Shown here: piece after piece, positions 1 to 34,115 of the stretch
Layout: each line of letters opens with the position of its first letter
How positions within the stretch are numbered: the first letter of the stretch is position 1
From: Actinomycetes bacterium
GTDB lineage: Bacteria; Actinomycetota; Thermoleophilia; RBG-16-64-13
Length of the DNA stretch: 34,115 nucleotides
Direction: 5' to 3'
Assembly: GCA_021802965.1 (NCBI GenBank)
Contig: JAJZQZ010000008.1
Coordinates: forward strand, 1-34,115
Program-made: the position numbers and the translations under genes
The notes under the pieces: generated by a model
The model's database searches: none
What the model was told of the DNA's origin: nothing
What the model saw: only the letters and a program-made list of their open reading frames with translations

Positions 1-32
1 ACCGTGGTCTCCCTGATGGTAGTATCAAACAT
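1..32 (-). CDS. 5' end of an unidentified gene, cut by window edge
   Basis: An ATG at 32-30 on the minus strand follows a strong ribosome binding site (AAGGAGG, about 6 bases upstream). The ten complete codons read MFDTTIRETT. The spacing from the stop of the 708-residue gene upstream (about 90 bases) and the shared strand suggest the same transcription unit. In many actinobacteria alaS follows rarA and a small membrane gene, but these ten residues do not clearly match the alanyl-tRNA synthetase N-terminus, so no function is assigned. Confidence 0.5.
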   Translation of the reverse strand, partial: MFDTTIRETT

Positions 33-121
33 GGTCGGCCTCCTTCTTTGGGCCCACGAGCCCGCCGTTCATTGGGGACCGTACGGTACCCCGGGGGAGG
101 CCGGCCCTCTCATCCCATCTC

Positions 122-2248
122 CTAGAGATCTTCCTCGGTCAGTGTGCTTTCGATGGTGTTGTCGACCTCGGCGTCGACGCCCACGCCCTCAGCCGCGGAG
201 CCGCTCCGGGAGCCGGTCTCGCTGTCGCGGGCGAGGAGAGAAGCCTCGCCGCTCATCATCGCGTCGAAGGCTTTCGCTTTGAGCCGGTTGCGCGTCTCTT
301 CGATACGCTTACGCATGGCGTCGTGGTCGAAATCGCCCGCTGTAGACGGTGCCGAAGCGGACGACTCAGGCGTGTAGGCGATCAGTTCCTCGACCTGTTC
401 CAGCGCCGGAGGTTCGGACGCCCCTTCAGTCCCCACTCCGACCGCCACTGATTCGAGTTCGGTGGCTTTCGGCTGGGCGGCTGCAGCCGGGGCAAGCTCC
501 GTGATCACAGTCGGGATCTGCACCGAAGGCAAAGTGAAAGAGAGGGGCGGGACGTGCGGCATCTCGGGCGTTACGGGAGCAACATCCTCCAAGGCTGCCG
601 GCTCGATGTCGACCTTGGTGTCCGCAAGGATGCTCTCTTCCACGACCGAGCTCAGAGGCGATGCCACCATCGGCACCTCGAACGCGGAAGCCTCCGCGAC
701 ATGCTCCTCGACGGCCTGCTCCTCGACGGCCTGCTCTTCAGCGGCGAGGACGGGGGTCGAAGGTGTCTCGCTGACCCGCTCTCCCACGTCGGGGACAGCG
801 GGGAACGACGGGGGCGGCACCTGGAACTGCGACGAGGCCTCGAAGAAGGTCGGTGCCTCGAACGCCGCGGGGGCCTCAGAGGAGGTCGATGTTACGAACG
901 GCGCGGGGGTCTCGGGGGGTTCCGGCGCGCCGAACGGGCTGGCTGCCGCCTTTTCGGTAGGTGCCTGGGACGGGGGCTGCGGCTGGAACGGCGAGGGCTC
1001 CGGGGCGAAAGCAGGCGGCTGGAACGGCGAGGGCTCCGGGGCGAAAGCAGGCGTCTGAAAGGGCAGGGCCTGGAAGGGGGCCGGGGCAGGCGCCGGCTCA
1101 GGCTCGGACGGCATCACGATGTCGAGGGGCGGCAAGGTCTTGGGCCCAACGGGCTCGGTCTCGAAGGGCGACGGGACATGCACCTCCTCGGGCAGAGGCG
1201 GGAAGGCCGGCGGAGGCACCTCCAAGGAAGACACCGTGTCCACCGGCTCCACCGGCTTCACGGGTGCGAAGAGGGGCGGAGGCGCGAACGACGCTGACGC
1301 AGCTGCGTCGTAGGGGGCTTCAGGCTCTCCCGCCGGGGCGCCCCAGCTCTCTTCTTGGAGGAAGGTGCGGGATGGCCGGGGTGCTGTATCGCCTTCGCCC
1401 GCGAAGGGGTGCTCCAACTCCTCCTGGATGCGGCGGCGTGTCTCCTCGATCCTCGCCTTCAGATCGGATGGGGTCGGTACACGAATGGTCTCCTCGCGGG
1501 GCAAGAGCTGATCTTCCACGTCCGCCTCGGGAGCCGACTCGTAGCCGGACGCGACCTCGAAAGGCGTCACGGCCTCGGGTTCCGGCTCGATCGCCAAGAC
1601 AGGCTCCGCTTCGACGACGGGCTCGAAGTCGGGGATCGCAACCGTAGGCTCGACCAGCCGAGCAGGTGCGACTTCGACCGACGGCGTCGCGGTCTCTCCC
1701 ATCGCCGACTCCGCCTCGGGAGCAGGCTCCGGCGCAGTAGGCCACTCGATCGGCGGCTGCGGTTGGGGCTCGAGTTCTAGGACCGGCTCGGGTTCGGGCG
1801 CGGGAGCAAATTCGGGCTCGGGTTCGGGTTCGGGTTCAGGAACAGCGAGAGGTGTGGGCAGGGGCGCCAGTTCGACGGCTGGAGGTTCCTCTACAACCTG
1901 AGGTTCCTCTACGGCTGGAGGTTCCTCCACGACGGGGGCGCTCTCGGCGACCCACCCTCGTTCGGCGGGTTCAGGGACGAAGGCTGCCGGGGATGCTTCG
2001 ACCGGCGGCGGCGCGGGAGAAAAGGCCTGCGGCGACGGCTCCACGGGGACGAGCTGGGGCGGAGCAACGGCCGCAGCAGCTGCGGTAGACTCGGGCAAGG
2101 CGCCAACCGCCGCCGTCGAGGCGGCCTCTCGAGCCTCCTCGCGGGTGAGCAAGGCGTCCCGGACGCGCTGGGCGCGCTTGGGGGACACCAAGAAGCCGAA
2201 CAGGGCCCCCAGGACACCACCGAACAAGAACTTGCCTAGGCCCTTCAT
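122..2248 (-). CDS. YtxH-like anchored, Pro/Glu/Ala-rich disordered protein
   Basis: A 708-residue protein of unknown function. The ATG follows AAGGAGGG with 8 bases spacing. Residues 1-22 form a glycine-rich hydrophobic segment followed by SPKRAQRVRDALL, like the N-terminus of YtxH-type envelope proteins. The rest is low-complexity and probably disordered: runs of alternating Glu-Pro near 137-165, VEEPPAVEE-type repeats near 106-126, a duplicated PAFAPEPSPFQP block near 400-423, and QAVEE repeats. Two short basic helical motifs stand out, RIEETRRR at about 266 and RIEETRNR at about 648, each preceded by basic residues; these look like paired docking or coiled segments. The C-terminus is acidic. 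It sits downstream of rarA and the 177-residue membrane protein on the same strand, after a 229-base gap with no clear gene. It is probably a membrane-tethered scaffold, but the function is not known. Confidence 0.75.
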   Translation of the reverse strand: MKGLGKFLFGGVLGALFGFLVSPKRAQRVRDALLTREEAREAASTAAVGALPESTAAAAAVAPPQLVPVEPSPQAFSPAPPPVEASPAAFVPEPAERGWVAESAPVVEEPPAVEEPQVVEEPPAVELAPLPTPLAVPEPEPEPEPEFAPAPEPEPVLELEPQPQPPIEWPTAPEPAPEAESAMGETATPSVEVAPARLVEPTVAIPDFEPVVEAEPVLAIEPEPEAVTPFEVASGYESAPEADVEDQLLPREETIRVPTPSDLKARIEETRRRIQEELEHPFAGEGDTAPRPSRTFLQEESWGAPAGEPEAPYDAAASASFAPPPLFAPVKPVEPVDTVSSLEVPPPAFPPLPEEVHVPSPFETEPVGPKTLPPLDIVMPSEPEPAPAPAPFQALPFQTPAFAPEPSPFQPPAFAPEPSPFQPQPPSQAPTEKAAASPFGAPEPPETPAPFVTSTSSEAPAAFEAPTFFEASSQFQVPPPSFPAVPDVGERVSETPSTPVLAAEEQAVEEQAVEEHVAEASAFEVPMVASPLSSVVEESILADTKVDIEPAALEDVAPVTPEMPHVPPLSFTLPSVQIPTVITELAPAAAAQPKATELESVAVGVGTEGASEPPALEQVEELIAYTPESSASAPSTAGDFDHDAMRKRIEETRNRLKAKAFDAMMSGEASLLARDSETGSRSGSAAEGVGVDAEVDNTIESTLTEEDL
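703..732 (-). repeat. 15-bp tandem duplication inside the disordered protein gene
   Basis: Two adjacent copies of GCTCCTCGACGGCCT (703-717 and 718-732) encode the QAVEE repeat of the 708-residue protein. A related, diverged unit follows. Repeat length is a multiple of three, so the frame is kept. Confidence 0.7.
981..1052 (-). repeat. 36-bp perfect tandem repeat, two copies
   Basis: Positions 981-1016 and 1017-1052 are identical 36-base units. They encode the duplicated 12-residue block PAFAPEPSPFQP. Perfect identity suggests recent slippage or unequal exchange, and copy number may vary between strains. Confidence 0.85.
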
Positions 2249-2477
2249 CGGGCGCTCCCTCCTTCTCGCCTGAGGCGGCCCACCCCAGAGCGGCTATGTG
2301 CACCGCTGAATCTTATCACCGTGCATCAGCACCATCGGCCTCCACCCGTCCGTCCTTTAACGTGGGTCGAGGTAAGGCGCTACGGTCACTCTTTCTGCTA
2401 GGCCTCCCGAAGTCCTGCCCGTCTCTGCAACCACCCCAGTGGCTCCCGCAGCCCGCGGGAAGCAGCGGAGCCCGAGA

Positions 2478-3011
2478 TCAGCCCAGCCGGGTGATCTGCA
2501 GACGGCCTTCAGCGTCCTCCGACGCGACGATCGACCAGGACGGGCCAAGATCGACCGCCGCCTGCATGACGACCTCCTGCAGAGCCGCCCGGGCCTTGGG
2601 ATCGAGCACGAACGTGAGGGGCATGGGAGGCCGCCCACCGACCTGCACCGTCACCTCTCCGGTCGCCGAACGACGGGCGAACACCGGTTCGGCGGAAAGG
2701 GCTGAGAGTCCCACCCGTCTCTCGTACGTGCGCGTCATGGCAGTGGCGGGGCCGGGGCTCGAGCTGCCCCATTTGGCCTCCGGAGGCAAGGCCGCTCCCT
2801 CTGATCCACCCTGTGACGCGGGGTTCCAGGGCCGACCTACAGGCGCCGACACGTCGGACTGCATCTCTTGGCGCAAGAAAGCCTGCAGCCTCTGGTCGGT
2901 GTTATCGGCGGACTTGCGCGCGGTGGCCAGCCGCCAGCCGTAGTACCCGACGAAGGCGACCAGGAACAGCACGAGGAGGAAGCCCAAGAGATAGAAGCTC
3001 TGGGCGGCCAT
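2478..3011 (-). CDS. small membrane-anchored protein of unknown function
   Basis: A 177-residue protein. The frame stays open further upstream inside rarA, but the ATG at 3011 overlaps the rarA stop codon as TGATG, the usual arrangement for translational coupling. From this start residues 5-27 form one transmembrane helix, followed by a basic stretch. The soluble remainder (about 90-177) contains a compact domain with MTRTYERRVGL, GGRPPMPLTFVLDPKARAAL and a C-terminal LQITRLG. I do not recognise the domain. Downstream, an imperfect hairpin at 2442-2463 without a T-run may mark the transcript end. Coupling to rarA suggests joint expression but not a shared function. Confidence 0.75.
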   Translation of the reverse strand: MAAQSFYLLGFLLVLFLVAFVGYYGWRLATARKSADNTDQRLQAFLRQEMQSDVSAPVGRPWNPASQGGSEGAALPPEAKWGSSSPGPATAMTRTYERRVGLSALSAEPVFARRSATGEVTVQVGGRPPMPLTFVLDPKARAALQEVVMQAAVDLGPSWSIVASEDAEGRLQITRLG

Positions 3012-4354
3012 CAGTCCGTCTCCTCCTCTCCGCGCTCGCGCAGGCCGCGCATGCGCTCCAGGAACTCGGCCAGCCGGGCCTCGTCGCCGTGCCCGGTCGG
3101 CTCGTAGAACCGCGATCCCTCGAGCCGTTCGGGCATGTACCTCTGAGCTACGTACCCGCCACGCGCATGCGGGTAGACATAGCCTTCGCCATGGCCCAGC
3201 TTGGCCGCCCCACGGTAGTGCGCGTCCCTCAAGCGGGCCGGAGGCGGGGCTGCGCCATGGGCCTCGATCTCCTCGAGAGCAGCTTCTATCGCCGCATACG
3301 AGGCATTCGACTTCGGGGCGCAGCTCAGGTAGGTGACGCCGTGAGCCAAGTTGATGCGGCACTCGGGGAGTCCGACGGTCTCTACCGCCTGGGCCACGGC
3401 TGCAGCCACCAAGAGGGCGCGGGGATCAGCATTGCCGACATCCTCCGAGGCGAAGACCAGCATGCGGCGGGCGATGAAGCGGGGCTCTTCGCCCCCTGTC
3501 AGCATGACGGCGAGGTAGTAGAGGGCCGCGTCGGGGTCGGAACCTCGCATGCTCTTTATGAACGCCGAGACGACGTCGTAGTGGGCGTCGCCTTTCTTAT
3601 CGTAGACCACCAGCTTCTTCTGCGCCGCCTCCTCCAGCGTCTCCCTGTCGACCGACGCGAGGCCCTTCGCCTCAGCCAGGTGCACGGTCCGTTCCAGAAG
3701 GTTCAGCGCGCGGCGCGCATCGCCCAAGGCCGCTTCGGCGATGATGTCCCGGAAAGCCAAGGGCACGTCGGCACGGCCGGCGAGACCACGCACCTGGTCG
3801 GTGAGAGCGCGGTCGAGCAAACCGCGGATATCGGCGGGCTCCAGGGCGGTGAAACGGTAGAGGTCGCAGCGCGAGATCAGCGCGGGGATCACTTCGAAGT
3901 AGGGGTTTTCGGTGGTAGCCCCGATCAGGTTGACCAGGCCGTCCTCGACGGCGTGGAGGAGGGCGTCCTGCTGGGACTTCGAGAACCGGTGCACCTCGTC
4001 GATGAAGAGGACCGTGCGCCTCCCCGATTCCTCGCGCCGATGGCGGGCCCGCTCGAGAACCCTCCTTACGTCGGCGACGCCGGAATCGACAGCGGAAAGC
4101 TCCTCGAAAGAGGCATCCGCGGCCTCGGAGACCAGCCGGGCGACCGTCGTTTTCCCCGAGCCGGGCGGGCCGAAGAAGACCATCGAGCCGAAGGTCCCGC
4201 TCTCTATGCTCCTCCGAAGGGGGCCCGTCGCCCCCAAGAGCTGCTCCTGGCCGACAACCTCGTCGAGGAAGGTCGGGCGAAGACGGCTGGCCAGAGGGGC
4301 GTTCCGAAGAAGGTCTTCGGAGAGGTTGGCGGAGAAGAGGTTGCCTTCGTCCAT
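3011..4354 (-). CDS. rarA: replication-associated recombination protein A (AAA+ ATPase)
   Basis: A 447-residue clamp-loader-like AAA+ ATPase of the RarA/MgsA/WRNIP1 family, which acts at stalled replication forks with SSB. The N-terminus carries the family segment PLASRLRPTFLDEVVGQEQLL. Walker A is GPPGSGKT at residues 62-69 and Walker B is FIDEVHRF at 117-124, followed by the sensor region LIGATTENPYFEV. The C-terminal half has the tetramerisation-type segment with MRGSDPDAALYYLAVML and SEDVGNADP. Length is normal for the family. It is divergent from the HNH gene and heads the minus-strand unit 4354 to 1. No Shine-Dalgarno sequence lies before the ATG, while a TGCTAGAAT extended -10 sits only a few bases upstream, so the message may be leaderless. 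Confidence 0.96.
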   Translation of the reverse strand: MDEGNLFSANLSEDLLRNAPLASRLRPTFLDEVVGQEQLLGATGPLRRSIESGTFGSMVFFGPPGSGKTTVARLVSEAADASFEELSAVDSGVADVRRVLERARHRREESGRRTVLFIDEVHRFSKSQQDALLHAVEDGLVNLIGATTENPYFEVIPALISRCDLYRFTALEPADIRGLLDRALTDQVRGLAGRADVPLAFRDIIAEAALGDARRALNLLERTVHLAEAKGLASVDRETLEEAAQKKLVVYDKKGDAHYDVVSAFIKSMRGSDPDAALYYLAVMLTGGEEPRFIARRMLVFASEDVGNADPRALLVAAAVAQAVETVGLPECRINLAHGVTYLSCAPKSNASYAAIEAALEEIEAHGAAPPPARLRDAHYRGAAKLGHGEGYVYPHARGGYVAQRYMPERLEGSRFYEPTGHGDEARLAEFLERMRGLRERGEEETD

Positions 4355-4360
4355 TTTTGG

Positions 4361-4369
4361 ATTCTAGCA
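4361..4369 (-). promoter_or_regulatory. extended -10 promoter element for rarA
   Basis: On the minus strand the sequence reads TGCTAGAAT, matching the extended -10 pattern TGnTAnAAT. No good -35 is visible, as is common for extended -10 promoters. A start point about 7 bases downstream would fall on the rarA ATG, predicting a leaderless transcript. Confidence 0.45.
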
Positions 4370-4391
4370 GCACAGACTAAGAACTGGGGTG

Positions 4392-4420
4392 TTGAGGGCC
4401 GTGTGCAGGTCCGGTAGAAT
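4392..4420 (+). promoter_or_regulatory. sigma-70-type promoter for the HNH gene
   Basis: TTGAGG at 4392-4397 and TAGAAT at 4415-4420 are separated by exactly 17 bases. The predicted start is near 4427, leaving a short leader with AGGAGG before the GTG start at 4450. Read from sequence only. Confidence 0.55.
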
Positions 4421-4449
4421 GCGCCAAGAGCCCGAGTGGGAGGAGGTCG

Positions 4450-4956
4450 GTGCGCCGCGACGTCCTGGTGCTGAACGCCACCTATGAGCCGATCAACGTC
4501 TGCTCACTCAAGCGCGCCGTCGTACTGCTGCTAAAGGACCGGGCCGAGATCCTGGAGGCCGGCAATCGGGCCATGCGGGCTGCGGGCTTCAGCATCCCCC
4601 AGCCGCACGTCATCCGGTTGCTGAACTACGTGAAGGTCCCGCGGGGCGACCGGCGCAAGCTCTCGCGCCGGGTGGTCCTCGCCCGCGACGGCTACCGGTG
4701 CCAGTACTGCGGCAGCACCCGCCACCTCACCCTCGACCACGTGATACCGAGAAGCCGTGGCGGGTCGACCTCGTGGGACAACGTCGTGACGAGCTGCGCT
4801 CCCTGCAACACTCGGAAGGGCGCGAAGCTACCGCACGAAGCGGACATGACGCCCGCAAAGGCGCCCAGAGCGCCGACCCTGACGGACTTCCTGGTGGCCA
4901 CCCCCCACGACGTGCCCGACAGCTGGGCTGCCTACCTGGCCTCAGCAGTGGCCTGA
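4450..4956 (+). CDS. HNH endonuclease family protein
   Basis: A 168-residue HNH nuclease-fold protein starting at GTG after AGGAGG (4441-4446). The N-terminal third (VLVLNATYEPINVCSLKRAV) is typical of the small HNH proteins common in actinobacteria and cyanobacteria. The HNH module has zinc cysteines C84, C87, C116 and C119, the LDHVIPRSRGG motif (D96, H97) and N111, so the metal-binding and catalytic residues look complete. The biological substrate of this subgroup is unknown; there is no restriction methylase or phage gene nearby. A TTGAGG-17-TAGAAT promoter precedes it. The receiver gene 73 bases downstream has its own putative promoter. Confidence 0.9.
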   Translation: MRRDVLVLNATYEPINVCSLKRAVVLLLKDRAEILEAGNRAMRAAGFSIPQPHVIRLLNYVKVPRGDRRKLSRRVVLARDGYRCQYCGSTRHLTLDHVIPRSRGGSTSWDNVVTSCAPCNTRKGAKLPHEADMTPAKAPRAPTLTDFLVATPHDVPDSWAAYLASAVA

Positions 4957-4961
4957 GTTAT

Positions 4962-4989
4962 TCAAGCCCCAGCCGTCTTGGGCCGATAA
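4962..4989 (+). promoter_or_regulatory. sigma-28-like promoter before the receiver gene
   Basis: GCCGATAA at 4982-4989 is an exact match to the sigma-28 (FliA/SigD) -10 consensus. TCAA at 4962-4965 stands 16 bases upstream, a 3 of 4 match to TAAA. The same 16-base spacing occurs before the flgM-like gene at 16557. The -10 lies about 40 bases before the GTG start at 5030. Confidence 0.5.
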
Positions 4990-5029
4990 GGGCAGCGTAC
5001 CCCCCACCGGAGATCGACCGGAGAAGCAT

Positions 5030-5443
5030 GTGGACCACGAAGGCACACTCGTCTTGATCGTCGACGACGAGCCGGACATCCGGTCGTTCCTCGCCGATCT
5101 GCTCACCACGCAGGGATTCCACTGCACGTGGGCCGACAGCGGCCCGGCCGCCCTGGCCCAGCTGGGCCCCCTGGACCCCGACGTGATCTTGCTCGACATC
5201 ATGATGCCGGGCATGAGCGGGCTCGAGGTGCTGCGCCAGATACGGGAGCGCGACGACGTAGATCCCTCGGTCATCATGATCTCCTGCCTGGGGCACCCCA
5301 ATACAACTCTCCGCGCGCTTGAAGAAGGAGCCGACCACTTCGTCGTCAAGCCGTTCCGCGTCAACGAGTTACTCGACACGATGAAGCAGGTGCTCGATCG
5401 CCGGGCCCTGGGCGAGGACGTCCCCGACGACCAGAAGTCCTAG
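5030..5443 (+). CDS. single-domain response regulator (CheY-like receiver)
   Basis: A 137-residue protein made of one receiver domain with no output domain. It has the acidic pair D12/D13, phosphoacceptor D56 in LLDIMMPGMSG, S85 in the Thr/Ser position and K107 in VVKPF, so phosphorylation is expected to work. The GTG start is set by GGAGA at 5020-5024; an ATG at 5028 is out of frame and opens only a nine-codon frame. A sigma-28-like promoter lies upstream, consistent with a chemotaxis or motility role, but no kinase gene is in the window. The stop codon shares bases with the converging accA stop (CTAG at 5440-5443). Confidence 0.92.
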   Translation: MDHEGTLVLIVDDEPDIRSFLADLLTTQGFHCTWADSGPAALAQLGPLDPDVILLDIMMPGMSGLEVLRQIRERDDVDPSVIMISCLGHPNTTLRALEEGADHFVVKPFRVNELLDTMKQVLDRRALGEDVPDDQKS

Positions 5444-6426
5444 ACGACGATCTCGCCCGGGGCCAGCACGCCCATGTTGAGGTAACGGCTGCGCCGCTCG
5501 CGCATGCGCACCCCCGGTGCCACCGCTTCCAACTCCCGCAACCCGGCCTCGATCTGTCGAGCCACAACCTTCGCTGTAGCCCTATGGTGCTTGTGCGCCC
5601 CCTTCCGGGGCTCGGGGATCACCAGGTCGACGACTCCCAGCCGGTACATGTCGAGGGCCGTGAGCCGCAGGGCCTCGGCCGCCTGATCGGCCTCGGCGAC
5701 GTCACGCCAGAGGATCGCCGCGCAACCCTCGGGGGTGATGACCGAGTAGTAGGCGTTCTCGAGCATGTACACGCGGTCGCAGAGACCCAGAGCCAGGGCC
5801 CCACCCGAACCCGCTTCGCCGATGATGACGGCGACCGTGGGCACGGATAGTCCGGCGAAGACCTTGAGGGTGCGCGCGATGGCGCCCGCCTGCCCCCCTT
5901 CCTCGGCGTCGACCCCGGGAAAGGCCCCCTGCGTGTCGATCAAGGTGACCACCGGCATGGAGAACTTCTCGGCGAGCACCGCCAAGCGTTGCGCCTTGCG
6001 GTATCCGTCGGGCCGGGGCATGCCGAAGCTGCGGAACTGACGCTCCTTCAGGTCGTGACCTTTTTGCTGCCCGATCACCACCACGGTGCGTCCGTCCAGT
6101 GAGGCGAGACCCGCCACGATGGCGGGATCGTCCGCTCTCAACCGGTCGCCGTGGAGCTCCACGAAATCGGGGAACGCATGCTCGATGTAGTCGAGAGTCT
6201 GGGGTCGATCTTGGCGCCGGGCAAGCTGAACCCGCTTCCAGGCGACACCGGACGAGTCCTTACGTTCCCTCAGGCCCTCGAGTTGAGCCTCGATCTTCTG
6301 GATCTCTTCTGAATAGCCAACCCCGGGGAGTGAGGGCAAGCTCTTTAGCTCGTGCAATTGCTTGAGTAAGCGGGCCGCCTCCGCGTGGTACGACCTCCTG
6401 ATGCGGTCGAAGGGGTTCAATGTCAC
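5440..6426 (-). CDS. accA: acetyl-CoA carboxylase carboxyltransferase subunit alpha
   Basis: AccA pairs with AccD to transfer carboxyl from biotin to acetyl-CoA, giving malonyl-CoA for fatty-acid synthesis. Family segments visible include VQLARRQDRPQTLDYIEHAF, VIGQQKGHDLKERQFRSFGM, LIDTQGAFPG, GEAGSGGALALG and VITPEGCAAILW. The GTG at 6426 is chosen because GGGAGG (6440-6435) lies 8 bases upstream; the frame also opens at a GTG at 6435, which sits directly on that site. From 6426 the protein has 328 residues, a normal size. The first 167 bases overlap the 3' end of accD in a different frame, an unusually long overlap. It is the last gene of the fab-acc cluster and ends stop-on-stop with the receiver gene. 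Confidence 0.95.
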   Translation of the reverse strand: MTLNPFDRIRRSYHAEAARLLKQLHELKSLPSLPGVGYSEEIQKIEAQLEGLRERKDSSGVAWKRVQLARRQDRPQTLDYIEHAFPDFVELHGDRLRADDPAIVAGLASLDGRTVVVIGQQKGHDLKERQFRSFGMPRPDGYRKAQRLAVLAEKFSMPVVTLIDTQGAFPGVDAEEGGQAGAIARTLKVFAGLSVPTVAVIIGEAGSGGALALGLCDRVYMLENAYYSVITPEGCAAILWRDVAEADQAAEALRLTALDMYRLGVVDLVIPEPRKGAHKHHRATAKVVARQIEAGLRELEAVAPGVRMRERRSRYLNMGVLAPGEIVV

Positions 6427-7276
6427 AGCGTACACCTCCCTCCAACAGCGTCAGCAGTCTCACGAGCTGCACCCGCAGGTCGCGCCGATGGACCACCATG
6501 TCGATCTGACCGTTGGCCAGATTGGACTCCGACCGCCCGAAGTCGGCCGGCAGCTTCTCCCTGGTGGTCTGCTCGATCACGCGAGGCCCGGTGAAGCAAA
6601 GGAGCGCGCCCGGCTCGGCGACGATCACGTCGGCCAGAGTCGCGAAGCTGGCAAGCACGCCGCCCGTCGTCGGATGTGTGAGCACCGACACGAATGGGAG
6701 GGCATGGTCCGCGAGGAGGTCGAGCGCGACCACGGTCTTGGCCATCTGCATGAGCGAGAGGATGCCCTCCTGCATGCGGGCCCCCCCCGATGCCGCGACA
6801 ACCACCAGCGGGACCGACTCGTCGATGGATGTGGTGACGAGACGCGCGAACCGCTCCCCGACCACGGAGCCCATCGAGCCGCCCAGAAAGCGGAAGTCCA
6901 TGACCCCGAGCCCGGCCCGCTTTCCGCCGATGCGACACATGCCCCCGAGGAACGCCTCGGAGAGGCCCGTCTCGAGCTGAGCGTCAGACAAGCGGTCGGT
7001 GTAGGAGCGGCTGTCGAAGAAATCCAGGGGATCACTCGGTCTGAGGTCACCCGCGACCTCCACCCAGGTACCCGCATCGGCCAACTGGGTGATGCGATCC
7101 GGAGCGGTCACCGGAAAATGGTGGGAGCAGTGGGGGCAGACGAAGAGCGCCGCCTCGAGCTGCTGCTGGGTCAGAGGGTTATCGCACTGTGCGCACCGAG
7201 GAATCTCCGGCTCGGCCGGCGCCCCCGAGACCGGGGGCTCCTTCGGTGTGATCTGGACGGTGACGTATCTGCTCAC
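6260..7276 (-). CDS. accD: acetyl-CoA carboxylase carboxyltransferase subunit beta
   Basis: AccD is the zinc-ribbon beta subunit of acetyl-CoA carboxyltransferase. The zinc ribbon is C28-x2-C31-x15-C47-x2-C50, followed by the crotonase-like fold with GGARMQEGILSLMQMAKT and HPTTGGVLASFATLAD. The core typical of the family ends near residue 282 (LLTLLEGGV). The frame then runs on for 56 more residues in the same DNA that encodes the start of AccA, so this tail is either a genuine extension, a passive read-through, or a sign of a sequence indel in what is elsewhere sometimes an accD-accA fusion. It starts with GTG, 44 bases after fabF. The biotin carrier and carboxylase subunits are not in the window. 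Confidence 0.95.
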   Translation of the reverse strand: MSRYVTVQITPKEPPVSGAPAEPEIPRCAQCDNPLTQQQLEAALFVCPHCSHHFPVTAPDRITQLADAGTWVEVAGDLRPSDPLDFFDSRSYTDRLSDAQLETGLSEAFLGGMCRIGGKRAGLGVMDFRFLGGSMGSVVGERFARLVTTSIDESVPLVVVAASGGARMQEGILSLMQMAKTVVALDLLADHALPFVSVLTHPTTGGVLASFATLADVIVAEPGALLCFTGPRVIEQTTREKLPADFGRSESNLANGQIDMVVHRRDLRVQLVRLLTLLEGGVRCDIEPLRPHQEVVPRGGGPLTQAIARAKELALTPRGWLFRRDPEDRGSTRGPEGT

Positions 7277-7283
7277 GCGCTTA

Positions 7284-7302
7284 CCAAGACTTCATGGCTC
7301 GA
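7284..7302 (+). repeat. possible remnant of the dispersed palindromic element
   Basis: CCAAGACTTCAT at 7284-7295 is identical to 12687-12698 near the right arm of the element at 12551, and the next bases (GGCTCGAC) match 4 of 8 there (TGTTCAAC). It lies in the 44-base gap between fabF and accD. Chance similarity cannot be excluded. Confidence 0.25.
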
Positions 7303-7304
7303 CG

Positions 7305-7321
7305 GTCTCCTCGGCGGAGAC
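7305..7321 (-). other. small perfect hairpin between fabF and accD
   Basis: GTCTCC and GGAGAC form a perfect 6-bp stem with a 5-base loop. The hairpin reaches the first base of the fabF stop codon and lies upstream of accD. There is no T-run, so it is not an intrinsic terminator; it could protect or process the polycistronic message. Role uncertain. Confidence 0.3.
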
Positions 7322-8577
7322 TACTCCTCGTGGCGCCCGAAGACGATGGTGGCGTTGTGCCCTCCGAAGCCGAAGCTGTTGGAAGCGGCGTAGCGGACGT
7401 CGGCCGTGCGCATGACGTTGGGCACGTAGTCGAGGTCGCATTGAGGATCGGGGTCTTCCAGATTGATGGTGGGAGGCACCTTACCCTCCACGATGGTCAA
7501 GACCGCAGCCGCCGCCTCCAGAGCGCCGGCGGCCCCGAGACAGTGCCCGAACATGCTCTTGGTCGAGCTGACCATCACCCGGTCGGCGGCGTCGCCCAGA
7601 GCGTAGCGGACGGCCCGGGTCTCCATGGCGTCACCGAGGGGCGTCGAGGTGCCGTGGGCGTTGATGTAGTCGAGTTCCTCCGGCTCCACCCCGGCCATAT
7701 CTATGGCCTTGCGCAGAGCCGTGCCCGCAGGCACGCCGCTCGCGTCGGGCTCGCTCAAATGGAAGGCGTCGCCAGTCATGCCGTAGCCCAGGAACTCAGC
7801 GTAGATGCGGGCGCCGCGCGCCAAGGCATGCTCCCGCTCTTCGAGCATCAGGACCGCCGCCCCCTCGCCGATTACGAAGCCGTCACGGCCCCGGTCGAAG
7901 GGGCGGCTGGCGCGCCGCGGCTCGTCGTTGCGGGTGGACAGGGCGCGCATGGCCGCGAACGCGGGCACCCCGATGTGCCCGATGGGAGCCTCGGCGCCCC
8001 CGGCGAACATGGCCACGGCGTCGCCGCGCCGGATGATGTGGAAGGCGTCGCCGAGGGCATGGGTGCTCGCGGCGCACGCGGTGCAGGTGGCGCTCACCGG
8101 GCCCTTGAGGCCGAGAGTGATGGACACGTGGGCAGCGGCCATGTTGGGGATCATCATCGGGATGAAGAACGGGTTCACGCGGTCGGGCCCGCGTTCGAGC
8201 AGCACCTTGGTCTGCTCGTAGAAGGTGTCGAGTCCACCGATGCCCGAACCCACGAAGGCTCCCACCGAATAGGGATCGAAGTCCGCCGGGAAAGCGGCGT
8301 CCTCCCGGGCCATCACGGCGGCCGCCACACCGAACTGTGCGTAACGGTCCATGCGCCGGGCCGCCTTCTTCTCCATGTACCGCTCGGGCTCGAACCCGTC
8401 GACCTCGGCGCCGATGGTGACGGCGAAGCCGGTGGTATCGATACGCTGTATGGTCCGCACCCCGGACACGCCGGCCAAAAGGGCGGAGAAATACGCGTCC
8501 TTGCCCACGCCCACCGCCGACACCACGCCGATCCCGGTGACGACCACCCTCCGGGGGAGTGCCAGCTTCGCGCTCAT
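7321..8577 (-). CDS. fabF: beta-ketoacyl-ACP synthase II
   Basis: A 418-residue condensing enzyme that extends acyl-ACP with malonyl-ACP. The KAS II catalytic triad is present: C168 in TACAAS, H308 in INAHGTSTPLGD and H345 in SSTKSMFGHCLGAAGALE, with the conserved K340. The C-terminus has the glycine-rich SNSFGFGGHNATIVF. Length is typical. Its ATG overlaps the fabG stop by four bases, so the two are translationally coupled. In many bacteria acpP sits between these two genes; here there is no room for it. Confidence 0.97.
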   Translation of the reverse strand: MSAKLALPRRVVVTGIGVVSAVGVGKDAYFSALLAGVSGVRTIQRIDTTGFAVTIGAEVDGFEPERYMEKKAARRMDRYAQFGVAAAVMAREDAAFPADFDPYSVGAFVGSGIGGLDTFYEQTKVLLERGPDRVNPFFIPMMIPNMAAAHVSITLGLKGPVSATCTACAASTHALGDAFHIIRRGDAVAMFAGGAEAPIGHIGVPAFAAMRALSTRNDEPRRASRPFDRGRDGFVIGEGAAVLMLEEREHALARGARIYAEFLGYGMTGDAFHLSEPDASGVPAGTALRKAIDMAGVEPEELDYINAHGTSTPLGDAMETRAVRYALGDAADRVMVSSTKSMFGHCLGAAGALEAAAAVLTIVEGKVPPTINLEDPDPQCDLDYVPNVMRTADVRYAASNSFGFGGHNATIVFGRHEE

Positions 8578-9329
8578 ATCCCGAGTCCACCGTCCACCGG
8601 GAGCACGACGCCGGTGATGAAACCGGATGCGTCGCTGGCAAGGAACGCGATGGCTTCCGCGACGTCCTGCGGCATGCCCATGCGCCCGAGGGGGGTGCTC
8701 CCGACGATGGCGTCCCGGACGGTCTCGCTCAGGGCGGCCGTCATCTCCGTCTGGATGTAGCCGGGAGCGATGGCGTTCACGCGGACGTTGCGGGGAGCCA
8801 GTTCGCGAGCGAGCGACTTCGTCAGCCCGATGAGGCCGGCCTTCGCGGCGGAGTAGTTCACCTGGCCGGCGTTCCCCCGCCGCCCGACGACGCTCGCCAT
8901 GTTGATGATCGACCCCGAGCGCTGCTTCATCATGCTGCGCGACACAGCTTTGCTCAGCAGGAACGACCCTTTCAGGCTGACGTCGACCACCAGGTCCCAG
9001 TCGGCCTCGGACATGCGCGCGACGAGGCCGTCGCGAGTAAGGCCGGCGTTGTTGACCAGGATCTGGACCGGGCCGAGGCCGGCTTCGACGGCGGAGACCG
9101 CCTCGAGCGTATCGGCCTCGCGGGACACATCGGCGACCACGGGGATCGAACGACGACCCAGACCTTCGATCTCAGCCACGACGGCGGCCAGTCGGTCAGT
9201 ATCAAGGTCGAGCACAGCCACGTCGGCACCCCGTTCGGCAAGAAGCAAGGCGATCGAACGCCCGATGCCCCGGGCTCCTCCGGTGACGAGGGCCACCTTG
9301 CCTGCCAGCGACCACGCCTCGCCACTCAT
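8574..9329 (-). CDS. fabG: 3-oxoacyl-ACP reductase
   Basis: A 251-residue short-chain dehydrogenase that reduces 3-oxoacyl-ACP with NADPH. The nucleotide-binding motif TGGARGIG lies at about 16-23, NNAG at about 93-96, and the catalytic residues are S146, Y159 and K163 (YSAAK). The fourth residue of the usual tetrad, Asn in WDxVxxxNLxG, is Ser118 here (DVSLKG). It overlaps fabD upstream and fabF downstream by four bases each. Context between fabD and fabF makes FabG the firm choice among SDR enzymes. Confidence 0.95.
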   Translation of the reverse strand: MSGEAWSLAGKVALVTGGARGIGRSIALLLAERGADVAVLDLDTDRLAAVVAEIEGLGRRSIPVVADVSREADTLEAVSAVEAGLGPVQILVNNAGLTRDGLVARMSEADWDLVVDVSLKGSFLLSKAVSRSMMKQRSGSIINMASVVGRRGNAGQVNYSAAKAGLIGLTKSLARELAPRNVRVNAIAPGYIQTEMTAALSETVRDAIVGSTPLGRMGMPQDVAEAIAFLASDASGFITGVVLPVDGGLGI

Positions 9330-10264
9330 TGGGAACCTCCCTTGCCGTTCAAAAGCACCAACACCTCATCCAGGGGCACGGCCCCGTCTGTGCCGTACAC
9401 GGAAAAACCGGACGACACCCTCTTCACCAGCCCCGCAAGCACACCGCCAGGACCCACTTCGACCCCCACTTCGAGCTCGGGGAGCAGACCGCGCATGCTC
9501 TGTGTGAAGCGCACCGGTGACGTGAGCTGGCGGACAAGCGTCTCCCCTATCTCATCCGGCTCAGGATACCTCAGCTCCGTGGTGGAGAAGAACCTGCCTC
9601 GGACGGGCGCGACGAACCTCACCCGCTCCAACGCTTGTCTCAGAGGCCCGGCGGCCTCGGCGACGAGAGGGCTGTGGAAGGCGCCCGACACCTGCAGGGG
9701 CAGCGCCCTGCGGGCTCCCCTTTCGAGAGCGAGCTTGCAGGCCGACTCCACTCCGCGTGGAGTCCCTGAGATCACTACTTGGCCCGGGCAGTTGTAGTTG
9801 GCCGGCCAGACCTCGCCGACCTCGGAGCAGACGGCGTCCACGTCCTCGTCACCGACGCCCATGATCGCGGCCATCGCGCCGGGCTTCCTCTGGCCACACT
9901 CCCACATCGCTCGTCCCCGGGCCTCGACCACCCGCAGCGCGTCGGCGAAGTCCACTTGGCCGGTGGCCACCAATGCCGAGTACTCCCCCAGGGAGTGGCC
10001 GGCGGCGACTGAGAAGTCGAATCCCGCCTGCTCGAGCACGCGCCACGTCGCGACGCTGCAGGCGAAGATAGCGGGCTGTGCCTTGTCGGTGCGCGTCAAC
10101 TCGGAGAGCGGCCCGTTCATACATAACCCGCGCAGATCCCAGCCGAGCAGGTCTTCTGCCTCGTGGAAGACGGCTCGCGACACGGGAAACGTCTCCCACA
10201 CCGACCGTCCCATGCCCACGGCCTGGCTTCCCTGGCCGGGAAACAGTAGTAGTACTCTAGACAT
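9326..10264 (-). CDS. fabD: malonyl-CoA:ACP transacylase
   Basis: A 312-residue acyltransferase that loads malonate onto ACP. It shows the N-terminal LLFPGQGSQAVGMG, the nucleophile S91 in GHSLGEY, substrate carboxylate-binding R116 and catalytic H197 in GAFHSPL. Length is normal. It overlaps fabG by four bases, and follows fabH with a 36-base gap. It is part of the seven-gene fatty-acid cluster. Confidence 0.97.
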   Translation of the reverse strand: MSRVLLLFPGQGSQAVGMGRSVWETFPVSRAVFHEAEDLLGWDLRGLCMNGPLSELTRTDKAQPAIFACSVATWRVLEQAGFDFSVAAGHSLGEYSALVATGQVDFADALRVVEARGRAMWECGQRKPGAMAAIMGVGDEDVDAVCSEVGEVWPANYNCPGQVVISGTPRGVESACKLALERGARRALPLQVSGAFHSPLVAEAAGPLRQALERVRFVAPVRGRFFSTTELRYPEPDEIGETLVRQLTSPVRFTQSMRGLLPELEVGVEVGPGGVLAGLVKRVSSGFSVYGTDGAVPLDEVLVLLNGKGGSQ

Positions 10265-10300
10265 GAATCCTCCTCGGGCGGCCTTCTGCCGGCGCGCCGC

Positions 10301-11317
10301 TCAAAGCGGGCCGGCCGCACCCCATTCCATGAGACATGCTCCCCAGGTGAGCCCGGCCCCGAACCCCATCAGTAGAACCAGGTCACCCTCGTGCAGCCTG
10401 CCGGAGGCGCTGGCCTCGTCGAGGCAGAGGGGGACCGAGGCGCACGAAGTATTGCCGTAACGCTCCAGGTTGGTGCACACCCGCTCGCGCGGGATGCCGA
10501 GGCGCCCTGCGGCGTGCTCGATGATGCGCATGTTGGCCTGATGCGGCACGAAGAGATCGATCTCGTCGATGCGGCGCCCGCACTGCTCGAGGACGCGAGT
10601 AGCCGAGTCGCCGATGATACGTGTGGCGAACCGGTACACCTCCCGCCCGTTCATCTTGAGGTAATGCTGCCGGGCGTCGACCGTGTCGTGCGTCGCGGGC
10701 ATGCGTGAGCCTCCCGCGGGGACCGAGAGCAACGGGCCCCCCGCGCCGTCGCTGCCCAGGTCGAAGCCCAGGATGCGTCCGCCGCCCTCCGTCGCGGGCG
10801 CCACGACCGCCGCTCCCGCTCCATCGCCGAACAGCACCGCCGTGCTGCGGTCCCGCCAGTCCAGGATGCTCGAGATGACCTCGGCGCCCACTATCACCAC
10901 GTGCTCGTGGATGCCCGCGCCGACCATGCCCGAGGCCAGAGCCAGGGCGTAGACGAAACCGCTGCAGCCGGCGGATAGGTCGCAGGCGCCCGCCCTGACG
11001 GCGCCGATCTCATAGGCGATCCGCGAGGCGGTCGGCGGGAAGAGCTGGTCCGGAGAGATGGATGCGGTGATGACCAGGCCGATGTCTTCCGGAGGTAGAC
11101 GCGCACGGTCCACGGCCTGTCTCGCCGCGAGAATGCCCAGGTCCGACGCCGATACCCCCGGCGCCGCGACCCGGCGCGCGCCGATCCCGGTGCGCTGCCT
11201 GATCCACTCGTCCGTGGTGTCGAGGGAGCGACTGAGCTCGTCGTTGGTGACTTCCCGGTCCGGCAGCGCCGTGCCGAGCGCCGTGATCGTTACCGCGCGC
11301 CCCTCGAGTCCCACCAT
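10301..11317 (-). CDS. fabH: beta-ketoacyl-ACP synthase III
   Basis: A 338-residue initiating condensing enzyme that joins an acyl-CoA primer with malonyl-ACP. The catalytic triad is C118 in LSAGCSGFVYAL, H259 in FVPHQANMRI and N289 in ERYGNTSCAS. The N-terminal TTDEWIRQRTGI motif is also present. It begins 8 bases after the fabZ stop. Substrate preference (straight or branched primer) cannot be read from the sequence. Confidence 0.97.
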   Translation of the reverse strand: MVGLEGRAVTITALGTALPDREVTNDELSRSLDTTDEWIRQRTGIGARRVAAPGVSASDLGILAARQAVDRARLPPEDIGLVITASISPDQLFPPTASRIAYEIGAVRAGACDLSAGCSGFVYALALASGMVGAGIHEHVVIVGAEVISSILDWRDRSTAVLFGDGAGAAVVAPATEGGGRILGFDLGSDGAGGPLLSVPAGGSRMPATHDTVDARQHYLKMNGREVYRFATRIIGDSATRVLEQCGRRIDEIDLFVPHQANMRIIEHAAGRLGIPRERVCTNLERYGNTSCASVPLCLDEASASGRLHEGDLVLLMGFGAGLTWGACLMEWGAAGPL

Positions 11318-11325
11318 GCCGCGCG

Positions 11326-11757
11326 TCAGCTGGGGTCGGTCAGCGCGAACGTGAGGGTGGCGGCGCAGGCAAGCTGGCCGCCCACGAAGACCTTGCCCTC
11401 GCCTTTACCCACGGGTCCGCGCACCGTCGCCACCTCGATCTCGAAGCGCATCGTGTCGCCCGGCACCACCTGCCGCCGAAAGCGGACCTTTTCGATGCCC
11501 GCGAAAAGAGCGATCTTGCCCCGATTCTCCGGAACAGAGAGGAGCGCCACCGCCCCCGTCTGAGCCAAGGCCTCGACCTGCAGCACGCCGGGGAACACGG
11601 GATAGCCGGGGAAGTGTCCCCGGAAGACGTCTTCATCGCCCGTCAGGTCACGCTCCGCGACGGCGCGTTTGCCGGGCTCAAGCTCCAGCACCCGGTCGAT
11701 CAGCAGGAACGGATCCCGGTGCGGGATGATGGCTTCTATCTGACTCCTGTCGAGCAC
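11326..11757 (-). CDS. fabZ: 3-hydroxyacyl-ACP dehydratase
   Basis: A 143-residue hot-dog-fold dehydratase that removes water from 3-hydroxyacyl-ACP. The catalytic H48 lies in FRGHFPGYPVFPGVLQ and E62 in VEALAQTGAV. The N-terminal IPHRDPFLLIDRV is typical of FabZ rather than FabA. It is the first gene of the minus-strand fatty-acid cluster, and a putative promoter lies about 100 bases upstream. Confidence 0.96.
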   Translation of the reverse strand: MLDRSQIEAIIPHRDPFLLIDRVLELEPGKRAVAERDLTGDEDVFRGHFPGYPVFPGVLQVEALAQTGAVALLSVPENRGKIALFAGIEKVRFRRQVVPGDTMRFEIEVATVRGPVGKGEGKVFVGGQLACAATLTFALTDPS

Positions 11758-11862
11758 CTCTCCCCCAGTCCCACGCCCCCTGGCGACACCAAGTCGGGCA
11801 CATCAACAAAGGACCGACCCGGAGGACGTGACGGACGATGCCCCCGGGTCGCGAATGTTAGT

Positions 11863-11891
11863 ATTGTCCAGGAACCACCCACCCTTTTCAA
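11863..11891 (-). promoter_or_regulatory. candidate promoter for the fab-acc cluster
   Basis: On the minus strand TTGAAA (11891-11886) and GACAAT (11868-11863) are separated by 17 bases, 5 of 6 and 4 of 6 matches to consensus. It would produce a leader of about 100 bases before fabZ. No obvious operator palindrome was seen. Confidence 0.35.
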
Positions 11892-11893
11892 GG

Positions 11894-12565
11894 ATGGCGC
11901 CGTCTCCAGTGGAGTCGCCCTCCTACATCGATTCATCCATCCGCTCCTTCCTCGTTAACCTGGCAGGGAAGTCCACGGAACCCGCCGGCGGAGCGGCCCT
12001 TGCCCTCGCGGCGGCCTCGGCTGCCGCGCTGGTGTCGTTGACGTGCCATGCCGGTATCTCCGCATTGGCCCGAGGCGGGGGCGAAGCAGACGACACTCGG
12101 GCTCTTGAGGCCTGTCAGTTCGGCGGGCAGGCTCTCAGCGAGCGCATCCAGCACCTCATTGACGAGGATGTAGTGGCGTACCACGAGGTGACCCGCGCAC
12201 TGCGGCTGCCTCACTCGACGACCGAGGCCGGTCGCGCCCGGAAGGAGGCCCTCGACCGCGCGCTCCGCGGCGCGATCGAGGTCCCGCTCGAGGTGGCTTC
12301 GGCCGGGTTGGAGATCTTGGAGCTGGTCCTCGATGTCGAGCCCACAGTCCACCCCCCGGCTTTCGGCGATCTGGCCGCCGCGGCGCATCTGGCCGAAGCC
12401 GCCGTCAAAGGCTCGCTCCGCAACGCACTCCTCAACGCCGCGGCCCTGGCCGACGAAGCCTTTTCGGCCGAGGCGCGTGCCAGGATCGACGTCCTCGATG
12501 CGCGGCTGAAACGCCTGGCGGGGATGATCCTCGCCGCATTCGAATCTCCCGGGGCTGTTGAATAA
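11894..12565 (+). CDS. cyclodeaminase/cyclohydrolase (FTCD C-domain) family protein
   Basis: A 223-residue helical protein similar to formimidoyltetrahydrofolate cyclodeaminase and FchA-type methenyltetrahydrofolate cyclohydrolase. Family signs are YIDSSIRSFLVNLA, then PAGGAALALAAASAAALVSL near the N-terminus, and a long helical body with VPLEVASAGLEILEL. The expected PTPGGGS folate-binding motif is altered to TEPAGGAA. The start at 11894 puts the conserved segment at the N-terminus; an upstream GTG at 11828 would add 22 unconserved residues, and neither has a convincing ribosome binding site. The last residues (GAVE) and the TAA stop come from the left arm of the repeat element at 12551. The enzyme is probably one-carbon related; the exact reaction is uncertain. 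Confidence 0.8.
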   Translation: MAPSPVESPSYIDSSIRSFLVNLAGKSTEPAGGAALALAAASAAALVSLTCHAGISALARGGGEADDTRALEACQFGGQALSERIQHLIDEDVVAYHEVTRALRLPHSTTEAGRARKEALDRALRGAIEVPLEVASAGLEILELVLDVEPTVHPPAFGDLAAAAHLAEAAVKGSLRNALLNAAALADEAFSAEARARIDVLDARLKRLAGMILAAFESPGAVE

Positions 12566-12712
12566 TGACGCTTCGCCGCCACAGTGCGCTGGACATGCGC
12601 AAGGCTAGAACGCAGGAAGCGCTCATAGCAGCGCTATGTGCGCGACCGAGGACGACGCGTGGCGCCGTCCAGTGCGGCGTGGCGAGCCAAGACTTCATTG
12701 TTCAACAGCCCC
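12551..12712. repeat. dispersed palindromic element, copy A
   Basis: Terminal inverted repeats GGGGCTGTTGAA (12551-12562) and TTCAACAGCCCC (12701-12712) are perfect, and complementarity continues inward with mismatches for about 40 bases. An inner stem CATAGC/GCTATG lies at about 12624-12637, flanked by the conserved core AAGGCTAGAACGCAGG and GACCGAGGACGACGC. The left arm provides the stop of the cyclodeaminase-family gene. No transposase is encoded. Its overall design matches copies at 14973, 18900 and 22436. Confidence 0.8.
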
Positions 12713-12730
12713 CCAGCGCCTGAGTCGTCC

Positions 12731-14707
12731 GTGCAGCTGCAGCTTTCGCTCACCCTCGCCGACGACCTGCACGACCTGCTGCTCATCACCGGGGAACCCC
12801 TCGACTACCTGCTCGCGGCGCAGCGCCTCCTCGCGCTCCGAGCAGCGCCTCCGGTCCTGTGTCGCCGGATCATGAGCACGCTCGTCGACGACGACCGCCG
12901 CTTCTGCTGGGCCAGCCCCTCGACCATCGGCCTCGCCGACTGGCGCCTCGCCGATCCCGACCTGAGCACGGTCTCGTTCGTGGTGATCGACCTGGAGACG
13001 ACCGGCACCCGCCCCGGGGCGGGCAAGATCACCGAGATCGGGGCGGTGCGCATCGAAGGGCTGCGGCAGGTGGCCACCTTCGAGACCCTTGTGAACCCGC
13101 TCCGTTCCATCCCCCCGATGGTCATCCAGATCACGGGGATCACCCCCCTCATGGTCCGCGACGCCCCCCGGATCGAGGAGGTGATGCCGCACCTGCTCGA
13201 CTTCGTCCGGGGGGCGGTCATGGTGGCGCACAACGCGATATTCGATCTGTCGTTCCTCAACTACGAGCTGACCCGCCTCCGTGGCCGACGGCTCGGCGAC
13301 GGGGCCATAGACACCGTCACCATGGCCCGCTGCGCCGCTCCCGGGCTGCCGAACTACCGGCTGGGGACGGTGGCCGGAGCCCTGGGCTCGCCCGTCGCCC
13401 CCACCCATCGCGCGCTCGCCGACGCGGAGGCCACCGCACACGTCTTCCTCCACCTGGTGGGGAGGCTGCAGGAGCAGGGGATCACCTGCCTGGACCAATT
13501 GCGCAGCCATGTCGACCCGAGCCACCGGCGTGACCGGCACAAGGTCGCCCTGACCCGTGACATCCCGCGGCGGCCGGGCGCCTACCTGTTCGTCGACCAG
13601 GACGACAACGTCATCTACGTGGGCAAGGCGGAGGTCCTTCGCGACCGCGTCCGCTCGTACTTCCTGGCACGCAACGACCATTCCCGGAAGGTGCGGCAGG
13701 CCGTCCGACGCCTCGTCCGCGTGGATTGGGAGGAGACGGGCTCGCCACTCGCGGCCGTCGTGCGCGAGCAGCAGCTGATCCTGCAGCATCGTCCCAGCGG
13801 GAACGTACAGGGGAGCCGGCCCGAGAGCTACGTCTACCTCAAGGTGGCGAGGCAGACCGGCGGGCTTCGCCTCTACGCGAGCGACCGCATGGGATCGCAC
13901 AACGGGAACGCCAAGCAGCCCCTTACCCTGGGTCCCTTCAGAGGAAGGGGGCGCGTGAAGGGGGCGATCGACCTCCTCAACCGCTGCTACCCCCTCAGGC
14001 GCTGTTCCGGCCGGTCCACGGCCGGCCCTTGCCTCTACGGGCAGACGGCCAAGTGCTTGGCCCCCTGCAGAGGGGAGCAGGATGTCTTGCGGGAACACGA
14101 CGACCTGCTCGCCGCCCTCGTGGCATGGATCGCGGGCGAGGATCCCCTCCCGGCCGGCGACGACCCCCTCGACCGGGGACGGGTGCTCATGACGACGCTC
14201 GCCGCGGAGCGCAGATACGAGGAGGCTCAGGAGGTGCGTGACGCTCTCGATGGGCTTGCCGGCGTCCGCCGTTCGTACCGCGCGCTGCGCGAGGCGTGCG
14301 GGCTGCGTCTCGGTGTCTTCACACCCGCTTCCGAGGCCCTCGAGCCCAGCATCCAGCTCGATCTGGTGTGGCAGGGGCGCCTGCACGCCTCGACGGTGCT
14401 GACCGCGTCTACGGCGGCCTTGGAGATCGGGCGACTGATCCGCTCGCTGCCCGACGACGACACAGGTTTCGACGAAAGCGCCGCAGCCGGCGGCGCGCAA
14501 GGGGACTCGGCAGGTCTGCCCGCGGACCTCGTCGCCGTGCCCCAGCAGGAACTCGACCTTCTTCTAGCCGTCCGACGCTGGGTGGCCGAGTCGCCGGAGG
14601 CTCACATCGTCCCCATGACCGGCGCGCCAGGCGCGCCGGTCACAGCGGAATCCCTGGAGGGATGGCGGGTGGGCCTGATACGAGCAGCCCTGGGACGGCT
14701 GAGCTAG
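12731..14707 (+). CDS. DEDD exonuclease fused to a GIY-YIG (UvrC/Cho-like) nuclease
   Basis: A 658-residue two-nuclease protein of a type known in actinobacteria. Numbering is from the GTG at 12731, chosen because it lies just outside the repeat element; the frame also opens from a GTG at 12638 inside the element. The DnaQ-like exonuclease domain has D87/E89 (VIDLETTG), H167-D172 (HNAIFD) and H226/D231 (THRALADAE). The GIY-YIG domain has G283-A-Y285 and Y296-V-G298. Next comes a cysteine set C425, C434, C442, C446 with the x7 and x3 spacing of the UvrC iron-sulfur site, and a UVR-like helix (AERRYEEAQEVRDAL). The RNase H-like nuclease domain and helix-hairpin-helix of UvrC are missing, as in Cho. 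It is likely a DNA repair nuclease making a single incision, possibly with 3'-5' trimming. Confidence 0.9.
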   Translation: MQLQLSLTLADDLHDLLLITGEPLDYLLAAQRLLALRAAPPVLCRRIMSTLVDDDRRFCWASPSTIGLADWRLADPDLSTVSFVVIDLETTGTRPGAGKITEIGAVRIEGLRQVATFETLVNPLRSIPPMVIQITGITPLMVRDAPRIEEVMPHLLDFVRGAVMVAHNAIFDLSFLNYELTRLRGRRLGDGAIDTVTMARCAAPGLPNYRLGTVAGALGSPVAPTHRALADAEATAHVFLHLVGRLQEQGITCLDQLRSHVDPSHRRDRHKVALTRDIPRRPGAYLFVDQDDNVIYVGKAEVLRDRVRSYFLARNDHSRKVRQAVRRLVRVDWEETGSPLAAVVREQQLILQHRPSGNVQGSRPESYVYLKVARQTGGLRLYASDRMGSHNGNAKQPLTLGPFRGRGRVKGAIDLLNRCYPLRRCSGRSTAGPCLYGQTAKCLAPCRGEQDVLREHDDLLAALVAWIAGEDPLPAGDDPLDRGRVLMTTLAAERRYEEAQEVRDALDGLAGVRRSYRALREACGLRLGVFTPASEALEPSIQLDLVWQGRLHASTVLTASTAALEIGRLIRSLPDDDTGFDESAAAGGAQGDSAGLPADLVAVPQQELDLLLAVRRWVAESPEAHIVPMTGAPGAPVTAESLEGWRVGLIRAALGRLS

Positions 14708-14759
14708 AGCCTCCGCCCCGGGGCCCGCCAAGGTCCCCGCTGACCCTCCGTCGACTTTC

Positions 14760-14945
14760 CTATACGGGAGCGACCTCCCGGTCCTTGACCACGATCCCCT
14801 TGGCCTTCATCACTACCGTGAGGAGGCTGCGGTCGATCTTGCCCTTGTAGATCGGGATGCCTTCCTCGATGCAGAACTGGATGACATCCTTGGTCTCCAT
14901 GCCGAGCTCCTTCGACAGCTCCTCCGGCGTGAAGTGGTTGGCCAT
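14760..14945 (-). CDS. 61-residue protein with IF2_N-like helical fold
   Basis: A small protein, MANHFTPEELSKELGMETK at its start. The ATG at 14945 follows AAAGGAG with 5 bases spacing; a GTG one codon earlier is too close to that site. The pattern EELSKELGMETKDVIQFCIEEGIPI resembles the small helical domain at the N-terminus of translation factor IF-2 (IF2_N), which also occurs alone or in DNA/RNA-binding proteins. No other domain is present. It lies downstream of the repeat element at 14973 and converges with the exonuclease/GIY-YIG gene. Function is unknown; nucleic-acid binding is a guess from the fold resemblance. Confidence 0.75.
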   Translation of the reverse strand: MANHFTPEELSKELGMETKDVIQFCIEEGIPIYKGKIDRSLLTVVMKAKGIVVKDREVAPV

Positions 14946-14972
14946 CACTTCTCCTTTCTGAGGTGCACAGCC

Positions 14973-15143
14973 CCTAGCAGGCCGCTGAAAAGTGAAGCTT
15001 CGCTCCCAGGGCGCGCTGGGCGGACGCGACAGAAGGACGCGGGAAGCGCGCGTGGCGGGGCCACGTGTGCGACCGAGGACGCCCTATCGCGCCGGCCGGT
15101 GCGTTCTGTCGAGCCAAGACTTCGATCTTCAGCAGCCTCCTAG
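14973..15143. repeat. dispersed palindromic element, copy B
   Basis: Left arm CCTAGCAGGCCGCTGAA pairs with the right arm whose reverse complement is CCTAGGAGGCTGCTGAA (two mismatches). The inner stem is CGTGGC/GCCACG around 15051-15065, and the core ACGCGGGAAGCGCGC and GACCGAGGACG match the other copies. It occupies much of the gap between the 61-residue gene and moeA and contains no gene of its own. Confidence 0.8.
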
Positions 15144-15150
15144 GCCGGAA

Positions 15151-15183
15151 ACAAAAAGAGCCCGGCGTAATGCTCCGCCAGGC
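15151..15183 (-). terminator. intrinsic terminator
   Basis: On the minus strand GCCTGGCG and CGCCGGGC form an 8-bp stem (one G-T pair) with an 8-base loop, followed directly by TCTTTTTGTTT. This is the clearest rho-independent terminator in the window. It would end moeA transcription or the possible small RNA starting near 15263. Confidence 0.75.
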
Positions 15184-15263
15184 CCTCAGTCACTCTCGAC
15201 CGGACGTGGGCGACGATGCCCTCCCCGGCCGGGGAACCCCCCGTCATCGACTCTGTATATCAT
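15151..15263 (-). ncRNA. possible small RNA downstream of moeA
   Basis: A promoter-like pair (15298-15270) starts just past the moeA stop, and an intrinsic terminator lies at 15183-15151, bounding a transcript of about 113 bases. The interval has no convincing reading frame. It contains a perfect palindrome TCCCCGGCCGGGGA at 15222-15235 and other short stems. It does not resemble tRNA, 4.5S or 6S RNA. It could instead be only the 3' tail of the moeA message. Confidence 0.35.
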
Positions 15264-15269
15264 GCTGGC

Positions 15270-15298
15270 ATTCTACTCCCACGAAGGTCGCAGGGCAA
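15270..15298 (-). promoter_or_regulatory. candidate promoter for the possible small RNA
   Basis: On the minus strand TTGCCC (15298-15293) and TAGAAT (15275-15270) are 17 bases apart. TAGAAT is the same -10 seen before other genes here. It lies downstream of moeA, where no protein gene on that strand follows for over 300 bases. Confidence 0.45.
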
Positions 15299-15303
15299 CA
15301 CCG

Positions 15304-16524
15304 TCAGGCGTCCGCCATCTCCTCGCGTAGCAGTAGCAGATCCACCTCGTCGCCGGCGCTGAGAGCCCGGTCGGTGGGCACGAAGATCAGACCGTCCGCC
15401 TTCACCATCGACTTCAACATGCCCGAACCTTGCGGTCCGGTGGAGCTGGCGTGCCACCGCAGCCCCTCGCGCCAGGCGCGTACGCGCACTACGTAGACCC
15501 GGCCGTGGCCGTTTGCGATATCGTCCTCGAGGATGGCCCGGTGGGTGGCGCGCAGCACGCGCCGGTGGCCCATGAGGCGTAGGAGTGCGGGTCGCACGAA
15601 CAGCTCGAACGAGACCATCGCGGCGACCGGATTCCCGGGTACTCCAAAAACCAGGCACGACTCGCGGACGCCGAAGGCCAGCGGTTTGCCCGGCTTCATA
15701 GCCACCTGCCACAGGCGCCGTTGCACCCCGAGAGAGTCCTGTACCTCTTTCACGAAATCGAACTCCCCGACGGAGACCCCGCCAGAGGTGACGAGCACAT
15801 CGTAGCCCAGCCCCCGTTCGAGCATCCTCCGGGTTGTGTCGTAGTCGTCCTCGGCGATGCCCAATCGCTCAGGCAGGGCGCCGGCCTGGCGACACAGGGC
15901 TTCAAGCGTGTAGCTGTTCGAGTTGCGTATCTGCCCCGGACCGAGCGGCTGATCGACTTCCACGAGCTCACTGCCCGTAGAGATGATGGCCACGCGCGGC
16001 CGCCGGTACACGCGCGCCCTCGGAAAACCAAGACTCGCGAGCACGCCAAGCTCCGCGGGGCCCAGCAGATCGCCGGCGAAAAGGACCGGGGCCCCCCGAG
16101 CCACGTCTTCGCCGGCCAGCCGAACGTGGAGGCCCGGTTGCACATGCTCGAATAGTCTGACGCCGGCGGCCGATTCTTCGGTGTGCTCCACCTGCACTAC
16201 TGCGTCGGCGCCGGGAGGCATTGGGGCGCCCGTCATGATCTTGGCGGCCGTGCCGGGCTCGAGCCGGATGTCGGAGTGAGAGCCCGCGGGGATGGTGTCG
16301 ACCAAGCGGACTTCAACCGGCCGGCCGGGGCCGGCCGCCATCGTGTCCTCCGCGCGCACGGCGAAACCATCCATAGCGGAGTTGTCGAACGGCGGCACGT
16401 CGTGCGGAGCCCGGATGTCCTCGGCGAGGACCGACCCGAGCAGTTCAGAAAGGGGCCGTTCTTCAGGTTCGAGGGGCTGGGCTTCGGCCAGCACGAGCGC
16501 CCGTGCTTCCTCGATACTGATCAC
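15304..16524 (-). CDS. moeA: molybdopterin molybdenumtransferase
   Basis: A 406-residue MoeA protein, which inserts molybdate into adenylylated molybdopterin to make the molybdenum cofactor. Landmarks are VPPFDNSAMDGFAVRAED near residue 43, the MoCF-biosynthesis domain with IISTGSELVE and TSGGVSVGEFDFVKE, and MKPGKPLAFG plus FGVPGNPVAAMVSFELF. The C-terminal domain IV is present. It stands alone: no other cofactor gene is in the window. It is divergent from the flgM-like gene across a 95-base gap. Confidence 0.96.
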   Translation of the reverse strand: MISIEEARALVLAEAQPLEPEERPLSELLGSVLAEDIRAPHDVPPFDNSAMDGFAVRAEDTMAAGPGRPVEVRLVDTIPAGSHSDIRLEPGTAAKIMTGAPMPPGADAVVQVEHTEESAAGVRLFEHVQPGLHVRLAGEDVARGAPVLFAGDLLGPAELGVLASLGFPRARVYRRPRVAIISTGSELVEVDQPLGPGQIRNSNSYTLEALCRQAGALPERLGIAEDDYDTTRRMLERGLGYDVLVTSGGVSVGEFDFVKEVQDSLGVQRRLWQVAMKPGKPLAFGVRESCLVFGVPGNPVAAMVSFELFVRPALLRLMGHRRVLRATHRAILEDDIANGHGRVYVVRVRAWREGLRWHASSTGPQGSGMLKSMVKADGLIFVPTDRALSAGDEVDLLLLREEMADA

Positions 16525-16556
16525 GCCCGTAACTCCGCCCCTTTCCCGCCCGTTTA

Positions 16557-16584
16557 TAAAGTCGCAGCTACCCTCGACCGATAA
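16557..16584 (+). promoter_or_regulatory. sigma-28-like promoter for the flgM-like gene
   Basis: TAAA at 16557-16560 and ACCGATAA at 16577-16584 are 16 bases apart; the -10 matches GCCGATAA at 7 of 8 positions. The ATG lies 35 bases downstream. In flagellated bacteria flgM is often transcribed by sigma-28, the factor FlgM inhibits, so site and gene support each other. Confidence 0.55.
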
Positions 16585-16619
16585 ACCAGGATAACACGCA
16601 GCCTGGGGGGCGCGACGGG

Positions 16620-16913
16620 ATGATCGTTTCGAACCAAGAGATAACTCGTGTCATGAGTCTGGTCGGCGGAAACCGCTATCCGAGGAACGGTGTCGCGGCT
16701 GAATGCGCCGCTCCTGTCCTGCCCCCGATCGTTTCCGGCCGCGTCGAGAATCGGCCGGCCGCGGGGCAAGACCGCGACTTTCGGAACACCCGCGTACGGC
16801 GGCTGCAGGAACTGCTCGCCGACGGAGCCTACCCTGTGCCTCCGGACCAGATCGCGGGGAAGATGATCGGCCGGGCCATCTGCGACCAGGTATCCCGCGT
16901 CTTCGACAGCTGA
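16620..16913 (+). CDS. flgM: FlgM-like anti-sigma-28 factor
   Basis: A 97-residue protein whose C-terminal half, VRRLQELLADGAYPVPPDQI followed by AGKMIGRAI, matches the FlgM domain pattern in which a helix is followed by G-x-Y and an IAxKM-type helix. FlgM binds sigma-28 and holds back late flagellar genes until the export apparatus secretes it. The N-terminus MIVSNQEITRVM resembles that of other gram-positive FlgM proteins, supporting the start at 16620. A sigma-28-like promoter lies just upstream. No flagellar structural genes are present in the window, so it is either a detached regulator or the function has drifted. Confidence 0.75.
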   Translation: MIVSNQEITRVMSLVGGNRYPRNGVAAECAAPVLPPIVSGRVENRPAAGQDRDFRNTRVRRLQELLADGAYPVPPDQIAGKMIGRAICDQVSRVFDS

Positions 16914-16939
16914 GCCGAGGCCGGCAGCCACGCCGCTGT

Positions 16940-16968
16940 TTGTGCCTCGCCCGCGTCCGGCATAGAAT
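16940..16968 (+). promoter_or_regulatory. candidate promoter for the M28-like membrane protein
   Basis: TTGTGC (16940-16945) and TAGAAT (16963-16968) are 17 bases apart, with the start expected near 16975 and GGGAGG before the ATG at 17001. Confidence 0.45.
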
Positions 16969-17000
16969 GCTGCACTGACCGTACCCGGACGGGAGGGCGG

Positions 17001-18851
17001 ATGCAGCTTAACGCTCGGCACAGGCTGGCCGACCGGATCTGGCAGTGGAGAAAGATCACCTACGCTATCAGCACCGTCGTCGTCGCCGTGGCGATCGTGG
17101 CGGTCTTTCTGTCTATCTCGTCCCCCAGCACCCTCGTGCGGGTATCCACCGAACCCACGTTCTTCGAGGCCAGCCGGGCCTTCCGCAGCGCCCAGATGTT
17201 CGCGGCCACGTTCCCCGACCGCACCGCCGGGTTCGACGGGGATGCGGCATCCGCGGCGTGGCTGTCGGCACGGCTGAAAGAGCTCAAGATCCCCTCCTCC
17301 ACCCAAACGTTCACGGCCCAGCTCGGCGATCGCATGGCCACTTTGCACAATGTGGTGGTGGTCCTCCCGGGCGAGAGCAAAGAGGCGATCATGCTGAGCG
17401 CCCAGCGCGATCCCACCCTCGCCCGCACCAACGTCCTGACCCCCCCTACGCTGACCCTAGGCGACGCGGCGGGGACCGCGATCCTCCTGGACCTCATCCA
17501 GGTCTTCGCGTCGCGCCCTCACGAGAAGACCCTGATATTCCTGTCGAGCGACGGCGGAGGCTACGGTGGCTTGGGAGTCGACCGGTTCCTGCGCGCGGGC
17601 GGCGGCGCGGACGTGAGAGCGGTCATGTCCATCTACGGGCTGGGGCGAGAGGACCGTCACACACTCCAGGCAGGGATCGAAGGGCCCGATGGCACCTCTC
17701 CCGGCTGGCTGTTCCAGCTCGCCACCGCGACCATGGCCGACGCCGGGTTCGCCCTGGATCACCCGGGCCTGGCCACACAGGTCGCAGAGCACGCGCTGCG
17801 CCTGGCCGACGGCGAGGAGAGCGCCGGTCTTGCCCAGGGCGTGCCCTCGATCGGCATCACGGATGCAGGACCCGGCCGGGTCACCGCGGCCAGCCTGGCC
17901 ACGCAGGGAGCTGCGGTGGAGAGACTTCTCCTCTCCCTGGACGGAGGCACCGAGATCCCTCCGGACCCCGGGACCGCCGTGGTCCTAGGCTCCGGTCGCT
18001 ACCTCACCAACGGGGCACTCGACTTCCTGGCCACACTCATGTTGCTGCCCGGCACCCTGATGGCTCTCACGTGGCTCGCGGTCACGCGCATCCGACCGGA
18101 CGCTTGGGCCCGCTACCTTCGGAACCTGGCCTCCTTCGTGCTCCCCTTGCTGGCCGTCCTCGGGCTCGTCTGGCTGGCCTCCCGGGTCGGCCTGCTTCCC
18201 CATTACGACCTGCCCGCTCCCCCCGACGACCCCCCGGCGAGGATACCGGACTATCTGGTTTCGGCCGCCGTGGCCGCCGCCGGATTGCTCCTCTTCTTGC
18301 TGAGCCGGCATTTCCTCGGCTACCTGCGGCCTCGCGAGTCGCTGGTGATGGCTGAGACCGTGAAACTGAGCATCGGATTGATAGTGCTGGTCGTGGGCCT
18401 CGGCCTACTCGCTTCGCACTCCGCCTTCTCCATCCTGACCGCTGTGACCGCGGCCTGGGCCTGGCCCCTGGTCACCTGCTTCGCCGAACCCAGTCGCACC
18501 GACGGGGGTCAGTGGTACCGCGCGCGCACGAACCGGCTCCTGCTGTTCTCGGGGCTTGTAGCTCCGGCCGCTCTCTACGTGTACCTGACAGTGGCGACAA
18601 GCCTGAGTTGGCGGCAGGGGTGGTGGTGGCTGATGACGCAGACGGCGTCCGGAGCGTACGGGGTACGCGGCCCGGTGGCGTCCGTGCTCATAACCGCGGG
18701 CTTCCTGGTGCTCCTGGGCGTCAAGCGCCTCCGCTTGATCCCCGTCGAGACCCTGGAATCTGACGACCTGGCCATGGTGCTGCCGTCGCCCCGCGTACGC
18801 AAGGTGAAGAGACGCGAGCAGCCGTCGGACTCGCCAAAGATCGTGGGGTGA
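17001..18851 (+). CDS. membrane protein with degenerate M28-peptidase domain
   Basis: A 616-residue protein with an N-terminal membrane segment (about 20-40), an extracytoplasmic domain (about 50-330) and several C-terminal membrane helices between about 340 and 580. The soluble domain follows the M28 aminopeptidase layout (segments LHNVVVVLPG, MLSAQRDP, LGDAAGTAILLDLIQVFA, TLIFLSSDGGGYGGLGVDRF), but the expected metal ligands are changed: the H-x-D pair reads Q135-x-D137 and the acidic pair after the SSD motif is G185/G186. D155 remains. It is therefore probably not a working zinc peptidase; a binding or scaffolding role is an inference. The ATG follows GGGAGG. The C-terminus is basic. The gene ends just before the repeat element at 18900. 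Confidence 0.8.
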   Translation: MQLNARHRLADRIWQWRKITYAISTVVVAVAIVAVFLSISSPSTLVRVSTEPTFFEASRAFRSAQMFAATFPDRTAGFDGDAASAAWLSARLKELKIPSSTQTFTAQLGDRMATLHNVVVVLPGESKEAIMLSAQRDPTLARTNVLTPPTLTLGDAAGTAILLDLIQVFASRPHEKTLIFLSSDGGGYGGLGVDRFLRAGGGADVRAVMSIYGLGREDRHTLQAGIEGPDGTSPGWLFQLATATMADAGFALDHPGLATQVAEHALRLADGEESAGLAQGVPSIGITDAGPGRVTAASLATQGAAVERLLLSLDGGTEIPPDPGTAVVLGSGRYLTNGALDFLATLMLLPGTLMALTWLAVTRIRPDAWARYLRNLASFVLPLLAVLGLVWLASRVGLLPHYDLPAPPDDPPARIPDYLVSAAVAAAGLLLFLLSRHFLGYLRPRESLVMAETVKLSIGLIVLVVGLGLLASHSAFSILTAVTAAWAWPLVTCFAEPSRTDGGQWYRARTNRLLLFSGLVAPAALYVYLTVATSLSWRQGWWWLMTQTASGAYGVRGPVASVLITAGFLVLLGVKRLRLIPVETLESDDLAMVLPSPRVRKVKRREQPSDSPKIVG

Positions 18852-18899
18852 GGACCGCGGGGGCTGGCCCAGAGACGACCCGCGAGCTCAGGCCCGAGC

Positions 18900-18974
18900 A
18901 GGCTGCTGAAGAACGCCGTGGCGCGCCGTCCTGTGCGTTCGGGGGGCCAAGGCCGCCTCGGTGTTCAGCAGCCT
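18900..18974. repeat. dispersed palindromic element, short copy C
   Basis: Perfect terminal inverted repeats AGGCTGCTGAA (18900-18910) and TTCAGCAGCCT (18964-18974) flank a 75-bp element. The inside matches only the right half of the longer copies (TGGCGCGCCGTCC, then GGCCAAGGCC); the central core and hairpin are absent, so this looks like an internal-deletion form. It lies between two converging genes. Confidence 0.7.
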
Positions 18975-18985
18975 TTCCGGTGCTT

Positions 18986-19705
18986 CTACCGGTAGTCCAG
19001 GTACTCCAGAGCCATGTGCCGGACTTGCTCGGCGTTCTCGGCGGCGGCGTCGGCGATCGACTCCAGCCGCTGGATGATGGAATTGAGCTGGTAGAACGTC
19101 TTGTAGTCGGTGTCCCAGTCGAACATGAAGCGGTACATCGTCGCGAACGTGTCGTCGGCCCGACTCTCGATCTTGTCAACTTCCAGAGAGATCTCGAGCG
19201 CCTCCCGGATGTCGCCGCGCATGGCGAAGACGGCGTCGCGGAGCTTCCGCACCCCCTCCACATCGATCTTCGCCATCTGGATCAGGAGCTTGTTCAGCTC
19301 CGGCGGCACGGTGATAGGCCTCATTGCGATCCGGTCGGCCGCACCGACGGCGAAGTTCGCGATCTTGTCGACGGAGGCGACCAAACGGGCGAGATCGGCT
19401 CGGCCCATGGAGAAGACCCCGCCCATGGATAGGCGATCGGCGATCTGCTCCTTGCGGTCGTCGGCCTCACTCTCCAACGCGTCGAGCTCCTTGACCGTGG
19501 CCGCAAGCTCGTCGTATTCGTCAGCGACGAAATGCCGTACCACTTCCTCGAGCTCGTCCACGATACGCACCACTAGGTCGGTGAACTCGCGGACGTGGGT
19601 GAACACCTGCTCTTCCTTCTCCTTGCCCATGGCATCCAGGGCACCTTCAAGGGAAGCCTGGCCTCCGAGCGTCTTGCGGATCCTCTTGATCGCCGACTCG
19701 TCCAC
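18986..19705 (-). CDS. DUF47/PhoU-like phosphate transport regulator
   Basis: A 239-residue all-helical protein of the DUF47 family (PhoU-related), usually encoded next to Pit phosphate transporters and thought to control them. Visible features are long amphipathic helices with repeated acidic/hydroxyl motifs (LDALESEADDRKEQIADRL and VDKIESRADDTFATMYRFMF), the E-x3-D spacing that binds metal clusters in PhoU proteins. It starts 18 bases after the pit stop codon, so both genes are one transcription unit. The C-terminus ends close to the repeat element at 18900. Confidence 0.92.
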   Translation of the reverse strand: MDESAIKRIRKTLGGQASLEGALDAMGKEKEEQVFTHVREFTDLVVRIVDELEEVVRHFVADEYDELAATVKELDALESEADDRKEQIADRLSMGGVFSMGRADLARLVASVDKIANFAVGAADRIAMRPITVPPELNKLLIQMAKIDVEGVRKLRDAVFAMRGDIREALEISLEVDKIESRADDTFATMYRFMFDWDTDYKTFYQLNSIIQRLESIADAAAENAEQVRHMALEYLDYR

Positions 19706-19723
19706 GACTCCCCCTTCCGGGTA

Positions 19724-20746
19724 TTAGAAGACCAGGCTCGAGGCGAAATACAAAAGGGCGGCTGCCACCGCACAGAACGGCAGCGTGACCACCCACGCCA
19801 GCATGATAGCACGGAAGACTTTCCAGCTCACCGAACGGAAACCCATGGCCATACCCGTTCCCGTGACCGCGGATGTCACCACGTGCGTAGTGGAGACGGG
19901 CAGGCCGAAAATCGACGCCACCTGGATGATGAGCGCTCCGCCGACCTCCGCGCTGAACCCGTTGACCGGATGGAGGTGCGTGATCTTCTCGCCCAAGGTC
20001 CGGATGAGCCGGAAGCTGCGAACGGAAAGGTAGGTGCCCACCGCCATCGCCCCGGCGCAACTCAGGATCACCCAGAGTGGGAACCCATGAGCCTTGATGT
20101 ACTGGTTCACGCTCAGGCCTTTGTCGGCCGCCAGGAAGATGGCGATGATGCCCATGACCTTGGTGGCGTCGTTGGATCCGTGGCTGAACGACACCCAGCT
20201 TGACGAGACGACCTGCATATACTTGTAGAACTTGTCGGCGCGATCGATGTCCAGCCGGATCTTCTTCAGGATCAAGCGGCTCGCCCACATGAACAGGAAG
20301 CCGGCCAGGATGCCCAGGAAGGGCGACACGAAGAGCGAGGCGAAGACCAGGATGAGCTTGTTCCAGTGGATGCCCGCGGGACCGAGAGCCGCCAGGCCGG
20401 CTCCGACAAGCCCGCCGACCAGAGCGTGCGACGAGCTCACCGGCAGGGCCCATATCCAGGTGAGGACATCCCATAGGAGGGCGCCGAGGAGCGCGGCCAC
20501 CACCAGATGGGCGGTGGCGTCCTGAGCGCTGATCACACCCCCGATCGTCTTCGCGACGGCCACGCCCATGATGAGTGGGCCAAGGAAATTGAAAGCCGCC
20601 GAGATGGCGATGGCCACTCGCGGCTTGAGGGCGCCCGTGTAGATGACCGTGGAAACGGCGTTGCAGCCGTCGTGGAAGCCGTTCATGAGGTCGAAGCAGA
20701 GGGCGACCACGACGACCACCACGAGAACCCACGCGTCGCTACCCAT
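19724..20746 (-). CDS. Pit-family inorganic phosphate transporter
   Basis: A 340-residue membrane carrier of the PiT family, which takes up phosphate (often as a metal-phosphate) with protons or sodium. The two inverted signature motifs are present: FDLMNGFHDGCNAVSTVI near the N-terminus and WVSFSHGSNDATKVMG in the middle, each within hydrophobic helices. Length is on the short side of the family. It is followed by its DUF47 partner and is divergent from the GGDEF gene. No Pho-box was identified in the 159-base gap upstream. Confidence 0.95.
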   Translation of the reverse strand: MGSDAWVLVVVVVVALCFDLMNGFHDGCNAVSTVIYTGALKPRVAIAISAAFNFLGPLIMGVAVAKTIGGVISAQDATAHLVVAALLGALLWDVLTWIWALPVSSSHALVGGLVGAGLAALGPAGIHWNKLILVFASLFVSPFLGILAGFLFMWASRLILKKIRLDIDRADKFYKYMQVVSSSWVSFSHGSNDATKVMGIIAIFLAADKGLSVNQYIKAHGFPLWVILSCAGAMAVGTYLSVRSFRLIRTLGEKITHLHPVNGFSAEVGGALIIQVASIFGLPVSTTHVVTSAVTGTGMAMGFRSVSWKVFRAIMLAWVVTLPFCAVAAALLYFASSLVF

Positions 20747-20905
20747 CCATCGACCTCATCCTTGCGCCCTCCGCCCTTTCATCCCTCGTCGCGCCAGCTG
20801 CCCATGATTGTCGATATACCGGCCCTTAGAAACCCGTTCCTTCCGCCCGGCGGCATCGTTAATAGAGGTGTCCGCACCGATCTAGGGGGATGCACAGGCA
20901 GTCGC

Positions 20906-22378
20906 ATGGAGAGGTTCGAGACACAACAGCCAAAGCCCGTCGCCCGTGGCAAGGGTGAGAAGCAAGGCCCGCTGCGCCGCGGGGGCCCAGTTCTTTCCCG
21001 GGCCCGCCGCGCGCTCGGGGTCAAGATGCTCCTCGCCACCCTGCTCACGGCCTCCCTGCTCCTCTCGCTCCAGGACGTCTACGTGGGTCTGACCCTCGCC
21101 GTTCTCTTCATCATGGTGACGGTCGTCCTCGACTACTGGGTCTATCGAGCCGTCGATGACCTCTTCAAGCGCCTCCAGTCGCGGAACCGTGAGGCTCACT
21201 CTGTGGACGCGGCCGACCTGCACGTCGGGCTGGAGACCTTGATGACCGACGTCTTCCAGCGCTTCTCCGGCCTCGAGGCGCTCGAGGTCGAGACGGTCCG
21301 CTCCGACCTCTCCCGACTGCGGAGCTTCAACAACCAGCTGATGCGCCTCGGCGAGATAGCCCAGGAGCTCAACGCCGCTCTGCCCTTCCGCGAGACCAAG
21401 ACGAAAGCGCTGGAGCTCTCGCGTCAGCTCCTCTCCGCCGACGTGGTCGCACTGGTGTCCGAAGACGGGCGCCGCTTCGCGCTCGAAGGTGTGGCCGGTT
21501 GCGAGGAGAGCGAGATCAAGGTGGATTGCTGCACCTACTACGCCAAGTGCCCGGTGAGAGCCTCCTTCCGTGACCTTGAGATCGACCGGACCGCGGACCA
21601 CGGGTGCGCGATGTTCCCCCCGACGATGCGCGCACAGCTCTCCCTGCCCTTCAAGCTTGGCGACCGAGTCACCCTGTCACTCCTGGCGGCGGCGGCCCGA
21701 CCCGACGCCTTCGCCGACCTCTCTCCGGTGGTGCTGGCCACCCTGGTGGGCCACATCCAGACCTCGCTCACCACCGCCCAGAAGTACGACCGGATCCGCC
21801 GTGAGGTCGTGACTGATCCATTGACGAACCTTTACAACCGGCGGTTCTTCGAGAAGCGGGCCGAAGAGGAGATCGGACGCAGCCTCAGGCATCAACAGCC
21901 CCTCACGCTCCTCATGATCGACGTCGATCACTTCAAGCGCATCAACGACTCCTACGGCCACCAGACCGGGGACAGAGTGCTGCAATCAGTCGCCAGGCAT
22001 CTGCGGGACGGCGTGCGCCAGACCGACATATGCGGACGGTACGGGGGTGAGGAGTTCGTGGTGCTCCTCCCGAACACTCCCGGGCGGAACGCGGTCTTTC
22101 TGGCCGACCGCCTGCGCGCCGGTGTGGCCGACATCATCTACTCCGGTCTGGGGATCCCCCGCGACGTCGTCATCACCATCAGCGTCGGCGTGGCCACCTG
22201 TCCACGCGACGCCACCACGGTCGACGACCTCATCGCCCGCGCCGACGCGGCACTGTACGAAGCCAAGAACGAAGGCCGCAACCAGGTCTGCCAGGCAGGC
22301 ATCCCCGACCCGCCGCTGGAGCACGCCGAAGCCCGGGCACCCCGAGTCGACCGCCGGATGGGCCTGGCCCGAGACTGA
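20906..22378 (+). CDS. membrane GAF-GGDEF diguanylate cyclase with cysteine cluster
   Basis: A 490-residue protein making cyclic di-GMP. Two membrane helices lie at about 38-80, then a coiled linker (about 85-155), a GAF-like sensor domain (about 155-290) and a GGDEF domain (about 300-462). The active loop is GGEEF (380-384), and the RxxD inhibitory site (R371-D374) stands five residues before it, so product feedback is likely. The GAF domain carries cysteines C199, C208, C209, C215 and C234, which may bind a metal or iron-sulfur centre. The ATG at 20906 is chosen because the frame upstream is antisense to the phosphate transporter; the ribosome binding site is weak. The stop codon is contributed by a half copy of the dispersed repeat. 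Confidence 0.92.
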   Translation: MERFETQQPKPVARGKGEKQGPLRRGGPVLSRARRALGVKMLLATLLTASLLLSLQDVYVGLTLAVLFIMVTVVLDYWVYRAVDDLFKRLQSRNREAHSVDAADLHVGLETLMTDVFQRFSGLEALEVETVRSDLSRLRSFNNQLMRLGEIAQELNAALPFRETKTKALELSRQLLSADVVALVSEDGRRFALEGVAGCEESEIKVDCCTYYAKCPVRASFRDLEIDRTADHGCAMFPPTMRAQLSLPFKLGDRVTLSLLAAAARPDAFADLSPVVLATLVGHIQTSLTTAQKYDRIRREVVTDPLTNLYNRRFFEKRAEEEIGRSLRHQQPLTLLMIDVDHFKRINDSYGHQTGDRVLQSVARHLRDGVRQTDICGRYGGEEFVVLLPNTPGRNAVFLADRLRAGVADIIYSGLGIPRDVVITISVGVATCPRDATTVDDLIARADAALYEAKNEGRNQVCQAGIPDPPLEHAEARAPRVDRRMGLARD

Positions 22379-22435
22379 GGACGACGCATGGCGCCGCCCG
22401 GCGCGGCCCGGACGCCTAGCTTCGTCCCGGGCCCC
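22373..22435. repeat. half copy of the dispersed palindromic element
   Basis: Positions 22373-22405 are identical over 33 bases to 22532-22564 in the neighbouring full element, then diverge. Only the right half of the element is present. Its first bases (GACTGAGG) contain the TGA stop of the GGDEF gene. Confidence 0.75.
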
Positions 22436-22600
22436 AGGACCGAGCGGCGGGTCGCGCCGCGCCGCCAGGGTGCGCCGGGCGGATGCAAGGCGAGGACGCA
22501 GGGAGTGCGCGTAGCCGGAGGCTACGTGTGCGACTGAGGACGACGCATGGCGCCGCCCGGCGCGTCCTGGCGGCCAAGGTGTGGCCCGCCGCTCGGTCCT
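22436..22600. repeat. dispersed palindromic element, copy D
   Basis: Perfect 16-base terminal inverted repeats AGGACCGAGCGGCGGG and CCCGCCGCTCGGTCCT. Further in, the arms pair again through CCGCCAGG.. and GCGCCGGGCGG. The inner hairpin is GTAGCC/GGCTAC at about 22511-22525 with the core GCAAGGCGAGGACGCAGG and GACTGAGGACGACGC. The outer arms are unrelated in sequence to those of copies A-C although the core is shared. The right end overlaps the corA stop codon. Confidence 0.85.
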
Positions 22601-23531
22601 AAAGGTAGTTGCGCCGCCAGAAGAACAACGCCGCCAACCCGGAAATCCCGAACGAGATCGCTATGATGAGGGCGAACGCGTGGGGGCTGTCGGCGATGGG
22701 CGCCGAAACGTTCATCCCGTAGAAGGCGGCCACCGTGGCCGGTAGCGTCAGGATGATGGTCACCGAGGTCAGGAACTTCATGACCATGTTCAGGTTGTTC
22801 GATATCACCGAGGCGAAGGCATCCATCATGCCCGCGAGGATGTTCGAGTAGATCTCGGCCATCTCGATCGCCTGCTTGGTCTCGACGATCACGTCTTCCA
22901 GCAGGTCCTCGTCTTCCTCGTACTTCTTGACCGCCGGCGTCCGCAGCAGCTTGCGCAGCACGGCATCGTTCGAGCGCAGCGAGGTGCTGAAATACACGAG
23001 GGCTTTCGACATGGTCAGCAGATCGAAGAGCTCCTCGTTCTTCATCGAGGCGCGCAGCTGGCGCTCGATCTTGTCTGTCTCCCGGTCGATACGACCCAGG
23101 TAGCGGAGATAGAAGCCCGACACCCTCAGCAGGACCTGGAGCAGGAAGCGCGTCTTCTTGAACGTGGCGAAGTCGCGCACCGCCCCGCGCTCGAACTCCC
23201 CCAGTATCGGATTGGACTGCAGGCAGGTGGTGACGAAGTAGTCGGGATGGACCAGCATGCCCAGCGGGATGGTGTCGTAGCCCCGCTCCTCCTCTGTGCG
23301 GGCCACGACCGGGATGTCCACGATGACGTGCACCAGGTCGTCCTCGAGGTCGATGCGAGACTTCTCTTCGGCGTCGAGAGGCCCGCGGAGGAAGGCGAGA
23401 GGTATGCCCAGCTCGTCGCTGACCTGTTGCAGCTCCTCGTCGGTGGGACTGACGAGATCGATCCAGGCGCCGGGCTCGAATCCTTCCAGCCGTTCCAGGC
23501 CGGAGGGCATCGTCTTGAAGATGCTGAGCAT
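22599..23531 (-). CDS. corA: CorA-family magnesium/divalent cation transporter
   Basis: A 310-residue CorA channel. It has the long cytoplasmic funnel with stalk helix (about 120-245), then two C-terminal membrane helices with the pore motif YGMNV at about 273-277 and the basic tail WRRNYL. Length is typical. The ATG follows AAGGGGGTGAG. Its TAG stop overlaps the last two bases of the repeat element at 22436-22600. No M-box riboswitch was recognised upstream. It is divergent from the dehydrogenase gene at 23747. Confidence 0.95.
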   Translation of the reverse strand: MLSIFKTMPSGLERLEGFEPGAWIDLVSPTDEELQQVSDELGIPLAFLRGPLDAEEKSRIDLEDDLVHVIVDIPVVARTEEERGYDTIPLGMLVHPDYFVTTCLQSNPILGEFERGAVRDFATFKKTRFLLQVLLRVSGFYLRYLGRIDRETDKIERQLRASMKNEELFDLLTMSKALVYFSTSLRSNDAVLRKLLRTPAVKKYEEDEDLLEDVIVETKQAIEMAEIYSNILAGMMDAFASVISNNLNMVMKFLTSVTIILTLPATVAAFYGMNVSAPIADSPHAFALIIAISFGISGLAALFFWRRNYL

Positions 23532-23746
23532 GACTCACCCCCTTGCGGTAAAGAGCGCGCACGACGAGAGCCCCGCCGAGCGCTGTATGCGACCGCTGCT
23601 TCCGGTGTGCCCCGAGGATGTTCGCGCGGTGTGGACCGTGAGGGGCATGGGTTGGGTGCAGCCCACGGATTCTCTCATGAATCATGGCCGTTGCGCTATC
23701 ATCCCTGGGAAAAGCGGACGCCCTTTCTCCTCGCGAGGCCGGCACC

Positions 23747-26700
23747 ATGAGACCCACGATCACAGCCATCGAGCAGGACCTTCGCCGCCTGCTTCGAGGC
23801 GATGTCGAATTCGATGATCTGACCCGTCATCTCTACGCAACCGACGGCGGCATCTACCAGATCGAGCCCCTGGGGGTCGTGTCTCCACGCGACGCCGAAG
23901 ACGTCAGCCGATTGGTCGAATACTGCAGCGAGCGGGGCGTGGCCATGGTCCCTCGAGGCTCCGGATCGGGGCTCGCCGGGGCCGCGGTGGGCGCCGGTTT
24001 GATGGTCGACTTCACCCGCTACATGAACAAGATCCTCGAGGTGGCGCCTGACGGCAGCTGGGCCCGAGTGCAGCCGGGGCTGGTGATGGGGGCGCTGAAC
24101 GCCCACGTCAGGCAATACGGCACCTTTTTCGCGCCGAACCCCTCCAGCGAGAATTACTGCAGCCTGGGGGGGATGATCGCCAACAACTCGTCGGGTGGCC
24201 GGTCGGTCGCCTATGGCGGCACCAAGGACCACGTCCTTGCCCTGGACATCGTGCTCCACGGGGGCGAGGTCTTCCGCGCATCGGCCCTCGGCCGCGACAG
24301 CGCCGAGCTTGCGGAGTTCCTGGCAGGAGGCGGTCTAGGCGCGAAGGCGTTCGCCCAGATCCTGCCGTTGCTCGAACAGAAGCGGCAGGCGATCGCGGCG
24401 TCGATGCCCCGGGTGCTCAAGAACTGTTCCGGGTACCGCATCGAGACCGTGTTCGACAGCTGGGCGTCCTCGGGAGCGCCCGCGTGGCGAACCGGCGCCG
24501 GTGGCGGGAGCGGCGGAGAGGCGGGCACAGGCGGCAAGAGCTCGGGCGACGGCATGGTCAACCTGCAGAAGCTCTTCGTCGGCTCGGAGGGGACACTGGG
24601 CCTGGTGACGGAAGCGACGCTCAACCTGGTGCCGCTGCCCGGCCGGCGGGCCATCGGCATGGCCTACTTTCCCAGCGTCTTCGCCGCGGGCGAGGCCGTC
24701 TTCGGCATCCTCGACCTAAAGCCCACGTCCATCGAGATCATGGACTCCAACTTCCTCGCCTTCGTGCGAAAGAACAACTCGAAGATCGACGCGATGCTGC
24801 CCGCGGTGGTCGACACCGCCCTCTTGATCGAGTTCGAGGCCCCGGACGACGCGGAGCTCGACGCGCAGCTGACGTCCCTCGAGCGCCTGCTTGCCGGTGG
24901 TACGGCTCTGCAGGTCAAGCGCGCTCTCGGGGCCGCCGAGCAGAAGCAGCTCTGGGCTGTGCGCCAAGCTGCCGTGCCGCTGCTGCAGAAGCTTCCCGGA
25001 CCGCGAAAGATCGTGGAGTTCATCGAGGACATCACGGTCCACCCTGACGTGCTCGCCCAGTACATGAGCACGGTGGCCGGCATCCTGGAGCGTCACGACG
25101 TGCAGGCCATCATGTACGGCCACGCCGGCGACGGCAACATCCACACGCGCCCGATCCTCAGCACCAAGGACCCCCGCGACCTGCGCCTCATGAGCACCAT
25201 CATGGAAGAGGCGATGCAGGTGGTCATGGAGCTCAAGGGCACCCCCTCGGGGGAACACGGCGACGGGCTGGTCCGCTCCCCCTACGTTCGGCGCCTCTAC
25301 GGCGACGAGGTCTACGGGGTGTTCCAACAGATCAAGGAAGCTTTCGACCCCGCGGGTATTATGAACCCCGGCAAGAAGGTGGTCGACGAGGCGACCACGG
25401 GGGGCATCGCGACGAACCTCCGCTACGGCCCCGACTACTACGTGTACGAGCAGCGGAACCTGCTGCATTTCCCAAACGGTGAGTACCAGATAGAGATAGA
25501 GAAGTGCCACGGGTGCGCCCAGTGCAAGAGCGTGGTCGCCACCACCATGTGCCCCACGTACAAAGCCGTGCGCCGGGAGCATGCCTCTCCCCGAGCCAAG
25601 GCGAACCTGCTGCGCAACGTCATCTCCGGACGGCTGGACCCGTACGACACGTGCGTCTCCGAGGCCGCCAAGGAGATCACCGACTATTGCATCGAATGCG
25701 GCATGTGCGCCCTCGAATGCCCGTCGAACGTCGACATCCCCAAGCTGATGCTGGAAGCCAAGTCCAAGTATCGGGCCGCCCGCCCGGGAGCGCCCGTCGA
25801 CGCCATCCTCGGTCATGCCGAGCTGGTATCCAAGCTGGGAAGGTTGGCGTCGCCGTTGGCGAACCCTCTTGCCAACCAGGGGATCGTGCGGCGCGTGGGT
25901 GAGAGGCTCGGGGGCATCGACCGCAGGCGGACCATGCCGAGATACGCCCGCAAGAGCTGGGCACAGATGGTGGCCGCGCGGCGGAAGGGCGGCGTGACGC
26001 CCCCGGTGGCCCAGGCACGCTTACAGGACGACGACTCCGCGCATGCCGGGCACACCCCGGTAGACGCAGTGCCCGCCGCCGGCGCCGTCGCCGCGATCAC
26101 CTCCGACGGGCTCCCCGCGACCGGCCGCGGCGGTTCGGTCGCCTTCTTCTACGACCTCTACGCCAACTACAACGACCCCGCACTCGCGCAGACCATGGAC
26201 AACCTGCTCCGTGCTCACGGGGTCGAGGTGCACTACCCCGACCAGCGGGGATGCGCCGTCCCGGAGATGCTGTACGGCTACGCCGAACGGGCCCGCGAAG
26301 CCGCCGCCGCCAACGTCGCCGGGGCCCTTCCCTTCGTACGCGCGGGCGACCAGCTGGTCAGCGGGGAGCCGACCGCGAGCTTCGCCTTCAAGGTGCACTA
26401 CCCCGACTACGTACCCACCGCCGAGTGCTCGCTGGTCGCCAACGCCGCCCGGGATCTGGGCGAGTTCCTCTCCAACCATCGCGCCGACCACCCGGAGCTC
26501 GCCCCCAGCCCGGTCGCGGGCCTAGCGCTCAAGGTAGCCTACCATCAGCCCTGCCATCTGAAGACCCAGCAGATCGGCATGCCGTTCTTCGAGCTGCTGA
26601 AGCAGGTCCCCGACCTCGAGCTGGTCAACCTGGATGCAGGCTGCTGCGGCATGGCGGGTACCTTCGGCATGAAGGCCGAGAACTTCGATCTCTCCATGGA

Positions 26701-26851
26701 GGTGGGCAAGCCGCTGTTCGAACGCGTGGCCGCTGTCGCCCCCGACATGATCGCGTCTGAGTGCAGCACCTGCCGCATGCAGCTCGAGCAGGCGACGGGG
26801 CTCCGGAGCTTTCACCCGGCGGAACTGCTGGCACGCGCATACGGCATCTGA
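23747..26851 (+). CDS. FAD/Fe-S D-lactate or glycolate-type dehydrogenase (GlcD-GlcF fusion)
   Basis: A 1034-residue fusion. The FAD part (about 1-560) has the PCMH-type FAD motif PRGSGSGLAGAAVG, then KNCSGYRIE, VGSEGTLGLVTEA, GHAGDGNIH and GEHGDG. A two-cluster ferredoxin region follows: C587, C590, C593 then C602-P with eight residues between the last two instead of the usual three, and the standard set C648, C651, C654, C658-P. The C-terminal part has two cysteine-rich (CCG) modules including HQPCHL (C936), DAGCCGMAGTFG and SECSTC. Such fusions oxidise D-lactate, glycolate or D-2-hydroxyglutarate and feed electrons to the membrane chain. The ATG at 23747 follows GAGG at 8 bases; an ATG 21 codons earlier is less likely. 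A LarA gene follows on the same strand, favouring lactate. Confidence 0.92.
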   Translation: MRPTITAIEQDLRRLLRGDVEFDDLTRHLYATDGGIYQIEPLGVVSPRDAEDVSRLVEYCSERGVAMVPRGSGSGLAGAAVGAGLMVDFTRYMNKILEVAPDGSWARVQPGLVMGALNAHVRQYGTFFAPNPSSENYCSLGGMIANNSSGGRSVAYGGTKDHVLALDIVLHGGEVFRASALGRDSAELAEFLAGGGLGAKAFAQILPLLEQKRQAIAASMPRVLKNCSGYRIETVFDSWASSGAPAWRTGAGGGSGGEAGTGGKSSGDGMVNLQKLFVGSEGTLGLVTEATLNLVPLPGRRAIGMAYFPSVFAAGEAVFGILDLKPTSIEIMDSNFLAFVRKNNSKIDAMLPAVVDTALLIEFEAPDDAELDAQLTSLERLLAGGTALQVKRALGAAEQKQLWAVRQAAVPLLQKLPGPRKIVEFIEDITVHPDVLAQYMSTVAGILERHDVQAIMYGHAGDGNIHTRPILSTKDPRDLRLMSTIMEEAMQVVMELKGTPSGEHGDGLVRSPYVRRLYGDEVYGVFQQIKEAFDPAGIMNPGKKVVDEATTGGIATNLRYGPDYYVYEQRNLLHFPNGEYQIEIEKCHGCAQCKSVVATTMCPTYKAVRREHASPRAKANLLRNVISGRLDPYDTCVSEAAKEITDYCIECGMCALECPSNVDIPKLMLEAKSKYRAARPGAPVDAILGHAELVSKLGRLASPLANPLANQGIVRRVGERLGGIDRRRTMPRYARKSWAQMVAARRKGGVTPPVAQARLQDDDSAHAGHTPVDAVPAAGAVAAITSDGLPATGRGGSVAFFYDLYANYNDPALAQTMDNLLRAHGVEVHYPDQRGCAVPEMLYGYAERAREAAAANVAGALPFVRAGDQLVSGEPTASFAFKVHYPDYVPTAECSLVANAARDLGEFLSNHRADHPELAPSPVAGLALKVAYHQPCHLKTQQIGMPFFELLKQVPDLELVNLDAGCCGMAGTFGMKAENFDLSMEVGKPLFERVAAVAPDMIASECSTCRMQLEQATGLRSFHPAELLARAYGI

Positions 26852-26923
26852 GGGCGAGCGCCGGGATCGCTGCGCTGTGAGCCAGGGGCCCGGAGCGCCC
26901 CTGCGAAAAGGGAGGAGAGCAGC

Positions 26924-28186
26924 ATGTACATCGACGTGCCTTGGGACACGGCCACCGTCCCGGTCAAGATCGACGAGGCCCGCTTGGGCGCCGTCATCGA
27001 GTCGAAGACCGTCAAGGTGCGCGACGAGGCCGCTCTGCTGCGCGAGCTCCTCGCTGGGGACCGCGGCGACCCGGGACTGCGGGCGTTCCTCGAGGCTGCG
27101 AGCGGGCCCGTGGTGGTGGTCGTCAACGATGCCACCCGCCCCACCCCGAGCGGCCGCGTCATCGAGATCATGCAGCCCGACCTCGAGGGATACGACCTGG
27201 AGTTCCTGGTCGCCACGGGCTCCCACAAGCCGCCGGGGGAGCACGAGCTCGAGCAGATCTTCGGCCGCGCCATGCGCGAGCACTACCTCGACCGCATCCA
27301 CAGTCACGACGCCAAGGACGACGGCGAGCTCGTGCACATCGGCGAGACCTCCCGAGGTGTCCCGGTCTGGCTCAACCGGCGCATCGCCGAGGCGAAGGAC
27401 CTATTGCTGATCAACTCTGTCGAGCCTCACTACTTCGCCGGCTACACTGGGGGACGCAAGTCGCTCTTCCCTGGCGTCGCGGGCTACGCCACCATCGAAG
27501 CCAACCACAAGCTGGCCCTCGACCCGGCCGCGGACAACCTTGCGCTGGAAGGCAACCCGGTGCACGAGGACCTCGAAGAGATGGTCGCGCTGCTCGGGGA
27601 CAAGCGCATCTACTCCATCCAGATCGTCCTCGACCATCAGCACCGCATCCATTCGGCCCACGTCGGCGATCTCGAGGAGAGCTGGCGTGCGGCCGTTCAC
27701 CATGCCGACGACCACTACGTGGTCGACCTCCAGCAGAGGTACGACATCGTGGTCGCGGCGGCCCCGTACCCCATGGATTACGACCTCTACCAGTCGCAGA
27801 AGGCTCTGGAGAACGGGTCGCTCGCGCTCAAAGATGGCGGAGTGCTGATCCTGGTCTCGAAGTGCCGTCACGGCATCGGCGCCGAGACCTTCTTCCGGCT
27901 GATGTCCTCAGCCTCGACCCCGGATGAGGTGCTGTCCTCCATCGAGGGCAACTACATCCTCGGCTACCACAAAGCCGCGCGCCTTGCTCATATCGCCAAC
28001 CGCGGAGAGATGTGGGGGGTGACCGGCCTACCCGAGGACGACCTCGAGGCGGCCTTCATCCGGCCCTTCCCCTCGGTGCAGCAGGCCGTCGACGCCGCTT
28101 TGGCCCGCAAGGGACCCAGGGCCCAAGTGCTGTTTCTCATGGATGCGTCGATCACGGTACCACGGGTGGCGACGTCGGCCTCCTAA
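26924..28186 (+). CDS. larA: LarA-family nickel-pincer racemase/epimerase
   Basis: A 420-residue LarA homologue. LarA interconverts L- and D-lactate with a nickel-pincer nucleotide covalently bound to lysine. The key residues align at a constant offset with those of the Lactobacillus enzyme: H101 in ATGSHKPP, H169 in VEPHYFAGY, K179 in GGRKS and H195 in EANHKL, plus R72 in NDATRP. The ATG follows GAGGAG. It lies 72 bases after the dehydrogenase gene, so the pair may convert both lactate isomers to pyruvate. The family also has members acting on other 2-hydroxyacids. The cofactor genes larB, larC and larE are not in the window. Confidence 0.9.
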   Translation: MYIDVPWDTATVPVKIDEARLGAVIESKTVKVRDEAALLRELLAGDRGDPGLRAFLEAASGPVVVVVNDATRPTPSGRVIEIMQPDLEGYDLEFLVATGSHKPPGEHELEQIFGRAMREHYLDRIHSHDAKDDGELVHIGETSRGVPVWLNRRIAEAKDLLLINSVEPHYFAGYTGGRKSLFPGVAGYATIEANHKLALDPAADNLALEGNPVHEDLEEMVALLGDKRIYSIQIVLDHQHRIHSAHVGDLEESWRAAVHHADDHYVVDLQQRYDIVVAAAPYPMDYDLYQSQKALENGSLALKDGGVLILVSKCRHGIGAETFFRLMSSASTPDEVLSSIEGNYILGYHKAARLAHIANRGEMWGVTGLPEDDLEAAFIRPFPSVQQAVDAALARKGPRAQVLFLMDASITVPRVATSAS

Positions 28187-28193
28187 AGCCGGT

Positions 28194-28223
28194 GGGCTGT
28201 GGACGGATGACGCTTTGCCGTCA
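28194..28223. repeat. possible 5' remnant of the dispersed palindromic element
   Basis: GGGCTGT, then ATGACGCTT and GCCG line up with the left arm of the copy at 12551 (GGGCTGT, six bases, ATGACGCTT, GCCG) with the same spacing. The segment also holds a weak hairpin TGACG/CGTCA. It lies in the 50-base gap between two converging genes. The match is suggestive only. Confidence 0.3.
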
Positions 28224-28236
28224 GGGAGCGGGGCTC

Positions 28237-31200
28237 TCAGGCTGTCGGCCGTCCGATGTCGCGCAGCATGGCGACCACATCTTTGGGCAGGACCTTGGGC
28301 TTCTTGCGGGCCGCGTAGCAGCTCCAGATGAGCTGGGAAGCCCGCTCGATGATCTCCACCGAGTTGGCGGCTTGACGCAGATCACCTGCGGCCACCAGCA
28401 ATCCGTGGTTCTGCAGTAGGACCGCGCTACCCTCGCCGAGAGCCCGGGTGACCGCATCGGCGAGGTCCCGGCTGCCGGGCATGATGAAGGGCACCCGCGG
28501 GATGTCCCCGAAGAAGGCGGCCTCGGTGGTGACCGGAAGGAAGGGCAGCCCGCTCAAGGCCAGGACGGTGGCATAGGGGGCGTGCGCGTGGATGACGGCC
28601 TCCACGTCCGGCCGCGCCTTGTAGATGTCGCAGTGCAACAGACGCTCGCTCGAGGGGGTGAGCGCATCCGGGTCAAGGGTCGCACCGTCGAGGTCGATGC
28701 GAACCAGGGACGCCGGCTTCAGCTCTCCCTTGAACAGCTGACTCGGCGTGATCCATACGATGTCGCCGCCGGGTTCACGGGCACTGATGTTCCCCCCGGT
28801 CGGAGTCAGCAGCTGAGCGGCGAACAGCTGGTCGGCGATCCGCACGATCTCGTCGGGTAGGCCGTCCCCGGTCCCGGCGGCGGCGCGAGGGCCAGGGACG
28901 CGCAAGACGGGAGCGGATGGGACGGTCTGAGGCAAAGGCACGGCGGAGAAGTCGATGCCGCCCGCTTCGTCCCGGCAGGCGGAGTACAGGCGGATGAGGT
29001 CCCGCTGCACCTTCTGCACTCCCATGGCCAGACGCACGTCGCCGTTGAAGGAGAGCTTGCCGGACATCGCCGCCCGGTGACCACTGATCTTGCCCGTCAG
29101 GATGCCATCGAATACCTCAGCCCTGGCCTTCATGCGCACTTCGGCCGGGCGCGGGGGAGCCCCCATGCCCGCGGTGGTCCGGCCGTTGTTGAAGCCGATG
29201 AAGAACTCCAGGTCCAGGTCGCTCATGATGTAGTGGGTCGTCACGTCCCGCTTCGCGGCGAACGCGGCGAGGGCGGGATCCTCGAGGGCGCGCGCGATGA
29301 ACAGGTGGACGATCTTCTCCACGTGCGCCCTCAGGGGTGAACCCGCCTCGGAGGGAGGACCTGGCGGCGCCTCCGCGGCGACGGCAGTCCCCGCACCGGC
29401 GGGGGCCGCAGCCCCCACGCCGATGACAAGGGCGGCGGCGGAGCCGGCCCCGCCTGCGAGGGCCGCCCCGGTCGAGGGTATCGTGGTGGCTTGAAGCCGG
29501 CTCCCGGCTGCCGAGTCGCCGGCAGGGCGCAGATCGCTCACCTCGGGGCCGGGCCGCTCGGCCAGAGCGTCCAGGGTGGCGTCATCGAGGAGCCGCCGCG
29601 GCCCCTCCCAGGTGAACCCCACCAGAGCCTCGGGGTTCAGCAGGTGAGCGGGCGGCTGCCCCTTGGCCATCCGGCGCAGATCGGCGGCGATAATAAGGCC
29701 TTGGTGCCCCGCGACCTCGAACGTGTTGCCTGCCATATGCGGCGTGGCGACGACGTTGGGCAAGGCCAGCAGGGGGTGATCGGCCCCGGGGGGTTCCACC
29801 GAGAATACGTCGAGGGCGGCGCCGGCAAGCCGGCCGGCGCGCAACGAGTCGGCGAGAGCGACCTCGTCGACCAGCGCGGCCCGAGCAGTGTTGACCAGAA
29901 CGGCTCCGGGCTTCATGCGGGCAAGCTCGCGGGCGCCGATGAGGCCGCGGGTCTGGTCGGTCACGGGGGCATGCAGGCTGACGATGTCGCTGGCAGTCAG
30001 CAGCTCGTCGAGCGTGGCCGGCTCGGCGTCGGCCGCCAACACGTCGGCGGGCCGGGCATAGGGGTCGTAGACGAGGATCCGGGAGCCGAACCCACGCAGC
30101 CGCCCCGCCACGGCTTTCCCCACGGCGCCCAGGCCCACTAGCCCGATGGTCCGGCCGCCCAGCTCGTGCCCCTGGAACTCCGAGTGGGCCTGGCCCTGGC
30201 GGCCCATGTCGCCCGCTTCGCCACCGGGCAGTCGCAGGAAGGCGTCGGCTTCGAGCACGCGGCGCAAAAGTACCAGCATGAAGGTGACCGCGAGATCGGC
30301 GACCGCTTCCGCGTTTCGCCCGGGAGCATAGAGCACCGGGATGCCCAGGGCGGTACAGGCGGCGACGTCGACGTTCACCGCCTGGCCCCGGCAGGCGGCC
30401 ACGACCCGCAGGTCGGGCAGCTCACGCAGGGCCTCGACGTCGACGATGTCGGCCTCGGTGATGAAGACCTGACAGCCCTGCAGCTCCTCGACCAGGTCCT
30501 CTCCGGAGAGGACACGCAGAGCTTCGCGGTAGCTGACGTGGGCGACGTCGCCCAAGGTGCGAAGCTCGGACAGACCGGCTTCGTCGAGATCGGCGGTCGC
30601 CAAGATCCGAAGGCGGGGCGCCGGCGCGGCCACGGGCTCCACCGGGTCGGGGCGGTGCATGATGCCCTCGAGGGCGGCCGTCGAGGCAAGCTCGTCGGCC
30701 GCCATCCCCGCCTGCCGCACCGCCAGCCAGTCGGCGTACAGCCCCGCGTAGATCGAGGTGTTCTCGGGGTGGGGCTCCACGGGGCGCACGCGCGCGAGCG
30801 CGCGGGCGCCCTCGACCAGGTCCGAGTAGACGCCGGCGCCGACACCGCCACAGATGGCGGCCCCGAGAGCGCTGGCTTCAGGCGTGGATGAGACCAAGAC
30901 GACATGACCGAGAGTGTCGGCCACCATCTGCGTCCACAGAGGGCTCCGGGTCATCCCGCCGGCGAGGCGCACGTCGAGCGAGGGGGGCGGCGCGCCGCAG
31001 GCCGCCGCCACGATGCGCAGCTGATCCAGGTTGGCTCTCACGGCGTACGCCATGCCCTCCAGGACGGCCCGGTTGAGGGCTGCCCTTCGTCCCGCGGAGT
31101 CGCCCTGACCGCCCATATGGGCCAGTGAGAGGGAGCCCACCGGAAAGCCCATCTCGCGCGCGTTCATCACGGCTGCCCCGAACGTCGAGAAGATGCCGTC

Positions 31201-32187
31201 GGAGCCGGGAACGGAGCGCTCCGCCTCGGAGGCGAACCTGCTCACGGGGTTGGCAGAGCCCGGATAGAGCACTCCCGAGAGCCAAGCGAGAGCCTCTCCC
31301 GTGTCCCCGGCGTTGCTTTCGAGCACCCAGGCCTCTGACATGACGTGGCACCCCGTCCATGTGCGCGCCTGCGGATCCGTGCAGGGGCGGTCGACCACGG
31401 ACTGCACCGGGGTGGTGCTGCCCGCGATGGCGGCCACCTGACCGCTCTCGACGGCTCCCGCGCCGAGCAGCCCGCACTGAGTGTCGGCCCCGCCCATGGC
31501 CACGGGCGTGCCGGCCCGCAAACCCAGGGCCGAGGCGGCGCCGTCGGTCAACCTCCCGAGCACCGACCCCGACTCGACGACAGGAGGCAGCAGTGTACGG
31601 GGCACCTCGAGAAGCTCGATCAGGTCTTCACCCCAGCTCCTGGTGCCGAGATCGAGCATCAGGCTCTCGGCCGCTTGCGAGGGGGTCGTGGCCCGCTCCC
31701 CTGTCAGCCAGCAACCGATCCAGTCGCTCAGACTCAGGGCGCCGGCGGCTCGGGCCATCACCTCCGGTCGATCGTGGGCGAGCCAGCGCAGGCGAGCGGC
31801 CGCAAAGATGGGCAACGGCCAGTGGCCGGCTCTGCCCGCGAAGAGACTGCCGTAGTCGGCGGAGAGGGACAGCCCTTCGTTGGCGGAACGTGCGTCACGG
31901 TTCGGCACCGCAACGAGGGGGCGCCCCTGCGTGTCGACCACGACCAGAGAGAAGCGCATGCTGGTCGCGGCGATACCGTGGACATCGCCCGGTGAGGCCC
32001 CCGCCTTGCGCAGGGCCTCCCGCGCCGCCTCACCGAGCAGGCGCAGACAGAGATCGAGGTCGAGGTCGAAGGCGAAGGCGCCGGAGGCGGGGACCGGTTC
32101 CCACGGCCGGACGGCGGTGACGACACGCCCGGCCTCCGCTTCGACCAGCAGGCAACGCACGCTGTGGCCTCCGACATCAAGGCCCAT
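28237..32187 (-). CDS. four-domain fusion: FGGY kinase, 2-hydroxyacid dehydrogenase, SCP2, class II aldolase
   Basis: One open frame of 1316 residues. (1) About 1-495: FGGY sugar kinase, most like autoinducer-2 kinase LsrK (GLDVGGHSVR, D235 in GGADTQ, GAGVYSDLVE). (2) About 525-855: D-2-hydroxyacid dehydrogenase with GLVGLGAVG (682-690), R769, E798 and H817. (3) About 950-1075: SCP2 sterol-carrier-like domain (MSDLDLEFFIGF, AAMSGKLSFNGD). (4) About 1105-1316: zinc class II aldolase with E1181, H1200-x-H1202 and H1261 in QNHGLL. Pro/Ala-rich linkers at 510-525, 870-950 and 1080-1108 separate the domains, as expected for a true single chain. The three enzymes keep the key residues listed. A TAGAAT at 32250-32245 may be its promoter. 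A sugar phosphorylation-oxidation-cleavage sequence is inferred; the substrate is unknown. The start is ATG at 32187 (a TTG lies one codon before). Confidence 0.9.
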   Translation of the reverse strand: MGLDVGGHSVRCLLVEAEAGRVVTAVRPWEPVPASGAFAFDLDLDLCLRLLGEAAREALRKAGASPGDVHGIAATSMRFSLVVVDTQGRPLVAVPNRDARSANEGLSLSADYGSLFAGRAGHWPLPIFAAARLRWLAHDRPEVMARAAGALSLSDWIGCWLTGERATTPSQAAESLMLDLGTRSWGEDLIELLEVPRTLLPPVVESGSVLGRLTDGAASALGLRAGTPVAMGGADTQCGLLGAGAVESGQVAAIAGSTTPVQSVVDRPCTDPQARTWTGCHVMSEAWVLESNAGDTGEALAWLSGVLYPGSANPVSRFASEAERSVPGSDGIFSTFGAAVMNAREMGFPVGSLSLAHMGGQGDSAGRRAALNRAVLEGMAYAVRANLDQLRIVAAACGAPPPSLDVRLAGGMTRSPLWTQMVADTLGHVVLVSSTPEASALGAAICGGVGAGVYSDLVEGARALARVRPVEPHPENTSIYAGLYADWLAVRQAGMAADELASTAALEGIMHRPDPVEPVAAPAPRLRILATADLDEAGLSELRTLGDVAHVSYREALRVLSGEDLVEELQGCQVFITEADIVDVEALRELPDLRVVAACRGQAVNVDVAACTALGIPVLYAPGRNAEAVADLAVTFMLVLLRRVLEADAFLRLPGGEAGDMGRQGQAHSEFQGHELGGRTIGLVGLGAVGKAVAGRLRGFGSRILVYDPYARPADVLAADAEPATLDELLTASDIVSLHAPVTDQTRGLIGARELARMKPGAVLVNTARAALVDEVALADSLRAGRLAGAALDVFSVEPPGADHPLLALPNVVATPHMAGNTFEVAGHQGLIIAADLRRMAKGQPPAHLLNPEALVGFTWEGPRRLLDDATLDALAERPGPEVSDLRPAGDSAAGSRLQATTIPSTGAALAGGAGSAAALVIGVGAAAPAGAGTAVAAEAPPGPPSEAGSPLRAHVEKIVHLFIARALEDPALAAFAAKRDVTTHYIMSDLDLEFFIGFNNGRTTAGMGAPPRPAEVRMKARAEVFDGILTGKISGHRAAMSGKLSFNGDVRLAMGVQKVQRDLIRLYSACRDEAGGIDFSAVPLPQTVPSAPVLRVPGPRAAAGTGDGLPDEIVRIADQLFAAQLLTPTGGNISAREPGGDIVWITPSQLFKGELKPASLVRIDLDGATLDPDALTPSSERLLHCDIYKARPDVEAVIHAHAPYATVLALSGLPFLPVTTEAAFFGDIPRVPFIMPGSRDLADAVTRALGEGSAVLLQNHGLLVAAGDLRQAANSVEIIERASQLIWSCYAARKKPKVLPKDVVAMLRDIGRPTA

Positions 32188-32298
32188 CAAGAAGCTACTC
32201 AGGAGGTGCTCCCTTGCAGGGTAGGATGAGCGGGGACAGCTCGGATTCTACACCAGGCTCATCGCCCGCGCCCCCGTCGCGCAGGGGCAGCCGGGCGC

Positions 32299-32496
32299 TC
32301 AGTCCGTGGGCAGGAACACCCCGAACCCGAACAGCAGCGCCGCCAGCACGGCCACGACGAGCACCACGACGATCGCGATCTCCACGAGCAGCAAGACTCC
32401 GAGCTTGGAGTTGATCGAGGCGAGTATCTGGAGCATCTCGCGGTCACGCCGAGCGCTGTCGGGGGCGAGCCGCTCATCCTCTTGGGCCACCGTCAC
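32299..32496 (-). CDS. 65-residue single-pass membrane protein
   Basis: A small gene starting with GTG that overlaps the TGA of the dehydratase as GTGA, implying translational coupling. Residues 1-28 are polar (MTVAQEDERLAPDSARRDRE then a short helix), residues about 34-61 form one strongly hydrophobic transmembrane helix, and the protein ends FLPTD. It has no recognised domain. The hydrophobic segment is valine/leucine rich and reads naturally as a helix, which makes a chance frame unlikely. It could anchor or modulate a partner enzyme, but nothing proves this. Confidence 0.7.
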   Translation of the reverse strand: MTVAQEDERLAPDSARRDREMLQILASINSKLGVLLLVEIAIVVVLVVAVLAALLFGFGVFLPTD

Positions 32497-33458
32497 ACCC
32501 CGCGCTGCTCGACCAGCTCGACCAGCTCGTCCAGATCGATGTTCCCACCTGACACGACGCAGGCGATCTTGCCTCGGCCGGCCCTCCCCGCGAGCGCGGA
32601 GGCCACCGGGGCAGCCCCCGCTCCTTCGGCCAGCGTGTGGTTGCGCTCGAGCATAAGAAGCAAGGCCTCGGACACCTCCGCCACCTCGGCCACCAGCGAC
32701 CCGGCTACGAGCCGGCGGGCCCGCTCGAACATCTGTGGGAACACCGTCTTGCTGCCGATACCGTCGACGAACGACGGCTCGTAGTCGATCACCTGAGGCG
32801 AACCCGCGTCGAGGGCGGCGGCAAGTGGCGCCGCCCCCGCCACCTCGGCGGCGTAGACCCGGCAGCCGGGTTTGAGCTCCCGGACAGCCGCCGCGACTCC
32901 ACAGGTGAGGCCGCCGCCGCCCCAGGGAGTCAGGATGGCGTCGACGTCGGGCAGATCTTCCAAGATCTCCAGGGCTATCGTGCCGTTCCCCGCCATGACC
33001 AGAGGATCGTCGAACGCGTGCACGAACGTGCCCTGTACGCCGGGATGGCTGCGCCGCTCGAACGCGCTCCACCACTCCTCATAGGTGACTCGGAGAACCC
33101 GGGCGCCCAGCTTCTCGATCGCCTGGATCTTGGTCTCCGGCGCGCTCTCGGGACAGATGACGGTGCAGGGGACCCCCAGCCGGCGCGCCTGCCACGCGAC
33201 TCCCTGAGCCATGTTGCCCGCGGAGGCGGTGACAACACCGCGCTCCAGGTCGGCGGGAGACATCCGAGCCATGACGTTCGCCGCCCCGCGGATCTTGAAG
33301 GCCCCTATTGGCTGCAGGTTCTCGAGCTTGAGATACACCTCCAAGCCCTCCCCCGTCAGCCGCTCATCTGTGGCGTCCAGGCGCAGCAAGGGTGTGCGGA
33401 TAGCGGCGCCCTCTATGGCGGTGGCCGCGGCACGGATATCGTCCAACGTCGGCAGCAC
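32493..33458 (-). CDS. PLP-dependent threonine/serine dehydratase-family enzyme
   Basis: A 321-residue fold-type II PLP enzyme, probably an ammonia-lyase on threonine, serine or a hydroxylated relative. The lysine that binds PLP is in PIGAFKIRGA (residue 55 from this start); the position usually Ser before Phe-Lys is Ala, as seen in some hydroxyaspartate-type dehydratases. TASAGNMAQGVA, the glycine loop TPWGGGGLTCG and VVSGGNIDLDEL complete the PLP site. There is no C-terminal ACT regulatory domain, so it is the short, catabolic type. The GTG at 33458 is chosen because GGAGG lies 5 bases upstream; the frame opens four codons earlier at TTG. It sits 17 bases after the aldo/keto reductase. Confidence 0.88.
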   Translation of the reverse strand: MLPTLDDIRAAATAIEGAAIRTPLLRLDATDERLTGEGLEVYLKLENLQPIGAFKIRGAANVMARMSPADLERGVVTASAGNMAQGVAWQARRLGVPCTVICPESAPETKIQAIEKLGARVLRVTYEEWWSAFERRSHPGVQGTFVHAFDDPLVMAGNGTIALEILEDLPDVDAILTPWGGGGLTCGVAAAVRELKPGCRVYAAEVAGAAPLAAALDAGSPQVIDYEPSFVDGIGSKTVFPQMFERARRLVAGSLVAEVAEVSEALLLMLERNHTLAEGAGAAPVASALAGRAGRGKIACVVSGGNIDLDELVELVEQRGV

Positions 33459-33475
33459 AGCGACCTCCAAAGAGC

Positions 33476-34115
33476 TCAGTCGGCGAAGTACGAGGAGATG
33501 GTCTCCCGCTCCTCAGGAGATAGCCGCATCTCCAGCGCGGCGAACCCGGGGTCCAGATGCTCCGGGCGCCTGGGGCCGAGAATGGGCGCCGTGACACGCG
33601 GGTTCGCCATGAGCCACGCGAGCGCCAGGGTCGCGGTATCGACGCCTCGCTCGCGGGCCTCGGCCTCGAGCCGCTCCAGACCGCGCCACACCGACTCCCG
33701 CTGCAACCCGACATACGGCTCGGGGCGCAAGGTCATGCGCGAGCCCTGGGGAAAGGACCGGTCGCGCCGGTACTTGCCGGTGAGCCAGCCTCCAGCGAGA
33801 GGGCTGAAGGGTGTGTAGCCGAGGCCCTGATCGTGGAGCAGCGGGAAAAGCTCCTTCTCGTCGCCCCGCTCCAGCAAGCTGTAGCAGTTCTGGATCCACT
33901 CGAACCGATGAAGGCCCAGCTTGTCGCTCAACCAGAGGGCCTTCGCGGTCAGCCACGCAGGCATGTTGGAGGCGCCCAGGTACCGCACCTTGCCCTGTCG
34001 CACCAGGTCGTCGAGCACCTGCAGGGTCTCCAACAGGGGGGTCGTGGGGTCGGGCTCGTGGATGAGGTACAGGTCGAGGTGATCGACGCCCAGGCGGCCC
34101 AGACTTGCCTCTACC
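33476..34115 (-). CDS. aldo/keto reductase, 5' end outside the window
   Basis: The C-terminal 212 residues of an aldo/keto reductase with a TIM-barrel fold; the start lies beyond the right edge. The visible part begins with SLGRLGVDHLDLYLIHEPDP (the active-site His strand), then GKVRYLGASN, WIQNCYSLLER, GYTPFSPLAGGWLTGKYRRD and the NADPH-binding end ALAWLMANPRVTAPILGPRR. This is the pattern of the YajO/YdbC-like AKR group, which reduce aldehydes and ketones with NADPH. It is the first visible gene of the unit that runs on into the dehydratase and the 65-residue membrane protein. Confidence 0.92.
   Translation of the reverse strand, partial: VEASLGRLGVDHLDLYLIHEPDPTTPLLETLQVLDDLVRQGKVRYLGASNMPAWLTAKALWLSDKLGLHRFEWIQNCYSLLERGDEKELFPLLHDQGLGYTPFSPLAGGWLTGKYRRDRSFPQGSRMTLRPEPYVGLQRESVWRGLERLEAEARERGVDTATLALAWLMANPRVTAPILGPRRPEHLDPGFAALEMRLSPEERETISSYFAD

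Follow-up and report, generated by a model that had tools for sequence, protein, structure and literature searches.

A rare four-domain enzyme fusion that probably encodes a self-contained pathway for a sugar or sugar acid

In land plants, a dehydrogenase, a kinase and an aldolase are fused in a single protein, the L-threonate metabolizing domains protein LTD (AT1G18270 in Arabidopsis), which is assembled from NAD_binding_2/11 dehydrogenase, SBD_N/NBD_C kinase and F_bP_aldolase domains (PMC12540250). In another context, the sterol carrier protein 2 (SCP2) domain of UbiJ has been proposed to retain the hydrophobic intermediates of a soluble metabolon (PMC9499169). Here we describe a bacterial gene, located in a stretch of 34,115 nucleotides from a Thermoleophilia genome (hereafter the window), that joins an FGGY sugar kinase, a D-isomer specific 2-hydroxyacid dehydrogenase, an SCP2 domain and a class II aldolase, a combination not described in the open-access papers searched.

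The open frame runs uninterrupted over 28237-32190 on the minus strand, stop codon (28239-28237) included, and encodes ~1316 residues; it probably starts with the ATG at 32187, and the codon just before, at 32190, is a TTG in the same frame. The initial annotation, which left the strand unstated, had read it as a single four-domain polypeptide, and this is confirmed by the open frame and by Pfam searches of the translation, in which the four expected domain types occur in order (FGGY_N/FGGY_C, 2-Hacid_dh/2-Hacid_dh_C, SCP2, Aldolase_II), all above the gathering cut-offs. From the N terminus, the kinase domain (residues 1-495, 30703-32187; FGGY_N 6e-36, FGGY_C 4e-14) is followed by an Ala/Pro-rich linker (496-525, 30613-30702), the dehydrogenase (526-860, 29608-30612; 9e-57 and 2e-14), an Ala/Gly/Pro-rich linker of low complexity (861-957, 29317-29607), the SCP2 domain (958-1073, 28969-29316; 5e-9), a third linker (1074-1110, 28858-28968) and the class II aldolase/adducin-family domain (1111-1316, 28240-28857; 7e-45), all on the minus strand. 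GC at third codon positions is ~0.8-0.98 across nearly all 50-codon blocks of the gene, block 901-950 in the second linker being uninformative on account of its high Ala, Gly and Pro content, and the plus strand carries stops in the frame matching the span of the fusion. A promoter and terminator scan found no element. Among the NCBIfam matches listed, none of the domains reaches an equivalog cut-off.

The same order of four domains recurs in other genomes. It is found, at ~50% identity, in a second metagenome-assembled genome (MAG) of the same family (G004), where a gap of 10 Ns falls within the last linker, and in a MAG labelled 'Deltaproteobacteria', where the gene is gap-free and lies inside a 397-kb contig. 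In a Spirochaetales MAG, the kinase-dehydrogenase half runs to one contig end and the SCP2-aldolase half enters from another. The carriers are thus labelled as three phyla, and in the class to which the window belongs the fusion occurs in two of 149 genomes. Its recurrence in bacteria that are distantly related shows that this rare enzyme is real, and independent contigs and genomes rule out an assembly error, a missed stop or a frameshift as the source of the long frame, since full-length relatives free of stops occur elsewhere. The four-domain chain is a genuine fused enzyme, not an accident of assembly or frame. Across the four fusions, the domains are 38-62% identical, while the linkers are mostly 20-33% identical, with one value of 44% (linker 1, 20-30%; linker 2, 22-32% and variable in length; linker 3, 22-44%). 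The predicted catalytic residues that the initial annotation considered kept in the three enzymes are all present, and D235, R769, E798, H817, E1181, H1200, H1202 and H1261 are invariant in all four. A phage or plasmid origin was rejected for lack of any full-length match, at an E limit of 1e-20, in 50,697 phage records (P0001) or 72,556 plasmid records (P0003), together with a negative viral-contig scan; the SCP2 segment alone likewise had no match in the plasmid search.

The dehydrogenase has both Pfam domains of the D-isomer specific 2-hydroxyacid dehydrogenases, the Arg/Glu/His triad and the Rossmann motif; it is 56-62% identical between fusions, and D708, after the GxGxxG motif, is as invariant as the triad (R769, E798, H817) and suggests NAD as the cofactor. 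It scores below the D-3-phosphoglycerate dehydrogenase (SerA) model (215 bits against a cut-off of 454) and below the other NCBIfam dehydrogenase models listed. Its nearest kin in Bacillota are encoded by separate genes, next to genes for an FGGY kinase and a class II aldolase, in sugar-catabolic clusters of Enterococcus hulanensis (L026) and Lachnospiraceae CE91-St61 (L027 and L046), and homologs exist in both fused and separate states rather than always as separate genes with stops at the linker positions. In L046, the gene order kinase-dehydrogenase-aldolase is that of the fusion, and the clusters adjoin genes for sugar transport, Fe-ADH, DhaK/DhaL or a sugar-binding regulator. The fused dehydrogenases and those of the separate clusters form one clade (support 100/99), apart from 14 other dehydrogenases. 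L026 and L027 came to light through a motif that their kinases have in common with the fusion, so the choice of clusters is biased, and these kinases fall outside the group formed by those of the fusions. These neighboring separate-gene counterparts support the compact pathway proposed in the initial annotation; the substrate channelling put forward there is a possible feature of it.

Gene fusion is strong evidence that the enzymes concerned work together. We suggest, with a probability of about 60%, that the fusion is a collapsed catabolic operon for a sugar acid or keto sugar, in which an NAD dehydrogenase, a kinase and an aldolase act in one pathway and an SCP2 domain was inserted before the aldolase; that it is a self-contained pathway for a sugar or sugar acid is probable. 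A former operon of the three enzyme genes would have become one chain, the SCP2 domain being added ahead of the aldolase. The substrate would be a small polyhydroxy acid or keto sugar, whose 2-hydroxy and 2-keto forms the dehydrogenase would interconvert. A terminal hydroxyl would be phosphorylated by the FGGY domain, and the keto intermediate so phosphorylated would be cleaved or decarboxylated by the metal-dependent aldolase, giving a C3 phosphate (e.g. DHAP) plus an aldehyde or CO2 and thereby feeding glycolysis. We infer that all three enzyme domains serve one pathway and that the chemistry runs along these lines; phosphorylation would precede cleavage because the residues of the phosphate site are conserved. 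Also in favor of this reading are the FucA-type catalytic residues of the aldolase, a gene resembling ketose 3-epimerases that immediately precedes the fusion in the Spirochaetales MAG, and the precedent set by Arabidopsis LTD for uniting a dehydrogenase, a kinase and an aldolase in one protein. No substrate-specific neighbor common to the fusion loci examined was found, and therefore the identity of the pathway is read from the domain families only. A GlcD/GlcF-type gene and a LarA-like racemase gene lie adjacent at 23684-28186 on the plus strand, convergent with the fusion gene. They were rejected as pathway partners since the pair was not seen beside the fusion in G004 or L024.

A rather unlikely alternative is a tetronate-type sugar-acid route, in which the roles of LtnD, OtnK and OtnC would be filled by unrelated dehydrogenase and kinase families to give DHAP and CO2. 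The three reaction types match those of the L-threonate/D-erythronate pathway and of the LTD fusion, 3-OtnC has an Aldolase_II domain, and PdxB (4-phosphoerythronate dehydrogenase) belongs to the same superfamily as the fused dehydrogenase. The aldolase domain scores above the Pfam cut-off for class II aldolase/adducin proteins (PF00596) and keeps the FucA-type Ser-Ser-Glu (S1179/S1180 as the putative phosphate site, E1181 as the putative base) along with three invariant His metal ligands (H1200, H1202, H1261); its nearest solved structures are DrdA (6btd), FucA and YgbL, the last being OtnC, and its loop G-[DN]-[IV]-P-x-V-P-x-x-x-P-G is closer to YgbL than to FucA or DrdA. The AlphaFold model of the aldolase alone is of moderate quality (pLDDT 69). 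However, the OtnC model gives 108 bits against a cut-off of 250, no better than L-fuculose-phosphate aldolase (PRK06833, NF005302; 113 bits against 264) or the epimerase model (111 bits), and a DUF1537-type kinase is absent. Also, the gene directly upstream of the Spirochaetales fusion is ketose 3-epimerase-like and resembles IolO/psicose 3-epimerase (74 bits), not OtnI (23 bits).

A lipid-type domain is unexpected in polar sugar catabolism. The SCP2 domain in mid-chain, pointed out in the initial annotation, is nevertheless real: it scores 36.9-49.5 bits in the four fusions against a PF02036 gathering cut-off of 21.3 (E-values 5e-9 to 1e-10), is present in every fusion with a core conserved at 38-54%, and matches the alkylsulfatase SCP2-like domain, UbiJ-SCP2 and human SCP-2L by Foldseek with an AlphaFold model that, built for SCP2 plus aldolase, is weak overall (pLDDT 52) and confident in the SCP2 part only. 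It may bind lipid, and thereby tether the chain to the membrane; alternatively, it may accommodate a hydrophobic portion of a substrate or product. It is quite unlikely, in our judgment, that the chain is a hitherto undescribed single-chain catabolic pathway with SCP2 as a working part, which would either anchor the three sugar enzymes to the membrane or offer them a lipid-linked sugar or polyol to be oxidized, phosphorylated and split by aldol cleavage. We regard as very unlikely a role in lipid-headgroup catabolism, where the polar part of a lipid bearing a sugar or polyol would be taken apart by the three enzymes with its hydrophobic tail bound in SCP2; retention of SCP2 in every fusion, the role proposed for UbiJ and the match to the alkylsulfatase SCP2-like domain, which handles alkyl chains, would fit, but no SCP2 gene was seen beside the triad in L026, L027 or L046, which include sugar transporters, and no lipid-specific neighbor is conserved.

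The kinase domain scores above both FGGY gathering cut-offs, with an invariant putative catalytic Asp (D235, in GGADTQ), and is 43-48% identical to its counterparts in the three other fusions. As the initial annotation held, it resembles LsrK, which is its nearest solved structure (5ya0, E 2.8e-62; the next, 1e-28) and its best NCBIfam match (NF008187), and these matches would favor AI-2 (DPD) processing, that is, phosphorylation by an LsrK-type kinase followed by breakdown of phospho-DPD. This substrate, suggested at the outset, is not supported and is highly improbable: the score of 247.5 bits is less than half of the equivalog cut-off (528), identity to Salmonella LsrK is ~32-33%, the kinases of the fusions make up a separate clade, and lsr transporter, LsrF or LsrG genes occur neither in the window nor in the fusion neighborhoods examined, whereas the Salmonella lsr locus used for comparison carries them. 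Moreover, the enzymes that process phospho-DPD are LsrG and LsrF, rather than a 2-hydroxyacid dehydrogenase with a FucA-type aldolase. That the domains share no pathway, having been joined by accident and retained for the individual usefulness of each enzyme, is hardly credible, since a rare and patchy fusion with unconserved gene neighbors nonetheless keeps its order at ~50% identity across MAGs of three labelled phyla, and since separate genes for these three types of enzyme form clusters elsewhere.

The fusion, which we favor reading as a collapsed operon, links three enzyme groups whose annotation in databases is vague, namely a subgroup of FGGY kinases, a subfamily of 2-hydroxyacid dehydrogenases and a class II aldolase. 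It also points to a pathway present as separate genes in gut-type Bacillota. As one expressible chain, the pathway could be assayed, and SCP2, if functional, would connect carbohydrate breakdown with a lipid-binding module.

LsrK (5ya0), the nearest solved relative of the kinase, is a single-domain protein of the lsr operon with ~32% identity, and the fusion kinase falls below its equivalog cut-off. FucA, DrdA and YgbL share the fold, the Ser-Ser-Glu and the three His ligands with the fusion aldolase, which differs in being 27-31% identical to them, in falling below the curated-member cut-offs listed, and in lying at the C terminus of a 1316-aa chain. MFE-2 and alkylsulfatases also have an SCP2 fold attached to an enzyme, whereas here it is placed inside a carbohydrate-type multi-enzyme. 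The Bacillota clusters bring the three enzyme families together as neighboring genes, with dehydrogenases of the fused clade, but are unfused, lack a visible SCP2 beside the triad and have more distant kinases. The bacterial L-threonate/D-erythronate pathway (LtnD, OtnI, OtnK, OtnC) comprises the same three reaction classes, 3-OtnC being an Aldolase_II protein, but uses separate proteins and other dehydrogenase and kinase families, and the fusion falls short of the OtnC cut-off. The nearest known analog is Arabidopsis LTD: one polypeptide carries the dehydrogenase, the sugar-type kinase and the aldolase or decarboxylase of one catabolic route, as proposed for the fusion, although LTD has different Pfam families (none of which the fusion contains apart from a weak, Rossmann-level NAD_binding_2 match of 22.9 bits), a different domain order and no SCP2.

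A single open frame of ~1316 residues runs on the minus strand from TTG 32190 to a stop at 28239-28237, with ATG 32187 as the likely start codon, while the plus strand over the same coordinates contains many stops. The translated protein matches, in order, FGGY_N, FGGY_C, two 2-hydroxyacid dehydrogenase domains, SCP2 and Aldolase_II, all above the Pfam gathering cut-offs (36.9 bits versus 21.3 for SCP2), and codon-position GC favors coding along nearly the entire frame, the Ala/Gly/Pro-rich block 901-950 being uninformative by this measure. The single four-domain polypeptide proposed in the initial annotation is confirmed and stands on firmer ground.

An assembly or frame artefact is excluded by relatives in other genomes. 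Among 61 genomes searched, G004, a metagenome-assembled genome (MAG) from another genus of the same family, carries a full-length open frame 53% identical to the window protein; its assembly contains a run of 10 N within the SCP2-aldolase linker, so its last junction is unproven. A wider scan of 84,980 species' genomes, restricted to two kinase peptide motifs, returned the G004 record again and, from a MAG labelled 'Deltaproteobacteria' (taxon labels of MAGs are as given by submitters), a relative of full length whose four domains lie in the same order within a gap-free 397-kb contig (P0003). It also returned a Spirochaetales contig on which kinase-dehydrogenase reads off the contig end; a second contig of that genome (L045) holds SCP2-aldolase, open in frame from the contig edge. 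As these ends do not overlap, we infer the join of the two halves. Next to the SCP2-aldolase end, a 1041-aa frame (L045 981-4106) shows an odd combination of matches, to a family of biotin/lipoate ligases as well as to glycosyltransferase families.

Across the four fusions, identity to the window protein is 43-48% in the kinase, 56-62% in the dehydrogenase, 38-54% in SCP2 and 53-61% in the aldolase; the three linkers differ in length and are mostly 20-33% identical (44% in one comparison). Every catalytic residue examined is invariant, including those named in the initial annotation. The distribution is patchy and rare: of the 149 genomes of the class, two carry the fusion, and these belong to the 18 from the window's family. 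When the SCP2 segment was searched against 297 genomes of the phylum, nothing matched besides the copy in the window itself and a single weak, stand-alone SCP2. The phage and plasmid records searched yielded no full-length match.

The suggested likeness of the kinase to LsrK is borne out, LsrK being its closest solved structure (2.8e-62; next 1e-28). AI-2 as a substrate, however, is not supported, since the domain scores 247 bits against an LsrK cut-off of 528 and the fusion kinases form a clade of their own (96/98). The dehydrogenase domain has a SerA/glyoxylate-reductase-type fold with R769/E798/H817 and reaches none of the named NCBIfam cut-offs shown; D708 suggests NAD as cofactor. The aldolase domain, which likewise reaches no named cut-off, is closest to DrdA, FucA and YgbL/OtnC (27-31%) and retains the FucA-type Ser-Ser-Glu and three His. 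Because the Ser-Ser pair lies in the phosphate site of FucA, the kinase step would precede the aldolase step. Class II aldolase matches also occur in unusually long frames (757-1139 aa) in four genomes of the same class (G059:C142, G024:C50, G034:C42, G054:C110), possibly further aldolase fusions. The identity of the SCP2 domain is confirmed by HMM and by an AlphaFold model, the confident part of which matches UbiJ-SCP2, human SCP-2L and the SCP2-like domains of alkylsulfatases. Speculatively, this domain may tether the chain to the membrane or hold a hydrophobic group, the latter a role put forward for UbiJ within the Ubi metabolon (PMC9499169).

Convergent with the four-domain fusion in the window, 23684-28186 (+) encodes a 1055-aa FAD-oxidase/4Fe-4S/CCG fusion (GlcD/GlcF or YdiJ-like, below cut-offs) and, after it, a LarA-family nickel-dependent 2-hydroxyacid racemase homologue (top match LarAH6 malate racemase, 348 bits versus 500), likely a 2-hydroxyacid utilization pair; a PLP-enzyme gene lies upstream of the four-domain fusion. 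Neither neighborhood was found again in G004 or the 'Deltaproteobacteria' MAG, and both are therefore left out of the evidence for the fusion's role. Elsewhere, 5440-11757 (-) holds a gene cluster for fatty-acid synthesis, which begins with a FabA/FabZ-like dehydratase, ACP synthase III, an acyltransferase, a ketoreductase and a ketoacyl synthase and continues with genes of the acetyl-CoA carboxylase carboxyltransferase type.

The three enzymes also occur as separate neighboring genes. Three consecutive genes of Enterococcus hulanensis encode a dehydrogenase, an FGGY kinase and a class II aldolase. After them come an Fe-type alcohol dehydrogenase and genes resembling methylthioribose kinase and an MtnA-type isomerase, and NhaC-like transporters flank the cluster (names read from translations). 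Lachnospiraceae CE91-St61 has one cluster of dehydrogenase, sugar ABC transporter, aldolase, Fe-type alcohol dehydrogenase and kinase, and a second (L046 6690-12518) of kinase-dehydrogenase-aldolase-dehydrogenase-kinase, whose first three genes are arranged as in the fusion; genes for DhaK/DhaL and a sugar-binding regulator lie close by. The four fused and four cluster dehydrogenases group together (100/99), away from 14 others; the kinases of the Enterococcus and first Lachnospiraceae loci, which were found through a kinase motif, fall outside the fused-kinase group.

We suggest that the fusion is probably a catabolic operon collapsed into one chain, in which the dehydrogenase would oxidize or reduce C2, the kinase would phosphorylate a terminal hydroxyl and the aldolase would carry out metal-dependent decarboxylation or retro-aldol cleavage to a triose phosphate. 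A ketose 3-epimerase-like gene immediately upstream of the Spirochaetales fusion makes keto sugars and keto sugar acids the candidate substrate class. Multi-enzyme catabolic fusions are already known as a kind; no description of this four-domain architecture was found in the open-access literature searched, within which it appears not to have been described previously. Bacterial L-threonate breakdown uses the same reaction set as that proposed here. In land plants, LTD, a dehydrogenase-kinase-aldolase fusion, is required for L-threonate breakdown (PMC12540250), but its enzyme families and domain order differ from those of the present fusion, which makes LTD an analogue rather than a relative of the entire chain.
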